From Candidatus Cybelea sp. (GTDB taxonomy: Bacteria; Vulcanimicrobiota; Vulcanimicrobiia; Vulcanimicrobiales; Vulcanimicrobiaceae): a stretch of DNA of 64,000 nt. This document shows positions 1 to 64,000 of the stretch, piece by piece; the stretch's first letter is position 1, and every line of letters starts with the position of its first letter. The DNA lies in contig DASXFZ010000022.1 in the NCBI GenBank assembly GCA_036489315.1, positions 1 through 64,000 on the forward strand. The letters are read 5' to 3'. The translations under genes were made by a program, and so were the position numbers. The notes below the pieces were generated by a model. The model was given only the letters and a program-made list of their open reading frames with translations, was not told the origin of the DNA and made no database searches.

Positions 1-2217
1 CTCGCACTCGTGGGCGATATGCTGGCGGCGCGGCCTTCCGAACGGGCCGTGCTGCTCAGCTCCCGCAAACCGCTGCCGCTCGAAATCGGGCGCTACTTGG
101 CGCCGCACCAAGTACTTACTCTCGGACCGGCCGAGCTGCAACTCGACGGTGAGGAAGCGGCAAGCGTGTTCGAAGGCAGCGACCTCGCACAACCAATCGT
201 CGATCGAATCCTGCGGCTTGCAGCGGGATGGCCGATGGCGCTCCTGCTTTTGGCGCGGATCGCGCACTACGAGCCGGAACTCGAGCAGCTGCTCGACCGA
301 CTCGACGCGATCGCGACCGACCCGCACGAGTATCTGCTTAACGAAGTGTTGGGGGCGCTCACCCCGGAAATGACCACGACCCTGCTCGCGGCGGCCGCCG
401 TCGGAGAAGCGACGCTCGAAGACATCTCGGCCGCGACCGACATCTCCCACGCGGCGCCGATCGTCGAGGGCCTTCTGCGGCTTCCCGGCTTCATCTCGTA
501 CGAATCCGGCGTGTATCGGATGCATCCGCTTTTGCACGCCGCGCTGCGTGCGCGTTACGGCGCCGATTTGAGCGAGTACGTGCTGCGGGCGGCCGGCGGG
601 AACGCGTTGCTCGGCGATTTCCTGCGAGCGGGCGAACTCTACAATGTCGCCGGCGACTGCGCCGCCGCCGCTGCCGCGCTCGATCGTCTGCCGGCGGCAA
701 CGCTCCTGCAACCCTCGCTTCGACTGATCGAGGTGCTCGCGCAGATCCCGGTTTCGGTCATCGTCGCACGGCCGGGACTCTGGATGGCAGTTTTGCGCGA
801 TCGCAGTCGCACGGTCGACGTCGAACGACTTCACCGTGAATCGACCGCACTCCAGCAAGGCGTCGCCCCGCAAGCGGCTCCGGCACTCTACCGCCGGCTG
901 GGCGTGCGCCGCGCGCTGCTCGCGTCGCAGCGAAATCGGTCCGCCGAGGCGCGTGCGGCGCTCGAAAGTCTCGGCCCCGGGCCTTGCGCGGACGAAAACC
1001 CCGAAGAGCACCGGCTCGTTCTGATAACCTCAGCCGTCGTCGCCGCAAAACAAGGGCAGTTTCTCGAAGCCGACGCGTTTGTCGAGCAAGCCGACGCCGT
1101 CCACGGCGCGCGGCATCTGCGCTTCGACGAAGAGCGCGCCGTCATCGCAATGGAGAAGGCGGTAACCCACGGCGATTGGGACGACTTGCTAAAGATCGGC
1201 GAGGAGCGGTTATCCTTCGCCTTGCGGACCGGGCCAACCGAACGGATCGTCGAAGCGGCCCGCGCGGCCTCGCGCGCGGCGTGGTACGGCAACGACGACG
1301 ATCGCGTCGCGGCCGCGCAACAGATCGTCAAGGATTGCGGCCTTCCGGCAGTCGATGCGATCGAAGAAGCGGCGCTCGCCGACCTGCAGGCTGCGCTCGG
1401 AAGCGTTGACCTCGAGCGAGCCGCCGCGCTGCTCGACCGCGCGATCGAACGGATCGATGGATGCGAGAACGATTTCCTGCGAATCGTCGTACGCGTCTGC
1501 GCCGCCCTTCTCGCGCCGGCACAGCGCCGGCGGCTGATCGAGGCGCGCGCGATTGCCGCGCGTATCGAATCGGCACCGCTGCAAACCTCGATCGAGCTGC
1601 TGATCGACTCACCCGAGCCGCGCGACTACGGCATCTTCAAGCGCCTTGCCGTACGCGTCGCGCGCTCGCCGCTTCGAACGCGCCACGATCGGCTCTTCGT
1701 CGACATCGTCCGCGGGCAAGTTCGCCGAGGCTCCGAGGTCCTGCACGTCTCCGACCGCGGCCTGGAGTTGCTCGCCGCACTCGCGCTCTTCGAGGCAGGA
1801 ACCTCGAACGAGAAGCTCGCCGCGGCGCTCTGGCCCGCGCTCGACCGCAAGGCCGGCGTCAACGCGCTCAAAATGTGCGTTTCGCGGACCCGCGCGCAGG
1901 TCGGCGACCGAGAATCGGTTCAAAATGCGAGAAACGGTTACGTGCTTGGCGAACGGGTCGGCTGCGACGTGCGCGAGTGCGAACGTATTCTGCAAGCGGC
2001 ACGCAGCGCGGGCACGCTCGGCGAATCGCTTCGTCAGCAGCTCCGCCGGCTGACCAATGAATGGGGCGACCGGCAGCCCGCGCACGCGGCCGAGTGGAAA
2101 TGGTTCGCGCCCTTTTCAATCCATTTCGGAGAGCTTCGCAGCGAACTAAGCCAGGTGCTGGCAAAAGATGCGGCCCGGCGCGAAAACGGAGGAGCGCGCG
2201 AGACGGTCGCCCCGTAG
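1..2217 (+). CDS. STAND/MalT-like regulator with C-terminal winged helix, 5' end missing
   Basis: The frame is open at the window edge, so the start and the Walker A part of the ATPase lie upstream. The first ~100 visible residues resemble the end of a MalT/LuxR-type STAND ATPase (motif SSRKPLPL, then LAAGWPMALLLLARI). A long Ala/Leu/Arg-rich helical region follows, as in TPR-like sensor domains. Near residues 555-650 there is a winged-helix segment like the DNA-binding part of SARP/BTAD proteins (DIVRGQVRRG, LAAALWPALDRKAGVNALKMCVSRTR). Most MalT relatives end in a LuxR HTH; this one ends in a SARP-like domain. It is probably a ligand-controlled transcription activator with unknown inducer and targets. 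The family call is fairly firm, the function is inference. Confidence 0.7.
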   Translation, partial: LALVGDMLAARPSERAVLLSSRKPLPLEIGRYLAPHQVLTLGPAELQLDGEEAASVFEGSDLAQPIVDRILRLAAGWPMALLLLARIAHYEPELEQLLDRLDAIATDPHEYLLNEVLGALTPEMTTTLLAAAAVGEATLEDISAATDISHAAPIVEGLLRLPGFISYESGVYRMHPLLHAALRARYGADLSEYVLRAAGGNALLGDFLRAGELYNVAGDCAAAAAALDRLPAATLLQPSLRLIEVLAQIPVSVIVARPGLWMAVLRDRSRTVDVERLHRESTALQQGVAPQAAPALYRRLGVRRALLASQRNRSAEARAALESLGPGPCADENPEEHRLVLITSAVVAAKQGQFLEADAFVEQADAVHGARHLRFDEERAVIAMEKAVTHGDWDDLLKIGEERLSFALRTGPTERIVEAARAASRAAWYGNDDDRVAAAQQIVKDCGLPAVDAIEEAALADLQAALGSVDLERAAALLDRAIERIDGCENDFLRIVVRVCAALLAPAQRRRLIEARAIAARIESAPLQTSIELLIDSPEPRDYGIFKRLAVRVARSPLRTRHDRLFVDIVRGQVRRGSEVLHVSDRGLELLAALALFEAGTSNEKLAAALWPALDRKAGVNALKMCVSRTRAQVGDRESVQNARNGYVLGERVGCDVRECERILQAARSAGTLGESLRQQLRRLTNEWGDRQPAHAAEWKWFAPFSIHFGELRSELSQVLAKDAARRENGGARETVAP

Positions 2218-2279
2218 CCGCCGTATTTGTCTACAAGAACGCACCGGTGCCGCATTTTCCCACGTAGAACCGCTCGTGC

Positions 2280-3326
2280 GTGACCGGCTCCACGCGCAGG
2301 AAAATCGTCGCAATGTACGCGCTGCTTCTCGCGGCTAACGTGCTGGTTTGGGTCCTCGCGTTCGCGGTCTTTTCGCCCGCGCATGCCCTGCTTTTGGGCA
2401 CCGCTTTGCTGGCCTTTACGTTCGGCTTACGCCACGCCGTCGACGCGGATCACATCTGTGCAATCGACAACGTGACGCGCAAGCTGATGCAGGAGGGCAA
2501 GAGGCCCGTTGCGGTCGGCTTCTACTTCTCGCTCGGGCACTCGACCATCGTCTTCGCGCTCACCGTCGCAATCGCGCTCGGCGCGAGCGCGGTCCGCAGC
2601 CGGCTTCCCAATTTCGAGGCGGTCGGCGGCGCCGTCGGCACCGGCGTATCGGCGCTGTTCCTCTTTATTATCGCCGCCATCAACGCATTCGTGCTCGCCG
2701 ACCTGTTGCGAGCGATGCGCCGCATTGCGGCCGGCGAAGCATACAGCGCGCAGAGCCTTCAGGAATCGCTCGAGGCGCGCGGGCTCCTAGGACGATTCTT
2801 CAAACCGCTCCTGCGCCTAGTGACGCGCAGCCGCCACATGTACCCCATTGGGGTTCTTTTCGGTTTAGGTTTCGACACGGCAACCGAGGTGGGGTTGCTG
2901 GGAATCGCGGCAATCGAGGCGGGAAAAGGTTTGCCGGTGTGGGCTATTTTGCTATTTCCGGCGTTATTCACGGTCGGCATGTCCCTCATCGACACGACCG
3001 ACGGCATTCTGATGCTCGGCGCCTACGGATGGGCGTTCCTGAACCCGGCGCGCAAGTTGTATTACAACGTTGCGGTTACCGCAGCGTCGGTGCTGGTTGC
3101 AGTGCTGATCGGCAGTATTGAAATAGCGAATATCGCCGGTGCGAGCCTTCAATCGGGTTGGATTGGAGGCGCCGTAGCCGGAACGTTTGCCGTGGGGTGG
3201 ATCGCCTCAATGTCGATGGCGGGGCTCTCGAAAGGGAGAAGACCATCGTCAACCAGCCAGGCCTCGAGATGCTTGACGTACGCACTTCCAAACGAGTCGG
3301 CAAGCGCGCCGACGTACGACTCGTAG
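2280..3326 (+). CDS. NiCoT-family nickel/cobalt permease
   Basis: Integral membrane permease for Ni2+ or Co2+ uptake. The diagnostic family signature RHAVDADHICAIDN is present near residues 50-63, with the second conserved block LGFDTATEVGLLG and GMSLIDTTDG further on. About eight hydrophobic segments are visible, and the length (348 aa) fits the family. The GTG at 2280 gives the longest form; an in-frame ATG at 2313 would remove 11 residues. The last ~25 residues (after SKGRR) are not membrane-like and lie antisense to the convergent ribbon-helix-helix gene. That neighbour and the His-rich tail protein support nickel or cobalt homeostasis. The metal preferred cannot be read from the sequence. 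Confidence 0.9.
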   Translation: MTGSTRRKIVAMYALLLAANVLVWVLAFAVFSPAHALLLGTALLAFTFGLRHAVDADHICAIDNVTRKLMQEGKRPVAVGFYFSLGHSTIVFALTVAIALGASAVRSRLPNFEAVGGAVGTGVSALFLFIIAAINAFVLADLLRAMRRIAAGEAYSAQSLQESLEARGLLGRFFKPLLRLVTRSRHMYPIGVLFGLGFDTATEVGLLGIAAIEAGKGLPVWAILLFPALFTVGMSLIDTTDGILMLGAYGWAFLNPARKLYYNVAVTAASVLVAVLIGSIEIANIAGASLQSGWIGGAVAGTFAVGWIASMSMAGLSKGRRPSSTSQASRCLTYALPNESASAPTYDS

Positions 3327-3550
3327 CGAACGCGATCGTTCGCAGCAGCAAACGCGCTCAGCGCCAGGTGCTGACGGCCCATGTACCCCGGCTGCAGCCG
3401 AAGGCCGCCGTGCACGGCGTCGAGGAGGATGTCGCTTGCGGAGCGCGCCGCGTCATCCCGCAGCCGCTGCTCGAACCATTCGTCGAGCTCGAGCGGTAGG
3501 CGCAGCGACCTTACCGGTCCGAGCTTCCCCGAGCCCTTAGGGCGCGACAT
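3149..3550 (-). CDS. ribbon-helix-helix protein, possible metal-responsive regulator
   Basis: 133-residue protein starting at the ATG at 3550 (MSRPKGSGK). Residues ~12-50 (VRSLRLPLELDEWFEQRL, then ARSASDILLDAV) have the strand-helix-helix pattern of CopG/MetJ-type DNA-binding proteins. The C-terminal ~80 residues contain no ACT-like NikR domain that I can recognise, so this is not a standard NikR. The start codon overlaps the end of the upstream GNAT/His-rich gene by 14 nt, which implies translational coupling. The 3' end overlaps the convergent NiCoT gene by 178 nt. A longer frame upstream exists only because it reads the His-rich gene out of frame. A role as nickel or cobalt regulator is inferred from position only. 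Confidence 0.65.
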   Translation of the reverse strand: MSRPKGSGKLGPVRSLRLPLELDEWFEQRLRDDAARSASDILLDAVHGGLRLQPGYMGRQHLALSAFAAANDRVRYESYVGALADSFGSAYVKHLEAWLVDDGLLPFESPAIDIEAIHPTANVPATAPPIQPD

Positions 3551-3734
3551 CGCGCTCGTCTTCGTGATCGTGCTCGTGATCGTGATCGGCTCCGTCGTGC
3601 GAGTGCTCGTGCCGGTGCACGGTGCCGTCGTAGTGGGCGTGCGCATGTGAATGGTCGTGTGTGTGCCCTGGGAAGGCGTCGTCGTGCACGTGCACGGTGC
3701 CGTTGTCATGTTGGTGCGGCAAGCCTTTTTCCAT
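3537..3734 (-). CDS. possible separately translated His-rich protein (internal start)
   Basis: A 65-residue product could start at the ATG at 3734 within the GNAT frame. The minus strand carries GGGAGGT 7 nt before this ATG, a better ribosome binding site than most in the window, while those bases also encode the end of the GNAT domain. The product MEKGLPHQHDNGTVHVHDD... has 18 His and many Asp/Glu, and no fold I recognise. It would be a cytosolic chelator or chaperone for Ni2+, Co2+ or Zn2+, placed beside a NiCoT permease. Whether one fused protein, two proteins, or both are made cannot be decided from sequence. Confidence 0.45.
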   Translation of the reverse strand: MEKGLPHQHDNGTVHVHDDAFPGHTHDHSHAHAHYDGTVHRHEHSHDGADHDHEHDHEDERDVAP

Positions 3735-4214
3735 CGTCCCTACCTCCCGGTGAAAAGCAATCGTACCCTGGTAGCGGGCCAACTCAAAGACTTCGTCTTT
3801 GGCGAAACCGAGCTTTGCGTAGAAGTCCGCCAGGTGCGGCTCGCGACGCGGCAGCTCGACCATGATGCTCGCCGCCTCCGTCTCGTTCGCGTGGGCGATC
3901 GCGCGCTCGACCAGGCCGGCGCCGATGCCGCGGCCGCGTGCTGCTTCGGCCACGTAAAGATCGCTCAGAAACCAGATACGGCGGCAATACCACGACGACC
4001 ACAGCGGATAGAGCTGGATGAAGCCGCTCGCTTCAGCGGCGATCCACCCGACAAAAACAACCGACTCCTCACCTGCCAAACGCTCCTGCAAAAAGCGTTG
4101 CGACGTATCGTCCGTACGCCCCGCGAAGAAGGCTCGATAGGCGTCAAAAAGAGGAAGGATATGCGCGACGTCTCCAGCCGACGCACGCGTAATCCGAAAG
4201 CTTGCGGGCCTCAC
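3537..4214 (-). CDS. GNAT acetyltransferase fused to a His-rich metal-binding tail
   Basis: Residues 1-~155 form a GNAT N-acetyltransferase: the acetyl-CoA binding signature is AARGRGIGAGLVERAI after the beta-4 segment LSDLYV, and YAKLGF closes the fold. From about residue 161 the frame runs without a stop into a 65-residue tail with 18 histidines in HxH and HDH patterns (HTHDHSHAHAH, HDHEHDHEDE), like the metal-binding tails of nickel or zinc handling proteins. The tail begins with an ATG preceded by a strong ribosome binding site, so it may also be made alone (separate entry). The downstream RHH gene overlaps by 14 nt. The acetyl acceptor is unknown. Confidence 0.8.
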   Translation of the reverse strand: MRPASFRITRASAGDVAHILPLFDAYRAFFAGRTDDTSQRFLQERLAGEESVVFVGWIAAEASGFIQLYPLWSSWYCRRIWFLSDLYVAEAARGRGIGAGLVERAIAHANETEAASIMVELPRREPHLADFYAKLGFAKDEVFELARYQGTIAFHREVGTMEKGLPHQHDNGTVHVHDDAFPGHTHDHSHAHAHYDGTVHRHEHSHDGADHDHEHDHEDERDVAP

Positions 4215-4388
4215 TGAACTTCAGTTCGACGCCGGCGCCAAAAATCTAACTACCGCAAGCGGCCGCTGCATCGTTTGTTAACGCATAGACATTTCGAGGC
4301 GCACAGGCTCGCCTGTATTGGTGCCGAAGGGAAGCGCCAGCCCCAACGCGAGTTGGGCGGCCTATTGCTACTTGGAGGTAGGAAGCAC

Positions 4389-6806
4389 ATGCGACACTCG
4401 TCACGCGTGATAGCCTCGCTACTCGGGCTCACGCTTACCCTTACTGCATGCGGAGGACAGAATTCCTCACTTCCGTCGCTGCTTTCGAGCAACGGCGGAC
4501 CAACCGCGGAATCTTCAGTGCGCAACGCGTCACCGGACAAACCGATGATCGCGGTTCCAAAGCTGACCGGCGCGCTGAGCTACACCGACGCGGGACGACG
4601 AGCGGCCAACGCGCCGGCCAGAGTCTCGGTCACGCTGCGCTACAATCATCAAGGCGAACTCGATCGGCTCGTCGCCGGCATCAGCGACCCGCACTCCGGC
4701 TCGCACCGCCATTTTCTCACGGCTAAAGAGTTCAACGAGCACTTCGCGCCGACTCCCGAACAGGAACGCCGCGTAGTTCGCGAACTCGAGCGTGCCGGCT
4801 TTAAGATCGAAAAGCGCTATCCAAACCGCACGATCGTCGATGCTACGGCCCGAACGACGGCCGTCGAACAGTTCTTCTCGACGCAGATTCACGCCGTTCA
4901 TCAAGGAAAGTACGGCGACCGTTATACGAACGTTACGCCGGCAACGGTACCCAAGGCTATCGCCCCGCTCGTGCGCGACGTGTCGGTGAACAACTTGGTC
5001 GTCGTTCGCACCGTGGCCGATCAGAGCGGCGTCGAAACGCAACGCACGGCGCCGGTCTTCCAAACCGATACGCAAGGGCGCACGATCGTTCCGCTGGGGG
5101 GAATACAACCCAACGATTCGAGCGGCCAACTGGTAAACGGTAACTTTGCGAGCGGTTCGCTCAACCCGGGCTGGACCAACGAAAGCACGACTTCAGGCAA
5201 CTACGTTTCGATTACGACCGCGCAGTCGTACCAAAGCACCTACTCCGCCTTCATGGGAACGCTCGGACCGCCGGAGATCAACGGTTGGGCCGCGATCGCG
5301 CAGGAGGTAAAGGTTCCCACGGGCGGCGTCCTCAGTTTCTGGGTCTACCAGGGCTCGAACGAGGGCACGATGGGATACGGCACGCGATACGCGTGGAATG
5401 CGGGCTACCTGCTCAATTCGCGCGGCTCGATTCTCGTGACGTTTTACAAAACCGTCGCCAATACGAACGGATGGGTCAACTACCAGGTTAACCTGAGCCG
5501 CTATGCCGGACAGACCGACTACATCTACTTCGGCAGCTTTGGCGACGGATACTCACAGACGTACCTCTACCAGTATCTCGACGACGTCGCGTGGGCGGGG
5601 GCGACGCCCTCGCCGTCACCGACGCCCACGGCAAAGCCGACGGCAACCCCGACGGTTAGCCCGACCGCGACGCCGACGGCGAAACCGACGGCAACGCCGA
5701 CCGCCGGCCCGACCGCAACGCCAACCGCGCAGCCGACGGCAACACCGACTCCGAGCGCTAATTGCAACAACGCCGCGCCGGATAATGGTCCGCTGACCAA
5801 CTCCACCGGGACGCTGGCGACCGGCGTTGCCAAGCCGTTTGACTTCCCCGTACAGCACGGCTGCAACGGCGCCGGCTACACCGCCGCGATCGTCATCGAC
5901 GATCCGGTAAACAAGAGCTACGTGTCCACGTATCTGTCGGCATCCGGCATCACCCAATCCGGCACGGTCACCAATGAAGCCGTCGATGGCGGCGGCAGCG
6001 GTGACGACCCCGAGACGGATCTCGACGTACAGACGATTTCAGGATTGGCTCCTGGAGCAAACGTTATCGTCTACGACATCGGTTCGCTCGGCGATCAGCA
6101 AATCGAGGACGCGTACAACCAGGTCCTCACCGACGCAAAGGCAACGGCCGTGAACTCGTCGTTCGGGGGCTGCGAATCCAGCGACGTTCCGTTTGCCGAT
6201 TCGACCAACTCGATTGCCGAACAAGGGGCGGCTGAGGGTGTCGAGTTCTCCGCTTCGAGCGGCGATTCGGGAAGTAACGAATGCAGCGGCAGCAAGGGCG
6301 TTAGCGCCCCGGCCGGCGGCCCATACTTCTCATCGATCGGCGGAATCAACTTCACCGATACGAGCGGAGGCGTCCTCGAAACGGTTACGATGGGGAGCGA
6401 GGACGGCGATTCCGGCGGCGGCGGCGTTTCCACGGTCTTCGCGCTGCCGAGCTATCAAAGCGGAATCACCGGGATGATCACGACCGGCCGCAATCAGCCG
6501 GATATCTCGCTGCCGTTCTTCCCCGTTGCGGTCTATACCGGCGGAAAATGGGGTGAGTATCTGGGGACCTCATGGTCGTCACCGGCATCGGTGGCGCTGA
6601 TCATCGAAGCCAACGAACTGCACGGGAGCAAGCTCGGCTGGATCGACCCAGGCGTGTACAGCCTGTTCTCCGCGACGGGTTACAGCAGCTACTACACGCC
6701 GTGTACCTCCGGCAGCAACGGAGCATACTCGTGCAATGCCACGCGGTATAATCAGGCCGCCGGTATCGGAGCTCCGAAGGGCTGGGCCTTAGCCAACGCC
6801 CTCTAA
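4389..6806 (+). CDS. sedolisin-family (S53) protease lipoprotein with inserted lectin-like domain
   Basis: 805-residue exported serine-carboxyl peptidase. The ATG at 4389 follows GGAGGTAGGAAG and opens a lipoprotein signal peptide with lipobox LTAC. Residues ~45-215 are a pro-kumamolisin activation domain (SDPHSGSHRHFLTAKEF, VEQFFSTQIHAVH). Residues ~235-400 look like a beta-sandwich, carbohydrate-binding-like domain (NGNFASGSLNPGW, LDDVAW). A Pro/Thr linker of ATPTAKPT-type units follows. The catalytic domain has the expected Glu542 and Asp546 (DDPETDLDVQ), an Asp in SGDSGS and Ser728 in GTSWSSP. An added domain between propeptide and catalytic unit is unusual. It probably degrades protein at the cell surface. 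Confidence 0.88.
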   Translation: MRHSSRVIASLLGLTLTLTACGGQNSSLPSLLSSNGGPTAESSVRNASPDKPMIAVPKLTGALSYTDAGRRAANAPARVSVTLRYNHQGELDRLVAGISDPHSGSHRHFLTAKEFNEHFAPTPEQERRVVRELERAGFKIEKRYPNRTIVDATARTTAVEQFFSTQIHAVHQGKYGDRYTNVTPATVPKAIAPLVRDVSVNNLVVVRTVADQSGVETQRTAPVFQTDTQGRTIVPLGGIQPNDSSGQLVNGNFASGSLNPGWTNESTTSGNYVSITTAQSYQSTYSAFMGTLGPPEINGWAAIAQEVKVPTGGVLSFWVYQGSNEGTMGYGTRYAWNAGYLLNSRGSILVTFYKTVANTNGWVNYQVNLSRYAGQTDYIYFGSFGDGYSQTYLYQYLDDVAWAGATPSPSPTPTAKPTATPTVSPTATPTAKPTATPTAGPTATPTAQPTATPTPSANCNNAAPDNGPLTNSTGTLATGVAKPFDFPVQHGCNGAGYTAAIVIDDPVNKSYVSTYLSASGITQSGTVTNEAVDGGGSGDDPETDLDVQTISGLAPGANVIVYDIGSLGDQQIEDAYNQVLTDAKATAVNSSFGGCESSDVPFADSTNSIAEQGAAEGVEFSASSGDSGSNECSGSKGVSAPAGGPYFSSIGGINFTDTSGGVLETVTMGSEDGDSGGGGVSTVFALPSYQSGITGMITTGRNQPDISLPFFPVAVYTGGKWGEYLGTSWSSPASVALIIEANELHGSKLGWIDPGVYSLFSATGYSSYYTPCTSGSNGAYSCNATRYNQAAGIGAPKGWALANAL

Positions 6807-6828
6807 GCGCTCCGTTTCAAACCCAGCG

Positions 6829-6856
6829 AACGGGACGCGCGCAAGCGCGTCCCGTT
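6829..6856 (+). terminator. hairpin terminator after the S53 protease gene
   Basis: A perfect 12-bp stem (AACGGGACGCGC with GCGCGTCCCGTT) closed by a GCAA tetraloop lies 22 nt after the stop codon and is followed by a short T-containing tract. It sits between two convergent genes and could act in both directions. Confidence 0.8.
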
Positions 6857-6886
6857 TCATTGCTGCACACCCGGCGAGCGAGCCGG

Positions 6887-7801
6887 CTAGATCGGCGTCA
6901 GCGAGAGCGTATCGGTATTGAGGTTATAGCTCCCGGCAGCCACGAGATTGTTCGGGTTCGCGCATATGACGCTATTCTGCGGACCGTATACGACGACGAG
7001 GCCCGAAGGTCCGCACTGCACCTGCACGAGCTGATAGTTGGAAAGGAACGTCTCGCCCGGCGTATTCGGCTGAACCTGATACGAGTTATAGGTGACGTCG
7101 TTCGACACGACCGAACCGTAGACGGCCGCTCCGACCGCCGCCGACGTCACGCCGATCGCCATCGCGCCCCAAAAGCCGCCGCCCCAGTAGTAGGGAGCGG
7201 GAGCCCACGCGACGCCGTGGTTCCAGCCCCACGCGCCGCCGCCGCCGTAGATGGGATTGTTCACGACGGTTCGGTTGTTGTTGACGTTGATATTACCGTT
7301 GTTGACGTTGGTGCGGTTGTTGTTATTGTTGTTGCGGTTTCCGCTGCCGTTGCCGTTATTGCGGTTTCCATTGCCGTTGTTGCCGTTATTGCGGTTTCCG
7401 TTGCCGTTGTTGCCGTTTCCGCGGTTTCCATTGCCGTTGTTGCCGTTTCCACGGTTGCCGTTGCCGTTGTTGCCGTTTCCACGGTTGCCGTTGCCGGGAT
7501 TGCCGTTTCCGCGGTTAGGGTTGCCGCTGATGCTGCCGCGATTGCCGCCCGTCGTCGGGGCGCGACCGGTATCGCGCGAGAGGTTGAAACCGCCGCCGGG
7601 ATTGCTCGGCCGGGACGACATCCCACCGCTTGGCCGCGCCCCACCGCTGGGCCGCGACGTGCCTCCTGAAGGGCGCGACATGCCTCCCGAGGGTCGCCCT
7701 CCGCCTCTCCCTCCGCCGCCACCCCCGCCGCGCCGCTGTGCGGATGCCGCCACCGGAGGAACGGCCATGAGAAGGGCCATCAGGATCCAGAGATACTTCA
7801 T
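6887..7801 (-). CDS. exported Gly/Asn-rich low-complexity surface protein
   Basis: About 304 residues. A signal peptide (MKYLWILMALLMAVPPVAASAQ) is followed by an Arg/Gly/Ser/Pro-rich stretch with RPSGG units, then ~90 residues made almost entirely of Asn, Gly and Arg (NGNRGNGN units). A Gly/Trp/Tyr-rich segment follows (GGGGAWGWNHGVAWAPAPYY), one glycine/alanine-rich membrane-like segment, and a compact C-terminus with two Cys. I do not recognise the family. Such composition suggests a disordered, hydrated wall or matrix protein. The ATG at 7801 overlaps the TGA of the upstream gene by one base (TGATG), so the two are coupled; a GTG just before would add one residue. Confidence 0.7.
   Translation of the reverse strand: MKYLWILMALLMAVPPVAASAQRRGGGGGGGRGGGRPSGGMSRPSGGTSRPSGGARPSGGMSSRPSNPGGGFNLSRDTGRAPTTGGNRGSISGNPNRGNGNPGNGNRGNGNNGNGNRGNGNNGNGNRGNGNNGNGNRNNGNNGNGNRNNGNGSGNRNNNNNNRTNVNNGNINVNNNRTVVNNPIYGGGGAWGWNHGVAWAPAPYYWGGGFWGAMAIGVTSAAVGAAVYGSVVSNDVTYNSYQVQPNTPGETFLSNYQLVQVQCGPSGLVVVYGPQNSVICANPNNLVAAGSYNLNTDTLSLTPI
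7270..7530. repeat. in-frame NGN/NRG codon repeat
   Basis: Tandem degenerate units encoding NGNNGNGNRG and variants on the minus strand, seen on the plus strand as runs of ccgttgttgccg and gcggtttccattg. The unit is a multiple of three, so length changes stay in frame. It could vary in copy number between strains. Confidence 0.85.
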
Positions 7802-8265
7802 CACTTCACCACCTTGTCAATGCGGCCGCGCAAGCTCACATACGTTCCGCGGTCGGTCGTGAACGAGAGCAGGATGCCGTGCGGAGGAACCTTCGTGGTC
7901 GACATCACGAGCTGCGCAGGTGCGTCGGTCGAGTTCACGTACAGCGTCCCGTGGTGCATGTCGAGCGTCTTCGTCGCGCCCGACTGAACGAGTACGCCGT
8001 GGTGCGCCAAGCAGACCAGGAGATCACCCTGATAGGAGCACGCCGCGCGGGTGATGACGATCGTGCCTTTTCCGTCTTCCGATGTAATATAGAGCGCACT
8101 GTGGATGATCTTGATTTGGACGCCGGCGTATTTGTTCGAGTGCCCATCGCTCTGCACGATCTCAACCGTGCCGGTGGCGGCGGCGGGCGCCGTGCCCAGC
8201 GCCAGCCAGGCGACGATGGCGAACGATCCGGCCGCCGCTTTTAGTCTTTCGGAGTACGATAGCAT
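7801..8265 (-). CDS. small exported protein of unknown function
   Basis: 154 residues with an N-terminal signal peptide (hydrophobic FAIVAWLALGTAPAAA with a likely cleavage after AAA). The mature part is beta-rich with two Cys (ACSYQGDLLVC) and repeated short hydrophobic strands (GVQIKIIHSALYITSEDG, GILLSFTTDRGTYVSLRG). I recognise no family. A good ribosome binding site (AAAGGAAACC) precedes the ATG. The stop overlaps the start of the Gly/Asn-rich protein gene, so the two products are probably made together and could interact outside the cell. Confidence 0.65.
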   Translation of the reverse strand: MLSYSERLKAAAGSFAIVAWLALGTAPAAATGTVEIVQSDGHSNKYAGVQIKIIHSALYITSEDGKGTIVITRAACSYQGDLLVCLAHHGVLVQSGATKTLDMHHGTLYVNSTDAPAQLVMSTTKVPPHGILLSFTTDRGTYVSLRGRIDKVVK

Positions 8266-8410
8266 GAGGTTTCCTTTGCTCTGGCGGGAGGCTACACAGA
8301 AAATTTACCACTCTATGCGGCCGCAAGCAATGCCAAGGCTGCTCTAGGCCGATTGCCCACGAAAAAAAGGCAGTGGCATTCGCCCAGTTGCTTGTGGCGG
8401 GAACGAGCTC

Positions 8411-9367
8411 CTATCGCGTTCGGTTGGCGACGAGCTCCTCGCGGCGATGTATCTGGCGCAGACTCGCTCTCAAAGGGGAGCCGAGCCTCTCGTGGCGATT
8501 CGCGACGATTTCGGCAAGGATCGACAGTGCGGTTTCGGCGATCGTCGCGCCCCCGATGTCGAGGCCGGCAGGCCCGTGAATCCGCGCCAGTGCGCTTTCG
8601 TCGAAGCCGTCTTCGGCCAACGCGGCGCGCCGCGCCGATTGCGATCGACGGCTGCCGAGCAGCCCGATGTACGGCGCCGCAGAGCGCAGCGCACAGCGCA
8701 GCGCCGGCAGGTCGAACTTCGGATCGTGCGAGAGCATGACGACGTGCGTGCGCTCGGAGAGCGCGCCGGGCAGATACTCCTGCGGCCATTCGCGCACGAT
8801 CTGGGGCGCTTCGCCGAGCCGTTCTTTCGTCGCGAATGACGGTCGCGGATCGACGACGATCACGTTGAAGTCCGAGCGGGGCGCGATGGCGGCAAGCTCG
8901 GCCGCAAGTGCCGTTGCGCCGATGAGGATCAAGCTCTCCTTTGGCGGATACTCGTTCCTGAAGGTCTGCCTCGAGCCCGCAGCGTCGGCATAATCGAAGG
9001 TGACGCACGCAGCCCGTTCTCCGGCAGCGATCGCGTGCGCTTCTTCCGCAAAGGCGAGCTCGGGCAACCAGGTTACGACCTGCATGATCGCGCCGCAGCC
9101 GGGCGCGGCAAAAATTTCGTCCTCGATCGTGAGGTTGATGTCGAGCCGCCGCGTCCGCCCGTCGCGTGCCGTCTGCGCTGCCGCCTCCACGATCTCGGGC
9201 TCGTGACAGCCCGTGCCGATGTTGCCGACGATTCGTCCGCTTACATCGACGGCGATCGTCGTGCCGATCGGCGCCATTGCCGCTTCGCGCAGCGTCACCA
9301 GCGTTGCCAGAGCAAAGGTACGGCCTTCATCAAGCCATCGCGCCGCGGTCGCATAAACTTCACGCAC
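8411..9367 (-). CDS. XdhC/CoxI-family protein
   Basis: 318 residues with the two-domain plan of XdhC: an N-terminal CoxI-like part (RTFALATLVTLREAAMAPIG, IGTGCHEPEIVEAA, FAAPGCGAIMQV) and a C-terminal Rossmann part (ILIGATALAAELAAIAP, VIVVDPRPSFA, YIGLLGSRRS, GPAGLDIGGATIAETALSILAEI). Family members insert the sulfurated molybdenum cofactor into xanthine dehydrogenase or CO dehydrogenase-type enzymes. No such molybdo-enzyme is encoded in this window, so the client is elsewhere. The stretch from here to the 8265 start (145 nt) should contain the promoter of the next pair. Confidence 0.85.
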   Translation of the reverse strand: MREVYATAARWLDEGRTFALATLVTLREAAMAPIGTTIAVDVSGRIVGNIGTGCHEPEIVEAAAQTARDGRTRRLDINLTIEDEIFAAPGCGAIMQVVTWLPELAFAEEAHAIAAGERAACVTFDYADAAGSRQTFRNEYPPKESLILIGATALAAELAAIAPRSDFNVIVVDPRPSFATKERLGEAPQIVREWPQEYLPGALSERTHVVMLSHDPKFDLPALRCALRSAAPYIGLLGSRRSQSARRAALAEDGFDESALARIHGPAGLDIGGATIAETALSILAEIVANRHERLGSPLRASLRQIHRREELVANRTR

Positions 9368-9421
9368 CGGGCGGCGCAGTTCGACGCCGCCGTGAGCCCT
9401 TCCGTTTTTGGACCGATCGCG

Positions 9422-12400
9422 CTAGCGCGGCGGACTCGGCCAGTCGGCGGCCTCGACGACGTGCATTAAATCGGCGTGCCAGGGAATCGCCAAGAAACTC
9501 TCCCGATCTTCGGGTTCCATGTCGTTCGCGCTCGTCTGCATGAGCCGGCGTGCTTTCTCGAGCATCTGCGATGCGGCGCGTTGGTCGCCGTCGAGATGGT
9601 AGATCTGCGCCGCGGCCCAATAACAGTATGAAGGCCAGTCCGTTGCCCGCATGATTGCGTCTTCATCGGCGAGCAGACGGGCCACGGCGTCGCGCGCCGC
9701 CGGAAGATTTCCCTGCGCACCGTACCAAACGGCAAGGTTGGCGAGCGTCATGCTCGACCATACTTGCGACTCGGAACGCGAGCGCAGCTCGAAAGAAGAC
9801 TCGGCGAGATCGATCGCGAGCACGCAGTTTCCGGCCAGCGCCTCGGCAAAAGCGAGGTTCTCGAGAATCGAGGCTTCCAGCAGGCCAAAACCGCGTTCGC
9901 GCGCGATCGTGAGCCCGAGTTCGGCGGCTTCGCGAGCACCGGCGTAGTTGCCGATACAAGCTCTGAGAAAGACGAGATTGTTGAGGCCGTTTGCCAGTCC
10001 GCGCTCGTCGTTTACGCGTTCGAAGATCTCTGCAGCCTTTTCGCTTGCGGCACACGCGCGTGCAAAGAATCCGAGCCTCATCTCGAGCAGCGCTTCGTTC
10101 ATGAGCGGGCCGGCGCTGCCGGCGGGCCGGCCGGTTTCGCGGTAGATGCGCTCGGCGTCGGCATAGTGCCCGCGCGCTTCGGCGTACTCCGTACCGACGG
10201 CGGAAAGCGTTACGCCGAGACGGCCGTGCGCCTGCGCCTCGGCGGGGCGGTCTCCGAGCTTTACCGCGAGTTCCAGACAGCGGCGCGCAACCGTATGGCA
10301 GCGCTTCATGTCGCGCCGTTGGTAGGCGATCGTCCAGCCGCTGCTCAGCGCCAGATGTTCGAGCTGCGGATCGGCAGCCCGGGCGGCGGCCTGGGCCGCT
10401 TCATCGAAGAGTGACTCGGCGGTCGAGAGGTGTCCGCGATGCGCTTCGACCTGCGCGAGCGCGCAGAGGGCCGCCGTCGTTTCAGCTTCGTCGTGCGCCG
10501 CTCGGCTGCAGACCAGCGCGCCGGCGGCTGCAGCGTACGATTCGGCGAGATGCCCGAAGTTGAATGCCATCTTCGCTTCGGCCAGGTGCAGCGCTGCGCG
10601 CGAACGGGCGTCATCGTCGGAGATGCTTGCCCGCAGGTTCTCGGCCGCGCGCTCGTGCATCTCGCGATCGCCGATGCCCGCTGCAAACTCCATGCGCCGG
10701 AGCAGCGCGTCTCGGTGAACCGCCGCGTCGCCGAGCTCGGCGTCGACCTGTTCCAAGGCCTGCAACGCCGCGCTGCGAGAGTCGCTATCTCCCGAGCGAG
10801 ACTCGATCGTGACGCGCTCCAACAGTATCTCCGCCCGGCCGCGCGCGTCGGCGAGCAAGAGCGCGCGATCGCAAAGTGTCCTCGCTTCCGCGGGAGCGCC
10901 GATCGAAATCGACCGCCGTACCGCTTCGAGATAGCAACGCGTCGCGTTGGCGGAGTCGCCGGCAGCGTCGTAGTGGGCCGCGAGAAGTCCGGAGAGTTCC
11001 GAGAAACGCTCGGGGTAGAGATCTTCGAGTACGCGCGCAACCCGGCGGCGCCGCACCGCGGCGGTTTTCGGCGCGACGGCATCCGCGATTGCCTCGTGGA
11101 TTAGATGATGGGTAAAGGCGTACTCGAGAAATCCGCGGCCGGTCGCTTCGCGGATGATCCGCCGGTCGAGCAGTTCGTCGAGCGCTTCGGTCAAGTCCGT
11201 CTCGTCCCAAGCGCTGACTTCGCGTACGGCGTCGCGCGAAAAGCGATCGCCGATGCACGCCGCAATCTCGGCGGCCGTTCGAGCGGGCTCCGAGAGGCGC
11301 TCGAGACGCCGGGCGACGATGCCGGTCAGCGAAGCGGGCGCGGCTCGCTCGTCCTCGCGAACGTCGACGACGAGCTGCGTCAAGAAAAGAGGATTGCCTT
11401 GCGACGCGGCGACGAGCGTTTCCGCGGGACGATCGTGCACTTCGGGCAGCGAGCGGCGAAGCTCTTCGACCTCCGCGATCGAGAGACGACCGAGCCAGAT
11501 GTTCTGCGCGCCGGCCGCCGCGCGTCCCTCACGACGCAGGCGGTGCAGTGCGTGCAACAGTGCGGCTTCGTCATCGCGATAGGTGACGACGATCATTACC
11601 GCTGCGCCGGCAGTCCGGCGCAGCAGGAACTCGAGCAGGTCCATCGATGCGGCCTGCGCCCAGTGGAGGTCCTCGAGCACGAGCAGCAACGGTCGCTGCG
11701 CGGCGAGATCGGCGAGACAGCGAAAGAGCGACTCAAAAAGACGAATGCGCTCGCTCTCGGCGTCGAGGCGCGGAACGGCCGGTAATCCGACGCGGGCGTG
11801 TACCTCCGGAAGTAAGGTCGCGACGCAGGCCAGCGCCATACTCGGTTTGAGCGACGCGATGAGGGGCAGCCCGCTGCGCAGGCCGTCGACGATGCTTTCA
11901 TAGGGAACCGCTTCGGGCGAACTGGTAGCTCCAACGAGTACGCGCCCGCCGCGATCTTCGACTGCGTGCGCGAACTCCCAGACCAGCCGCGACTTACCGA
12001 TACCGGTCTCGCCGCCGACGAAGACGCAGGCGCCGTGCCCGTGGATGACCCGGCTCCACGTCTCGAGCAAACGCTCCATCTCATCGTGCCGTCCGACGAA
12101 CGGCAGAATCGGACCGGCCCCCGCGACCGCCGGCCGTTCGACTTCGCCATCGGGCCGGTCGGTGGTCTGCCCGCTCGCGATACGCTCCGCCAGCGCTGCC
12201 GTTTCCGGCATAGGTTCGGCGCCCATCTCGGCTCGCAGCCGCTTCGCGAATCCCGCGTACTCGCTAAGCGCTCCGGCGCGATCGCCGAGTTCGTAACGCA
12301 TCGCGATGATACGGCGCACCATGTCTTCCCGCCACGGATCGACCACCAGCACCTTGCGCGCGGTTTCGATCGCGAGCGGAAAGTCGGCGCCCCGCCGCGC

Positions 12401-12892
12401 CTCCGAGACGCGTTCCGCCAGACATCGCAGATAGGCGTTGCGATGCCGTTCGCGGATGGCGTCGAGCCATTCGTCGTAGACCTCCGGCAACAGGTCGCCG
12501 CGGTAGAGATCGATCGCTTCACCGATTCGATTGCGATCGGCGCAGGCCTCGACGAACGCATCCACGTCGAGCCAGACGTCGGCCTGCGGGTTCCATGCGA
12601 TTTTGTCGCTCTCGATCGAAACGTAACGCTCCGCGGGCGGCGGCAGAATCTTCGGCAGCTCGCTCAACGTCGCGCGCAGCTTCGCGCGCGCCGAGCTTTC
12701 CTCGTCGTCGGGGTAGAGCAGGAAGGCCAGGTACTCGCGCGAGACCGCGACGGCGCGATGCAGCAAGAGGTAGGCAAGCACCTGCAGCGACTTTCGCGGG
12801 GTGGTGAAGCGAAGGGGCACCCCGTCAAGAGCTACTTCCATATGACCGAAGAGCCGGATGTCGAGACGTCCGCCGGCGATAACCTTGCCCAC
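9422..12892 (-). CDS. large transcriptional regulator: BTAD winged helix, AAA ATPase, TPR
   Basis: 1,156 residues if started at the GTG at 12892, which has AGAAGG 8 nt upstream and begins just before the domain. Residues ~5-100 are an OmpR/SARP-like winged helix (LDIRLFGHMEVALDGVPLRF) and ~100-245 a bacterial transcriptional activation (BTAD) domain. An ATPase follows with Walker A GGETGIGKSRLVWEF and Walker B LLLVLEDLHWA. The C-terminal half is Ala/Glu-rich helical TPR-like repeats. The frame extends further 5' to 13117 but that part is Arg-rich and runs under the divergent gene, so I reject it. It likely couples a signal sensed by TPRs or ATPase to promoter activation; the target is unknown. 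Confidence 0.85.
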   Translation of the reverse strand: MGKVIAGGRLDIRLFGHMEVALDGVPLRFTTPRKSLQVLAYLLLHRAVAVSREYLAFLLYPDDEESSARAKLRATLSELPKILPPPAERYVSIESDKIAWNPQADVWLDVDAFVEACADRNRIGEAIDLYRGDLLPEVYDEWLDAIRERHRNAYLRCLAERVSEARRGADFPLAIETARKVLVVDPWREDMVRRIIAMRYELGDRAGALSEYAGFAKRLRAEMGAEPMPETAALAERIASGQTTDRPDGEVERPAVAGAGPILPFVGRHDEMERLLETWSRVIHGHGACVFVGGETGIGKSRLVWEFAHAVEDRGGRVLVGATSSPEAVPYESIVDGLRSGLPLIASLKPSMALACVATLLPEVHARVGLPAVPRLDAESERIRLFESLFRCLADLAAQRPLLLVLEDLHWAQAASMDLLEFLLRRTAGAAVMIVVTYRDDEAALLHALHRLRREGRAAAGAQNIWLGRLSIAEVEELRRSLPEVHDRPAETLVAASQGNPLFLTQLVVDVREDERAAPASLTGIVARRLERLSEPARTAAEIAACIGDRFSRDAVREVSAWDETDLTEALDELLDRRIIREATGRGFLEYAFTHHLIHEAIADAVAPKTAAVRRRRVARVLEDLYPERFSELSGLLAAHYDAAGDSANATRCYLEAVRRSISIGAPAEARTLCDRALLLADARGRAEILLERVTIESRSGDSDSRSAALQALEQVDAELGDAAVHRDALLRRMEFAAGIGDREMHERAAENLRASISDDDARSRAALHLAEAKMAFNFGHLAESYAAAAGALVCSRAAHDEAETTAALCALAQVEAHRGHLSTAESLFDEAAQAAARAADPQLEHLALSSGWTIAYQRRDMKRCHTVARRCLELAVKLGDRPAEAQAHGRLGVTLSAVGTEYAEARGHYADAERIYRETGRPAGSAGPLMNEALLEMRLGFFARACAASEKAAEIFERVNDERGLANGLNNLVFLRACIGNYAGAREAAELGLTIARERGFGLLEASILENLAFAEALAGNCVLAIDLAESSFELRSRSESQVWSSMTLANLAVWYGAQGNLPAARDAVARLLADEDAIMRATDWPSYCYWAAAQIYHLDGDQRAASQMLEKARRLMQTSANDMEPEDRESFLAIPWHADLMHVVEAADWPSPPR

Positions 12893-12999
12893 GAAGGCAG
12901 CCTTCTCGCAGCGCGCAGCGGCCTCCCGGCGCGGACGTTTCCGCGCGCTGCATCGGCTACGCTGGGGCGGACAAACACGAAGCCAAGGAGACCCCACAC

Positions 13000-14016
13000 A
13001 TGTCTGCATCTGCATCGTACCGCCGCGCTCTGCCGGCACTCGTCCTGGCCGCCGGCCTCTCCGGCTGCGCGGGCAACCAAAGCAGCGGCGGCGGGTTCGT
13101 TCCCGCCGATCCGGCACACCTTCCTGCGCAGGCCCCGGGCCGCGCCGGCGCCCGCATTCCCGGCGCCGGTGTTCGTATTTTCACCGCCAACCGCGATGGC
13201 GGCAGCCTCTTGGCGTTCGAGGTAAAATCGTCCGGCGACGTCCCCCCTCAGACGACGATAGCCGGCTCGAAGACCGAGCTAAGCGATCCGGATTCGCTCG
13301 CCGTCGACGGGCACGGGAACATCTATACCGCCAACGACGGCGCCACCCAAGTCGAGATCTTCGCGCCCGGCGCGAACGGTAACGTCAAGCCGAAACGAAC
13401 GATCGCGGGATCGAAGACGGGACTCGGTCCGACCGAGGGCATGACCGTCGACGCGTCGGGAGATCTATGGGTGAGTAACTTCAGCGGTGCGGCAATCACC
13501 GAGTACGCGCCTGGAGCCAAAGGCAACGTCGCGCCGCGCGTGACGATCTCCGGCACCCAGACCGAACTCGCAACTCCCGTCGGCATGGCGACGGACGGTC
13601 AAGGACGCCTCTACGTCGCGAACATCGGCTCGGCGTCGATTGTCGCCTTCGCAAAGGGGGCAAAAGGAAATGTCGCCCCTGTCGTTTCTATCTCCGGCAG
13701 CGACACGCAGCTAAGCCGGCCTTTCGCGCTCGCCTTTGACGGGAAAGGGCGTCTGCTCGTCGCCGACGAGAATTCCGGCATCCTCGTCTTCGCTAAAGGC
13801 GCAGCCGGAGATGCGACACCGGTGGCGCAGATTACCGGGCTCGATGATCCGGCCGGCGTCACCGCGGATGCAAAGAATCACATCTGGGCGGCCGAGTTCT
13901 CGGGTAACGCGATCAAAGAATTTAGCCCGAACGCAAACGGTAACGCGCAGCCCATCCGCACGATCCAAGGCCAGAGCACAACTCTTAACGGGGCGAACTA
14001 TCTGGCGTTGCACTAG
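13000..14016 (+). CDS. lipoprotein with NHL/beta-propeller repeats
   Basis: 338 residues. The ATG follows AAGGAGA at good spacing, and the signal peptide ends in lipobox LSGC. The mature part carries about six repeats of ~45 residues with motifs such as DSLAVDGHGNIYTAN, GMTVDASGDLWVSN and GMATDGQGRLYVAN, each followed by an AKGAKGNVAPVVSISG-like strand. This is the pattern of NHL/SMP-30-type propellers, giving a six-bladed fold anchored to a membrane. No catalytic residues are evident. It is divergent from the BTAD regulator with 107 nt between, so the regulator could control it. Confidence 0.8.
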   Translation: MSASASYRRALPALVLAAGLSGCAGNQSSGGGFVPADPAHLPAQAPGRAGARIPGAGVRIFTANRDGGSLLAFEVKSSGDVPPQTTIAGSKTELSDPDSLAVDGHGNIYTANDGATQVEIFAPGANGNVKPKRTIAGSKTGLGPTEGMTVDASGDLWVSNFSGAAITEYAPGAKGNVAPRVTISGTQTELATPVGMATDGQGRLYVANIGSASIVAFAKGAKGNVAPVVSISGSDTQLSRPFALAFDGKGRLLVADENSGILVFAKGAAGDATPVAQITGLDDPAGVTADAKNHIWAAEFSGNAIKEFSPNANGNAQPIRTIQGQSTTLNGANYLALH

Positions 14017-14053
14017 TACGCATCCAACGCTCGCTGGGGAACCCCCCTCTGCG

Positions 14054-14095
14054 CCGCGCACCGGCTTCGCCATCTCTAGCGAAGCCGGTGCGCGG
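14054..14095. terminator. bidirectional hairpin terminator
   Basis: A perfect 17-bp inverted repeat (CCGCGCACCGGCTTCGC and its complement) around an 8-nt loop lies between two convergent lipoprotein genes. A clean T-run is lacking on the plus side, but the stem is the strongest in this region. Confidence 0.75.
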
Positions 14096-14123
14096 AAACT
14101 ACGGTCGTCGCTGTTGGCCGGTC

Positions 14124-15335
14124 CTAATAGGAGAACTCCTGCAGTTGGTTGCTGCCGGGGCCGTTCACCCAGCCCGCACGCGAGTTCGGATCGATGCTTA
14201 TCCGAACCGGAATGACCAGAGAGCCGGCGTCGGTGAAATCGAAGCCGTTGATCGACTCGACGAAATCGCCGTTCTCGGCATAGACTTGAATGCTGCTCCC
14301 CGAGCCGGAGGTACTCGAGAAAGGCTGTGCGATCAAGAAGAGCCGCTGCATCGGGTCGACGGCAACGTATGCCCCGGAATTAAGCTGCGAGGCGTCGTTC
14401 GGCAGTGCTTCGCGCAGACCGGTCTGCTTTGCGACCTTGTAGAATTCGACACCCGCGTCGAGCTCGGTCGTCGTGCATGCTACGCCGGTCGCCGAATCGT
14501 ATGCGATGCCATTGGCGTACCCGCACCGTTCGAGACCCGGGCAGTCGACGCCGGAGAACTGTGAAAGCACCTTTCCGGTTTTCAGATCGATCTCCGATAG
14601 CACCGGAGGCGGACCTCCAGCGGCGCCAAAGCTCGGCGAGCTTGCCATGACGGCGCGCTCGTTAACCGTGTCTTGGGCCAGCTGCGGCAGCGTCTCCAAC
14701 GAAAACTGATTCGGATCCAGCGCGATCACCTTGCCGAACGATTCTTGCGAGACGTCCGAAACCAGGAGTTTCGGCGAATCCGAGCCCTCGCGCTGGTAAC
14801 CGAAAACCACGCTTGTCGCGGTGCTTTGATTCGGCGCCCAGGCTAGCACGTTAAAGAGCTTGACGGGCGGCTTCCAGCGGCCGGTAAAGTGCCGCTTCGT
14901 CACTGGAGCGAGCAGCTGGTAGCGATCCTTTGCCGGCGTCTGTCCCGGTATCCCCGCTTTCTGGTAGTCGACGAGTCCGGCGTCACCGGCGAAGATGCCG
15001 TCGACGACGTAATCGTTTCCTTTGCCGACGCGTTTGCCCGTAACGCCGCCGAACGTCCGCGTGATCTTACCAGTCGTCGTATCGAAGGTCTGAACCGAGA
15101 TCTTCGTCGCGCCGATCGAGGCGAGCACGCCGTCGTTACCGCTTTGATCGATATCGAACCCAAAGATTTGGCCGCCGTCGGAGGTGCGCAGGACCGGGCC
15201 CAGCGATCCGCCGCCGCTCGCGCTTGCCGGCCGCGCGAGGTTTGCCGGCGCCCCAAACCCAGCGCCGCTGCTACTTGCGCATGCCGTAAGTCCCGACACG
15301 CCGAACAGGATGATGGAGATGCTCCAACGCTTCAT
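14124..15335 (-). CDS. lipoprotein, propeller-like, unknown function
   Basis: 403 residues with a signal peptide and lipobox LTAC (cysteine near residue 19), followed by a Ser/Gly/Ala-rich linker. The rest has recurring beta-strand patterns with phrases typical of WD/NHL-like readouts (GQIFGFDIDQSGNDG, VIALDPNQFSLETL, EIDLKTGKVLSQF, AVDPMQRLFLIAQPF, IQVYAENGDFVESINGFDF). Two Cys in GVDCPGLERCGYANG could form a disulfide. It resembles the convergent neighbour in general design but not in detailed sequence. Function unknown; a structural or binding role outside the inner membrane is likely. Confidence 0.65.
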   Translation of the reverse strand: MKRWSISIILFGVSGLTACASSSGAGFGAPANLARPASASGGGSLGPVLRTSDGGQIFGFDIDQSGNDGVLASIGATKISVQTFDTTTGKITRTFGGVTGKRVGKGNDYVVDGIFAGDAGLVDYQKAGIPGQTPAKDRYQLLAPVTKRHFTGRWKPPVKLFNVLAWAPNQSTATSVVFGYQREGSDSPKLLVSDVSQESFGKVIALDPNQFSLETLPQLAQDTVNERAVMASSPSFGAAGGPPPVLSEIDLKTGKVLSQFSGVDCPGLERCGYANGIAYDSATGVACTTTELDAGVEFYKVAKQTGLREALPNDASQLNSGAYVAVDPMQRLFLIAQPFSSTSGSGSSIQVYAENGDFVESINGFDFTDAGSLVIPVRISIDPNSRAGWVNGPGSNQLQEFSY

Positions 15336-15380
15336 CGGCCAATCGTGGACGGAACCTATGAAAAAACTCTGAAGCGCAGC

Positions 15381-16040
15381 TCAACACTGGCGCGTCAGGC
15401 TGTAGCCGCCGCCGCGCAAGTGCTTGCCGTCCGGCGAGAGCGTCATCGTGTGGTTTCCGTAGTAGGTCAGCGTAACCTTATTTCCATCGATGTTCCAGTT
15501 GCCGGAGACGCCCTCGCTGTCGGTTACGTCACCGTCGACCCCCATCTTGAACGTCAGCTTTGGGTTGTCGTCGGAGGTCCAATTCCCGACGAGATTCGTC
15601 GTCGCACAGCCGCTCGGAACGGGAGTCGGACTCGGCATCGACGCAAGCGGCGTGAGCGCTCCTCCGTAGAATTTGTGCGCGACGTCGAGACAGAGAGCAC
15701 TGGCTCCATACGGGTTCACCGGCAGCTGCACCGAGCAGAGGAACGTTGCGACGTAGCCTTTGGGCAACGGATAGCAGCGAACGGCCGCGGCCGCGCTCGG
15801 CGCTCCGGTGGCCGGATTCTGTGCCGTCGCCATCCACTCGCCGCTGCCGGCCTCCGATTCGGTGGCGCCCGGCAAATAGGCCTCGATCGCGGCTTTCGCC
15901 TTCGCGCTGCAGTCCGCAAGGGTACCGCTGGGGCTCACGTACCGAATGCCGGCCGAAAGATCGACCGATGCGAGTGCTATCGCACCGCAGCAGAGCGTGC
16001 CGAGCAAGAGTGCCGCAACGAAGAGTCTGTGCTTTCCCAT
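15381..16040 (-). CDS. secreted protein, paralogue of its upstream neighbour, extra C-terminal domain
   Basis: 219 residues from the ATG at 16040, which has GGGAGG at proper spacing; an upstream in-frame ATG at 16058 overlaps the previous gene and is less likely. A signal peptide (LFVAALLLGTLCCGAIALA) precedes a ~100-residue domain containing GSGEWMATAQN, VRCYPLPKGYVATFLCSVQLP and ALCLDVAHKF. These segments align with the upstream protein. After a Pro-rich joint (MPSPTPVPSGC) comes a ~70-residue beta-rich unit (LVGNWTSDDNPKLTF, YYGNHTMTLSPDGKHLRG) that resembles lipocalin-like repeats. The two genes are separated by one base. Function not recognised. Confidence 0.7.
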   Translation of the reverse strand: MGKHRLFVAALLLGTLCCGAIALASVDLSAGIRYVSPSGTLADCSAKAKAAIEAYLPGATESEAGSGEWMATAQNPATGAPSAAAAVRCYPLPKGYVATFLCSVQLPVNPYGASALCLDVAHKFYGGALTPLASMPSPTPVPSGCATTNLVGNWTSDDNPKLTFKMGVDGDVTDSEGVSGNWNIDGNKVTLTYYGNHTMTLSPDGKHLRGGGYSLTRQC

Positions 16041-16041
16041 T

Positions 16042-16479
16042 CTAACGGCCTCCCGCACTCGTCGTTCGCATTAGCATCGCGGTCGTCTTCCCATCGAACG
16101 CCGCCGAAATCTTCGAGCACAAAGCGGCGGCGGTATCGGTACTCGGGGGCACCTGCGCCGCGCAGGTGAAGGTCACCACGTATCCGTTTCCGACGGGGTA
16201 ACAATGGACGGCGGCCGACTGCGTCACACCGTTGGCGGTATCTCCGGCGTTGTACGCTTGCCATTCGCCCGTATCCCCGCTGCCGATCTCCTGCGCGCCG
16301 CCGAATACCGACGTCAGCGCGCCTCTCGCGGCCTGGTTACACGCGCTAACCGGCTGATTCTGCACGACCTTCCGGGCACCGAGCGCCATATCGAGCGCGG
16401 CCGGCGCCTCGAGCGGCGGTAGGACCGCAGCGAGCAGACCTACGGCTAGAAGTACGGTACGATGACGAAACGTTTTCAC
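16042..16479 (-). CDS. secreted Cys-containing protein, single-domain paralogue
   Basis: 145 residues with a signal peptide (VLLAVGLLAAVLPPLEAPAAL). The mature domain has GDTGEWQAYNAGD, VHCYPVGNGYVVTFTCAAQVP and ALCSKISAAFDG, which match the first domain of the next gene in order and spacing, including the Cys in xCYP and in TFxC. It therefore arose with that gene by tandem duplication. The order of four Cys suggests disulfides in the periplasm or outside. No known family is recognised. A purine-rich GGAGGAGATC lies before the ATG and is the likely ribosome binding site. Confidence 0.7.
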   Translation of the reverse strand: MKTFRHRTVLLAVGLLAAVLPPLEAPAALDMALGARKVVQNQPVSACNQAARGALTSVFGGAQEIGSGDTGEWQAYNAGDTANGVTQSAAVHCYPVGNGYVVTFTCAAQVPPSTDTAAALCSKISAAFDGKTTAMLMRTTSAGGR

Positions 16480-16835
16480 GGTCGATCTCCTCCGAAGCGA
16501 GGGCGTTAGACGGCTGCGCGCTCTACTCCCCTGCGCTTGTGAACGGCCGCTGCCACGAGGTAACGCCTCCGAAAAGCACGCGCTTTAGTCCAACATCCGC
16601 GCCTCGGGCTGCGATGCTGCGGCAAAGAATACGACGGCAGGCTCACGATGGAATGCGCTCGATGCGATCGGGGTCGTCCGCTACGGTAACGAGCGGACGG
16701 CTAACATCGTGAAACCGGGGTCGAGGTTTTTGCGGCGATCGCCGATTATCAGCGCGGAGTAGCCGAGGGCGTGTTGCGAACGCCGGCAGCCGTCGGGCTG
16801 CTGCTCGACCAACGGCTAGGGAACGAGCCTGCGGA
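16480..16835. other. 356-nt stretch without a convincing gene
   Basis: It must contain the promoter of the 16479 gene. A short inverted repeat (CGTCCGCT with AGCGGACG around ACGGTAACG) lies near 16676-16700. On the plus strand an open stretch from about 16705 reads GVEVFAAIADYQRGVAEG and goes on with protein-like composition, but it has no start signal and its continuation is antisense to the 16836 gene. It may be a decayed gene remnant. I see no clear terminator or RNA gene. Confidence 0.4.
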
Positions 16836-17330
16836 TCAGGGTGGACCCGGCGATTCGAGTTCGACTGGTCCCTGGCGTAACGGCGCCGCGCTCACGCCCG
16901 CCGCCTTGCGGATCTCCTCGACGTCGTTCACCAACGCCTTTCCAGTCGCGTCGCTGGGCGGGCACGAGAGATCCGGGGAGCGCCAACCCTGCCACGCGAC
17001 GTAGGTAGACGATCCAAAAGAGGCGCTCTTCATGCACGGCTGCGTTACGGTCTTCGCCTGACGCGCCGCGGCGAGATCGGTGAAGAACTGCTTGGCGGTG
17101 CCGGAAGGTACCGTAAAAGACTTTGCCGGACTCGGTGAGGCACTCGGCCCGCGTACCATCGCGACGGTTGCGGAGCCGTCAGGGCGCAGCTCGATACGGT
17201 ATCCCAACGTGTTGGTCGACCCGGAGTTGGTGATGAGCGCGCTATCGTTCGCTTGCGCAGTCATCGTACCGGTTACCGCCAAGAGGATCGCGGCAGCGCC
17301 CAGCCATCGGTTAAAGTGCGCCAAGGCCAT
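16836..17330 (-). CDS. small exported protein of unknown function
   Basis: 164 residues. A signal peptide (WLGAAAILLAVTGTMTAQA) precedes a mature part with a beta-rich start (LGYRIELRPDGSATVAMV), a Ser/Pro joint and a helical C-terminus (ATGKALVNDVEEIRKAAG). Two Cys lie in QPCMKS and LSCPPS. The ATG at 17330 lies 20 nt inside the end of the upstream S53-like protease gene, so the two are in one transcript and probably coupled. It could be a partner or inhibitor of that protease, but this is only positional inference. Confidence 0.6.
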   Translation of the reverse strand: MALAHFNRWLGAAAILLAVTGTMTAQANDSALITNSGSTNTLGYRIELRPDGSATVAMVRGPSASPSPAKSFTVPSGTAKQFFTDLAAARQAKTVTQPCMKSASFGSSTYVAWQGWRSPDLSCPPSDATGKALVNDVEEIRKAAGVSAAPLRQGPVELESPGPP

Positions 17331-18705
17331 TGGGACTTCCCCATCCAGTCGGGCCGTCGAAGCCCGTGCGAGCGTAGCAGATGTACTTCACGCCTGAGGC
17401 ACAGTTTATGCCGAGTTTCGGCGCGATATTGTTACCGGTGAGCGCGTCGTAAATGTGTCCCATATGGTGTTTCCAAACGTTCGATGCGCCGGTTTGCGCG
17501 CCCGCGTTGCCGGCTAGTGCGTAGGCTGCGGCGATGATCTGCGCCGATGCGCTAGTTCCGCCGTAGAGCCAGAAGCAATAGTTAGGACAAGGGTTGCCGC
17601 CCTCTTCGGAGTTGTAAACGATCACTGCGGAACGCAGCGACGCCGATGCTGAGATGTCGGCCTCTGCGCGCTTGGCGCAGAGTCCGTCGGTCTGCCATGG
17701 GGGCTTAGCAATTCTCGTGCTGCAGCCGCTCCCGGTGGCACCGCAGGGCCCCCCGCAGGCATCGTAGCTCCAGTCGTTCCAAACGGTTTCGGTCCATCCG
17801 CGCTTGGTGTTCGAACGGACGAGATGCGTCCCCCCCACGCAGACGACGTAGGTGTACGAACACGGCTGCTCCGGACCGCCTTTACTTCCGCCTCCTCCTT
17901 CGTCTCCGGCCGCCGCCGCGATCACGACTCCGGGTTGATGGAAGGTGCCGTTGTCGCCGCCAAACTCTTTAATACCCCACGAAGCACCAATGTATTTCGC
18001 GCCGAGTCTACCTGCGGTCGCAACGCCGGCGTAGAGGTCGTTGGTATAGTCGTCCTGCGTCTGGACCAGGATGATCTTGCAGTTCGGACAGATCGCCGAG
18101 ACCATGTCGAGATCGAGCGACTGCTCGCCCTTCCAGTCGTCGTTCGGCGACGGCTCGGGCGGGAGCGGCGAGGACTGACCGTTCTGATTGACGATGCGCA
18201 AGCACTTCGTTTGCGTCGTGCACGCCTTGAGGCCCATCGTTCGGCGATACTCCGCCAGGTCCGCGGCCGCGTGGTGGTACCCGTACGCGTCGACGATCGC
18301 CACGGTTTTCCCGAAGCCGTTCGTCAGCGAAGGCAACTTGTACGCCGTCTGCAGATCGATCGGGCAGTATCCCCTCGGAAAGATCTCGCGGCAGTTTTGA
18401 ACTTCACCCGCCGGCTGCACGCCCGCCGTTGCGAACATCGGACTCGCGCCCAGGCTGACGTCGGTTCGCACCATCGCAAAGCAACGAGCTCGGTCCGCCG
18501 AAGCCGGCGCAGAGCAGAGGCTCCGAACCGGGTCGGCACTTTGGAAGGGAGCGTCTCCGTCGTCGGCGCCCGCCAGGCCTGACGAGGCAGCGTTCGGCAG
18601 GAGTGAGGACGTGGTAGAACCGCCCGAGCAGGCCCCCAAGGCTAGGATGGCCAGCAACGAGAGAACTCGAACGGATGCCTGGTCATTTTGCATTTGTCTC
18701 ACCAT
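17311..18705 (-). CDS. sedolisin-family (S53) protease lipoprotein with short pro-region
   Basis: 464 residues. The signal peptide ends in LGAC (lipobox Cys26). The catalytic domain is recognisable from residue ~105 (CPIDLQTAYKLPSL, KTVAIVDAYGYHHAAADL). It keeps the S53 residues Glu194 and Asp198 in GEQSLDLDMV, Asp268 in AAAAGDEGG and Ser385 in YGGTSASAQ. Many Cys pairs (CREIFPRGYC, CPNCK, CGGPCGATGSGC, CPNYC) suggest disulfides. Only ~75 residues separate the lipobox from the catalytic unit, so the usual pro-kumamolisin domain is absent; activation must differ from the 4389 paralogue. An internal ATG at 18693 is an alternative start. Confidence 0.82.
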   Translation of the reverse strand: MVRQMQNDQASVRVLSLLAILALGACSGGSTTSSLLPNAASSGLAGADDGDAPFQSADPVRSLCSAPASADRARCFAMVRTDVSLGASPMFATAGVQPAGEVQNCREIFPRGYCPIDLQTAYKLPSLTNGFGKTVAIVDAYGYHHAAADLAEYRRTMGLKACTTQTKCLRIVNQNGQSSPLPPEPSPNDDWKGEQSLDLDMVSAICPNCKIILVQTQDDYTNDLYAGVATAGRLGAKYIGASWGIKEFGGDNGTFHQPGVVIAAAAGDEGGGGSKGGPEQPCSYTYVVCVGGTHLVRSNTKRGWTETVWNDWSYDACGGPCGATGSGCSTRIAKPPWQTDGLCAKRAEADISASASLRSAVIVYNSEEGGNPCPNYCFWLYGGTSASAQIIAAAYALAGNAGAQTGASNVWKHHMGHIYDALTGNNIAPKLGINCASGVKYICYARTGFDGPTGWGSPNGLGAL

Positions 18706-19218
18706 GAAAACGAGTCTCCCGCCGTTTTAGTTTCGGACCGGAACACGGGATGCCTCGTTGCGACCCCATTTGGTAAGGACTTGTTGATCGTAGGCAACGG
18801 AGCCGAGATTCTCGAGAGCAATTTCGTGGGGCGCCGGGCCGCCGGCGCACCGCGCCGCAGCGACCCGCTTCTGCGCGAGGCCGCGGCCCAAGCGCGTGCA
18901 TACTTCGCGCGCAGGCTCGCGCGCTTCGACTTACCGCTGCACCTTTCGGGAACGCCGCTGCAAGTCGCCGCGTGGCGCATCGTCGCCGCGCTCTCGTTCG
19001 GGGAGTTCGTCTCGTACGCCGACGTCGCTCGCGCGATCGGACGCCCCGGCGCGCACCGGGCGATCGCAGCGGCGATGGCGGTGACGCCACTCGATCTCTT
19101 CGTGCCGGCGCATCGTGTGCTGGGTGCCGACGGCCGCGTCAAAGGCGCGAGCGCGGGGTCGCTGCGCGCAAAGCTCGTCGCATTCGAGCGCACTCAGGCA
19201 TCGAGACGTTCTCCGTAG
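18688..19218 (+). CDS. O6-alkylguanine-DNA alkyltransferase homologue lacking the catalytic Cys
   Basis: About 176 residues from a TTG start; the start is uncertain and overlaps the divergent gene. The fold is that of Ogt/MGMT: N-terminal domain, then GTPLQVAAWRIVAALSFGEFVSYADVARAIGRPGAHRAIAAAM. At the active site, where active enzymes read PCHR, this protein reads VPAHRVLG, with Ala141 (codon GCG at 19108-19110) in place of Cys. The hinge Asn before it is Thr (AVTPLD). The DNA-binding Arg and Tyr positions appear kept. By analogy with alkyltransferase-like (ATL) proteins, it may bind alkylated guanine and flag it for nucleotide excision repair. It cannot transfer the alkyl group by the known mechanism. 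Confidence 0.8.
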   Translation: MHLSHHENESPAVLVSDRNTGCLVATPFGKDLLIVGNGAEILESNFVGRRAAGAPRRSDPLLREAAAQARAYFARRLARFDLPLHLSGTPLQVAAWRIVAALSFGEFVSYADVARAIGRPGAHRAIAAAMAVTPLDLFVPAHRVLGADGRVKGASAGSLRAKLVAFERTQASRRSP

Positions 19219-21548
19219 GCGGCGTGCTCGAGGGTCTCTTGCAAAAAGACGGCTTGGTACGCGACGATGTCGCGCACGAACGGGAACTGAGGGTGCCGGC
19301 GCTGCGGCGAGAGGCGGTACCGTGGGCCGTCGCGTTCGAGAATCTCCCACTGCGCCATCAGCGGCAGGGCTGCGCGCACCATCCGCCTCGGGTCACGCCG
19401 CAGTTCGGGGTCAACGAAAAGCTGCGGAGGTAACCCGGCGAGGCGCTCGGAGGCCGCCCGCACGGCCTCATCCTCCGTAAACCAGCCTGCGTTCTCCGCA
19501 AGCCAAGCACCGAGGATTTGGCTCGTGACAATCGGCCGAATCGCGGCGAGTTTGGGCACCATCGGCGCACCATTGAGCTGCTCCACTCGATAGAGCATCG
19601 ATAATCGTTTCGAGACGAACGGGTCGTAGCTCACCCCGAAAACATAGATGGTCGCAAGCGGAGCGAGGCGGTCTACGGCACCGCGCATCGTGCCGATCCG
19701 GCCGTCGACCGAATACCGCCCCTCCGGCGTAAGATAGAACGTGCCGCCGCGACGCACGACGTCTTCCAAGCGAGCGAGATCGCCCTCCATATTGACGCGT
19801 GTCTCGTCGAGGATCTCGCGACGATAGGGTTCGCGCACCGACGAGACCTTGACGACCTGGCGCGCGAGAAGAAAGTTCTCCCCCTTCCACAGTTCACTGC
19901 TCTTGGTCTGGGGCGCAAATCGCGAGGCGACGCGGTCGTCGAAGATTTCGCTGAGCAGCAACGGGCCGTGACGGCGTTGAACCGTCCAGGCGAACGCCGC
20001 AAGCGCGCGCGAACCCAATTCGTTCTCGAGCGGCAGCATCCCAAGCGCCATCAGCATGTTGCCTGCGTTGACCCCCCGAAAGAGGAAGCTCAGCCACGGC
20101 AGGCGATCGGCCAGAAACCCCGGCTCGTACATTCGCCGCGAGCTCGCCGTAAATATCGGGTGCCGCCACGATCCGCTGCGAACCGTCGTGGTCGATACGA
20201 TCGCCGGGGATTCGAAATCGTGCTGATGGTTCGCGACGATCAGCGTCGGGCCGCGCCGCCGCGGGAGCGCACCCCAAACGCGAACGCGATACGCCGTGTG
20301 ATCCCATGCGTAGTTCGAAGTCACCGCAGCGAAGCGCAGCGGCCATCCCCATAAGGACGAAACCGGCCGGCGCCCGACGCGCAGCACCGAAAGCGCCGCA
20401 AGCGCGAAGCTGAAGCCGGCGAGCCCGAAGACGGCCTGGTATCCCCCTCGGGTTCCTCCGAAGACGCCGATCAGCCAGCCTCCGACCAACGGCGCCACGA
20501 TATTGGGCAAACTCGTCGCAGTGCCCCAAAGCCCGAGGTCACGGCCGACATCGCGCATCTTTGGAATCGAGTCCATCGCCAGCGCCCAGCCGCTCGACAT
20601 CACGCCGCCGAAACCGATCCCAAACAGGACGGCAAAGGGCAACATCCAGGCGAGCACGGGTGCGAGTGAAAAGCCGATCGTCGCGAGCGCCATGCAGCCG
20701 ATCGCGATCGAGGTGATGATCTTTCGCGGCGCGCGATCCGAGAGCATACCGAGATAGACGCTGGAGATTACCGCCCCGCAGATCGTAGAAAACGCGTAGA
20801 GCGCGGTTCCGGCCGACGGGTTGTCGATCTTTTGCACGTCGCGCACGAAGAAGAGCACGAACGTCTGGAGCATGGTCAGGCCGAAGAAGACCAGGACGCG
20901 CGCCGCGAAGACGACGATAAAATCGTGCCAGTCACGAACTCGCGCGAGTTCCTCGGCGTCGTACTCGCCGTCGCCGATTCCGAAGAGCGAGAGGCCGCCG
21001 GCGGCCAGAAGCCCCGCGGTGACCAAGAAACTCAGCGAAGGATCGGGCATCGAGCCCGCAATCGCAAAACCGAGCACGCTGCCCACGAGCGTTGCCGCCC
21101 CGCGGACTCCCGATGCAATCCCCCAGCGGCGCTGCGGCACGGATTCGGGAAGCAGCACTTGATACGCGCTGAGCGCGACGTTGGCGCCAAGGGTTGCGAT
21201 GACGAGCAGGACCGCGAACCAAACGAGGGTGTGAACGTACGCGAGCGCGGCGAGCGCGCCGATGTCGATGACGACGCCCGCCCCGACGAAAACCCGGCGC
21301 GAGCCGCCCCTTCGCCGCAACGCATCGGAGAGCCACCCGGCGAAGAGCGGCACGACGGCCGTTGCGAGCGCCACGACGCTGGCCAGCACCGCGAGTACGT
21401 AGACGTGGTTCTCGGGAGCGAGCCGAATCGTCGTCGCCGGCACGGCGATCGCCATCAGCGCCGTGTCTTGAACGGTCAGCGGCACCCACAGCGCGTTGAG
21501 CATGACCCAACCGCCGATCTCTCGCAGATTAGCTTGCGAAAACTTCAC
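19194..21548 (-). CDS. MFS transporter fused to a PlsC-like acyltransferase
   Basis: 784 residues. Residues 1-~400 form a 12-helix major facilitator unit with typical loop motifs (GWLSDALRRRGGSRRVFVGAG, LGMLSDRAPRKIITSI). Residues ~430-784 resemble glycerolipid acyltransferases: LIVANHQHDFESP corresponds to block I (usually NHxSxxD) and FYLTPEGRYSVDG to block III (usually PEGTRS). Block I has HDFE spacing, so the acid is displaced or replaced. The arrangement recalls lysophospholipid transport and re-acylation (LplT plus Aas in E. coli) placed in one chain. The substrate is inferred. The 3' end overlaps the Ogt-like gene by 25 nt. Confidence 0.8.
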   Translation of the reverse strand: MKFSQANLREIGGWVMLNALWVPLTVQDTALMAIAVPATTIRLAPENHVYVLAVLASVVALATAVVPLFAGWLSDALRRRGGSRRVFVGAGVVIDIGALAALAYVHTLVWFAVLLVIATLGANVALSAYQVLLPESVPQRRWGIASGVRGAATLVGSVLGFAIAGSMPDPSLSFLVTAGLLAAGGLSLFGIGDGEYDAEELARVRDWHDFIVVFAARVLVFFGLTMLQTFVLFFVRDVQKIDNPSAGTALYAFSTICGAVISSVYLGMLSDRAPRKIITSIAIGCMALATIGFSLAPVLAWMLPFAVLFGIGFGGVMSSGWALAMDSIPKMRDVGRDLGLWGTATSLPNIVAPLVGGWLIGVFGGTRGGYQAVFGLAGFSFALAALSVLRVGRRPVSSLWGWPLRFAAVTSNYAWDHTAYRVRVWGALPRRRGPTLIVANHQHDFESPAIVSTTTVRSGSWRHPIFTASSRRMYEPGFLADRLPWLSFLFRGVNAGNMLMALGMLPLENELGSRALAAFAWTVQRRHGPLLLSEIFDDRVASRFAPQTKSSELWKGENFLLARQVVKVSSVREPYRREILDETRVNMEGDLARLEDVVRRGGTFYLTPEGRYSVDGRIGTMRGAVDRLAPLATIYVFGVSYDPFVSKRLSMLYRVEQLNGAPMVPKLAAIRPIVTSQILGAWLAENAGWFTEDEAVRAASERLAGLPPQLFVDPELRRDPRRMVRAALPLMAQWEILERDGPRYRLSPQRRHPQFPFVRDIVAYQAVFLQETLEHAAYGERLDA

Positions 21549-21557
21549 GAAGCGGCG

Positions 21558-22277
21558 TTATTGTTTGACGGCGTCGATCAACACGATTCCACGACCGCCA
21601 AAGTCGCGCAACTGACCTAACGCGGCGATCGCCGCACCGACGGGAGTGTCCGGATTGGTCGCGTCGGTGAGGGAGAATCCAGTCTGGTGTTTGACCTGCG
21701 CGTCGATCGGTTCTCGCCACATCGCGGGCATGTTCTTAAAGCGCGAGATCAAACCCAGCATCGGACCGGCCTTCTCGTCGAGCAGCTGGGGATCGACGGC
21801 CATTACGACCACGCCGTGTCGTTTTCCGTTCTCCGCGTTCGTGAAGGCTTCAAAATCGAACCCGAGCGCTCGCGTGTGCGTACGGACCGCGTCGACCGTG
21901 TTTCCGGTAACGGCGACGGTATAGCCCGGCGGCGGATGGGCGGCCAGGTCGCCGAGCCAGGCTTCGAGCGCCGGCATCAACGCCTGCGTGCCGGCCACGA
22001 CGTCGTGCCCGCCGTAGGTTCCCGCGCCTTCGGAATAGATCGCTCGATCCGCCGTGCCGGGTTGCTTTGAGATCGTACGATGCCACTCGTGCGATGAGAG
22101 GACGTTGGCGCCATCGTACATCGGGAAGGAAACCGGATTGCTCGTCGTAGACGCCCCCCCGGCGGAACCGTGACTGCCGCTCGAGCCGGAGCAGGCCGTC
22201 AACACGGCGGCGAGCCCCGCGAACAGCGCGCTTTTCATCTTAGTGGCCACTCGGCTGCGTTTCGAGGAGAAGCCCAT
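21558..22277 (-). CDS. lipoprotein of unknown function
   Basis: 239 residues from the first ATG, or 226 from the ATG at 22238 (MKSALFAGLAAVLTACSG), which gives a compact lipoprotein signal with lipobox LTAC. The first ATG has a purine-rich stretch before it but lies only 23 nt from the divergent kynA start. A Ser/Gly-rich linker follows, then a mixed alpha/beta domain (VSFPMYDGANVLSSHEW, GHDVVAGTQALMPALEAWLGDLAAHPPPGYTVAVTGNT, GVVVMAVDPQLLDEKAGPML). I do not recognise the family. A gap of only 9 nt separates it from the MFS-acyltransferase gene downstream, so the two are likely cotranscribed. Confidence 0.6.
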   Translation of the reverse strand: MGFSSKRSRVATKMKSALFAGLAAVLTACSGSSGSHGSAGGASTTSNPVSFPMYDGANVLSSHEWHRTISKQPGTADRAIYSEGAGTYGGHDVVAGTQALMPALEAWLGDLAAHPPPGYTVAVTGNTVDAVRTHTRALGFDFEAFTNAENGKRHGVVVMAVDPQLLDEKAGPMLGLISRFKNMPAMWREPIDAQVKHQTGFSLTDATNPDTPVGAAIAALGQLRDFGGRGIVLIDAVKQ

Positions 22278-22300
22278 CGCCCCCCGTAAGCCTCGGAATC

Positions 22301-23071
22301 GTGTCGCTTTCGTACGGTTCCTATTTAAAGATTGATGAGCTTCTCTCGCTGCAGCGGCCGCTGTCGCAGCCGCCCCACCATGACGAGATGCTCTTTATCA
22401 TCATTCACCAAGTCTACGAGCTCTGGTTCAAACAGCTCTTACACGAAATCGACGGCACGATGCTGGCGGTCGACCGGGACGATCTGCTGCGCGTCTCCAA
22501 GCAGTTCGGCCGCGTTCACGCAATCCAGCGGCTGCTCGAGCAGCAGGTCGATATTCTCGAGACGATGACGCCCCAGGAGTTCAATCAATTCCGCGACCAC
22601 CTCAATCCGGCAAGCGGATTCCAGTCGGTGCAGTTTCGCGAGCTCGAGTTCGCGTGCGGCCTTCGCCGCACCGACGTGCTCAAACGCGTAGACCTCGACG
22701 AAACCCAGCGCGCCCGGCTCGAGCGCCGCGCCGACTCGCCCTCACTTTACGATCGGGTCAAAGGTCTGCTGCGGCGGCGCGGCTTCGCGGTCGACTCTCA
22801 CAAAGAGCTGATCGAAACGTACCTGAAGATCTATCGCAACGAAGAGCAGCACTACGACCTCTACCTCCTGCTCGAGGATCTCATCGAGTTCGACGAGCGC
22901 TTTTTACTATGGCGCGGACGGCACGTTCGCATGGTCGAGCGCATGATCGGGCAGCGTCCAGGCACGGGCGGCTCGCCCGGAGCGGCCTACTTAGCGAACA
23001 CGCTGCAGTACCAGTTCTTTCCCGAGCTCTGGGAGGTTCGCACCTACCTCGGTGAGGGCACCTACTCGTGA
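22301..23071 (+). CDS. kynA: tryptophan 2,3-dioxygenase
   Basis: 256 residues, heme enzyme that opens the indole ring of L-tryptophan to N-formylkynurenine. Family blocks are clear: LSYGSYLKIDELLSLQ, PHHDEMLFIIIHQVYELWFKQ, LETMTPQEFNQFRDHL, GFQSVQFRELEF and YLKIYRNEEQHYDLYLLLEDL. The proximal heme ligand is expected in LLWRGRHVRMVERMIG, and FPELWEVRTYL ends the core. The length is close to other bacterial members. The start is GTG. The stop overlaps kynU by 4 nt (GTGA), so translation is coupled. Confidence 0.95.
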   Translation: MSLSYGSYLKIDELLSLQRPLSQPPHHDEMLFIIIHQVYELWFKQLLHEIDGTMLAVDRDDLLRVSKQFGRVHAIQRLLEQQVDILETMTPQEFNQFRDHLNPASGFQSVQFRELEFACGLRRTDVLKRVDLDETQRARLERRADSPSLYDRVKGLLRRRGFAVDSHKELIETYLKIYRNEEQHYDLYLLLEDLIEFDERFLLWRGRHVRMVERMIGQRPGTGGSPGAAYLANTLQYQFFPELWEVRTYLGEGTYS

Positions 23072-24207
23072 AAAAATGGAGTGAAGAGTTTCCGATCCTC
23101 GCAGATTCCACGTACCTCGTCAGTCACTCGATGGGTGCGGCCCCGGTCCGCGCGCGAGAAGCATTGGAAGCGTACTGGGACGAGTGGGCGAGTGACGGAC
23201 CCGAAGCGTGGGAACGCTGGCTGCCGAGAATCACCGAGATTGCCGACGGCATCGGCGCAATCGTCAACGCACCCCCGGGCTCGGTATTCCTCGGCCCAAA
23301 CGTTTCGGTCATGCAGGCGTCGCTGGGGACCTGCATCGACTTTAGCGGCGAGCGCAACGAAGTCGTGTACGAGGCGCTGCAGTTTCCGTCGCTCACGTAC
23401 GTGTGGCGCGAGTGGGAGCGTTACGGTGCAGTCAATCGAATCGTCGCCTCCGACGACGGGCGCACGATCCCGACCGAGCGCATCTGCGCCGCGATAACGG
23501 AAAAGACGGCAATCGCCGTCATCTCGCACGCGTATTATGTCTCGGGCGCGCTGGCCGACATCGAGACGATCCAGGATCGCTGCCGGCACGTCGGCGCCCT
23601 CCTCTGCGTCGACGCGTATCAAACGACGGGGATCGTTCCCTATGACGTCCTGCGTCTCGACCTCGACATCGTTACCGGCGGCTCACACAAGTGGCTCTGC
23701 GGCGGTCCCGGGTGCGGCTGGATCTACGTAAAGCCGTCGCTCTCCAATGAGTTGAAGCCCGCGATCACCGGCTGGATGGCGCACGAACGGCCGTTTGCGT
23801 TCGAGGAGGCGCCGATCGCCTATGCGTCATCGATGTACCGGTTCGGCCACGGAACGCCGACAATTCCGGGATACGTCGTCGCCGCGCCGGGCCACGAGAC
23901 GATCCGCACGATCGGCGTCGAGCAAATTCGCAAACACAACATCCGGCTGACCGAAAGGATCGCCGCGATGGCGCTGGAGCGCAAGCTGCGCGTCAACACG
24001 CCGCTCGATCCGCAACGCCGGACGGGCTGGATCGGCATCGATTTCGACGGGGCGCAAGACGCCTGCCGCCGCTTGACCGAGCGTCGCGTCTTCACCGACT
24101 ACCGCCCGAACTGCGGCATCCGAGTCGGGCCGCACTTCTACACGACCGACGAGGACGTCGATGCGTTCTTCGCGGCGCTGGACGAGGTGACCCCGACGGG
24201 TCGATGA
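23068..24207 (+). CDS. kynU: kynureninase (class V aminotransferase fold)
   Basis: 379 residues, PLP enzyme expected to cleave L-kynurenine to anthranilate and alanine. Seen: SMGAAPVRAREALEAYWDEW near the N-terminus, VDAYQTTGIVPYDVLRLDLDIVTGG, the PLP lysine in GSHKWLCGGPGCGWIYV and the distal block PAITGWMAHERPFAFE. Coupling to kynA supports kynureninase over other class V members. It is shorter than many kynureninases, and a selenocysteine-lyase-like or other role is possible. No kynurenine formamidase gene follows, so that step must be served elsewhere or be spontaneous. The stop overlaps the MATE gene by 4 nt (ATGA). Confidence 0.8.
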   Translation: MKKWSEEFPILADSTYLVSHSMGAAPVRAREALEAYWDEWASDGPEAWERWLPRITEIADGIGAIVNAPPGSVFLGPNVSVMQASLGTCIDFSGERNEVVYEALQFPSLTYVWREWERYGAVNRIVASDDGRTIPTERICAAITEKTAIAVISHAYYVSGALADIETIQDRCRHVGALLCVDAYQTTGIVPYDVLRLDLDIVTGGSHKWLCGGPGCGWIYVKPSLSNELKPAITGWMAHERPFAFEEAPIAYASSMYRFGHGTPTIPGYVVAAPGHETIRTIGVEQIRKHNIRLTERIAAMALERKLRVNTPLDPQRRTGWIGIDFDGAQDACRRLTERRVFTDYRPNCGIRVGPHFYTTDEDVDAFFAALDEVTPTGR

Positions 24208-25541
24208 TCGTCGACCACACCAAGATTGGCGCCGCGTTCCGGCGCCTTTCGCTTCCCGTCGCCGTGCAGCTCCTTGGCGATCAACTCCTCGGCACCGTCG
24301 ACACGATCGCGATCGGCAGCCTCGGCACGATTGCGCTGGCCGGTGCGACGGCGGCAAACGCGATCGTACTCGTGCTTCTGTTTACGGTATCCGGCCTTAT
24401 CAGCGGCACCGCGATCGTCGCCGCGCAGCGAATTGGCGCAAACGATCTCGAGGGCTACGGCCGAACGGTGCGCGCGGGAGCGGTTGCGCCGCTGGCGCTG
24501 GGCGCGCTTTGGATTCTTCTCGCGCTTGTCTTCGCAGCTCCCACGGTCCACTGGATGATTGGCGATCTGCGCAGCGCGCCGGCGAGCGCGACCTATTTGA
24601 TTTTGCGCTGCATAGCGCTGCTCCCGATCTCGATCTCCGGTACGTTGATGGTCGGAATCGGAGCCGCGGGGAATCAACGGCTCGGCGTGCTGGTGCTCGT
24701 CGTCGTCAACCTCATTCACATTCCGCTGCTGGCCGTTTTGGGACTCGGGTGGCTGACGCACCACCCGTTCGGAATCGTCGGAGCGGGAATCTCGTCGCTG
24801 CTCTCGGAGACGATTGCCGCGGCATTTGCAGTCGTTTGGGTCGCGCGCAGCCCGCAGTATCGCGTCTTTGCCGAACGCGGCATCTCGTGGCCAGTGGCCG
24901 TGCGCTGCGCCCGATTGGGATTTCCGGAGACGATCTTCTTGCTGGGCGTCTCGATTCCAGACGTCTTTATCGTCGCGATGCTCGCACCGCTGGGCGCCGT
25001 CTTCGTCGCCGCATTCCGCGCGCTCAACGTTGTTTCGGACCTGACCTTCGTCGTGCCGAGTCCGCTGCAGAACACGGCACAGATCGTGATCGGCCAGCGC
25101 CTCGGGGCCCGCGATCCTCAGGGAGCGCGCTGGTTTTTCGAGCGCGCGCTGCGCGTCTCGCTCGTCATCACCAGCTTGACCGCGGTCGGGATGGCGCTCC
25201 TTGCGTGGCCGCTGGCCTACATCTTCACGCTCAACGCGGCGGTCGCATCGATTGCGGCACTGCCGTTGGCGCTGCACATGCTGACCTTGCCGCTCAAAGG
25301 CTGGGCGATGGTCTCTCTCGCGCCGATCCGCGCCTCCGGCGATACGCGCTTTTCGATGACGGTCGGGCTGGCGAGCAGCGCGCTGGTGATCCCGCTGGCT
25401 TGGGCCGGCATCGAGCACCTTCATCTCGCGCTGTACAGCGTTCCGCTCGGCTGGATCGCGGCGTGGACGGCGCGAGCGCTGCTAACGCAATGGAAGTTGC
25501 GCAACGGCGCCTGGATGCGGAGCGCGCCGCTGGCTGCGTAG
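24204..25541 (+). CDS. MATE-family efflux transporter
   Basis: 445 residues with twelve hydrophobic segments in two similar halves, typical of MATE transporters (FRRLSLPVAVQLLGDQLLGTVDTIAIGSLG at the start, LIRCIALLPIS-like helices, and the second half opening with RCARLGFPETIFLLGVSIPDVFIV). It works by Na+ or H+ antiport. It is the third gene of the kynA-kynU operon with a 4-nt overlap, which suggests export of a pathway product such as anthranilate or a kynurenine derivative; this is inference from position. Confidence 0.88.
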   Translation: MIVDHTKIGAAFRRLSLPVAVQLLGDQLLGTVDTIAIGSLGTIALAGATAANAIVLVLLFTVSGLISGTAIVAAQRIGANDLEGYGRTVRAGAVAPLALGALWILLALVFAAPTVHWMIGDLRSAPASATYLILRCIALLPISISGTLMVGIGAAGNQRLGVLVLVVVNLIHIPLLAVLGLGWLTHHPFGIVGAGISSLLSETIAAAFAVVWVARSPQYRVFAERGISWPVAVRCARLGFPETIFLLGVSIPDVFIVAMLAPLGAVFVAAFRALNVVSDLTFVVPSPLQNTAQIVIGQRLGARDPQGARWFFERALRVSLVITSLTAVGMALLAWPLAYIFTLNAAVASIAALPLALHMLTLPLKGWAMVSLAPIRASGDTRFSMTVGLASSALVIPLAWAGIEHLHLALYSVPLGWIAAWTARALLTQWKLRNGAWMRSAPLAA

Positions 25542-25582
25542 CGCGGCGGGTCTTCCGAGCGAATTGGTCCAACCGCCAAAGC

Positions 25583-26875
25583 ATGGCGTTCACCGAGGGG
25601 TTCGTCTCGGAGCTGGTAGGCCGGCGCGCGACGATCAACGACCTCCCGATCGGACGGGTTGCCGACTTTCTCGTCGGTAAGCCGGACGCCGTCTTCCCCC
25701 AGGTCGACGGATTGGTTATCAAGACCGCACAGGGTTTGCGTTTCGCGCCGATCGAGAGCGTCGCCGACGTCGATCGTAATGGAACCGTCGCGCTGACCCT
25801 GGCTCCCAAAGAGCCGGCCCCAGCCGAACAAGAGGAGCTCTATCTCGTTGCCGACCTGCTCGACAAGCAGATCGTCGATATCGACGGGCGCAAGGTCGTG
25901 CGCATCAACGACATCGAGCTGGCCAACGCCGGCGGACGCCTGCGCGTCGTCGCCGCCGACGTCGGAATCGCCGGGCTTCTTCGCCGGCTGGGCTTTCGCT
26001 CGATCGGGCGCCGCTGGCTCTCGCGCATCGGGAACGTGCCGCGTTCGATGATCGCTTGGGATTCGGTCGCGCCGATTCGCGAGGTCAACCCCTCGCACGT
26101 ACGTCTTTCGGTCAAAGAGAACCGTTTAGCGCGGCTGCATCCCTCCGAGCTCGCGGAGATCATCGGCGACCTTTCGGCACGCGAAGCCGCGGCCGTCGTC
26201 GGACAGCTCGACGACGAGACCGCCGCCGACGCGTTCGAGCATCTCGATCCCGACACTCGCAAGAATCTCATCGAGGACATCGGCACCGAACGGGCGGCCG
26301 ACATCATCGAAGAGATGGACGCCGACGACGCGGCGGATCTGCTCGCCGAGCTTCCCGAAGAGCAGCAATCGGAGCTGCTCGCCGAGATGAACGCGTATAC
26401 GGCGGGCGAGCTGCGCGCGCTCGTGCAGTATCCCGAAGATACGGCCGGCGGGATGATGACGACCGATTACGTGTGGATCTATCCGCATCGGACGACCGAG
26501 GCGACGATTCGTAAGATTCGAGAGATCGCGCCGGTCTCGGAGTTCATCTACTACCTGTACGTGCTCGACAAGGACGACCATTTGCTCGGCGCACTCTCGC
26601 TGCGGACGCTGCTCTTGGAGCTGCCGACGGCGTTCATCGAGCGCATCATGGAGACCGATCTCGTCACCGTCGCCCCGGACACGTCCGCCGTCGACGTCGC
26701 CTCGACGATCGCGAAATACGACTTGCTCGCCGTGCCCGTTCTCGACGACGCCGGGAAGATGCTCGGGATCGTGACGGTCGACGACGCGATCGACGCGATT
26801 ATGCCCGACGACATCGCGAAAAAGCTTCCGCGCGTCCGCCCGCGTCACCGTCGCCTGCATGCTGCGGCACCGTGA
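25583..26875 (+). CDS. soluble PRC-barrel/MgtE-N/CBS protein
   Basis: 430 residues from the ATG at 25583. Residues ~1-170 contain two PRC-barrel-like units (RATINDLPIGRVADFLVGK, DKQIVDIDGRKVVRINDIEL). Residues ~175-300 match the MgtE N-terminal superhelix (LHPSELAEIIGDLSAREAAAVVGQLDDETAADAFEHLD, EMDADDAADLLAELPEEQQSELLAEM). A CBS pair follows (YPEDTAGGMMTTDYVWIYP, DLVTVAPDTSAVDVASTIAKYDLLAVPVLDD). The five-helix transmembrane channel of MgtE is missing; the chain ends after CBS. It is therefore not an Mg2+ channel itself but may sense Mg2+ or nucleotides. GTGA overlap with the next gene. Confidence 0.85.
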   Translation: MAFTEGFVSELVGRRATINDLPIGRVADFLVGKPDAVFPQVDGLVIKTAQGLRFAPIESVADVDRNGTVALTLAPKEPAPAEQEELYLVADLLDKQIVDIDGRKVVRINDIELANAGGRLRVVAADVGIAGLLRRLGFRSIGRRWLSRIGNVPRSMIAWDSVAPIREVNPSHVRLSVKENRLARLHPSELAEIIGDLSAREAAAVVGQLDDETAADAFEHLDPDTRKNLIEDIGTERAADIIEEMDADDAADLLAELPEEQQSELLAEMNAYTAGELRALVQYPEDTAGGMMTTDYVWIYPHRTTEATIRKIREIAPVSEFIYYLYVLDKDDHLLGALSLRTLLLELPTAFIERIMETDLVTVAPDTSAVDVASTIAKYDLLAVPVLDDAGKMLGIVTVDDAIDAIMPDDIAKKLPRVRPRHRRLHAAAP

Positions 26876-27993
26876 GGCCCGAGGAGATCGTCGACTTCGC
26901 CGAAGCCCTCGCGCGGATTAGCGCATCGGGCGGCGGGCCGAAAGCGCTCGCCGCACACCTCGCCGGCGCCACCGGCGCAAGCGTGCTGCTCGAAGACGCC
27001 CGGTGGCGTCACCTCGCCGCAGCCGGAACGAACAGCGTCCCCCCGAGCGGCCGCGCGATCGTCGAATCCGGCGCGCCCGGAACGGCCTCGCGCATCTTCT
27101 GCGGCGATCTCCATCTGGGCTGGCTCTCGCTCTTCGGCGACGACCCCAGCGGCGCTCTCCTGGTGCGCCTGACGGCCGCCGCGATCGGCGTCGAGATGGG
27201 GCGCGAGATCCCCGGACGGCGCGCAAAACGCGGCTTGTTTTGGAGTTCTTTGCTCGACGGCACTCTGCCCGACGCCGGCGCAGCGCGCGAGGAAGCCGCG
27301 CTGCAAGAAGTCGCCTTGGCGACGCACTATGCAGTCGTCGCGCTCGAAACCGAAGAGAGCGGCGTATCGCCGGCTCTGGCAGAACTGCGCGCGCTCGCCG
27401 CCGACGCGTTTCGCGCCGCGGGCGAGGAACTGGGGTTTTGCGAGCGCGAGCAGACGCTGTTCGTCTTCGTTCCCGCGGCGCGCAGCGTCGAAGCGAGCAA
27501 CGCGCGAACGGCGGCCGGGCTTCTGCCTCGCGCAGCCGCACGCAGAGAACCGCCCCTACGCATCTGCGGGGGCGTAGGGACCATCGAGCCGTTGGCGGCG
27601 CTAGCGCGCAGCGGAGCGACGGCGCAAGCAGCGCTGGTCATCGGCCGGCGCGTCTTTGGAAGCGGCCATGTGGTCTCCTTCGAAGCCCTCGGAGCCTACC
27701 CGCTGCTCTATGAAGGCGCCGATACAGCGCGATTGCGCTCGTTTTCCGCCGAAGTCTTAGCTCCGCTACGCACCTACGACGGAAAACACCAAACCGATCT
27801 CGAGCGCACGCTCAAGCTGTACTTCGCCGTAGGACAGAACATCAAAACGGCCTCCGAGCGGCTCTGCGTTCATCGCCAGACGATCTTCTACCGGCTCCGG
27901 CAGATCGGTGAAATCACCTCGCGAACACTCGAGAGTCCGCACGACCAGCTCACCTTCCGTATGGCGGTTGCAATCGATGAACTCCACAGCTAA
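26872..27993 (+). CDS. PucR/CdaR-type transcriptional regulator
   Basis: 373 residues starting at a GTG in a 4-nt overlap. The C-terminal ~60 residues are the typical PucR helix-turn-helix: LERTLKLYFAVGQNIKTASERLCVHRQTIFYRLRQIGEITS. A GGDEF-like degenerate middle region (LRICGGVGTIEPLAALARSGATAQAALVIGRRV) precedes it, and the N-terminus looks GAF-like. Family members control purine, sugar-acid or nitrogen genes. It overlaps glnA by 17 nt, so it probably governs nitrogen assimilation or its own operon. The effector is unknown. Confidence 0.85.
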   Translation: MRPEEIVDFAEALARISASGGGPKALAAHLAGATGASVLLEDARWRHLAAAGTNSVPPSGRAIVESGAPGTASRIFCGDLHLGWLSLFGDDPSGALLVRLTAAAIGVEMGREIPGRRAKRGLFWSSLLDGTLPDAGAAREEAALQEVALATHYAVVALETEESGVSPALAELRALAADAFRAAGEELGFCEREQTLFVFVPAARSVEASNARTAAGLLPRAAARREPPLRICGGVGTIEPLAALARSGATAQAALVIGRRVFGSGHVVSFEALGAYPLLYEGADTARLRSFSAEVLAPLRTYDGKHQTDLERTLKLYFAVGQNIKTASERLCVHRQTIFYRLRQIGEITSRTLESPHDQLTFRMAVAIDELHS

Positions 27994-29296
27994 AGCGCAA
28001 TGGCGCCGGCCTTCCGGCAAGCGCGACGTCGTAAAGATCGCGCGCGAAGAGGACGTCCGCTTCGTGCGTCTGGTCTTTGCGGACATCTTCGGAGTCAGCA
28101 AGAACGTTTCGATTCCCATCGACCGCCTCGACGACGCGCTCGAGGGCCGTATCACCTTCGATGGCGGCTCGATCGACGGTTTCGTACGCGGTGAGGAACT
28201 CGACATGGTCCTGCGTCCCGACCCGTCGTCCTTCGCGGTCTATCCTTGGCGCGTGGCCCCCGAGGGTCGCGAAGGCCGGCTGATCTGCGATATCGCGATG
28301 CCAGACGGGTCGCCGTTCGAAGGCTGTCCGCGCAGCACGCTGCGTCGTGCGGTCGAGAGCGCGCCGCGACTTGCCGGCGTTCGCATCGCTTTGGAGATCG
28401 AGTTCTACTTATTCGCCCGCGGGGCCGGTGGCGAATCGTCGACGGCCACTTCCGATGTCGGCTCGTATTTCGATTTCTCCGCAAACGACCGTGGTGAAGA
28501 AGCGCGCAATGCGATGGTCGCGGCGCTGCAGTCGATGGGCGTGCCCGTGGCGTCCGCGCACCACGAGCACGGCGCGGGGCAGCACGAGCTCGACGTCGCG
28601 CACGACGACCCGATGGCTGCCGCCGATCACGCGCTGACGCTGCGCACGATCGCCAAGCACGTCGCGGCCGACTTCGATCTCGATGCGACGTTCATGCCCA
28701 AGCCGCTCGAGGAACGCGCGGGAAGCGGGCTGCACGTGGATCTGCGCTTGCCCGAGGAGAGCGACGAAGAGACGGCGCTCTACGTCGTCGGCGGATTGCT
28801 GACGCACGCACCGGCGACCACCGCGATCTGCAATCCGACGGTCAACTCCTACAAACGGCTCGTGGCTGCCTGGGACGCGCCGATCTATTCGGTGTGGTCG
28901 GCCCGCAGCGCGAACACGCTCGTCCGCGTACCGCCCGCGCAACGACCGCCGCGCGTCGAGATGCGCAGCCCCGATCCGGCCTGCAACCCCTATCTCGCCC
29001 TTGCGGTGCTGATCGGGGCGGCGGCCGACGGGATCGCGCGCAGCACGCTTCCCGGCCCCGCCTTTGCCGGTTCCACGTACGACCTGGGCGAGGTCGAACG
29101 GCGCGAGCGCGGCATTACGACACTTCCGAAATCGCTGCGGCAGGCGATCTGGGAGCTCGACGGCGACGCGGTCGTGCGCAGTTCGCTCGGCGACCATCTC
29201 TATCACGCGTTTCGCGACGCGAAGCTCGAAGAGTACGAACGCTATCGCCGTGCCGTACACCCATGGGAGCGCGAACAGTACCTGCGCCTCTACTAG
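27977..29296 (+). CDS. glnA: glutamine synthetase, type I
   Basis: 439 residues; ATP-dependent ligation of ammonia to glutamate, or possibly a glutamine-synthetase-like enzyme acting on an amine. Visible blocks: VFADIFGVSKNVSIP, FDGGSIDGFVRGEELDMVLRPD, ALEIEFYLF, HHEHGAGQHELDVAHDDPM, TFMPKPLEERAGSGLHVDL, NPTVNSYKRLV and RSPDPACNPYLALAVLIGAA. The length and the lack of the C-terminal adenylylation segment fit the GSI-alpha class regulated by feedback. It starts inside the end of the PucR gene. The Glu/His metal ligands appear kept. The PucR neighbour leaves open a catabolic role, such as gamma-glutamylation of amines. Confidence 0.88.
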   Translation: MNSTAKAQWRRPSGKRDVVKIAREEDVRFVRLVFADIFGVSKNVSIPIDRLDDALEGRITFDGGSIDGFVRGEELDMVLRPDPSSFAVYPWRVAPEGREGRLICDIAMPDGSPFEGCPRSTLRRAVESAPRLAGVRIALEIEFYLFARGAGGESSTATSDVGSYFDFSANDRGEEARNAMVAALQSMGVPVASAHHEHGAGQHELDVAHDDPMAAADHALTLRTIAKHVAADFDLDATFMPKPLEERAGSGLHVDLRLPEESDEETALYVVGGLLTHAPATTAICNPTVNSYKRLVAAWDAPIYSVWSARSANTLVRVPPAQRPPRVEMRSPDPACNPYLALAVLIGAAADGIARSTLPGPAFAGSTYDLGEVERRERGITTLPKSLRQAIWELDGDAVVRSSLGDHLYHAFRDAKLEEYERYRRAVHPWEREQYLRLY

Positions 29297-29311
29297 GAGG
29301 CTGTCTCCTAG
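29293..29311. terminator. short hairpin spanning the stops of glnA and the XRE gene
   Basis: CTAGGAG and CTCCTAG form a 7-bp stem around GCTGT. Both convergent stop codons lie within the stem. It is weak for a terminator but is the only structure in this 11-nt gap. Confidence 0.45.
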
Positions 29312-29505
29312 GCGTCCTCGTGAAGGAAGATCTCTTCTACGGGCCGGTCGAAGAGGCGCGCGATCTTGTATGCCAGCGGCAGGCTCGGATCGTATTTTTG
29401 GATCTCCAGCGCGTTGATCGTCTGCCGGCTGACCCCGAGTTCGTTGGCGAGCTCCGCCTGCGACCAGTTGCGCTCCGCGCGCAGGACCCTCAAGCGATTC
29501 TTCAT
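29308..29505 (-). CDS. small XRE/Cro-type regulator
   Basis: 65 residues, almost entirely a helix-turn-helix of the Cro/XRE type: MKNRLRVLRAERNWSQAEL, then ANELGVSRQTINALE and the typical ending PSLPLAYKIARLFDRPVEEIF. This subfamily often represses its own operon with a membrane partner upstream. The ATG overlaps the stop of the membrane gene by 4 nt. The promoter at 30074-30102 with 12-mer direct repeats is the likely operator. Confidence 0.9.
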   Translation of the reverse strand: MKNRLRVLRAERNWSQAELANELGVSRQTINALEIQKYDPSLPLAYKIARLFDRPVEEIFLHEDA

Positions 29506-29894
29506 TTGTAGCGCCGCCGCGCGATGAAGCTGCCGATTCCCCAGGTCGATCCGAGGATCGCCCACACCCAAAAGTACGAGAGATCCGGGGCGCCGGCCGT
29601 GCGCTGGAGGAAGCCGTACGAAAACGTGATGACCGCCGTCGCGCCGAAGGCGAACATAATCGCCTCGGCGGTGATGCGCTGCTGCAGTTCGTCGCCGGCG
29701 CGATACTCGCGCATAATCACTCCGAGGATGCCGAAACCCGCGATCATCGGCGCGAGCCCGACAACCACTCGCAGCGGCATCGCGGTAACGACGTTGTGGT
29801 CGATCAGCGTCAGGCTTACGATCAGCAGAACCGCATAGAGTGCGAACCACGCGCCGAGCGCGGCCAGGTATCGGGGGCTGCAAAAGATTCCCAT
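29502..29894 (-). CDS. four-helix membrane protein upstream of an XRE regulator
   Basis: 130 residues from the ATG at 29894, with about four transmembrane segments (LAALGAWFALYAVLLIVSLTL, VVGLAPMIAGFGILGVIM, AIMFAFGATAVITFSYGFL, FWVWAILGSTWGIGSFIA) and a conserved-looking cytosolic loop REYRAGDELQQRITAEA. The layout, a small multi-TM protein plus a 65-residue XRE regulator, is common in bacteria but functionally obscure. It shares one base with the stop of the preceding small gene (TGATG) and four with the XRE start. A longer frame to 30011 is Arg-rich shadow of the small gene. Confidence 0.8.
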   Translation of the reverse strand: MGIFCSPRYLAALGAWFALYAVLLIVSLTLIDHNVVTAMPLRVVVGLAPMIAGFGILGVIMREYRAGDELQQRITAEAIMFAFGATAVITFSYGFLQRTAGAPDLSYFWVWAILGSTWGIGSFIARRRYK

Positions 29895-30067
29895 CACGCA
29901 ACGCCGCCGATGACCGCGACGACCGGCGTCAGTGCGACCGCGTGCAGGAGCGTCAGCTCCAGCGCGCTTCGCTCGACCAGGAACGCGACGGCGAACGCGA
30001 CCGCCGCACAAATCGCAATCTGTAAAAGCGGGCGGAGGGCAGGGCGGACGACTCTCGCAGTTCTCAT
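29894..30067 (-). CDS. 57-residue single- or double-TM protein
   Basis: Small gene read directly from the sequence: MRTARVVRPALRPLLQIAIC, then AAVAFAVAFLVERS and a second hydrophobic run LLHAVALTPVVAVIGGVA. A basic N-terminus followed by one or two helices predicts a membrane peptide. It starts 7 nt after the predicted -10 box, so the message may be nearly leaderless. Its TGA overlaps the ATG of the next gene, placing it first in a three-gene operon. Confidence 0.65.
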   Translation of the reverse strand: MRTARVVRPALRPLLQIAICAAVAFAVAFLVERSALELTLLHAVALTPVVAVIGGVA

Positions 30068-30073
30068 GCGCCC

Positions 30074-30113
30074 ATAGTACAGCAGCCTTTACTAAATGTC
30101 AAGCATCCTTTAC
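30074..30113 (-). promoter_or_regulatory. sigma70-like promoter overlapped by 12-mer direct repeats
   Basis: On the minus strand there is a perfect -35 TTGACA (30097-30102), a 17-nt spacer and -10 TACTAT (30074-30079). Two copies of GTAAAGGNTGCT (plus-strand 30081-30092 and 30102-30113) differ at one base and lie 21 nt apart, two helical turns, covering the spacer and the -35. This is the expected place for autorepression by the XRE protein of the operon. Confidence 0.7.
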
Positions 30114-30114
30114 A

Positions 30115-31536
30115 TCAAGGTCCTGCGCACCGCTCCGCCTCCGAGCGCAGCAGCCGCCACGCAAACTCGACGTCGTCGCGCTGCGTGCGCAGATTGCCGA
30201 TCGCCAAGCGCAGCGCGTAGCGCCCGTCGACCTTCGTGTGCGAGAGAAATATCTCGCCGGTCGCATTGGCAGCGCGCAGCAGCTCGGCGTTGATCGCGTC
30301 GCGCCCGGCCTCGTCGAGCCCCGCCGGCGCGTAGCGAAAACAAACGACCGATAGCGGATGCGGCGCCAGCACCTCCCAGCCGGGATGCGCCCGGACCCAG
30401 GATGCGAACTCCTGCGCCAGCTCGATGTGCCGGCCAAGCCGTTGGCGAATTCCCTTCACACCGAAGTGTCGGATGACGAACCAGAGCTTGAGCGCGCGGA
30501 AGCGCCGGCCCAGCTGCAGTCCGTAGTCCATGTAGTTGACGACCCCTTCTTCGGGCGTCGTCAAGTACTCCGGCACGAGCGAGAACGCACGCCGCAGGAT
30601 CGATTCGTCCTTGAGAAAGAGCACCGAAAGGTCCATCGGGACGAACATCCATTTGTGCGGGTTGAGGACGAGCGAGTCGGCCAGCTCGACGCCGTCGAGC
30701 ATCGGGCGAAACTCCGGAATCAGCGCCGCGCTCCCCGCGTAGGCGGCGTCGACGTGCAGCCAAACGCTCTGCTCGCGCGCGACATCGGCAATCGGGTGCA
30801 CCGGATCGATCGAGGTCGTCGAGGTCGTTCCGACCGTCGCGACGACGGCTAACGGCTGCATCCCACGCTCTCGGTCGGCCGCGATCGCGGCGCGCAGCGC
30901 ATCGGGGCGCATGCGGTACGCCTCATCGCAGTCGACTCGGACCACGTTGTGCTGCCCGACCCCGAGTGCGATCGCGGCTTTCTCGACATGCGAGTGCGTT
31001 TCGGCAGTGATGTAGACGCGCAGCACCGGCAAGTCGCGTCCGGTCATTCCGAGCTCGCGAATCTGCAAGGGAAGCGCCTCACGCGCCGCGGCAAGCGCCG
31101 TGAAGCCGGCGATCGAAGCGGTATCGTAGATCACGCCGGTCCACGAGGGGGGCAGCTCGAGCAGCCGCGCGAGCCAGCGCATCATCACCTCTTCCAACTC
31201 GGTCGCCGCCGGGGACGTGCGCCACAGCATTGCTTTGACATCGAGCGTGGCGGCCAAGGCCTCGGCCGCAATCCCGGCCGGTGCGGCGCTCGTTGCAAAA
31301 TACGCAAAGAAGCGCGGGTGATTCCAGTGCGTCGTACCCGGGACGACGATCCGCTCGAAATCGGCAAGAATTTCCTCGATATCGGTGCCTTCTTCGGGTG
31401 CGTCGGCTGGGAGCAAGGCGGCGATCTCGCCCGGACGAGCCGGCGGCATCACGCGATAGTTTTCGGGATGCTCGAAGTACTGCCGGATCCAAGCGGCGAC
31501 CCGATCGAGTCCCGCATCCAAGACGTCGTCCTTCAT
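30115..31536 (-). CDS. PLP-dependent decarboxylase, aromatic amino acid decarboxylase family
   Basis: 473 residues from the ATG at 31536; a start at 31578 would overlap the divergent gene. Group II PLP decarboxylase motifs are clear: THWNHPRFFAYFATSAAPAG, TASIAGFTALAAAREAL, HVDAAYAGSAALIPEFR and the PLP lysine in LNPHKWMFVPMDLSVLF, followed by RRFRALKLWFVIRHFG. Likely substrates are tryptophan, tyrosine, phenylalanine or DOPA, giving the amine and CO2. The tryptophan catabolic operon lies 6 kb away. Substrate choice cannot be read from the sequence. Confidence 0.88.
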   Translation of the reverse strand: MKDDVLDAGLDRVAAWIRQYFEHPENYRVMPPARPGEIAALLPADAPEEGTDIEEILADFERIVVPGTTHWNHPRFFAYFATSAAPAGIAAEALAATLDVKAMLWRTSPAATELEEVMMRWLARLLELPPSWTGVIYDTASIAGFTALAAAREALPLQIRELGMTGRDLPVLRVYITAETHSHVEKAAIALGVGQHNVVRVDCDEAYRMRPDALRAAIAADRERGMQPLAVVATVGTTSTTSIDPVHPIADVAREQSVWLHVDAAYAGSAALIPEFRPMLDGVELADSLVLNPHKWMFVPMDLSVLFLKDESILRRAFSLVPEYLTTPEEGVVNYMDYGLQLGRRFRALKLWFVIRHFGVKGIRQRLGRHIELAQEFASWVRAHPGWEVLAPHPLSVVCFRYAPAGLDEAGRDAINAELLRAANATGEIFLSHTKVDGRYALRLAIGNLRTQRDDVEFAWRLLRSEAERCAGP

Positions 31537-31576
31537 CGTTTGGAGTGTTGGCGCAAGCGACGGAGAAGGCCCTGGC

Positions 31577-32614
31577 ATGAAGTACCGGACCTATCCCAAC
31601 AGCGAGATTTCCGTCAGCGAGGTCGGCTTCGGACTCTGGACGACGTCGACCGGATGGTGGGGCGACAAGAGCGACGATGAGGCGGCCGCGCTGTTGCGGG
31701 AAGCTTTCGATCTCGGCGTGACGCTGTACGACGCGGCCGACACCTACGGCAACGGCCGCAGCGAGGAGCAGCTCGCAAAAGCCTTCGCCGGCCGGCGCGA
31801 GCGCGTCGTCTACGCTACGAAGTTCGGCTACGATTTCTCGAATGCCGCCGGCGCGCGTCGCGGTCAGATGGAGCTGGCGCAAGACTTTTCGGCTGCATTC
31901 GTCCGCAAAGCGCTCGAGGCGTCGCTGCGCCGGCTGCAGACCGATTACGTCGACATCTACCAAATGCACAACGCACGGATGGCGCAGATCGACGACGATG
32001 CGCTCTGGGAGCTGCTTGAAGCACTCAAAGGCGAGGGGAAGATCCGGACGTACGGCGTCGCTTTGGGACCGGCCATCGGCTGGCTCTGGGAAGGCGTCGA
32101 GGCGGTGAGGCGCCGGCACGCTCCCAGCCTGCAGATCATCTGGAACATCCTCGAGCAGTATCCCGGCGACGAGCAGATCCGCGCAGCAGCAACGTCGCAC
32201 GCACCGACGGGCTACATGATTCGCGTCCCCCACTCGAGTGGAATGCTCGAGGGGCACTACACCGCCGAGACGACCTTCCCGCAGAACGATCATCGGCGAC
32301 ACCGTCCGCACGAGTGGCTGATCAACGGCGTTGCCAAAGTTGAAAAGCTGCGCTTCCTCGAGGCTCCCAATCGAACGCTCGGGCAAGCGTCGATTCAGTG
32401 GCTTCTCGAGGAGCCGCGCGTGATGACCGTGCTGCCGAACATCTACGATTCCACGCAGCTGCGCGAGTTTGCCGCCGCGCCCGACGCACCCGCTCTGACG
32501 CAGGACGAACTCGCGCGCATCGCCGAGTTATACGCCCAAAACTTCGGCATCGAGGAGCCACCGATGAACTTTAAGGGAACGATGACGATGCCCGAACACT
32601 CGCTTTCGTCATGA
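31577..32614 (+). CDS. aldo/keto reductase
   Basis: 345 residues, NADP(H)-dependent (beta/alpha)8 oxidoreductase. The start follows GGAGAAGG at ideal spacing. Catalytic tetrad positions are visible: Asp and Tyr in LYDAADTYGNGRSE, Lys in VVYATKFGYDF and His in DIYQMHNARM. The C-terminal region RTLGQASIQWLLEEPRVMTVLPNIYDSTQLRE forms the cofactor-binding part. It overlaps ridA by 4 nt (ATGA). It is divergent from the amino acid decarboxylase with 40 nt between, so they may share a promoter region. The carbonyl substrate is unknown. Confidence 0.9.
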   Translation: MKYRTYPNSEISVSEVGFGLWTTSTGWWGDKSDDEAAALLREAFDLGVTLYDAADTYGNGRSEEQLAKAFAGRRERVVYATKFGYDFSNAAGARRGQMELAQDFSAAFVRKALEASLRRLQTDYVDIYQMHNARMAQIDDDALWELLEALKGEGKIRTYGVALGPAIGWLWEGVEAVRRRHAPSLQIIWNILEQYPGDEQIRAAATSHAPTGYMIRVPHSSGMLEGHYTAETTFPQNDHRRHRPHEWLINGVAKVEKLRFLEAPNRTLGQASIQWLLEEPRVMTVLPNIYDSTQLREFAAAPDAPALTQDELARIAELYAQNFGIEEPPMNFKGTMTMPEHSLSS

Positions 32615-32991
32615 AACCGGAACAGATCTTAACGCAGCACGCTCCCGAACCGATCGGGCCGTACAGCCAAGCGATTCAGATCGGCAGCGAGCTCTATTGC
32701 AGCGGACAGATCCCGCTCGACCCGCAGACCGGCGAACTGATCGACGGGGGCATCGAGCAGCAAGCCGAGCGCGTCATCGAAAACATCGGCGCGGTGCTTT
32801 GCGCGGCCGGCTGCCACTTCGTCGACGTCGTGAAAACGACGATTTTTCTCGTGGACATGAAGGATTTCGCGGCGGTCAACGTCGTCTACGAGCGATACTT
32901 CGGGGCTTCGAAACCGGCTCGCTCGACCGTCGCAGTTGCCGCGCTGCCGCGCGGCGCTCGCGTCGAAATAGAGTGTATCGCTAGAACCTAG
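32611..32991 (+). CDS. ridA: RidA-family enamine/imine deaminase
   Basis: 126 residues matching the YjgF/YER057c/UK114 family: PIGPYSQAIQIGSELYCSGQIPLDP, GIEQQAERVIENIGAVLCAAG, VVKTTIFLVDMKDFAAVNVVYERYF and the signature end KPARSTVAVAALPRGARVEIECIA with the conserved Arg. It hydrolyses reactive 2-aminoacrylate and related imines made by PLP enzymes. Coupling to an aldo/keto reductase next to a PLP decarboxylase fits a clean-up role. Confidence 0.92.
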   Translation: MKPEQILTQHAPEPIGPYSQAIQIGSELYCSGQIPLDPQTGELIDGGIEQQAERVIENIGAVLCAAGCHFVDVVKTTIFLVDMKDFAAVNVVYERYFGASKPARSTVAVAALPRGARVEIECIART

Positions 32992-33009
32992 GAGCCCGAC
33001 AGGCTCCTA
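32989..33009 (+). terminator. hairpin starting at the ridA stop codon
   Basis: TAGGAGCC and GGCTCCTA form an 8-bp perfect stem around CGACA. The stem begins at the TAG stop itself. A second, longer hairpin follows 11 nt later. Confidence 0.55.
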
Positions 33010-33020
33010 AAGGCCTCTGG

Positions 33021-33054
33021 GCGGGTCCCGGTTCGGAGCAAAACCGGAACCCGC
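33021..33054. terminator. second hairpin between convergent ridA and TPR genes
   Basis: GCGGGTCCCGGTT and AACCGGAACCCGC pair over 13 positions with one non-Watson-Crick pair around an 8-nt loop. It probably serves as a bidirectional terminator. Confidence 0.7.
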
Positions 33055-33061
33055 TTCGACA

Positions 33062-34258
33062 TCACTGCGGCGTGGTGACGGTCGAGGTCGTCAGTCGCGC
33101 CGACTCCTCTTTCGCAATCTGCACGACGTCGGGGTCGAGTGAATCGGCTGCCGCTCTGAGTTGCTCGAGCGCAAGCGTCTTTTGCCCTTGCGCGGCGTAG
33201 GCTCGAGCGAGCAGATAGCGGATCCGCCCGTCCCACGGGGTCGCCGCGACGCCTTTGAGCAGCGCCGACTCAGCCAGCGAGTAGAGGCCGTTGTGCTCGT
33301 AGTCGATGCCGAGATTGACGTACGACTCCGGAACGTACGGGTCGACGCTCACCGCTTGTACGTAGTACGACACGGCTCGCTTCCAATCGCCGCGAAGATC
33401 GGCCAAGTACCCGAAGTTCACCAGCGCTTCGGGGCGCTCGGGTTCCAAGCGGTGCGCGCGAGTAAAGGTGCCCAAGGCGTCGCTGTAAAGATTTTTCTGA
33501 ATCTTCGCGACGCCGAAGTTGTTGAGGCAGGCATAGTTCAAGGCGTCGACGTTCAGGCAGTCCTGAAGATAGCGCGATGCCGAAGTGTTGTCGTGCACGT
33601 CGAGATACGCCATGCCCAGCCCGTTGAGCGCGGCAATCGACGTCGGATCGTCGTCGAGCGAGCGCTGGAAGTAGACGATTGCTTCGGTCGGACGATGGAT
33701 CGCCTGCAATACCTCGCCGTACTCTTCTTGAAGATCGCCGTCGCTGGGATTCTGCCGCGCGGCGCGCTCGACGTCGGCCCGGTAGGCCGGCAGATCTCCC
33801 TTGCGCAGATGCAGCATGACGAGATCTCGGATCGAGTCGGTTCCCGGCAACGCGCTCTGAAATTGCGCGATGGCGGCGTCAATGTGGTTTTCGGTCGCCA
33901 GCACGACGCCCAAGCGATTGTGCGTCTCTTTATCGTGCGAATCGCGCGCCAGCAGCTGGCGATAAACCGCTTCGGCCTTAGCGAAATTCCCTTGACGGTA
34001 GTAGAGGTCGCCCAAGAAGCGAGCCGCCTCTACCCCGCTGGGATGCGTCGCGACGAAGTCCTCGAGCTGCTTAACTGCGGCGTCCAGTTGGCCCGAAGCG
34101 ATCAACTGACGAGCATAGAGAATCGCGGCCTCTTGGTCCGCCGCCTTGTAGGCGTCGGTGGGCAGGATCACCGTCTGCGCTCCGGCCGGAGCCATCGGAG
34201 CTCCGAGCCCAGCGACCAGTGCGGTAAGAACGAGTGCCGATAGATAGGGTCGTGTCAT
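33062..34258 (-). CDS. exported TPR protein
   Basis: 398 residues. The ATG at 34258 follows GGTGAGGT and opens a signal peptide (LSALVLTALVAGLGAPMAPAGAQ). The mature protein is made of about nine tetratricopeptide repeats (LARQLI, FLGDLYYRQGNFAKAEAVYRQLL, HNRLGVVLATENHIDAAIAQF, LNGLGMAYLDVHDNTSASRYL, LNNFGVAKIQKNLYSDALGTF, LVNFGYLADLRGDWKRAVSYY). It likely scaffolds a periplasmic or envelope complex. The partner is unknown. It lies downstream of nuoN with 75 nt between, on the same strand. Confidence 0.85.
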   Translation of the reverse strand: MTRPYLSALVLTALVAGLGAPMAPAGAQTVILPTDAYKAADQEAAILYARQLIASGQLDAAVKQLEDFVATHPSGVEAARFLGDLYYRQGNFAKAEAVYRQLLARDSHDKETHNRLGVVLATENHIDAAIAQFQSALPGTDSIRDLVMLHLRKGDLPAYRADVERAARQNPSDGDLQEEYGEVLQAIHRPTEAIVYFQRSLDDDPTSIAALNGLGMAYLDVHDNTSASRYLQDCLNVDALNYACLNNFGVAKIQKNLYSDALGTFTRAHRLEPERPEALVNFGYLADLRGDWKRAVSYYVQAVSVDPYVPESYVNLGIDYEHNGLYSLAESALLKGVAATPWDGRIRYLLARAYAAQGQKTLALEQLRAAADSLDPDVVQIAKEESARLTTSTVTTPQ

Positions 34259-34333
34259 TGCAAGCACCTCACCGACTACTATAGCGCTTGGCCGGCGACT
34301 GCCGTGACTCGGGCACGGCTGCCCGGCGAGGGG

Positions 34334-35761
34334 CTAGCGAACGAGCGGCAGCACGTTGCTCGGAACGAGCGGGTAGAAGGCCATAATCACGACCAAGGCG
34401 GCACAGAGTCCGGCGCTGATCCAGGCAAGCGGGACGACCGGCCTCATCGCTGCAGGCGCGTGCTCGTGCGGCGCATACATCGCCAGCACGACCTTCGCGT
34501 AGGCGTAGAGCGAGATCGCCGTTCCGACGATCAGCGCTGCGGCGAGCCAGATATAGCCGTTCGCGACGCCCGCGGCGAGGATCAGAATCTTTCCGAGGAA
34601 GCCCGCCGTCGGCGGCAATCCCGAGAGTGCCAAGAGAAAGATCGTCATTGCAGCGGCGAGCCACGGGCGCCGGCGCCCGAGGCCGCGATAGCTCTCCAAC
34701 TTGGCGCCTTCTTCGCCGGGACCCGAAATCGCGGCAGCAACGGCAAACGCGCCGAGGTTCATGAACGCGTATGCCGTCAAATAGTAGATCGCGTATCGCA
34801 GGCCCAGCGGCGTACTTCCCGCCATCGCGACGAGAATGTAACCGATCTGCGCGATTCCCGAATATCCGAGCAGCCGCTTGAGATCCGTCTGCGCGAGCAT
34901 ACCGGCGTTACCGACAATCATCGAGATGCCGGCCGCAATCCAAACCGGCAGCAAGAGCTTCGAACCAACACCCGCCGGCAGCGCGGCATAGATGAACCTC
35001 GCAAACACCGCTAAGGCGCCGGCTTTGGTGACCACGCTCATGAAGGCGGTCACCGGCAGCGGCGCTCCTTCGAAAACGTCGGGCGTCCACGTATGGAATG
35101 GGACCAGGCTCAGCTTAAAGGCAAGCCCGATCAAAAACATTCCGCCGCCCACCGCAAAGAGCGGGTTCGACGCGAGCGCCGGATTTACGAAATCGGCGAG
35201 CATGACGCTGCCGGTAGCCCCGAAGAGCAACGCCGAACCGAAGAGCAGAAAAGCGGTGGCAGTCGAGCTGAGTATCAAGTATTTGAGCGCGGACTCGCGC
35301 GCCGGCTTTCGATCGACTGCCGCACAGAGCGCGTACAGGCCGAGCGACAGCAGCTCCAGCCCGAGAAAGATTGTGATCAGATTCGCCGCGCCGGCCATCA
35401 ACATCGCGCCGCACGCACTCCAGAGCATGATCGCCGTGGTGCCGGCCGTTCGCTGCGCCGGACCGAGCGCACCGTAGAGCAGCACCGCTCCCGCGGTTCC
35501 AATGAGCACGATCTCTTCGAAGACAGTAGCGAAGCCGCCGGTTATGAATCCGCCGAAGAAGGCGTTGTAGTCGTGCCCGAACTGGCCGCCGGCAACGATG
35601 CCGGCCGCGATCGCGCCGGCCAGCGCGATTACGACCGAAACGTAGCGCGACTGGTTGCGGCCGGAGACGAGGTCGGCAAGCAGCACGGCGAGCGCCGTCA
35701 CCGCGACGATCCCGATCGGCAGAATCGCCGCCCAGTCGGCGTTGGTGAACGGTATCGTCAC
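34334..35761 (-). CDS. nuoN: NADH-quinone oxidoreductase subunit N
   Basis: 475 residues, antiporter-like membrane subunit of complex I that takes part in proton translocation. About fourteen helices. Family blocks: LGLELLSLGLYALCAAVDRKPARESALKYLILSS, GLAFKLSLVPFHTWTPDVFEGAPLPVTAFMSVVTKAGALAV region and the LKRLLGYSGIAQIGYILV stretch. Key Lys in helix 7 (LAFKLSLVPFH) is present. It is the last gene of the operon and its start overlaps the nuoM stop by 4 nt. Confidence 0.95.
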   Translation of the reverse strand: MTIPFTNADWAAILPIGIVAVTALAVLLADLVSGRNQSRYVSVVIALAGAIAAGIVAGGQFGHDYNAFFGGFITGGFATVFEEIVLIGTAGAVLLYGALGPAQRTAGTTAIMLWSACGAMLMAGAANLITIFLGLELLSLGLYALCAAVDRKPARESALKYLILSSTATAFLLFGSALLFGATGSVMLADFVNPALASNPLFAVGGGMFLIGLAFKLSLVPFHTWTPDVFEGAPLPVTAFMSVVTKAGALAVFARFIYAALPAGVGSKLLLPVWIAAGISMIVGNAGMLAQTDLKRLLGYSGIAQIGYILVAMAGSTPLGLRYAIYYLTAYAFMNLGAFAVAAAISGPGEEGAKLESYRGLGRRRPWLAAAMTIFLLALSGLPPTAGFLGKILILAAGVANGYIWLAAALIVGTAISLYAYAKVVLAMYAPHEHAPAAMRPVVPLAWISAGLCAALVVIMAFYPLVPSNVLPLVR

Positions 35762-37167
35762 GGCGGCGCGATCCTCTGCGCGGCCACGACGTTTTCATGC
35801 GTCAGCAGCGGCGTGGGATAGACGCCGACGAGCACGAGCGCTGCCAGCAGCGGAGCAATCGCGAGCCCTTCGAGCAGCGTGAGATCGGGGCGAACGGGTA
35901 GGTCGGCGCGTTCTGGGCCATTCATCACGTCCTGATAGAGACGCAGCAGATAGGCGGATGCGAGCACGATCGCGACCAGCGCGACGATCGCGGGCCAAAC
36001 ATACCCGGCCTGGTAGAGGCCGATCAGGATGATCAGCTCGCCGGCAAATCCCGCCAAACCGGGTAAACCAAGTGCGGCGAGCGCCGCGATACACAACGCT
36101 CCCGAGAGGCGCGGATTCGTCCAGCCCAGTCCGCCCAAGCGCGGCAACGCACGCGTCCCCTCGCGCTCTTCGACGTAGCCGAGCACCAAGAAGAGCGCTG
36201 CCGAGAAGAGCCCGTGCGCCACGATGTAGACCAGCGCTCCGTCGAGCGCCAGCTGCTGCTGCGACGCGACGGCGATGATGATGAGTCCGAGATGCGAGAG
36301 CGACGAATAGGCGACGATCCGCTTCACGTCGTTTTGAACCAGCGCGATCACCGCCCCATAGATTAGCGAAATGGCGCCCAAGACGATCAGCGGCGTCGCG
36401 TATTCACGCACGTACGCCGGCAGCATCACGGTCGCGATCGCGAGGAACCCGTAGAGCCCGGCTTTGGACTGCACGGCGGAAACGACGGCAACCATCGGCG
36501 AGGGCAGCGAGCTATACGTCGGCGGCATCCACGTGTGCAGCGGCCAAACCGGCGTCTTCACCAAGAACGCAAACGCGAAGCCTGCGTAGATCCAGGGTGC
36601 CCATCCTCCGACGAGCGGAGCGCCGGCGCGGCCGATGACGTCGGTCGTTCCCACAATGACCCCGAAGGCTGCCGTCGCGAGCAGCAGCGTCAGGCCTCCG
36701 GCAAAGTTGTAGATGAAATACCGCCATGCCGTTGCGGGATGGCCGCCCCAGCCGAGCAGTCCAAAGAAGACCGGCACGAGCATCAGATCCCAGAAAAACG
36801 CAAAAACGAGTAAGTCGCGCGCCAGAAAGAGCCCGAGCATCGTCCCTTCGAGCGCGAGGAGCAGCGCGACAAAATCACGCGTGCGATCGATGCGGCACGA
36901 GGCGATCGCCGAGGCGGTGCAGATCGTCAAGAGCAGCGCGATCCAAAATGAAATCGGTGTAGCGCCGAAATGGAAGGCGGCGTTAAACGGCCGCGAGAGC
37001 CAGTGCGCGCTCCATTCGCCGGTGCCGGCGGCGATAACCGTAGCGAAGGTGACCACGGCGACCAGCGTTCCGACAGTGCGTGAAAGCCGCGTATCGTCGC
37101 GGGGCAGCAGCAGGAGCAGCGCGGCGGCGGCGATCGGCAGCAGGATGGTTACGAGCACGAGCCCCAT
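35758..37167 (-). CDS. nuoM: NADH-quinone oxidoreductase subunit M
   Basis: 469 residues from the ATG at 37167, which shares one base with the nuoL stop. Antiporter-like subunit with ~14 helices. Diagnostic: the Glu of helix 5 in LFLARDLLVFAFFWDLMLVPVFFGL is replaced by Asp-like context (WDLMLVP), followed by VKTPVWPLHTWMPPTYSSLPSPM and VKRIVAYSSLSHLGLIIIA. In most NuoM proteins that helix reads WE; here it reads WD, a conservative acid change. An upstream extension to 37209 is the end of nuoL out of frame. Confidence 0.95.
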   Translation of the reverse strand: MGLVLVTILLPIAAAALLLLLPRDDTRLSRTVGTLVAVVTFATVIAAGTGEWSAHWLSRPFNAAFHFGATPISFWIALLLTICTASAIASCRIDRTRDFVALLLALEGTMLGLFLARDLLVFAFFWDLMLVPVFFGLLGWGGHPATAWRYFIYNFAGGLTLLLATAAFGVIVGTTDVIGRAGAPLVGGWAPWIYAGFAFAFLVKTPVWPLHTWMPPTYSSLPSPMVAVVSAVQSKAGLYGFLAIATVMLPAYVREYATPLIVLGAISLIYGAVIALVQNDVKRIVAYSSLSHLGLIIIAVASQQQLALDGALVYIVAHGLFSAALFLVLGYVEEREGTRALPRLGGLGWTNPRLSGALCIAALAALGLPGLAGFAGELIILIGLYQAGYVWPAIVALVAIVLASAYLLRLYQDVMNGPERADLPVRPDLTLLEGLAIAPLLAALVLVGVYPTPLLTHENVVAAQRIAPP

Positions 37168-39101
37168 CAGTGGACGCCCGCCGCGAACGCATAGTACGCG
37201 ATGAAGCACGCAGCGCCAAAGACCAAGATCAAAGCGTACGCGCGCAGCAGACCGGTTTGGAACGATCGCACGAGCGTTCCGAACCAGCGCGTGCCGGCGA
37301 CGATGTCGCGGACCGCGCCGTCGAGTACGTGCGGGTCGAGCACTTGACCGAAGAATCGGCCGGCGGCCTGGGCCGGCCGCACGAAGATCAGATCGATTAC
37401 CGCATCAAAATAGAAAAGGTTCGTCAGCAGGGCCGGCATCCGTTCGCTCTCGACCGCCAATCGGGAGGGCGCCTCCCGCTGGGCGGCGGCGGTTGCGTAG
37501 CGCATCCAGGCAATGACCACGCCGATCGCAACGGCGACCAAAACGAGCAGCGAAGTCAGCCCCTCGGAGATTGCCGGCGGCGCGACCGGCGTCGACGGCA
37601 TCGCCGCCGCTCCGAAGAGCGGCGCAAAGTAATGCGCCCAGGGCGACGCCTCGCCGCCGAACATCAACGCTCCGCCGATGGCGACCGTCGGCGCCACGAG
37701 GATCGCGACCGGGACGTTCATGATCGTTGCAGCCGTTCCGCCGGTGTGAATGTGCGCGTCGCCGCGATACTCTCCGAGAAACGCGATAAAGAGCAGCCGG
37801 AACATGTAGTAGGCGGTGATGCCGGCCGTTACGATGCCGACGGCATAGAGCCAGGGATGCCCGTGCGCCAGCGTTCCGTAAATGATCTCATCCTTCGAAA
37901 AGAAGCCGCTGAACGGCGGGATGCCCGAGATCGTGAGCACGCCTGCCAGCATCACCCAGAACGCGAACGGCATCTTCTTCCACAGGCCGCCCATGCGGCG
38001 CACGTCCTGCTCGTTCGCGAGCGCATGAATCACGAGGCCGGATCCCAAGAAGAGCTGCGCTTTGAAGAAAGCGTGCGTGAAGAAGTGGGCGACGCCGCCT
38101 TCGTACGCACCCACGCCGACGCCCATGATCATATAGCCGATCTGCGACATCGTCGAATAGGCCAAAATGCGCTTGATGTCCCACTGCGCCATGCCGAGGA
38201 TCGCGCCGAGCAGCGCCGTAAGGCCGCCGATCGTGCCGACCAGCAGCTGCGCGTCGTGGCTCGCGTTCCACAACGGCGCGCAGCGCGCGACGAGATAGAC
38301 GCCGGCGGTCACCATCGTCGCGGCGTGAATTAGGGCGGAGACGGGAGTCGGACCCTCCATCGCATCGGGAAGCCAGGTGTGCAGCGGAACCTGCGCCGAT
38401 TTCGCCGCGGCCGCGATGAAGAGCGCCAGGCAGATCGCAAAGAGCAGCCCGGAGCCCAGCGTTCCGGCGGCGGCAAAAGTGTCGCCGAAGCCGATCGAGT
38501 GGACGTTGGCGACGATCAAAAAGATCGCGAACATCATGCCGACGTCGCCGACGACATTGATAACGAAGGCCTTGCGCGCTGCGGCGACGGCCGTCGGACG
38601 CTCGAACCAGAAACCGATGAGGAAATACGAGGCCAAGCCGACCAGCCCCCATCCAACGAGCAGGCCGACGAAATTATCGGAGAGTACGAGCGTCAGCATC
38701 GCAAAGATGAAGAAACTCATATAGGCGAAGAAACGCGCGAAGGCGCGGTCGCCCTCCATGTAACCGACCGAGTAGACGACGATCAAGAACCCCACACCGC
38801 TGATGATGAACGTCCACAGAAGGGAGAGCGGATCGAGCAAGAGCCCGAAATCGAAGCCCGGCATCCACGAAAACAACGGCTGATGCGCGCCGAGCGCTCC
38901 GGCTGCCGCCTGCGTTCCGTCGTGCCAGGAGAGCACGGCCAGGACAAACGATGCCCCGACGAGCGCGCAGACGAGCCACCCCGCGGCCGTGCGCAGCTGC
39001 GGCCCGAATGCCCAACATAAGATCGCTCCCGCAAGCGGCAGCAGCCACAACGCAACCAGCATTGGATACGAACCGCCGGCTCCCAGCACGTGGTCCATCA
39101 C
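37167..39101 (-). CDS. nuoL: NADH-quinone oxidoreductase subunit L
   Basis: 644 residues from the GTG at 39101; ATGs at 39098 and 39062 are alternatives, and the last gives the usual short N-terminus MLVALWLLPLAGAILCW. Largest antiporter-like subunit with the long lateral helix expected at the C-terminal part. Blocks seen: YMSFFIFAMLTLVLSDNFVGLLVGWGLVGLASY, KSAQVPLHTWLPDAMEGPTPVSALIHAATMVTAGVYL and WDIKRILAYSTMSQIGYMIMGVGVGAYEGGVAHFFTHAFFKAQLFLGSG region. It takes part in proton pumping. Confidence 0.95.
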   Translation of the reverse strand: MMDHVLGAGGSYPMLVALWLLPLAGAILCWAFGPQLRTAAGWLVCALVGASFVLAVLSWHDGTQAAAGALGAHQPLFSWMPGFDFGLLLDPLSLLWTFIISGVGFLIVVYSVGYMEGDRAFARFFAYMSFFIFAMLTLVLSDNFVGLLVGWGLVGLASYFLIGFWFERPTAVAAARKAFVINVVGDVGMMFAIFLIVANVHSIGFGDTFAAAGTLGSGLLFAICLALFIAAAAKSAQVPLHTWLPDAMEGPTPVSALIHAATMVTAGVYLVARCAPLWNASHDAQLLVGTIGGLTALLGAILGMAQWDIKRILAYSTMSQIGYMIMGVGVGAYEGGVAHFFTHAFFKAQLFLGSGLVIHALANEQDVRRMGGLWKKMPFAFWVMLAGVLTISGIPPFSGFFSKDEIIYGTLAHGHPWLYAVGIVTAGITAYYMFRLLFIAFLGEYRGDAHIHTGGTAATIMNVPVAILVAPTVAIGGALMFGGEASPWAHYFAPLFGAAAMPSTPVAPPAISEGLTSLLVLVAVAIGVVIAWMRYATAAAQREAPSRLAVESERMPALLTNLFYFDAVIDLIFVRPAQAAGRFFGQVLDPHVLDGAVRDIVAGTRWFGTLVRSFQTGLLRAYALILVFGAACFIAYYAFAAGVH

Positions 39102-39131
39102 CGCGGCGTACCGATCTTACGAGGCAAGCCG

Positions 39132-39437
39132 TCAGCCATGGAGCGTCCTCACGTCGTCGACGTCGACGTATTTTTCGGGGCGGAACGTCGTGACGATGAT
39201 CGCCAGCCCGATGGCGGCCTCCGCGGCCGCAACGGTGATGACGATGAAGGCAAAAATATGCCCCGCGTTAGCAACCCAGAGCCGGGCGAATGCGACCAGC
39301 AGCAGGTTGGCGGCGTTGAACATCAGCTCGACGGCCATCAGCATGACGAGCGGATTGCGGCGGACGATCACGCCGATCACGCCGATGAAAAACATGACCG
39401 AGGCGAGTGCGACGTAGTCGCCGATGGGAACGCTCAT
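39132..39437 (-). CDS. nuoK: NADH-quinone oxidoreductase subunit K
   Basis: 101 residues, three transmembrane helices with the conserved membrane Glu residues in LMAVELMFNAANLLLV and AAAEAAIGLAIIV, part of the proton path. Its start shares a base with the nuoJ stop. A 30-nt gap to nuoL follows. Confidence 0.95.
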   Translation of the reverse strand: MSVPIGDYVALASVMFFIGVIGVIVRRNPLVMLMAVELMFNAANLLLVAFARLWVANAGHIFAFIVITVAAAEAAIGLAIIVTTFRPEKYVDVDDVRTLHG

Positions 39438-40024
39438 CAGCCTTTGCCCTCGCGCAGGATCGCCTCGCGCATCTGGCGATCGCTCCTTACCTGGCCGCGG
39501 TGCCCCTCGGCATCGCTCATCTGTTCGCCGCCCAGGGTGATGACGCCGATGACGGCCACCATCAGAACCAGCGCCGTGACCTCGAAGGGCAGCAGTTGAA
39601 TGGTAAAGAGCGCCTTGCCGAAATCTCCGACGCTTCCGAAAACATTGGCCGCGCCGACCGGACCGACGGCCGGCGCCGCGCTAGAGTGAACGTTCGAGAC
39701 GGCGTAGACCAGAAAGCCCAGAGCGCAGAGCGTAAAGATCGCACCCGGAATCCAGATCTTCGGCAAGCGGTCGGGCCCCATCGCAAAGGGCGCGACCCCG
39801 CTGCTCAAAAGCGCGATCACGAAGACGAAGAGTATCAGGATCGCCCCGGAGTAGACGATGATTTGGATGACCGCGAGAAACTCGGCGGAGAGCGTTACGT
39901 AGAGCACCGCCAGCGTCGCGAAGTTGAGCAGCAGCCCAACGACGCTATGGACGGGCTTGCGGGCCGTAATCGTCCACACGGCACTGGCGATCAGTATCGT
40001 TCCGAGCACCCAAAATGCAATCAT
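39437..40024 (-). CDS. nuoJ: NADH-quinone oxidoreductase subunit J
   Basis: 195 residues from the ATG at 40024, which overlaps the nuoI stop by 4 nt; the longer frame to 40093 is nuoI out of frame. Five helices; the family core is PVHSVVGLLLNFATLAVLYVTLSAEFLAVIQIIVYSGAILILFVFVIALL, broken here only for description. The pi-bulge region YSGAI is present. Membrane arm subunit. Confidence 0.93.
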   Translation of the reverse strand: MIAFWVLGTILIASAVWTITARKPVHSVVGLLLNFATLAVLYVTLSAEFLAVIQIIVYSGAILILFVFVIALLSSGVAPFAMGPDRLPKIWIPGAIFTLCALGFLVYAVSNVHSSAAPAVGPVGAANVFGSVGDFGKALFTIQLLPFEVTALVLMVAVIGVITLGGEQMSDAEGHRGQVRSDRQMREAILREGKG

Positions 40025-40656
40025 TGCCCGGCCTCGGGCTCCTTGATGATCGCCAGCCCCTGGTGCTGCGTCTTCAAGATCGTTCCCCGCCACGTCGCGT
40101 CGTAGCCCGTCGCAACGTCGGTCGTCGACTTAATCTCGCCCACGCGCCCGAGATCGCCGGGAATTCCCCCCGGGCGGTCGTCGGGTGCGGTGCCGGCACC
40201 TGCATCGGGCGGCACCAAGAGCCGGTCTTTGGCGTAGATAAACGAGCCGCGGCGGTAATCGGCCATTTCGAAGCGCGGCGTGAGCACGATCGCATCGGTC
40301 GGACACGCCTCTTCGCACATCCCGCAGAAGATGCAGCGCAGCTCGTCGATTTCGTAGCGCGCCGCGTAGCGTTCCCCCGGCGAACTGCGCGCGCCCGGAG
40401 CGTTCTCAGCGCCGATCACCGTAATCGCGTTCGCCGGGCAGACGCTCGAGCAGAGCTCGCAGCCGATGCAGCGCTCTTTGCCGTCGTCATATCGGCGCAG
40501 TTCGTGCAGGCCGTGAAAGCGCGGCGCGTGCTGCTTCTTGCGGGACGGGTACGGAATCGTCGGCCGCTTGCGAAACATAAAACCGAAGGTGATCGAGAGG
40601 CCCCGCAGGATCGCGCCGATGTTGTAGAGGTGCTTCTTCGAACCGGCGGTCGCCAT
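40021..40656 (-). CDS. nuoI: NADH-quinone oxidoreductase subunit I
   Basis: 211 residues from the ATG at 40656, sharing one base with the nuoH stop (TAATG). Two [4Fe-4S] motifs are visible: CIGCELCSSVCP and CIFCGMCEEACP, which hold clusters N6a and N6b that carry electrons towards quinone. The N-terminal amphipathic helix (GAILRGLSITFGFMFRKRPTIPYP) is typical. The C-terminal ~60 residues, rich in Gly, Pro and Asp, are a lineage-specific tail. Confidence 0.95.
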   Translation of the reverse strand: MATAGSKKHLYNIGAILRGLSITFGFMFRKRPTIPYPSRKKQHAPRFHGLHELRRYDDGKERCIGCELCSSVCPANAITVIGAENAPGARSSPGERYAARYEIDELRCIFCGMCEEACPTDAIVLTPRFEMADYRRGSFIYAKDRLLVPPDAGAGTAPDDRPGGIPGDLGRVGEIKSTTDVATGYDATWRGTILKTQHQGLAIIKEPEAGQ

Positions 40657-41636
40657 TAGCCCGCGTACGCCACGACGATAGCCGTCACGACGAGATTGAG
40701 CGTCGCGACGGGGAGCAATACCTTCCAGCCGAAGGCCATGAGCCGGTCGTAGCGCAGGCGCGGCAACGTCGCCCGCAGCCACATATAGAAGAACATAAAA
40801 CACGCAACCTTGATGACGAACCAGGCGACGCCCGGAACGATGGTAAGGCCGAACGGCGCGTTCCACCCGCCAAAGAAAAGCAGGGTTGCAATGCACGACA
40901 CCGTCAGCATGTTGACGTACTCGGCGATGAAGAACAGTCCGAAGCGCAGCCCGGAGTACTCGGTGTGGAAGCCGGCGACGAGCTCGGTCTCGGCTTCGAC
41001 GAGATCGAAGGGTGCGCGATTGGTCTCCGCAACCGCCGTGATCGTGTAGATGACGAAGCCCAGGAACTGCGGCAGAACGAACCACCAGCGGGCTTGCGCG
41101 TTGACGATGCCGTCGAGCGAGGTCGTTCCGGCGAGCAGCAGGACGCCGATGAACGAGAGCGACATCGCCAGCTCGTAGCTTATCATCTGCGCCGTCGAGC
41201 GAACGCTGCCCAGCAGCGGGTACTTCGAACCGCTCGCCCATCCGCCCAAGCAGATCCCGTATACACCTAGCGAAGCGATCGCCAAAATCAGCAGAATCCC
41301 GGCGTTGACGTTCCCGATCGCCCACGTTTCGCCCGATGCCGACGCCCCGAACGGAATGACCGCATAGACGGAAAAGGCGGTGAGCAGCGAGATGAACGGC
41401 GCGAGACGGTAGAGCAGCGGATCGGCGGTCTCCGGCGTCAGGTCTTCTTTGAGGATCAGCTTGGCCGCGTCGGCGGCGGGCTGCAGCAACCCCCACGGAC
41501 CGACGCGATTCGGGCCGGGGCGCAGCTGCATCCAACCCAAGACCTTTCGCTCGACGAGCATCGCGTACGCAAACGACGTCACGACGACGAAGAGCAAAAT
41601 AGCCGACTTGATGAGCACTTCAAGCCACCAAGGCAT
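40656..41636 (-). CDS. nuoH: NADH-quinone oxidoreductase subunit H
   Basis: 326 residues from the ATG at 41636 (TAATG overlap with nuoG). Eight helices; conserved blocks are ERKVLGWMQLRPGPNRVGPWG, the quinone-site loop AETNRAPFDLVEAETELVAGFHTEYSGLRFGLFF (read in parts) and FMFFYMWLRATLPRLRYDRLM. It forms the quinone chamber with nuoB and nuoD. The family call is certain. Confidence 0.95.
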   Translation of the reverse strand: MPWWLEVLIKSAILLFVVVTSFAYAMLVERKVLGWMQLRPGPNRVGPWGLLQPAADAAKLILKEDLTPETADPLLYRLAPFISLLTAFSVYAVIPFGASASGETWAIGNVNAGILLILAIASLGVYGICLGGWASGSKYPLLGSVRSTAQMISYELAMSLSFIGVLLLAGTTSLDGIVNAQARWWFVLPQFLGFVIYTITAVAETNRAPFDLVEAETELVAGFHTEYSGLRFGLFFIAEYVNMLTVSCIATLLFFGGWNAPFGLTIVPGVAWFVIKVACFMFFYMWLRATLPRLRYDRLMAFGWKVLLPVATLNLVVTAIVVAYAG

Positions 41637-43591
41637 TACGAAACCCTCAGTCCGGCGATCCAGGGATCGTGCTGCCACGTCCCGCCGCCCGAGAGAATGC
41701 CTTGCTCGGCAGCGGCCCCAGATGGGCGCGCCGGAGTGTCGTAGCGGGCATCGCCGAACGTCACGTCGTTGCGTTCCTTCGCCACGGCAGCGACGACCGC
41801 GCCTTCGACCTCCAGAGCCGATGGAAGTGAAACCTCGAGCTGCTCGGCGAGGCCGGCGACGATCTCGAGATCGTTGCGAACGAAGTCCGCAGCGGCGAGC
41901 GCGGCGTTGAGCGGCAAGAGATCGCCGCCGACGCTCAGCGTGGTTCCGCTCTTTTCGAGGGCTCCCGCCGCAGGAAGGACGAGTTTCGCGCGTTCCGCCG
42001 TTTCCGTCATGAAGAGCTCGCTCACCACGAGGAACGGCACCGCTTCGAGCGCCGCGCGCACGGCGGCCGCATCGGGCGCGTTGCGCGCCGGATTTGCGGC
42101 GAATATCGAGAGCACGGCGAGCTGCCCGCTTCGCGCCCGGTCGAGCATCGCAAACGTATCGAGGCCGTCAGCGCTTGGAAGCAGCCCCATCGCCTCGGCC
42201 CCCCGCGCGTTGGCCTGATCGCTGGCGATGTAGGTCGCTAACTCCGGCGCATCGGCGAAAGCTTGCGCGTAGCTCTTGCCGATCGCTAAATCGATGCCGT
42301 CCCACACCAGCGCGACACGCTTGGCATCTCCGGCCGCGGCCCGAGCCTCGCCGGCCTCCTGCTGCGAGATCAGTTGCGCGCCGTGACGGACGGCTTTTTG
42401 GATGCGCAGCCAAAGAACGGGAGCGCGCTCCACCAGCACCGCTCCTGCAACGACGACCGCTTCCGCACGATCGATCGCATCGAGCGTTCCCGCATTAGAT
42501 CCCGGCGTCGCCTGACGCTGGGTGCCCGAGCGCCAGTCGAGATTCTTTATGCGCAGCGAACCGAAAACGTGCGCGATCAGGTAGGCCTCTTCGTTGGTCA
42601 GCCTCCCTCCGCCGATCACGCCGACGCTCTCCGCACCGTGCGCGGCGATCGCCGCGCGAATCGCTTTCGCCCAGAGGATGAACGCATCGTCCCAGCCGAT
42701 CTGCGTCCAGCCGCCGTCCTTGCGGTAGAGCGGCTGTTTAAGCCGGTCGGGCGACTCGTAAAAGCCGATGTTGTAGCGCCCGCGATCGCACAGCCAGCCG
42801 TCGGAGATCGGATCTTCTTCGACGAGCATCGTTCTACGAAGCTGGCCGTAGCGTACGTCGGCAAACTGCTGACAACCGACCGAGCACTGCGTACAGGTGG
42901 TCTGCGTCCGCTCGAGATCCCACGGCCGCGACTTGAACCGGTACGTTTTTGAGGTCAGCGCGCCGACCGGACAGAGTTCGGTGACGTTTCCGGTAAAGAG
43001 GTGGCGATACGGCTGTCCGGTCGCGGTCGCGATGATATCGTGCGCGCCGCGGTCTTTGACGATCAACTGCCGCTCGTTGGCGATGATGTCGTCGTAGCGC
43101 ACGCAGCGCTGGCAGACGATGCAGCGCTCCTCGTCGAGTACGATCGTCGGACCGAGATCGACGGCCTTCGGCTTGGAGAGCTTCGGATCGGCGACGTCGG
43201 AGGTGCCGCGCGCGTAGGCCATCGCGTAATCCTGCAGATCGCACTCGCCGCCCTTGTCGCAGATCGGGCAATCCAAAGGGTGATTGACTAAAAACAGCTC
43301 GAGCACGCTCGCGCGCGCGGCCTCCACCTTCTCGCCTTGCGTGCGCACGGCCATCCCGTCGGCGACGACCGTATTGCAGGCGATCTGCAGCTTGGGTATT
43401 CCTTCGATCTCGACCATGCAGATGCGGCAGAGTCCGGCCGGCCCGAGCTTCGTGTGATAGCAATAGATTGGAATTTCTTGCTTGATCTGCTTAGCGGCCT
43501 CGACCAGCAGGGTTCCTTTCGGAACCGTAACCGGCACGCCGTCGATCGTCAGCGTTACCATCTGCACGTTCGGCTCGACGGACGTGCTCAT
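41636..43591 (-). CDS. nuoG: NADH-quinone oxidoreductase subunit G
   Basis: 651 residues from the ATG at 43591; the start overlaps the nuoF stop by 4 nt. N-terminal [2Fe-2S] domain (CYHTKLGPAGLCRICMVE, then C in LQIACN), His/Cys [4Fe-4S] site (HPLDCPICDKGGECDLQDYA) and further Cys clusters (CIVCQRCVRY, ELCPVGALTS, TTCTQCSVGCQQ). The last resembles the position of the first molybdopterin-fold cluster. The C-terminal molybdopterin-oxidoreductase fold is shorter than in E. coli. It carries electrons in the peripheral arm. Confidence 0.94.
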   Translation of the reverse strand: MSTSVEPNVQMVTLTIDGVPVTVPKGTLLVEAAKQIKQEIPIYCYHTKLGPAGLCRICMVEIEGIPKLQIACNTVVADGMAVRTQGEKVEAARASVLELFLVNHPLDCPICDKGGECDLQDYAMAYARGTSDVADPKLSKPKAVDLGPTIVLDEERCIVCQRCVRYDDIIANERQLIVKDRGAHDIIATATGQPYRHLFTGNVTELCPVGALTSKTYRFKSRPWDLERTQTTCTQCSVGCQQFADVRYGQLRRTMLVEEDPISDGWLCDRGRYNIGFYESPDRLKQPLYRKDGGWTQIGWDDAFILWAKAIRAAIAAHGAESVGVIGGGRLTNEEAYLIAHVFGSLRIKNLDWRSGTQRQATPGSNAGTLDAIDRAEAVVVAGAVLVERAPVLWLRIQKAVRHGAQLISQQEAGEARAAAGDAKRVALVWDGIDLAIGKSYAQAFADAPELATYIASDQANARGAEAMGLLPSADGLDTFAMLDRARSGQLAVLSIFAANPARNAPDAAAVRAALEAVPFLVVSELFMTETAERAKLVLPAAGALEKSGTTLSVGGDLLPLNAALAAADFVRNDLEIVAGLAEQLEVSLPSALEVEGAVVAAVAKERNDVTFGDARYDTPARPSGAAAEQGILSGGGTWQHDPWIAGLRVS

Positions 43592-44850
43592 GCCGGCTGC
43601 GCCGCCATCGCCGGAATCCGCGACTTGAACTGATCCGGAAAGCGCATCATGACCGATTTGAGAAATGGTTCGATCGAATCCCCGAGCGGACAGAGATTCA
43701 GGCCGGTTATCGAGCGCGAGACGCGCAGCAGCATGTCGTAGTCGCCGGGAACGCCTTGGCCGTGCACCAGGCGGTACAGGACGCGTTCCATCCAGCTTCC
43801 GCCCTCGCGGCATGGCGTGCACTGGCCGCACGATTCGTGATTGAAGAATCGCACGAGGTTGTGCGCTGCCTTCACGAAGTCGGTGGTATCGTCGAAAACG
43901 ACGACTGCACCAGAGCCCAGCATCGAACCGGCTTTCGCCAGACTCTCGTAATCGTACGTCCAGTCGAGGTGCTCCTCGAACACGCAAGCCGAGGATCCGC
44001 CGCCGGGCTGAATTGCCGCCAGCGTTCGGCCGGGGCGAAGGCCGCCGGCGATCTCGATGAGTTCGCGCAGCGTCGTACCGAGCGCAATCTCGTAGTTGCC
44101 GGGGCGCGTAACGTGTCCGGAGACCGAAACGATCTTATATCCCTTGCTTCGCTCGGTCCCGACGGCGGCAAACCACTCCGGGCCTCGCTCGAGAATCGGA
44201 ACGAGATACGCCAGCGTTTCGACGTTATTGACGACCGTCGGTGCGCCGTAGAGCCCTTCGACCGCGGGAAACGGCGGCTTCAAACGCGGCTCGCCGCGCT
44301 TGCCTTCAAGCGAGTTGAGCAGCGCCGTCTCTTCGCCGCAAATATAAGCGCCGGCGCCGCGATGAACGGTTAGCTCCAGGTCGAAGCCGCTGCCGAAGAT
44401 GTTCTTGCCGACGTAACCGGCACGCTTAGCCTCCTCGAGCGCCGCACAGAAGATCTCGTAGCCGCGCTTGAACTCGCCGCGAATATAAATGAAGGCGTGA
44501 TGCGAGGCGATCGCATACGCGCCGATCAGCATACCTTCGATCACCTGGTGCGGGGTCTCTTCGAGCAGCATGTGATCTTTGAACGTGCCCGGTTCGGCTT
44601 CGTCACAGTTGCAGACGAGATAGCGCAGCGCCTTATCCTTAGGCAGAAACGACCACTTTCTGCCGGTCGGGAAACCCGCACCGCCGCGGCCGCGCAAGCC
44701 CGACTTCTCGGCAAGATCGAGGATGTCGGATGGCTGGAGCTGCGTAACGGCGCGCTCCCACTGCTTGTATCCGCCGCGCTGACGATAGACGTCGATGCTG
44801 CGCAAATCGGCTTCGCCGATCCCGGCAGTGAGAACCTTAGTGACCGGCAC
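43588..44850 (-). CDS. nuoF: NADH-quinone oxidoreductase subunit F
   Basis: 420 residues; the NADH-oxidising flavoprotein. NADH/FMN loops GLRGRGGAGFPTGRKWSFLP, CNCDEAEPGTFKDH and GAGAYICGEETALLNSLEG are intact. Cluster N3 Cys are in ESCGQCTPCREGG and NLCPLGDS. Its start lies 14 nt inside the end of nuoE, giving coupled translation. Confidence 0.96.
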   Translation of the reverse strand: MPVTKVLTAGIGEADLRSIDVYRQRGGYKQWERAVTQLQPSDILDLAEKSGLRGRGGAGFPTGRKWSFLPKDKALRYLVCNCDEAEPGTFKDHMLLEETPHQVIEGMLIGAYAIASHHAFIYIRGEFKRGYEIFCAALEEAKRAGYVGKNIFGSGFDLELTVHRGAGAYICGEETALLNSLEGKRGEPRLKPPFPAVEGLYGAPTVVNNVETLAYLVPILERGPEWFAAVGTERSKGYKIVSVSGHVTRPGNYEIALGTTLRELIEIAGGLRPGRTLAAIQPGGGSSACVFEEHLDWTYDYESLAKAGSMLGSGAVVVFDDTTDFVKAAHNLVRFFNHESCGQCTPCREGGSWMERVLYRLVHGQGVPGDYDMLLRVSRSITGLNLCPLGDSIEPFLKSVMMRFPDQFKSRIPAMAAQPA

Positions 44851-45613
44851 GACCGCTCTGCTCCTGGCTCACCTCGACGACGGCGCGTGAGTCTACGATC
44901 GCGCGTTCGGTCGTCTTCGTGAAAAATTCGACGTTGCGGTTGATGATGTGATCGAGCATGATGATGCCGCTCTGATCGCCGACTCCGCCCGCATTGTTCG
45001 GCCGCTCGACGCCAACCGCGCCTGGCGACTTCTTACCGCGCGAAATCTGATCGTCTTGGGAAATCTCCCACGTCGAGCCCGGCGCATCGGTTCGCGCCAT
45101 CGGCGCGATCGCATACGTGCCGGCTCGCATCGCCTCGAGCATCTCGTCGATTCGCTGCGGCGTCAGGTCGTAGACAAACTCGAGATTCACCTGCATGCAG
45201 CTCGCCCGGTCGCACGCGGCCAGACACTCGACCTCTTCATAGGAGAAGACGCCATCCGGCGTCGTCTGCAGATGCCCGACGCCGAGTCTCTCGCGAAAAT
45301 AGGCCATCATGTTCTCGGCATCGCCGATCGAGCAGGCAAGACCGCGGCAAATCTGCAGCATGTATCGCCCAACCGGACGCCGGTAGAACAGCGTGTAAAA
45401 GGAGACGGTTCCTTCGACCTCGGCCAGCGTAACGTCGAGCATCTCGGCCGTCGCGCGCATTGCCTCGGCGCTGACGTATCCCTCGTACTGCTGGAAGAGG
45501 TGCGTGATCGGCAGCAGCGCCGAGCGCTTGCGCTCGTACCGCGCGATGATGTCGTCGCACTCGGAACGCAGCCGCTCTTGCAACGCCGCAAAGTTCTTCT
45601 CGCGGTCGGTCAT
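44837..45613 (-). CDS. nuoE: NADH-quinone oxidoreductase subunit E with C-terminal extension
   Basis: 258 residues from the ATG at 45613. The thioredoxin-like [2Fe-2S] domain occupies ~1-165; the cluster Cys are in CRGLACSIGD and CLAACDRAS. After YDLTPQRIDEMLEAM a tail of ~80 residues rich in Asp, Gly and Ser (DAPGSTWEISQDDQISRG, GDQSGIIMLDHIINRN) continues beyond the usual end. Its tail overlaps nuoF by 14 nt. The nested inverted-repeat element lies between nuoD and this gene. Confidence 0.93.
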   Translation of the reverse strand: MTDREKNFAALQERLRSECDDIIARYERKRSALLPITHLFQQYEGYVSAEAMRATAEMLDVTLAEVEGTVSFYTLFYRRPVGRYMLQICRGLACSIGDAENMMAYFRERLGVGHLQTTPDGVFSYEEVECLAACDRASCMQVNLEFVYDLTPQRIDEMLEAMRAGTYAIAPMARTDAPGSTWEISQDDQISRGKKSPGAVGVERPNNAGGVGDQSGIIMLDHIINRNVEFFTKTTERAIVDSRAVVEVSQEQSGRAGH

Positions 45614-45710
45614 CTTCTGCCGAAGCCCCCTCGGAAACTTTGCGCCGTTACTCTCACTCGGAAAAACGGTTGCCAATTAATTTTTAAGTTTATTGATGAG
45701 TGGTTAGCGA

Positions 45711-45844
45711 GGTTACGGGATGGGGTGATGCGGGGCGTGTGAAGGGAGGAGCGGAGGCCGGATGCCGGGAGCGACGACGAGGCGAGCAGCTTTTTCACAG
45801 GATGTGAAAAAGCGAGCGTCCCCGCATCACCCCATCCCGCAACC
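45711..45844. repeat. 134-nt nested inverted-repeat element between nuoD and nuoE
   Basis: The outer arms, CGGGATGGGGTGATGCGGGG (45716-45735) and its exact complement (45820-45839), are perfect for 20 bp and extend to 24 of 25 with flanking GGTT. Inside are a 10-bp hairpin (GCTTTTTCAC, loop AGGAT, GTGAAAAAGC at 45789-45813) and a short CCGG-ATG-CCGG stem. It fills most of the only large gap in the nuo operon. It could be a MITE-like insertion, a REP-type element or an intercistronic RNA structure that sets the downstream dose. No clear target-site duplication is seen. Confidence 0.8.
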
Positions 45845-45857
45845 GAGCGCTCAAAAC

Positions 45858-47075
45858 TCATCGGTCGACCTCGCCAAACACCGGGTCGAGCGAGCCGATC
45901 ATGACGACGAGGTCGGCGATCAGGTTGCCGGGCGCGATTCCTTTGAGCGCTTGCAGATTGTACAGGCTCGGGGGTCTCGTGCGGATGCGGTAGGGGCGAT
46001 TCTCGCCGTTGCTGACGATATAGTAGCCGAGCTCTCCGCGGGGCGACTCGACGGCGTGATAAACGTCGCCGGGCGGAACCCGAAAGCCCTCGCTGATCAG
46101 CTTGAAGTGGTGAATCAGCGCCTCCATGGAGAGTGCAATCGTCTCTTTCGGCGGCAGCGCAACCTTGGGATCGTCGATCATCACAGGTCCCGGAGTCTCC
46201 AGGCGCTTGCGAGCCTGCTCGATGATGCGGATCGACTGGTCCATCTCGTCGAGGCGCACCAGGAAGCGCGCGTAGGCGTCGCCTTCGCTGCGGGTGGGGA
46301 TGTCGAAGTCGTACGTATCGTAGCCAGTATATGGAAACGCCTTACGGATGTCGTAGGCGATCCCACTGGCTCGAAGGCTCGGGCCGGTGACGTTCCACTG
46401 CACCGCCTCCTCGGGCGTGAGCATGCCGACGTCGATCGTCCGGTCTTGGAAGATCGGATTGGCCTGCAGCAGACCGCGAAGCTCGCGCATCCGCCCGGGA
46501 AACTTTTCGATAAGAGCGTCGAGCCTGGCGAAATAACCGTCGGGCAGATCGCCGTTGAGGCCGCCGACGCGGATGTAGTTCGGGTGCATCCGTGCGCCGC
46601 CGACGGCTTCCTGGAGATCCAGGATGTTCTCGCGCAAGTCGAAGCAGTAAAAGAAGACCGAGATTGCACCGAGGTCGATTCCGTGCGTCCCCAGCCAAAC
46701 GCAGTGCGAGGCGATCCGCGTCAACTCGGCCTGGAGCACGCGGACGACCTGGGCGCGCGGCGGGATGCCGTCGGTGAGCCCGAGCAGCTTTTCGACAGCA
46801 AGTGCGTAGCAGAGCGCGTTCGAAGACGGCGCGAGATAGTCCATCCGTTCGATGACCGTCTGCGCCTGCGTCCAGAAGAGGCCTTCGGCACTCTTCTCGA
46901 TCCCGGTATGAAGGTAACCGATCTCGGGATCGGCCTTCACGACGTTCTCGCTATCGATCTCCAGCACGATCTGCAGGACGCCGTGAGTCGACGGGTGCTG
47001 CGGGCCCATGGATAGCACCATCGTGTTGCCGCTTTTGCTCACGATGTCGGGCACGGGCATGACGGGCGTGCTCAC
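45858..47075 (-). CDS. nuoD: NADH-quinone oxidoreductase subunit D
   Basis: 405 residues from the GTG at 47075, which overlaps the nuoC stop by 4 nt (GTGA). Quinone-site and fold blocks: MGPQHPSTHGVLQIVLEIDSE (in parts), ADPEIGYLHTGIEK, YLAPSSNALCYALAVEKLLG, FPYTGYDTYDFDIPT, ESPRGELGYYIVS and the terminal GSLDPVFGEVDR. The quinone-binding His and Tyr appear present. An upstream frame to 47369 is nuoC antisense-type shadow and was not used. Confidence 0.95.
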   Translation of the reverse strand: MSTPVMPVPDIVSKSGNTMVLSMGPQHPSTHGVLQIVLEIDSENVVKADPEIGYLHTGIEKSAEGLFWTQAQTVIERMDYLAPSSNALCYALAVEKLLGLTDGIPPRAQVVRVLQAELTRIASHCVWLGTHGIDLGAISVFFYCFDLRENILDLQEAVGGARMHPNYIRVGGLNGDLPDGYFARLDALIEKFPGRMRELRGLLQANPIFQDRTIDVGMLTPEEAVQWNVTGPSLRASGIAYDIRKAFPYTGYDTYDFDIPTRSEGDAYARFLVRLDEMDQSIRIIEQARKRLETPGPVMIDDPKVALPPKETIALSMEALIHHFKLISEGFRVPPGDVYHAVESPRGELGYYIVSNGENRPYRIRTRPPSLYNLQALKGIAPGNLIADLVVMIGSLDPVFGEVDR

Positions 47076-47695
47076 GTGGCTTCGCCTTGCGAATCGGCGG
47101 CGTTGCTCGCGCGGGCTCGCTTTACTTGTTCTTGCAACGCTTCGAGCGTACGCCCTGAAGGCGGGGTGCCCGCTACGACGTTCGTCTTGTTTGCGAAAGC
47201 CGGACGGGGAGCGCGTTCGCGTGCCGGGCCCCGCATCGGGTAATCCTTGCGCAGCGGGTAACCCTCCCAGTCGATCGGCATTTGAATCCGGCGCAGATCC
47301 GGGTGGCCATCGAAGACGATGCCGAAGAGATCGTAGACTTCCCGCTCGGCCCAATCGGCAGACTTCCACAGCCCGCTGGCTGTCGGGAGCGTCTGCCCTT
47401 CGTCAACGCCGCAGAGAATACGCACGCGTTTGGGCGTACCGACCTCCGCGACGCTCGCCGGTTTCGGCGCAAGCTGCAGAAGGTGATAGACGACGTCGAA
47501 GCGCGGGCTGCGCCCGAGATAATCCACCGCACCGAGATCGAGCAGCATCGCGAAGCCTTCTGCTTTGAGCGCTGCCAAGCGCGCCGCTAGCTCGGAAGGC
47601 GCAAGGCGCTCGATGACGGCATCGTCGATCGGCGGGCGCAGACTCGGCGGGTCGATCGCGGCACCCGCGATCGGCGGGGTTTGCGTGCTAGGCAT
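47072..47695 (-). CDS. nuoC: NADH-quinone oxidoreductase subunit C
   Basis: 207 residues, the 30-kDa-type subunit of the peripheral arm. The family signature ADWAEREVYDLFGIVFDGHPDLRRI (in parts) and DWEGYPLRKDYPM are present. A tail of ~40 residues after the signature is lineage-specific. It is separate from nuoD, unlike the fused form in E. coli. A 24-nt gap separates it from nuoB. Confidence 0.95.
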   Translation of the reverse strand: MPSTQTPPIAGAAIDPPSLRPPIDDAVIERLAPSELAARLAALKAEGFAMLLDLGAVDYLGRSPRFDVVYHLLQLAPKPASVAEVGTPKRVRILCGVDEGQTLPTASGLWKSADWAEREVYDLFGIVFDGHPDLRRIQMPIDWEGYPLRKDYPMRGPARERAPRPAFANKTNVVAGTPPSGRTLEALQEQVKRARASNAADSQGEAT

Positions 47696-47719
47696 CGTTG
47701 GTTCTCCGAGTCTTAGTCG

Positions 47720-48175
47720 TTAGGCTCGCGCCAGAATGCCGCCACGGCCGCCCTCACGGATCTGCTGTTGAATCAGGTTGACGGCGTACAGCAGCCCGTC
47801 GGGAGTCGGCGGGCAGCCGGGGACGTAGACGTCTACCGGAATGATCGTGTCGACGCCTTGAATGACTGCGTAGTTATCGAAGATGCCGCCAGAGCTCGCG
47901 CAGGCGCCCATCGAGATCACCCACTTCGGATCGGCCATCTGATCGTAGAGGCGTTTCACGACGGGACCCATCTTCTGCGCGACGCGTCCCGAGACGATCA
48001 TCAGATCTGCCTGGCGCGGCGAACTGCGGAAAACCTCCGAGCCCAGTCGCGCGATATCGTACTCCGAAGAGGTCACCGTCATCATCTCGATCGCGCAGCA
48101 AGCCAAACCCATCGTCAGCGGCCAGACCGACGAGCTCTGCGCCCAGCGCGCGACGTCGTCGAGACGCGCGAGCAT
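47720..48175 (-). CDS. nuoB: NADH-quinone oxidoreductase subunit B
   Basis: 151 residues from the ATG at 48175; a GTG at 48199 would add eight residues and overlap nuoA. N2 cluster ligands are visible: the tandem Cys in [10 protein letters not shown], Cys in MGACASSGG and Cys in [14 protein letters not shown]. This passes electrons to quinone. Otherwise of normal length for the short bacterial form. Confidence 0.95.
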
Positions 48176-48189
48176 AAAGTGACCGGGGC

Positions 48190-48576
48190 TTACCGCCACA
48201 CGAAGCCGCCTTTCTTCCAGACGTAGGCGTAGCCGATCGCGAGGACCACGATAAAGACGATCATCTCGAGCAATCCGAAGACGCGCAGCGCGTGCATCTG
48301 CACGGCCCAAGGATAGAACGAAGCCGCCTCGACGTCGAAGATTACGAACAGCATCGCGATCAAGTAAAACCGCACCGGGAAGCGCCCGGCGACCGGCGAG
48401 GTCGGCTCGACGCCGCATTCGTACGCTTCGCGCTTGTGAGGATTCGGCTTGGCGCGCCCGAGCAGGCCGGGCAAGACGCTAAAAAATAGAGCGGCCGCCA
48501 CCGCGACGCAGAGGTAGATTGCAACCGGACCGTAGGGATTCATCTCGCTCAAAGCTTTGTGCAAATCGCGGGCCAT
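48190..48576 (-). CDS. nuoA: NADH-quinone oxidoreductase subunit A
   Basis: 128 residues from the ATG at 48576 (preceded by AGGACAGGT), or 117 from the ATG at 48543. Three helices with the conserved loop [38 protein letters not shown] (in parts), including the Cys involved in the quinone loop. First gene of the operon. The promoter must lie in the 47 nt shared with the divergent lipoprotein gene. Confidence 0.94.
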
Positions 48577-48623
48577 ACCTGTCCTGGGGGGGACACTGTG
48601 CGCTCCTAAACGTACACTTGCTT

Positions 48624-49148
48624 ATGCGGTACGCCATCCTCGGATTGCTCGTCCTCTTCTCGCTCGGAGATGGATGCTCGCCGCCGCCAAATGTCGTAGG
48701 CGTTCAAGATTACGGACGCGTTACCGGGCGCGTGCTCGACGCAATGACGAACCGGCCGATCGGAAACGCACTCGTCTCGGTCGGCTCGATCTATACTGCC
48801 CGAGCCGATGCGACGGGCGCGTTCGACCTCCGCGCGGTTGCCGGCGACCAAACCGTCACCGCCCGAGCCCCCGGCTTCACCACCGCGACGGCAGACACGA
48901 CGATCCCGAAAAACGCGACCGTCTCGATTGGATACATCCGCCTGGTTGCATTGACGGCGCCGGTCGGCCAACCGACCCTCCAGCCGCCGCCGATTCCGAC
49001 GCCGGCCCCGACCGCGACCCCCTCGGCTGCCGCGAAGCCCTCGGCAACGATGCTGCCGGGCGCGAGTGCCGCGCCGGCCTCGGCGGCGCGGGCGTCAGGC
49101 GCGCCGGCATCGCCGGCCCCAACCGCGAGCGCCTCGAGCGAACCTTAG
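48624..49148 (+). CDS. lipoprotein with carboxypeptidase-regulatory-like domain
   Basis: 174 residues from the ATG at 48624. A short signal peptide (ILGLLVLFSLGDGC) gives a plausible lipobox Cys. Residues ~30-110 fit a CarboxypepD_reg-like or PEGA-like beta domain (VTGRVLDAMTNRPIGNALVSVG, ARADATGAFDLRAVAGDQTVTARAPGF). The rest is a Pro/Ala/Ser/Thr-rich tail with no fold. It is divergent from nuoA and convergent with cobU, overlapping it by 4 nt. Function unknown. Confidence 0.65.
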   Translation: MRYAILGLLVLFSLGDGCSPPPNVVGVQDYGRVTGRVLDAMTNRPIGNALVSVGSIYTARADATGAFDLRAVAGDQTVTARAPGFTTATADTTIPKNATVSIGYIRLVALTAPVGQPTLQPPPIPTPAPTATPSAAAKPSATMLPGASAAPASAARASGAPASPAPTASASSEP

Positions 49149-49735
49149 AGGGGTTCGCAGTCGATCGGCTTGCCGATCGCGCGCAGGTCGACGGCGCAGC
49201 CTGCCACCACCAGATAAACGTGGGCAGCGCGCCTCGCCAGTCGCTGCACCATTCGTCCCATCGCATCGCGCGATAATCGCCCGGTCGCGACGACCGGTAC
49301 GACGTCCCAGCCGATCTGTTCGCTGACCGCGATGATCGAGGCGCGAGACGAGAGCATCGCGTCCACGAACGCGGCCGCTTCCTCGTCGAGGGTCGTGGCA
49401 AAGACGTTGTAGTCGATCTCGAGCAGATCGACGCGCGCTGCGACGCGCGCCTCCAACCACGTGCCGAGCGAGTCGACGAGCAGGCATGCCGTCGCCGGCG
49501 CGTCTCGGAAGAGCGCGAGCTGCGCGTCGGGGCTCAGCGGGGCGGTCTCGAGCGTCCGCCACGACGCCGGCCGGTCGCGGACGTGTCGCATGAGGCGGGC
49601 GCGCCACTCGATATCTTCCGGCGCACCCGCGGCGGTGGCGACATACGTTACGTCGCAGCCGCTGTCCAAGGCGAGGCGTACCGCAAACGCGCTTTTCCCC
49701 GAACTTACGGGGCCGGTAACGAAAATGACGGCCAT
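49145..49735 (-). CDS. cobU: adenosylcobinamide kinase / adenosylcobinamide-phosphate guanylyltransferase
   Basis: 196 residues; CobU/CobP phosphorylates adenosylcobinamide and adds GMP during B12 salvage and nucleotide-loop assembly. Walker A is GPVSSGKS at residues 8-15; the guanylylated His is expected in MRHVRDRPASW (His51), and the second nucleotide block LLVDSLGTWLEARV is clear. The remaining cob genes are not in this window. Divergent from a potassium channel with 69 nt between. Confidence 0.88.
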   Translation of the reverse strand: MAVIFVTGPVSSGKSAFAVRLALDSGCDVTYVATAAGAPEDIEWRARLMRHVRDRPASWRTLETAPLSPDAQLALFRDAPATACLLVDSLGTWLEARVAARVDLLEIDYNVFATTLDEEAAAFVDAMLSSRASIIAVSEQIGWDVVPVVATGRLSRDAMGRMVQRLARRAAHVYLVVAGCAVDLRAIGKPIDCEPL

Positions 49736-49804
49736 TCTCCGAGCGGTGTTCGCCGTGCGACCCGGAGCGGCTTGCCGCCTGCCCGCGCCGAAGCTCGCCC
49801 GTCA

Positions 49805-50884
49805 ATGGCGATCAACGTTCTCAGCGTCGCGGCCGGCATCGTCCTGATCGTGCTGACCCTCAACGATATCTTTCAGTCCGTCGTCGTTCCGCGGGCCACG
49901 GGACGTCGCTTGCGGATTAGTTTCTACGTTTGGCGCAGCGCCTGGCGCGTGTGGCCCGCGTTTTCGTGGCAGCTTTATCCGAACGACGGCGATCGCCGCG
50001 AAGATCTCTTGGCGCTCTTCGCGCCCTTCATGCTGCTCGGGCTCATGGGACTGTGGGTGGCACTGCTCATCGTCGGGTTCGGGCTGATGTTTTGGGGGTT
50101 GCGCGCCGGCCTGAGCCCCTCGAAGGCGTCTCTCGCAACCGCGCTCTACTTCTCGGGAACGTCGGTCATGACGATCGGCTTCGGCGACATCGTCGCGCGG
50201 GCGGGGGCAACGCGGCTCGTCTCCGTGCTGGCGGGGCTCGCCGGGCTTTCGCTGCTCTCGATCAACACGGCGTACTTGTTTGCGATTTTCGGCTCGTTCC
50301 AGCAGCGCGAGACCTTCGTCGTCACAGTCGGCGCACGTGCGGGCGCGCCGCCAAGCGGCGTAAACCTGCTGGCCATTGCGGGGTACTCGCTCACCCGGGA
50401 AGATCTGCCCGGGTTGATGATCGACGCGCAGCGCTGGTCGGCACAAGTGATGGAGAGCCATCTCGCCTATCCCGTGCTGGCGTTTTTCCGCTCGAGCCAC
50501 GACGACCAGTCGTGGGTCGGCACGCTCGGCACGCTGCTCGACTCGGCGACATTGCTGATGACGACCGTCGAGGGCGAAAAGGATGGCCAAGCGCGCATCT
50601 TTTACAACGTCGGACGGCACGCGACTCGCGATCTCGCGCATTACTTTCGAATCGGAGGCTTCGACCAAAGCGTCGGCATCGAACGCAGCGAATTCGATCA
50701 GGCATGCGATCGCCTCGTTGCCGCAGGCTATACGATGGCCGATCGCGACGAAGCGTGGCTTCGCTTCGGCGAGCTCCGTTCGGCGTACTCCTCACAGCTC
50801 AACGAACTGGCACGTTTCTTCATGATTCCGCCGATCGCTTGGATCGGCGATCGATCGAAGATCACGCCCTCGCAGCATCTTTGA
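49805..50884 (+). CDS. two-TM potassium-channel-like protein with cytosolic domain
   Basis: 359 residues from the ATG at 49805. N-terminal helix (VLSVAAGIVLIVLTLNDIFQ), two further hydrophobic segments and a pore loop with selectivity filter TIGFGD (in SVMTIGFGDIV), as in K+ channels where TVGYGD is most common. A helix (GLAGLSLLSINTAYLFAIFGSF) closes the pore. The ~210-residue C-terminus is alpha-rich and is not an RCK domain I recognise. Its 3' end overlaps hflX by 23 nt. Confidence 0.82.
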   Translation: MAINVLSVAAGIVLIVLTLNDIFQSVVVPRATGRRLRISFYVWRSAWRVWPAFSWQLYPNDGDRREDLLALFAPFMLLGLMGLWVALLIVGFGLMFWGLRAGLSPSKASLATALYFSGTSVMTIGFGDIVARAGATRLVSVLAGLAGLSLLSINTAYLFAIFGSFQQRETFVVTVGARAGAPPSGVNLLAIAGYSLTREDLPGLMIDAQRWSAQVMESHLAYPVLAFFRSSHDDQSWVGTLGTLLDSATLLMTTVEGEKDGQARIFYNVGRHATRDLAHYFRIGGFDQSVGIERSEFDQACDRLVAAGYTMADRDEAWLRFGELRSAYSSQLNELARFFMIPPIAWIGDRSKITPSQHL

Positions 50885-51929
50885 TCGTCGCGAGCATGGC
50901 TCGGATCGCGTCTCGCAGCGCCGGCAGCCCCACCTTCGTGCGTGCGCTAACATAGATCGCGTCCTGCTCCGCAGCCTCGGGCACGATGCGGTCCGATTTA
51001 TTGAAGATCGCCAGATGCGGCGCCCCGTCGAGCTCGAGTTCGCTCAGGATCGCGTCGACTGCGGCGCGTTGCCGCTCCCATTGCGGGTTGCTCGCATCGA
51101 GCACGTGCAGGAGCAGATCGGCCTCTCGCAGCTCCTCGAGCGTTGCACGAAAGGCGGCCACGAGGTCCTTCGGCAAGTTCGTGATGAAGCCTACGGTGTC
51201 GGCCAGCCGCACGTACTCGTGAGTTGCGAGAAAGGCGCGGCGAATCGTCGGATCCAGCGTCGCGAACGGCTGATCGGCAACAAGCGCGTCGCCGTGCGTC
51301 AGCGCGTTGAGCAGCGACGACTTGCCGACGTTCGTGTACCCGACCAGGGCGACTAGCGGTTCGCGATGGGTTCTGCTGCGCCGCAGCGTGCGCTGACGAG
51401 CGATCCCGCGAAGGCCCTCGGCCAACGTCGAGATGCGCTGGCCGATGCGGCGCCGGTCGACCTCGAGCTTCGTCTCGCCGGGTCCTCTCGTGCCGATGCC
51501 GCCGCCCAAGCGCGAAAGATCGGCGCCGATGCCGATCAGATTGGACTGACGGTAGCGAAGCTGGGCGAGCTCGACTTGCAGTTTGCCCTCGCGGCTGCGC
51601 GCGTGGCGCGCGAAGACGTCCAGAATCAGCATCGTCCGGTCGATGATCGGCAGCGGCACGACCCGTTCGAGATTCTTGCGCTGACGCGGACGCAAGTCGT
51701 TGAGAACGAGCAGAAGTTCCGCGCCATCCGCGCGCGCTCGCTCGGCGATTTCGAGCATCTTGCCGCTGCCGACGAGGCTCGCGGGGTCGATGCTCTCGCG
51801 ACGCTGAACGATTCGGTCGAGGATCGTTGCGCCCGCAGCTTGCGCCAAGGCCTCGAACTCCTCGAGTTCGGCATCGAGCGTCTCCCGGAGCGCGCGGGTC
51901 TCCACCGCGACGACGAGCGCGCGCGGCAT
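50862..51929 (-). CDS. hflX: ribosome-associated GTPase HflX
   Basis: 355 residues from the ATG at 51929, which shares one base with the btuF stop (TGATG). N-terminal HflX domain (DPASLVGSGKMLEIAERARADGAELLLV in parts), the Gly-rich hallmark GGGIGTRGPGETKLEVDRRRI, then GTPase motifs G1 GYTNVGKSS, G3 DTVGF and G4 NKSD. HflX splits or rescues stalled ribosomes under stress. Its pairing with a B12-binding lipoprotein is unexpected. Confidence 0.94.
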   Translation of the reverse strand: MPRALVVAVETRALRETLDAELEEFEALAQAAGATILDRIVQRRESIDPASLVGSGKMLEIAERARADGAELLLVLNDLRPRQRKNLERVVPLPIIDRTMLILDVFARHARSREGKLQVELAQLRYRQSNLIGIGADLSRLGGGIGTRGPGETKLEVDRRRIGQRISTLAEGLRGIARQRTLRRSRTHREPLVALVGYTNVGKSSLLNALTHGDALVADQPFATLDPTIRRAFLATHEYVRLADTVGFITNLPKDLVAAFRATLEELREADLLLHVLDASNPQWERQRAAVDAILSELELDGAPHLAIFNKSDRIVPEAAEQDAIYVSARTKVGLPALRDAIRAMLATIKDAARA

Positions 51930-52759
51930 CAATGCTCCCCACGCCGTGCGATCGGTTCCAGACGCGCGATCAGCCAGCGAATTGCGTCGTTGTATTGCGG
52001 CCCCGGACGTTCCAAGAGATCGGGTTGCGCTTCGTAGACGCGGCCCAAGCGAACCGCGCGCAGACCGCGCCAAGGCTCGCGGTCTAGGGCTGAGTCGAGT
52101 TTCGCAATCCGATCGGCGATCAGCACGTCGGGCTGGTCGGTGACCAGCGTCTCTGCGCTGTACTGTGCGTAAGGCGTTTTCAGCTGCGCCGCGTTACGTC
52201 CCCCGGCAATCGCGATCAGTCTCGAGATGTACGACGACGTGCCGGCCGTCCAAATTGGAGCGGCCTGCAAAACGACGAAGACGCGCGGGTGCCAGGCGAA
52301 CCGCCGTGCGCGCTGCGCGAGGGCCGCGGTCTCGCGCTGCAAGCGCGAGATCGTAGCCTCTGCCTCTTTCCCCCGCCCGGTCAGCGCGCCGATCGTCGAG
52401 AGGTTCGAAAAGATCTGGTCGTAGCCGTCGTCGGATAACAGGACGACCCGCAAGCCTGCTCGACGCAACGGCTCGACGAGCCGCGCCTGCGAGGGAATCC
52501 CCAGCACGAGCTCGGGACGCAAAGCCACGATAGCCTCGGCGTCGACGCTGTTGGCATCGGAGACTCGCGGCAGCGCTGCGGCACGAGGGTCGTCGGTAAA
52601 GGCGGAGACGGCTGCGAGCTGCCGCCCCGCGCCCAGCGTGTAGACGTCGTCGGCGAACGACGGCACGAGCGTGACGATCCCGCCGCCGGCAGCGGGCTTC
52701 GCACCGGCGCACCCGGCAAGCAGCGCCACGAGGAAAAGGGTAGACGCACGGATCTGCAC
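51929..52759 (-). CDS. btuF: cobalamin ABC transporter substrate-binding lipoprotein
   Basis: 276 residues from the GTG at 52759 (lipobox LLAGC follows a short hydrophobic signal). The BtuF/FecB-like fold is seen in IVTLVPSFADDVYTLGAGRQLAAVSAFTDDP (in parts), LRPELVLGIPSQARLVEPLRRAGLRV, and TAGTSSYISRLIAIAGGRN. It should bind cobalamin in the periplasm and deliver it to BtuCD. The gene runs away from the riboswitch, so it is not part of the btuBCD message and is cotranscribed with hflX. A longer frame upstream is riboswitch and btuB antisense. Confidence 0.85.
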   Translation of the reverse strand: MQIRASTLFLVALLAGCAGAKPAAGGGIVTLVPSFADDVYTLGAGRQLAAVSAFTDDPRAAALPRVSDANSVDAEAIVALRPELVLGIPSQARLVEPLRRAGLRVVLLSDDGYDQIFSNLSTIGALTGRGKEAEATISRLQRETAALAQRARRFAWHPRVFVVLQAAPIWTAGTSSYISRLIAIAGGRNAAQLKTPYAQYSAETLVTDQPDVLIADRIAKLDSALDREPWRGLRAVRLGRVYEAQPDLLERPGPQYNDAIRWLIARLEPIARRGEH

Positions 52760-52774
52760 AATTGGCGATTCTAC

Positions 52775-52913
52775 GTTTTGCGCGGGAAGCCGGTGTGATG
52801 CCGGCACGGTCGCGCCACTGTATGCGGGGAGCCGCCCGAAGTCACTGTCCGGCAACGGATGGGAAGGCTCGGGCACCGGCGACGATCCGCGAGTCAGGAT
52901 ACCGTCGCAAAAC
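52775..52913 (+). promoter_or_regulatory. cobalamin riboswitch upstream of btuBCD
   Basis: All hallmark blocks occur in order on the plus strand: GGGAAGCCGGTGTGATGCCGG, CGCCACTGT, GAAGTCACTG, GGGAAGG and GAGTCAGGATACC (the B12 box, 52891-52903). GTTTTGCG (52775-52782) and CGCAAAAC (52906-52913) form the closing P1 helix. The btuB ribosome binding site GGGAAAGG lies ~26 nt after P1, consistent with translational control. B12 binding should lower btuB, btuC and btuD expression. Confidence 0.95.
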
Positions 52914-52952
52914 ATTCGTGCACGTCCACCTCGCGTCAGGGAAAGGATTGCG

Positions 52953-54857
52953 ATGTTTCCATTGATCGCCGCGCTGATCGCGGCCGCTGCGTCACCCTCA
53001 CCCTCACCCAGCCCTTCTGCCGTACCCGAAATCGCGCACGTCGTCACGAGCGATCGCGGAGTCGAGAACGCGCAGCGCACCGCTCGTACGACCTACGTCG
53101 TCACGAACGCCCAGATTGCAGAACAAGGCGCTCGCACCGTCGCCGACGCGCTGGCCTCGGTACCGGGCATCGACATCGTGCGCTATGGCGGCTTCGGCGC
53201 CGTGGCCAACCTCGGGATTCGCGGCAGCTCGTCGGAACAGGTCCTGGTCTTAGTCGACGGCTTACCGACCGCCGGCGGTCAGATCGACGACGTCGACCTG
53301 GAACAGATGCCGACCAGCGGAATCGACCGCATCGAGGTCGTCGAGGGCGGCGGATCGACCCTCTACGGCTCGGGCTCGATCGGCGGCATCGTCAATATCA
53401 TCACCGCACCGGTGCCGTCCACGGTCAAAGCGACGGTTGCAACTGGCTCCTTCGGCGAACAGACTTACCAGTTTCAAACGCCATATTTTTCGTTTCAACG
53501 AACGTATGCGACCAACGACTACTCGGTGCAGAACGCACCGAATCGTCAGAACGCTCAAGCCGGCCTCACCGGCTTTGCCGCGCGCTATCAGCACACGGTG
53601 GGAGCGGTCGAGCTCACCTTGAGCGGCAACCTCGCCTCGTCGCTGGTCGGAACGCCCGGCGAGCTCGACTTCTTCTCGCCGACCAGCGAACAGGGAAGCA
53701 TCAATCGCAATCTGCAGCTTGCGGCGCAAACCCGCGGCCAACGTTCGGTCGCGTCGCTGCAGCTGGGTGCCTCTTCGGCCGATCTCTCCTACACGTGCAA
53801 CACGCCCGTCGACTCGAGCTGCCCGAACTCGTTCTACCCGACGCCAAGCCCGGGTTCGGCCTCGAATCCGCCGTACGCGCAGATGCTTTTCGATCAGCAT
53901 TGGATGGCGAGCCTGCGCAACGTGGTCGGCGACGCAGCCCAGCGCCTCGTCTACGGCATCGATCTGCTGCGGGGTAACGCTCGCGTCGACGGCGGCACCG
54001 GCGGAGGCTCTCCGAGCGCAGCGGATAATGCGCCAATTTTCGATGCTTACGCGCAAACGGCCGCTTACGTGCAATCACAGTGGTTTGCAACAAACGGAGA
54101 TCAGGTTTACGTTGGATTGCGCGGCGAGCGCGACGGCGGCTTCGGCGGGGCGTACTCGCCCTCGATCGGCGGCATCGTCCACCTCGACGGTCCGCTGCAG
54201 CTGCGCTTGAACGCCGCCACCGCCTTCCGCGCGCCCACCGCTGAAGAACTCTATTATCCCGGGTTTTCGAATCCCAACCTCGCGCCCGAACGCACGCGCG
54301 TCGGCGATGCGACGTTCTCCGACCCGGCGCTCTGGGGCGGCCTCAGCCTCGGCTGGTTTACGACGAGCGGATCGAACCTGATCGTTTCGCCACCGCCATA
54401 TTACATCCCGGAGAACGTCGGACGCGCCTCGATTCAGGGAATCACGCTCGTCGCCCAGACGCCGCCGCTTCATGGCCTCGTCGCGAACCTTGGCGTTACC
54501 AATCTATATCGCGCCCAGGATCTCGATACGCAGTCGCGCCTGCCCGGCCGGGGACCCGTCTTCGCGGTAACCGCGGGCCTGCGCTATCACGCACTGCCGG
54601 CGAGCCGCTTCGACGGCTTTGCCGTCGAAGCGCGCACGCAGGGGCCGCAAGAGGCGCCGGATCCATTCCTGTCGCCGGCCTACGCGGTGCACCAACCGTC
54701 GACCTTTACGCAAGTCGACGCGTACGCCGGCTATCGTTTGAGCCCGCTGCTGCTCGTCGCGCTGCGCGGTTACAATCTCGGAAACGATCGCTACGCGCTC
54801 TACGCGGGCTATCCCATGCCGGGACGCTCCTTCAGCGTCGAGCTTCGTACCCGGTGA
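52953..54857 (+). CDS. btuB: TonB-dependent outer-membrane receptor for cobalamin
   Basis: 634 residues; the ATG at 52953 follows the riboswitch. A signal-like hydrophobic N-terminus is followed by a Pro/Ser stretch, then the plug domain (EQGARTVADALASVPGIDIVRYGG, LVDGLPTAGGQIDDVDLEQMP, IEVVEGGGSTLYGSGSIGGIVNI) and a beta-barrel whose last strand ends in Arg rather than the usual aromatic (SVELRTR). It imports cobalamin through the outer membrane using TonB. It shares 4 nt with btuC (GTGA). Confidence 0.92.
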   Translation: MFPLIAALIAAAASPSPSPSPSAVPEIAHVVTSDRGVENAQRTARTTYVVTNAQIAEQGARTVADALASVPGIDIVRYGGFGAVANLGIRGSSSEQVLVLVDGLPTAGGQIDDVDLEQMPTSGIDRIEVVEGGGSTLYGSGSIGGIVNIITAPVPSTVKATVATGSFGEQTYQFQTPYFSFQRTYATNDYSVQNAPNRQNAQAGLTGFAARYQHTVGAVELTLSGNLASSLVGTPGELDFFSPTSEQGSINRNLQLAAQTRGQRSVASLQLGASSADLSYTCNTPVDSSCPNSFYPTPSPGSASNPPYAQMLFDQHWMASLRNVVGDAAQRLVYGIDLLRGNARVDGGTGGGSPSAADNAPIFDAYAQTAAYVQSQWFATNGDQVYVGLRGERDGGFGGAYSPSIGGIVHLDGPLQLRLNAATAFRAPTAEELYYPGFSNPNLAPERTRVGDATFSDPALWGGLSLGWFTTSGSNLIVSPPPYYIPENVGRASIQGITLVAQTPPLHGLVANLGVTNLYRAQDLDTQSRLPGRGPVFAVTAGLRYHALPASRFDGFAVEARTQGPQEAPDPFLSPAYAVHQPSTFTQVDAYAGYRLSPLLLVALRGYNLGNDRYALYAGYPMPGRSFSVELRTR

Positions 54858-55837
54858 AAGGCGCCGCGCTGGTGCTCCTGCCGCTCCTGGCAGCAGCGCT
54901 CAGCCTTCTCGTCGGAGCAACCCAGCTCGAGCCCGGCGCCGTCGCCTTCACGCTGCTTCATCCCGGCGCGCCGGGAACGCTGCACACGATCGTTTGGCAA
55001 CTCCGGCTGCCCCGCGTCTGCATCGCCGCCACGGTCGGCGCGTCGCTGGCGCTCTGCGGCGCGCTGCTGCAGGGTATGTTGCGCAACCCACTGGTCGATC
55101 CGTACCTCACCGGCGTTAGCGCCGCGGCCGCCGCGGCAATTGCGATTTCGATCGTCGCCGGCGTCTCCGCAGCGGCTTCGCCGGCGATCGGCTTTGTCGC
55201 AGGTTTGGGTGCCGCATTATTGGTCGCCGCGTTGGCGCGGCGCGGGGACGGCATCGACTCCAATCGGCTGATACTCGCCGGCGTTTCGCTCTCGACGCTC
55301 TTCGCCGCGATCGTGACCCTCGCGGTTGTGCGCGCGCAATCGACGGAGTATGCAAGCACCGTCGTCGCCTGGCTCGCCGGTTCGATGGCGGGCCGCGGCT
55401 GGCCGGATCTCGCGGCGGCCGCACCCTACGTCGTGGCCGGCACGCTCCTCGCGCTTTCGGCGGCGGCGCCGCTCAACGCGCTTCGGATCGGCGAGCTGCG
55501 CGCGCGCAGCATCGGCCTCAACGTCGCCCGCGCGCAGTGGGTAATGCTTGCAGCGTCGTCGCTGCTGGCCGCGAGCAGCGTCGTGCTCGCCGGCCTCGTC
55601 GGTTTCATCGGGCTGATCGTTCCCCACCTCGCGCGGCGCATCGTCGGCTCCGATGCCCGCGTGCTGTTGCCTGCCTGCGTCTCCATCGGCGCGGCGCTTT
55701 GCATGTGCGCCGATACGATTTGCCGCAGAATCGTCGCTCCCGCCGAGCTCCCGATCGGAGTCCTTTTGGCGTTCATCGGCGTCCCGACGTTCCTCTATCT
55801 TTATCTGCGTCCGGCCACGCAACGCGGGAGCCTCTGA
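54854..55837 (+). CDS. btuC: cobalamin ABC transporter permease
   Basis: 327 residues of the FecCD/BtuC fold with ~10 helices. Blocks: LRLPRVCIAATVGASLALCGALLQGMLRNPLVDPYLTGVS (in parts), the coupling region GFIGLIVPHLARRIVGSDARVLLP and the end helix LAFIGVPTFLYL. Overlaps btuB by 4 nt and btuD by 1 nt. Imports cobalamin across the inner membrane with BtuD and BtuF. Confidence 0.93.
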   Translation: MKGAALVLLPLLAAALSLLVGATQLEPGAVAFTLLHPGAPGTLHTIVWQLRLPRVCIAATVGASLALCGALLQGMLRNPLVDPYLTGVSAAAAAAIAISIVAGVSAAASPAIGFVAGLGAALLVAALARRGDGIDSNRLILAGVSLSTLFAAIVTLAVVRAQSTEYASTVVAWLAGSMAGRGWPDLAAAAPYVVAGTLLALSAAAPLNALRIGELRARSIGLNVARAQWVMLAASSLLAASSVVLAGLVGFIGLIVPHLARRIVGSDARVLLPACVSIGAALCMCADTICRRIVAPAELPIGVLLAFIGVPTFLYLYLRPATQRGSL

Positions 55838-56601
55838 TGATCGAGCTTCGCGGAGTCGAACTCTCCGTCGGCGGCCGCCGACTCCTCGCGCGCATCGACG
55901 CGAGCGTCGCACCCGGTGAGTTCCTCGCCGTTCTTGGGCGCAACGGCGCCGGCAAGACGACGCTTCTGCGCGCGATCGCGGGACTGCACCGCACCGCATC
56001 GGGGACGATCCTCATCGACGGGCGGCGCAGCGAGTCGCTCCACGCGCTCGAACGTGCGCAGAGGATCGCCTTCGTAACCGGCGACGAAGTCTTTCTCGAA
56101 GCGCTGCAGGTGCGCGACGTCGTCGCAATTGGGCGCTTCGCGCACCATCGATGGTGGCAATGGCACGCGGCCCGAGAAGACGGGACCGCGATCGCGCGCG
56201 CGCTCGAAGCGGTCCGCCTAGAGGGCCTCGCCGAGCGTCTCTTCTCGACACTGAGCGCGGGCGAGCGCCAGCGGGTCTGGATCGCGCTCGGACTGGCCCA
56301 AGAGACTCCAATTCTGCTGCTCGACGAACCTACCAGTCATCTCGACGTCGCCGTGGCGCACGAGATACTCGCGTTGCTTCGCGGCCTCGCCAAGGACGGA
56401 AAGAGCATCGTATGCGCGCTTCACGACGTCAACGAAGCCGCGGAATACGCAGACCGCGTCGCGCTTCTGGGCGACGGGCGGCTGCTGAGTATCTCTGCGC
56501 CCGAAGCGTTGCGGGACGGAAGGCTGCTGCAGGAGACGTATGGGATCGCGTTCACCCTTCGCCGCGCGCTGCTACCGCTTCTTGAACATCCTCACGTCTG
56601 A
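55837..56601 (+). CDS. btuD: cobalamin ABC transporter ATP-binding protein
   Basis: 254 residues from the ATG at 55837 (TGATG overlap). Walker A GRNGAGKTT (residues 34-42), signature LSAGERQRV, Walker B ILLLDEPTS and the H-loop CALHDVNEA are all intact. Powers BtuC. The 3' end overlaps the convergent 56958 gene by 30 nt. Confidence 0.93.
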   Translation: MIELRGVELSVGGRRLLARIDASVAPGEFLAVLGRNGAGKTTLLRAIAGLHRTASGTILIDGRRSESLHALERAQRIAFVTGDEVFLEALQVRDVVAIGRFAHHRWWQWHAAREDGTAIARALEAVRLEGLAERLFSTLSAGERQRVWIALGLAQETPILLLDEPTSHLDVAVAHEILALLRGLAKDGKSIVCALHDVNEAAEYADRVALLGDGRLLSISAPEALRDGRLLQETYGIAFTLRRALLPLLEHPHV

Positions 56602-56958
56602 GCCCAGCACCCAGCGAGCGGCCCCGCGCGATGGACCGCTCGTGACGATGACGCCGACTGCCGACTCCGGGCCCGTGAACAGCGGCGAGGTCACGTAGTC
56701 CGGGATGCACGAGATGACGTCGGCGTGCGTCCCCGGCGCGACCAGCAGCGCGTGCGGCAGCAGCGCCTGCGCGACGTCGAACGAAGCGCCGTGATAGGTG
56801 CGCAGCCGCGCGCGGGAATCCCACATCAGCACGGACGGGTCGTCCGTCGTGCTGTAGAGCACTACGTGCTCGCCCTTGTGCGCTCGGCAATCGGCGACCG
56901 CGCGCGCCGTAAGCGCAATCATGCAGCCAGCTAGGATCAACAGCGCCTTACGCGTCAT
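56572..56958 (-). CDS. small exported protein of unknown function
   Basis: 128 residues with a signal peptide (ALLILAGCMIALTARAVA; the internal GC also permits a lipobox-like reading). The mature protein is mixed alpha/beta (EHVVLYSTTDDPSVLMWDSRARLRTYHGASFDVAQALL, THADVISCIPDYVT, VGVIVTSGPSRGAARWVLG; broken into parts). Two Cys could pair. The start overlaps the end of the SpoIIE-type gene by 11 nt, so they are in one message. No family recognised. Confidence 0.6.
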   Translation of the reverse strand: MTRKALLILAGCMIALTARAVADCRAHKGEHVVLYSTTDDPSVLMWDSRARLRTYHGASFDVAQALLPHALLVAPGTHADVISCIPDYVTSPLFTGPESAVGVIVTSGPSRGAARWVLGSDVRMFKKR

Positions 56959-58318
56959 TGGCGCCGGTACGCAAGACTCGAATTGCTAAAACCGCCAGAT
57001 CGTCGCGGACGCGGCTGCCGCCCCGCTCGCGCACCTTCTTGACCAGATCGTCGGCGAGCGTCTGAGCCTCCGTGCCGGCCGCAGCGATCGCCTCCATCGC
57101 GCCCTTGTCGCCGAGCTGTTCTCCGGCGCGGTTCCGAACCTCGGTCAAACCATCAGTCGCTAAGACCAGCGTGTCTCCGGGGTGTAAATCGATCGTTCGC
57201 GACTCGAAGGGTTCGTCCATGACGCCGAGTACCGGCCCGGTTACGTCGAGTGCGACGACGCCCTCGGGGCGGCGCACGAATATCGCGTCGTGGCCGGCGC
57301 TCGCATAGGTCAATCCGAACCGGTTCGTATCGAGCAGGCCGACGAACATCGAGGCGAAGAGATACGGATCTTCGACCGCCTTCGAAAGGACGACGTTGAA
57401 CTCGGCGAGGATTGCCGCGGGCGCGCTGTTGCGCAGCGCGATGGCACGAACCATGAACTTGACGAATGCGGTGAGCACCGCGGCATCGACCCCTTTGCCG
57501 CTGATATCGGCGATCAACAGGAGGGCACGATCCTCCGAGAGACGGTAGATGTCGAACACGTCGCCGCCAACTGCAAGGTGGCTCGTCGCCGAGAGGTACG
57601 CGCTGCCGATGTCGCAGTTCGGCAGCGGGGTCGATTCGCTCCGGAACGCCCGCTGAAGAATCCGTGTAAAGCTGCGCTCTTCCTCGAGCTCGCGGTTCAG
57701 CTGCGAACGGTATGCGTTGAAAACGATGGCGAGCAGGCCGAAAACGAGCACCCATGAGGCGCGCGCGTACGAGGAACGATCGAGCTCGTCTTGCGTGCTG
57801 CGAGCGAGGTCGTCGCCGGTTTGCGCGAGCGCCCGGCGAATCGCCGCCACCGTCATGGTTTCGTAGTCGGAGAAGAGTTTGTTGCGCTTGTCGAGCTCTT
57901 CGAGGCGCACGCGCGGATGCGCGAACAACGGTACGGCGACGCTGCTGCGCCATTCGCGCTGGAGGTTCGCGTAATCTCCAAGGAGCTGCCCCGCACCCGT
58001 GAGCTGCCGTTCCTGCAGGGTTGCGTGAATCGCGCTCTCTTTCGCGTCGTAGCCGGCGGAGGCCGATCGGTACTCGCTCTTATAAAACGGGTCCCTGGTT
58101 AGCAGATAGCCGCGCAGCGAATTTTCTTCGTCGATCTGCAGGCGCAGGAGCTCCTCGAGGTCGATCTGCGCCTGCTGGATCTGCGACTGCCGTGCGAAGG
58201 TATTCGATATCGAGGCGCGCGTTTCGAACGTTCCCTGGATGGCGACACCCAGCGACAAGAGCAAGAACGCCGTGAGCAACAGCGTTCCGGTAACGCGAAC
58301 GAAGGGCCCGTTCGTCAC
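56948..58318 (-). CDS. membrane-bound SpoIIE-type (PP2C) phosphatase with CHASE3-like sensor
   Basis: 456 residues. N-terminal helix (GTLLLTAFLLLSLGVAIQG) and a second helix near 190 enclose a CHASE3-like periplasmic helical domain (LLRLQIDEENSLRGYLLTRDPFY). A coiled segment precedes the PP2C catalytic domain: HLAVGGDVFDIYRL, LLLIADISGKGVDAAVL, YASAGHDAIFV, LVLATDGLTEVRN and RDDLAVLAIRV. The Asp metal ligands are present. Such proteins act in partner-switching control of sigma factors. The GTG at 58318 starts it. Confidence 0.87.
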   Translation of the reverse strand: MTNGPFVRVTGTLLLTAFLLLSLGVAIQGTFETRASISNTFARQSQIQQAQIDLEELLRLQIDEENSLRGYLLTRDPFYKSEYRSASAGYDAKESAIHATLQERQLTGAGQLLGDYANLQREWRSSVAVPLFAHPRVRLEELDKRNKLFSDYETMTVAAIRRALAQTGDDLARSTQDELDRSSYARASWVLVFGLLAIVFNAYRSQLNRELEEERSFTRILQRAFRSESTPLPNCDIGSAYLSATSHLAVGGDVFDIYRLSEDRALLLIADISGKGVDAAVLTAFVKFMVRAIALRNSAPAAILAEFNVVLSKAVEDPYLFASMFVGLLDTNRFGLTYASAGHDAIFVRRPEGVVALDVTGPVLGVMDEPFESRTIDLHPGDTLVLATDGLTEVRNRAGEQLGDKGAMEAIAAAGTEAQTLADDLVKKVRERGGSRVRDDLAVLAIRVLRTGANDA

Positions 58319-58356
58319 AAAGGCGTCACGAGCGTGCGGTCGAAGAACTGCGGGCG

Positions 58357-59724
58357 GTGCAGGACCGGATAGACTCCACGATTTTCAAATCCTACGACGT
58401 TCGGGGCGTTTATCCGTCTGAAATGAGCGATAACGTCGCCTACGGGATCGGCCGGTGCTTCGTACCTTTGCTGCGCTCGGGCAGCTCGTCGTCCAAGCCG
58501 ACCGTCGTGGTGGGCCGCGATATGCGGGCCTCCGGCGGCCCGCTGTTCGAGGCCTTCGCGCGGGGAGCTTCGGAGGCCGGGGCAGACGTCGTCGATATCG
58601 GATTGGTCTCGACCGATGCGCTTTACTTCGCCGTGGGGAAGTACGACTTTGACGGCGGCGTAATGATCACGGCATCCCACAATCCGGCCGCGTACAACGG
58701 CATGAAGTTCACGCGCTCCCAGGCGCAAGCGATCTCGCTCGATACCGGATTGGCGACGCTGCGCGACGAGCTGGCCGCCAACGCTCTTCCGCCGGCGGCC
58801 GAAAAGAAAGGGAGCGTCGCTTCGCGCCACGTTCTCGAAGACTTCGCCGAACACTGCCTATCGTTCGTCGACCGCGCGAAGATCGCGCCGCTGCGCATCG
58901 CGGTCGATGCCGGCAACGGGATGGCGGGCGAGACGATCCCGTACGTGTTTGGTAAGCTGCCGTGTGAAATAGTTCCGCTGTACTTCGAACTCGACGGGAA
59001 TTTTCCAAACCATCCGGCAAGCCCGATCGAGCCCGAGAACATGGTCGATCTGCAGGCCGCCGTGCTCGAGCGCTCCTGCGATCTCGGTGTAGCTTTCGAC
59101 GGCGACGCGGACCGGATGTTTCTGGTGGATGAAAAAGGCGCCTTGATCGACGGCAGCACGGTAACCGCGCTGGTGGCGCTCCTCACGCTCAAAAAGCAGC
59201 CCGGCGCAAAGATCTTGTACAACCTTATCTGCAGTCGCAGCGTTCCCGAACTGATCGCGAAAGCGGGCGGAGTTCCCATTCGCTCGAGGGTCGGGCACTC
59301 GATTATAAAAGCGATGATGCGCGAGCAAGACGTCGTCTTCGGGGGAGAGCACAGCGGACACTTTTACTTTCGCGACAACTGGTACGCCGACTCCGGCATG
59401 ATCGCATTTCTCTCATGCTTGGAGCTTTTCAGCGAGGCGAGGCGGCCGGTCAGCGAGATCATTGCCCCGATCGACACGCGGTTTCGCTCGGGCGAGATCA
59501 ACAGCAAAGTCGCCGGCGCCGCCGCGAAACTCGCGCAGCTCGAGCAGCGCTATGCGGATGCCGCGATCGATCGCCTCGACGGCCTTTCGATCGGCTATCC
59601 GGACTGGTGGATGAACGTGCGGCCGTCAAACACCGAACCGTTACTACGGCTTAACGTCGAGGGCGACACGCGCGCGCTCATGGAGGAGCACCGCGACGAA
59701 GCCCTCGCGTTGATTCGAGGTTAA
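58357..59724 (+). CDS. phosphomannomutase/phosphoglucomutase
   Basis: 455 residues of the alpha-D-phosphohexomutase superfamily: FKSYDVRGVYP at the N-terminus, the phosphoserine loop MITASHNPAAYNGMKF, Mg2+ loop FDGDADRMFL, sugar loop GGEHSGHFYF and phosphate loop VRPSNTEPLLRL. It interconverts hexose-1-phosphate and -6-phosphate for nucleotide-sugar synthesis. The start is a GTG. NagA follows after 5 nt, suggesting amino-sugar or envelope polysaccharide metabolism. Confidence 0.92.
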   Translation: MQDRIDSTIFKSYDVRGVYPSEMSDNVAYGIGRCFVPLLRSGSSSSKPTVVVGRDMRASGGPLFEAFARGASEAGADVVDIGLVSTDALYFAVGKYDFDGGVMITASHNPAAYNGMKFTRSQAQAISLDTGLATLRDELAANALPPAAEKKGSVASRHVLEDFAEHCLSFVDRAKIAPLRIAVDAGNGMAGETIPYVFGKLPCEIVPLYFELDGNFPNHPASPIEPENMVDLQAAVLERSCDLGVAFDGDADRMFLVDEKGALIDGSTVTALVALLTLKKQPGAKILYNLICSRSVPELIAKAGGVPIRSRVGHSIIKAMMREQDVVFGGEHSGHFYFRDNWYADSGMIAFLSCLELFSEARRPVSEIIAPIDTRFRSGEINSKVAGAAAKLAQLEQRYADAAIDRLDGLSIGYPDWWMNVRPSNTEPLLRLNVEGDTRALMEEHRDEALALIRG

Positions 59725-59729
59725 AGAAA

Positions 59730-60872
59730 ATGTCTACGCAACTCTTAGGGCCGGCTTTCGTAGCGGTGGGCGACGGAACGTCCACCTTCGGCCGTTTGGC
59801 CATCGAAAACGGTAGAATCGCCGGAGTGCTGGCCGCCGACGGGCCCTCCGATTACCCGCTGCCCCCGGGCAGCACGATCGCGCCCGGCCTAATCGACGTT
59901 CACACGAACGGTGCCGGCGAATATCTCTTCAACCGGGACCAAGGCAATGCGGTCGGCGTCGTTGCCGCCGCCTATCCGCAGACCGGAGCGACCGGCTTCG
60001 TCGCCGGCGTTATGACGGCACCCTGGGAATCGATGCTTCACGCGGCCTACGAAATCGTCGAAGCGGCGAATCAACTCGAGGAAGACGAGCCCAGCGGCGC
60101 CCGCTGCCTCGGCATTCATTTCGAGGGCCCGTTCCTCAACGCGAAGTTTCGCCGAATTCATCGCCACGAGTGGCTGCTTCCGGCCGGCGCGGTGCGCGCG
60201 CAGGAGATGGTTGACGCGTGCAAAGGCGCCTGCCTTCTGGTAACGATGGCGCCCGAGATCGACGGCGCGAGCGAAGCCCTGCGCGTCTTTCTCGAGAACG
60301 GCGTCGTCTGCTCGGCAGGCCACACGGGGGCCCGTTACCGCGAAGGAATGCTCGCGATCGGCTTGGGCTTCCGTTCGCTGACGCACGCGTTCAACGGGAT
60401 GCCGCCCCTCGACCACCGAGATCCATCGATTCTGGCGGCGTTCATTCAGGACCGCCGCACCCTGGTTCAGGTGATCTGCGACGGCTACCACGTTTCGCCG
60501 GTCATGGTCGACATTCTTCACCGCACGCTGGGCGATCGGCTGGTGCTCGTCACCGACGCAATGCCCGTCGCCGATCCGGGATATCATATCGAAGGCGGCG
60601 TCGTCCGCTCGGCCGACGGCACGATCGCCGGAAGCGCGCTGCGCATGGACGAGGCGCTGCGGAATTACATGTCGTACGCGCAGATTCCGTTCGCTCAGGC
60701 GATCGTCGCCGCTACACACGCGCCGGCGAGGATGATCCGGCACGAAACGGAGATGGGGCGCATCGCGCGCGGCCTGCGCGCCGATCTGTCGTTCTGGGAT
60801 AAGGAGTATCGCGTCGTCGCGACGATGGTCGGCGGACGCTTTGTCTACAGCACGATCGAAGTCGCCGCGTAG
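59730..60872 (+). CDS. nagA: N-acetylglucosamine-6-phosphate deacetylase
   Basis: 380 residues, amidohydrolase fold. Metal and substrate motifs: PGLIDVHTNGAGEY, GIHFEGPFLN, CSAGHTGARYREG, LTHAFNGMPPLDHRDP, ICDGYHVSP and LVTDAMPVADPG. Removes the acetyl group from GlcNAc-6-P during cell-wall recycling or chitin use. It forms a two-gene unit with the preceding mutase. The next gene is convergent. Confidence 0.92.
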   Translation: MSTQLLGPAFVAVGDGTSTFGRLAIENGRIAGVLAADGPSDYPLPPGSTIAPGLIDVHTNGAGEYLFNRDQGNAVGVVAAAYPQTGATGFVAGVMTAPWESMLHAAYEIVEAANQLEEDEPSGARCLGIHFEGPFLNAKFRRIHRHEWLLPAGAVRAQEMVDACKGACLLVTMAPEIDGASEALRVFLENGVVCSAGHTGARYREGMLAIGLGFRSLTHAFNGMPPLDHRDPSILAAFIQDRRTLVQVICDGYHVSPVMVDILHRTLGDRLVLVTDAMPVADPGYHIEGGVVRSADGTIAGSALRMDEALRNYMSYAQIPFAQAIVAATHAPARMIRHETEMGRIARGLRADLSFWDKEYRVVATMVGGRFVYSTIEVAA

Positions 60873-60916
60873 CGGCATCGTTCGTTGGTGTCGACCGTTC
60901 GGGGGCTTAGCGGCGG

Positions 60917-61825
60917 CTATTGCCCCTCGGCGTACGCGTACTCTGTCTCGCCGGCGGCCCGCTGGGCCGCGGAGCGCAGCATGACGACGGCAGCGTAGAT
61001 CACCACCGCGACGACGATCCAGCGCAGCGTAACGAGATTCATCTGCTTGATCCAAAAGGCGGCGATTAGAACGCCCGGTATACCGCCCAGCGTCAGACCG
61101 AGGGCCGCGCGCATCGAGAACGCGTCGAAGCGGATGAATCGCAGGCTCGCGATCGGCATCAAGAACGCGCACGACGCCATCATGATCGGAAAGGCGGCGA
61201 TGGGGTTCATGCCGAGGAGGCTTACCATTATCATGCACGGTGCGTAGAGCCCGATCCCGATCGTCATCAATGCTCCCAAACAGAAACTGACGAAGATGCC
61301 GATCCACAGCCGCGTGCCTTCGAGCCCGAGTCCGCTGCCGACCAGGCCGAACTGGCTTCCTTTGAGGTTGCTCAAGACGAAGAGCACCGCCGCCGCGAGC
61401 AACGCGGTGCCCATCCCGATCTGTACGTAACGGCGCGGCAGACGCGCGACGAAACCGGCACCGAGCCAGGCCCCGGCGACCGAGGCCAGGATCAACAAAA
61501 TCAACGTGCGAGGTTCGACCGAGACGATCGTGATGAAGATCGCGGCCTCCGCAACCGTCGGCAGCGCGTGGCCGACGTTGAGCGTTCCAGGAATCTTTTC
61601 GTCCGGAACGAGCCGCAGAAACTTGAACAACGACGTCGTCGTGGCAAACGAGCCGATGCCCAGCGTATCGAAAAAGTTGGTCAGAAAGCCGATCAGCACC
61701 CCGATCAGGCCTCGCATCGGCTCGGGCATCACCGGACGATGCCGCGGCAACGCCCGGACGAGCGCGACGATGAGCGCGAGCGCGACGATGACCAAGCCGA
61801 TGGTGAGAATCGTGCGGACGGTCAT
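60917..61825 (-). CDS. TSUP (TauE/SafE) family permease
   Basis: 302 residues from the ATG at 61825. Eight or nine hydrophobic segments; family-type glycine blocks GVLIGFLTNFFDTLGIGSFATTTSLFKFL and LGAGFVARLPRRYVQIGMG. Known members move sulfite, sulfoacetate or other organosulfur anions. The substrate is not identifiable. The adjacent methionine synthase suggests a sulfur link, but this is only position. Confidence 0.82.
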   Translation of the reverse strand: MTVRTILTIGLVIVALALIVALVRALPRHRPVMPEPMRGLIGVLIGFLTNFFDTLGIGSFATTTSLFKFLRLVPDEKIPGTLNVGHALPTVAEAAIFITIVSVEPRTLILLILASVAGAWLGAGFVARLPRRYVQIGMGTALLAAAVLFVLSNLKGSQFGLVGSGLGLEGTRLWIGIFVSFCLGALMTIGIGLYAPCMIMVSLLGMNPIAAFPIMMASCAFLMPIASLRFIRFDAFSMRAALGLTLGGIPGVLIAAFWIKQMNLVTLRWIVVAVVIYAAVVMLRSAAQRAAGETEYAYAEGQ

Positions 61826-61950
61826 TGAAAAGCAACGGTACGCCCACAACCGGCCACGGCCTGCTGAGCAGGCTCCTCGCGGGGCGCCCTCTCAGCGAGC
61901 GCCGGAGCTCGTGCGGGTCGCTTGGCCCCTCAAATTCAACCGGGGAATAC

Positions 61951-64000
61951 TCACACCGCGATCTCTTTGGTCGCGGCAGCGTTGAAATATGCGGCTTTCG
62001 GATGGTGCATAACGATCGCCGCGGTCGACTGCTCGGGTACGATCTGGAATGCCTCCGTCAGCGTTACGCCGATCCTCGCAGCGGCGTCGAGCAAAGTGAA
62101 GACGGTTGCGTGCTGGTCGAGATCCGGGCAGGCCCCATAGCCCCACGAATAGCGTTTTCCGCGCGCCGCCGGCAGCCCCAGCTCACGACGAATGTTGCGG
62201 TGCGCGTACTCGGCGAGCGCTTCGGCTGCCTGCACGGAGAAGCCGTGGAGGAAGTACGATTCGCTATAGTCACCCGCCGCCTGCAACCGTTCGATTTGCG
62301 CACCGGCATTGCGCCCGACGGTAACGATTTGCAGGGCCACGACGTCGCTCGCGGCGCCGTTATTGGGCTCGCGCAGGTAGTCCGCAAGGCTTAGGTGCTC
62401 TCCGCCCGCCTGACGCGGAAATGGAAAGCGTGCAATCTCGCGATCGGGCCGGAGCGGGTCGTAGATAAGTACGTCGTCGCCTAGCCCAGCGGCCGGGAAG
62501 TAACCGTAGACGGCGACCGGTTCGATCAGCCGTTCGCGCGGCGCTGCCGCTTGATAGCGAGCCAGCCGGGGCTCGAACTCCGTGCGCACGAGGCGTTCGA
62601 AGGCCTCGCCCTTCGTATTCGACGCGCCCCACGAGAGACGGTAAAGACTGCGCAAATCAAAGCACCCCCATAGCTCTTCGAAGTCGATCTCCAGGGTTCG
62701 AACGCCCAAGAACGGAGGAACGGGTACGGGTGCGAGCTCGGTTTTGATCGCTGAAACCGAGGCTACGCGGGCTGCCGGAACCACAGCGCGCCGCTCCCGC
62801 TGCGCCAGCGCTTCGCGTTTGGTTCGTTCGAGGAGGTCCGATCGCTTTTGCGGGTCGCTGGTGAGCGCGTCGACGAGCTCGAGCCCCTCGAATGCATCTC
62901 GCGCGTAGAAGACGCCGGGTTCGAAGAAGCGCGAGCCGTCTTGCAGCAGCGCGATGCGGCGCCCGAAATCGCGGTTGATCGCCGCACCCCCGATGATGAC
63001 CGGAAAGTGCAGGCCGCGGACGTCTTGCTCTTCGAGGCAGACCGGCATTTGTTTGCTGGTCGAGACGAGGAGCGCCGAGAGACCGATTGCGTCGGCCTTG
63101 ACCTCCACCGCTTTCTCGAGTATCGAGCTCATCGGGACTTGCTTTCCGAGGTCGTGAACCGTGTAGCCGTTGTTCGCCAAAATCGTGTGCACTAGATTCT
63201 TTCCGATGTCGTGCACGTCGCCGAACACCGTCGCGAGGACGACCGTTCCTTTCGTCGTGCCCTCGGTTCGCTCGAGGAACTGCTCGAGATGCGCGACGGC
63301 TCGCTTCATCACTTCGGCCGATTGCAGGACGAACGGCAGAATTAGCTCTCCACGGCCGAAGCGGTCGCCCACGTCCTTCATCGCCGGCAGGAGGATCTCG
63401 TTGAGCACTTCGACGGGCGTGCGCGCCAGCAGCGCTTCATCGATCGCCTTCTCGATGCCGTCCTTACGCCGTCGCAGGATCGCCTGATGGATGCGCTCCT
63501 CCACGGCGACGTCTTGGGCCGCCGACTCCGTCAGCTCGACCCCTTCGCCGTCGGGCCGTCCCTGCGAGCGCGCGGCCTCGAAGTGTTCGATGAGCCGCGG
63601 CAGCGCATCGGGACGCCGATTGAAGACGAGATCGTCGCACAGCTCGCGCACCTCGGCTTCGATCTCGAAATACGGAACGATCTCTTTGGCATAGACGAGC
63701 GCGCAATCGAGACCGGCTTCCACGCAATGGTAGAGAAAGACCGAGTTGAGCGCCGCGCGGGCGTCGGGGCGCAGCCCGAAGGAAACGTTCGAGATTCCCA
63801 GCGATGTGAGCGATCCGGGAAGATCGCGCTTGATCGCGCGAATCCCTTCCATCGTCTCGACCGCCGAATCGGCAAACTCGGGATCGCCGGTCGACAACGT
63901 AAAGGTCAGCGCGTCGAAGATCAGGGCTCCCGGCGGCAGCCCGTACTCGCCCACGACGATCTCGTAGATGCGGCGTGCGACTTCGAGTTTGCGCTCGGCG
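61951..64000 (-). CDS. metH: cobalamin-dependent methionine synthase, 5' end off the window
   Basis: About 683 C-terminal residues; the N-terminal homocysteine part lies beyond the edge. Order seen: end of the pterin domain (IRAIKRDLPGSLTSLGISNVSFGL), helical cap, B12 domain with the base-off His in GDVHDIGKNLVHTILANNGY, and the activation domain for S-adenosylmethionine (LWGCFDLRSLYRLSWGAS, SWGYGACPDLDQHATVF and IVPEQSTAAIVMHHPKAAYF). This transfers a methyl from methyl-THF to homocysteine. It needs the B12 that btuBCDF and cobU supply. Confidence 0.93.
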   Translation of the reverse strand, partial: AERKLEVARRIYEIVVGEYGLPPGALIFDALTFTLSTGDPEFADSAVETMEGIRAIKRDLPGSLTSLGISNVSFGLRPDARAALNSVFLYHCVEAGLDCALVYAKEIVPYFEIEAEVRELCDDLVFNRRPDALPRLIEHFEAARSQGRPDGEGVELTESAAQDVAVEERIHQAILRRRKDGIEKAIDEALLARTPVEVLNEILLPAMKDVGDRFGRGELILPFVLQSAEVMKRAVAHLEQFLERTEGTTKGTVVLATVFGDVHDIGKNLVHTILANNGYTVHDLGKQVPMSSILEKAVEVKADAIGLSALLVSTSKQMPVCLEEQDVRGLHFPVIIGGAAINRDFGRRIALLQDGSRFFEPGVFYARDAFEGLELVDALTSDPQKRSDLLERTKREALAQRERRAVVPAARVASVSAIKTELAPVPVPPFLGVRTLEIDFEELWGCFDLRSLYRLSWGASNTKGEAFERLVRTEFEPRLARYQAAAPRERLIEPVAVYGYFPAAGLGDDVLIYDPLRPDREIARFPFPRQAGGEHLSLADYLREPNNGAASDVVALQIVTVGRNAGAQIERLQAAGDYSESYFLHGFSVQAAEALAEYAHRNIRRELGLPAARGKRYSWGYGACPDLDQHATVFTLLDAAARIGVTLTEAFQIVPEQSTAAIVMHHPKAAYFNAAATKEIAV

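Follow-up and report, generated by a model that had tools for sequence, protein, structure and literature searches.

A conserved gene pair encoding a histidine-rich mini-protein and a small partner protein, with a probable role in nickel supply in Eremiobacterota

The window analysed here, a 64,000-nucleotide stretch of DNA from Candidatus Cybelea sp. (genome G000), contains a conserved unit in which a gene for a histidine-rich mini-protein is closely coupled to a gene for a small partner protein. Sequence comparison makes it probable that the mini-protein is a cytoplasmic nickel buffer or donor, Hpn-like in role, accompanied by a partner that is possibly metal-responsive. The same reading, which we hold as a whole with moderate confidence, has a free mini-protein produced by initiation at position 3734, a GNAT acetyltransferase frame that simply runs into the His gene in this single genome (any fused form being incidental), and a two-gene cassette that would provide for nickel supply at one end of a locus for a group-1h-like [NiFe]-hydrogenase. 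The features of the window that bear on it are as follows.

1–2217, forward strand: C-terminal portion of a large regulator-like gene that the contig end truncates; the N-terminal portion is on contig C19
2226–2234, forward strand: TTTGTCTAC, half of a candidate operator, with the NiCoT frame starting some 45 nt downstream
2280–3326, forward strand: NiCoT (HoxN/HupN/NixA-type) nickel/cobalt permease gene, convergent with the partner gene
3149–3550, reverse strand: partner protein gene (133 aa); N-terminus ribbon-helix-helix (RHH)-like by eye, conserved H47 and H94, usually H60 and a Cys
3537–3734, reverse strand: His-rich mini-protein gene (65 aa, 18 His), with alternating HxH and HxDGTxHxH; the conserved element
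3735–4214, reverse strand: GNAT acetyltransferase gene, reading through into the His gene; outside the module
3742–3748, reverse strand: Shine-Dalgarno sequence GGGAGGT, 7 nt before the ATG at 3734
3760–3787, reverse strand: TTGAGT-16-TACGAT, a possible promoter within the last part of the GNAT frame; weak, by consensus only

The reverse-strand frame at 3537–4214 encodes 225 residues from a GTG start with zero internal stops. As a sequence-only reading of this DNA had described, an open GNAT frame runs into a 65-residue tail with 18 histidines, and this tail has its own ATG at 3734 behind GGGAGGT at a spacing of 7 nt. The GNAT domain occupies residues 24 to 137–140 (Pfam PF00583, Acetyltransf_1; 49 bits against a cut-off of 20.7) and the His-rich tail lies outside it. 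That reading had also counted the GNAT enzyme as a member of the module, which the comparison with relatives does not uphold. In seven genomes of the same genus the GNAT orthologues (61–68% identity) stop 3–10 residues past the domain and its F[ED]LAR motif, each in different, unrelated surroundings; six of these genomes have no partner gene, and G002 carries both the GNAT gene and the module on separate contigs (C49 and C76). GNAT is absent from all 16 other partner-gene loci. The fusion, for which a search in relatives had been proposed, was found in no other genome searched and is confined to the window genome; what the seven relatives show is in substance a GNAT frame that ends before any His-rich tail. 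We therefore reject GNAT-His as a conserved fused protein, because its orthologues stop after the domain at unrelated places.

A genuine bifunctional protein, in which an enzyme carries a metal-binding tail and an internal start also releases the tail in free form, would account for a frame that is stop-free and of coding composition throughout. It is nevertheless very unlikely, given that GNAT orthologues terminate with the domain and have other genomic positions, that among the genomes searched only this one has the fusion and that the His gene is unjoined to GNAT at every other locus; moreover, by our own estimate an in-frame, stop-free junction of 12 codons would arise by chance about 1 time in 5. 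The 12 codons of the GNAT frame at this point resemble the leader of the His gene itself, Shine-Dalgarno sequence included. If the frame is shifted by one, GNAT would stop at a TAG 6 nt before the ATG at 3734, so that an assembly indel at the junction is possible, and the fusion in this genome may reflect either a real apposition of genes or such an indel. The locus is also a warning that a small gene crossed by an open frame can pass for a fused domain.

The free mini-protein of the preferred reading has close counterparts in relatives. In G002 (MSDNLPHRHED...) and G015 (MKDNLPHEHDN...) free His proteins with 63–65% identity to the window tail start at the residue equivalent to the in-frame ATG at 3734–3732 (MEKGLPHQHDN...), which supports the claim of a separate start and ribosome-binding site for the tail; the free His genes of G015, G002, G033 and G091 are likewise preceded by GGAGG. 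The hexamers TACGAT (window genome), TACAAT (G015) and TAGAAT (G002) lie about 23–25 nt before the respective starts, and this similar distance weakly suggests that the His gene has its own promoter. Beyond these two genomes, His-rich counterparts are present at 12 further partner-gene loci, and the relatives of the mini-protein are about 55–75 aa long with 12–33 histidines. Differences between the window tail and those of two relatives fall on codon positions 1, 2 and 3 in the numbers 13/13/29 and 16/12/28, and none of the other five frames is conserved as well as the His frame (63–65% identity). The fewer changes at the first two positions, together with the conservation of this frame, show that it codes for a protein and is not a low-complexity artefact. 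No other frame of at least 50 codons in the 64 kb window has at least 12 histidines per 60 residues.

Of 117 genomes examined in the class, 15, counting that of the window, encode relatives of the partner protein, and these 15 belong to one family of Eremiobacterota; there were no further relatives among 149 genomes of the phylum, and a pattern scan of GTDB contigs returned 12 loci, all on contigs already found in that family. These 15 genomes have 17 partner-gene loci, the window included, and at 15 of them the partner gene directly follows a His-rich ORF; one of the two remaining loci has no His-rich ORF and the other is masked by N. Spacing between the two genes ranges in most loci from a 14-nt overlap, as in the window (partner start ATG at 3550–3548), to a separation of about 31 nt. 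A single protein of 137 residues in G117 (L053, 7020–7430) comprises both the His-rich segment and the partner, and contig C22 of G110 has a degraded partner gene farther from its His gene. A longer form of the partner, with its N-terminus extended across the His gene (ORF 3149–3709), was rejected because stops lie before the homologous start in several relatives.

The surroundings of this unit are rich in genes for metal transport, and the proposal that the tail, the overlapping small gene and the NiCoT gene make up a metal-linked unit is supported. The window permease is a member of the NiCoT family (NicO, PF03824, 297.9 bits; TIGR00802, 350.9 bits, above the cut-off) with nothing unusual in itself. 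It had been described as lying opposite the GNAT gene; the permease is confirmed by these profiles, and the antisense gene that overlaps the 3' end of its frame is the downstream reverse-strand ORF encoding the partner, not the GNAT frame. NiCoT genes lie near the partner gene at 7 of the 16 other loci and, counting the window, are found beside or near the module in G000, G002, G015, G091, G110, G090, G031 and G036, with a NicO relative more distant from the module in G117. TonB-dependent receptor genes adjoin the module in G025, G033, G091 and G110. There are hyp genes beside it in G002 (HypD, and HypC by sequence) and G015 (HypB-type), and a His-rich HypB-type protein in G091; elsewhere, the HypB-type protein beside NiCoT in G029 has a His-rich end, and the HypB proteins of G000 and G015 have no His-rich stretch. 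All three module loci of the window genus have NiCoT; at two of them hyp genes are immediate neighbours, and at the third a hydrogenase lies about 5 kb away. Some module loci instead adjoin genes for a manganese-efflux-type pump, an NRAMP transporter or copper-type proteins. His-rich segments also take another form at this kind of hydrogenase locus: G003 has a free His-rich mini-protein gene (L097:6533–6730) directly upstream of NiCoT, with no partner gene.

NiCoT permeases can transport cobalt as well as nickel. A cobalamin riboswitch at 52748–52924 of the window precedes genes for a BtuB-like TonB-type receptor and a BtuCD-like permease and ATPase (named from sequence); import of vitamin B12 is therefore probable, which makes nickel somewhat likelier than cobalt as the substrate of the window NiCoT. 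Riboswitch control of the module was rejected, as no Rfam riboswitch was found at eight related loci and the cobalamin riboswitch, the only one in the window, is 49 kb away.

The connection to the hydrogenase runs through the left end of the window. A 15-nt identical overlap, CTCGCACTCGTGGGC, joins positions 1–15 of the window to the left end of contig C19 (L096:1–387) inside one gene, the large regulator-like gene, which has no Pfam match; both parts align in order to one protein in G015 and one in G003. Beyond the overlap, C19 carries a gene for a HypB-type GTPase, the small and large hydrogenase subunit genes, hypC and hypD. If the window and C19 do join at this overlap within a single gene, some 5 kb separate the module from the hydrogenase operon. 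The best PDB match of the large subunit is 5aa5 (1064 bits; next best 157 bits), which we take to be a group 1h enzyme, and small-subunit profiles match next to it; judged by this closest PDB structure, the C19 enzyme appears to be a group-1h-like [NiFe]-hydrogenase. Across the class, a hydrogenase accompanies the module in 12 of 15 module genomes vs 10 of 102 others (Fisher, 3e-8) and, at the level of genera, in 9 of 11 vs 7 of 37 (3e-4), both values ignoring phylogeny. There is no convincing [NiFe]-hydrogenase in three of the module genomes (G024, G032 and G117). The Eremiobacterota live in soil, where atmospheric hydrogen is credited with providing part of their livelihood; a group 1h hydrogenase has been reported in them (PMC9758169). 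No description of how nickel is supplied to the group 1h hydrogenase of Eremiobacterota was found in the literature searched.

The proposed role builds on what is observed: gene content, conservation, close spacing and, in several genomes, proximity to genes for NiCoT, Hyp proteins and TonB receptors. Since the module is often beside genes for nickel transport and hydrogen enzymes, the mini-protein probably buffers nickel for a hydrogen-oxidising enzyme. Nickel would enter via NiCoT; the mini-protein would bind Ni(II) in the cytoplasm after import, buffer it and deliver it to HypB in the course of hydrogenase maturation, in place of the His stretch that this HypB does not have. More tentatively, the partner might sense the metal, with or without the mini-protein, and adjust uptake or supply genes. 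The sequence-only reading had envisaged a module of acetylation, buffering and regulation: a putative buffering function is retained, regulation perhaps, and acetylation has been dropped with the GNAT gene. The varied metal-transporter neighbours and the three module genomes with no convincing hydrogenase imply that the metal may vary, and these same points, with the neighbouring manganese-efflux-type, NRAMP and copper-type genes and the established ability of His-rich peptides to bind several metals, would fit general metal detoxification, in which the mini-protein sequesters whichever divalent metal (Ni, Co, Zn, Cu or Mn) the neighbouring transporter handles and has no specific tie to hydrogenase. 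We regard this as possible but rather improbable, in view of the strong co-occurrence of module and hydrogenase and of the window genus, whose three loci all combine NiCoT with hyp genes or a hydrogenase nearby.

The partner protein itself belongs to a family of about 105–135 residues. An alignment of 15 sequences shows the common motifs RSxRLPxxLDxW, SxS[ED], HGGLRL, GYM and YVxHxxxWL, with H47 and H94 invariant. It had been called an overlapping RHH regulator; the ORF at 3149–3550 and its 14-nt overlap are real, and the RHH assignment is treated here as a hypothesis, which profile, PDB and fold searches did not confirm. The first 50 or so residues resemble ribbon-helix-helix by eye and may belong to an RHH regulator. 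Searches of Pfam, NCBIfam and the PDB sequences gave no match for the protein, a PHROG search with 11 members gave one weak Arc-like match, and profile comparison with five genomic RHH proteins gave no RHH match. Two AlphaFold models contain helices only (pLDDT 72 and 76, the N-terminus at low confidence), and neither has a Foldseek match.

Upstream of NiCoT and TonB-receptor genes in several genomes, across several genera, lies a candidate operator, TTGTCTAC-N3-GTAGACAA. Its half-site TTTGTCTAC is common to the NiCoT upstream regions of G000, G002 and, inverted, G015. A full palindrome, TTGTCTACAATGTAGACAA, lies between NiCoT and the TonB receptor in G091; with two mismatches it occurs before the NicO gene in G117 and a TonB receptor gene in G110, and with three before a TonB receptor gene in G033. 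One site that was not used to define the motif is in G003, some 100 nt ahead of the gene for an orthologous TonB receptor (55–58% identity). Palindrome sites before NiCoT and TonB-receptor genes were located at:

L056:4413–4431, palindrome site
L136:1501–1519, palindrome site
L150:1501–1519, palindrome site
L148:1501–1519, palindrome site

A class-wide scan at up to two mismatches gave 21 sites, not above the reversed control. Three such sites fall inside the module loci, which together span 178 kb, vs an expectation of 0.011, a figure to be read with the caveat that G091 helped define the motif and that a half-site scan had first brought all three to light. At up to three mismatches the operator was not found near most module loci. 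A variant with a 2-nt spacer was rejected, its matches not being above control, and the spacer is taken as 3 nt. BlaI/CopY-type repressors were likewise rejected as binders of the palindrome: PF03965 proteins are present in all eight genomes tested, none of them near the sites.

These sites bear on whether the partner is a nickel-responsive RHH repressor standing in for NikR, itself an RHH nickel-responsive regulator. Such a repressor would bind TTGTCTAC-N3-GTAGACAA and repress uptake genes of the NiCoT and TonB kinds, and the His-rich protein would serve it as a metal donor or sensor extension; this adds to the buffer role and does not replace it. Like NikR, the partner lies near nickel uptake genes and has an RHH-like N-terminal pattern by eye (RSxRLPxxLDxW...SxSELL); NikR_C (PF08753) has no match in the 117 class genomes, and the invariant histidines, the fusion of the His segment to the partner in G117 and the candidate operator upstream of NiCoT and TonB genes in module genomes are all consistent with the idea. 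Unlike NikR, the partner has no NikR_C domain and a different C-terminal half. We judge the repressor unlikely, since Pfam, PDB sequence, fold and profile comparisons all gave no RHH match and the operator is missing near most module loci. The operator also occurs in a genome with no partner gene, G003, so that its binder may be a protein other than the partner. An extended form, in which the partner founds a new family of metal-sensing regulators, a co-translated and sometimes fused His-rich peptide serves as its metal-loading arm, and nickel uptake is controlled through this operator in hydrogen-oxidising Eremiobacterota with no NikR, seems distinctly unlikely.

HypB is a GTPase with a His-rich stretch for nickel storage or insertion. 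The functionally nearest known proteins to the mini-protein are Hpn/Hpn-2 and His-rich HypB. Like the HypB stretch, for which the same role is proposed and which recurs in His-rich HypB-type proteins at comparable loci in G029 and G091, the mini-protein would hold nickel; unlike it, the His-rich part in the window is a separate gene, accompanied, as in G015, by a HypB with no such stretch. Hpn and Hpn-2 are small histidine-rich nickel proteins of Helicobacter pylori, Hpn having two Cys pairs and Hpn-2 a Gln-rich tail (PMC4671568). The window protein shares their size (65 aa against 60–66 aa), their extreme histidine content, their encoding by small genes that are easily missed or misannotated, and a tie to nickel supply for nickel enzymes. 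It differs in having neither Cys pairs nor a Gln-rich tail, in its histidine pattern of alternating HxH with HxDGTxHxH, in its coupled partner gene and in its phylum; the likeness is one of proposed functional role and is not put forward as sequence homology. In the literature searched, no account of such a pair of His-rich mini-protein and partner was found. The lineage-restricted His-rich protein, its partner and the candidate operator would form a directly testable nickel-supply and sensing system.

Two further frames of the window were noted beyond the GNAT gene. A large forward-strand ORF at 4275–6806 has a lipoprotein-like N-terminus and a protease-like C-terminal part, with a linker of TPTA(K/Q)PTATPT repeats, and a reverse-strand ORF of 305 aa at 6887–7804 contains long Gly/Asn/Arg repeats (GNGNRGNGN...).
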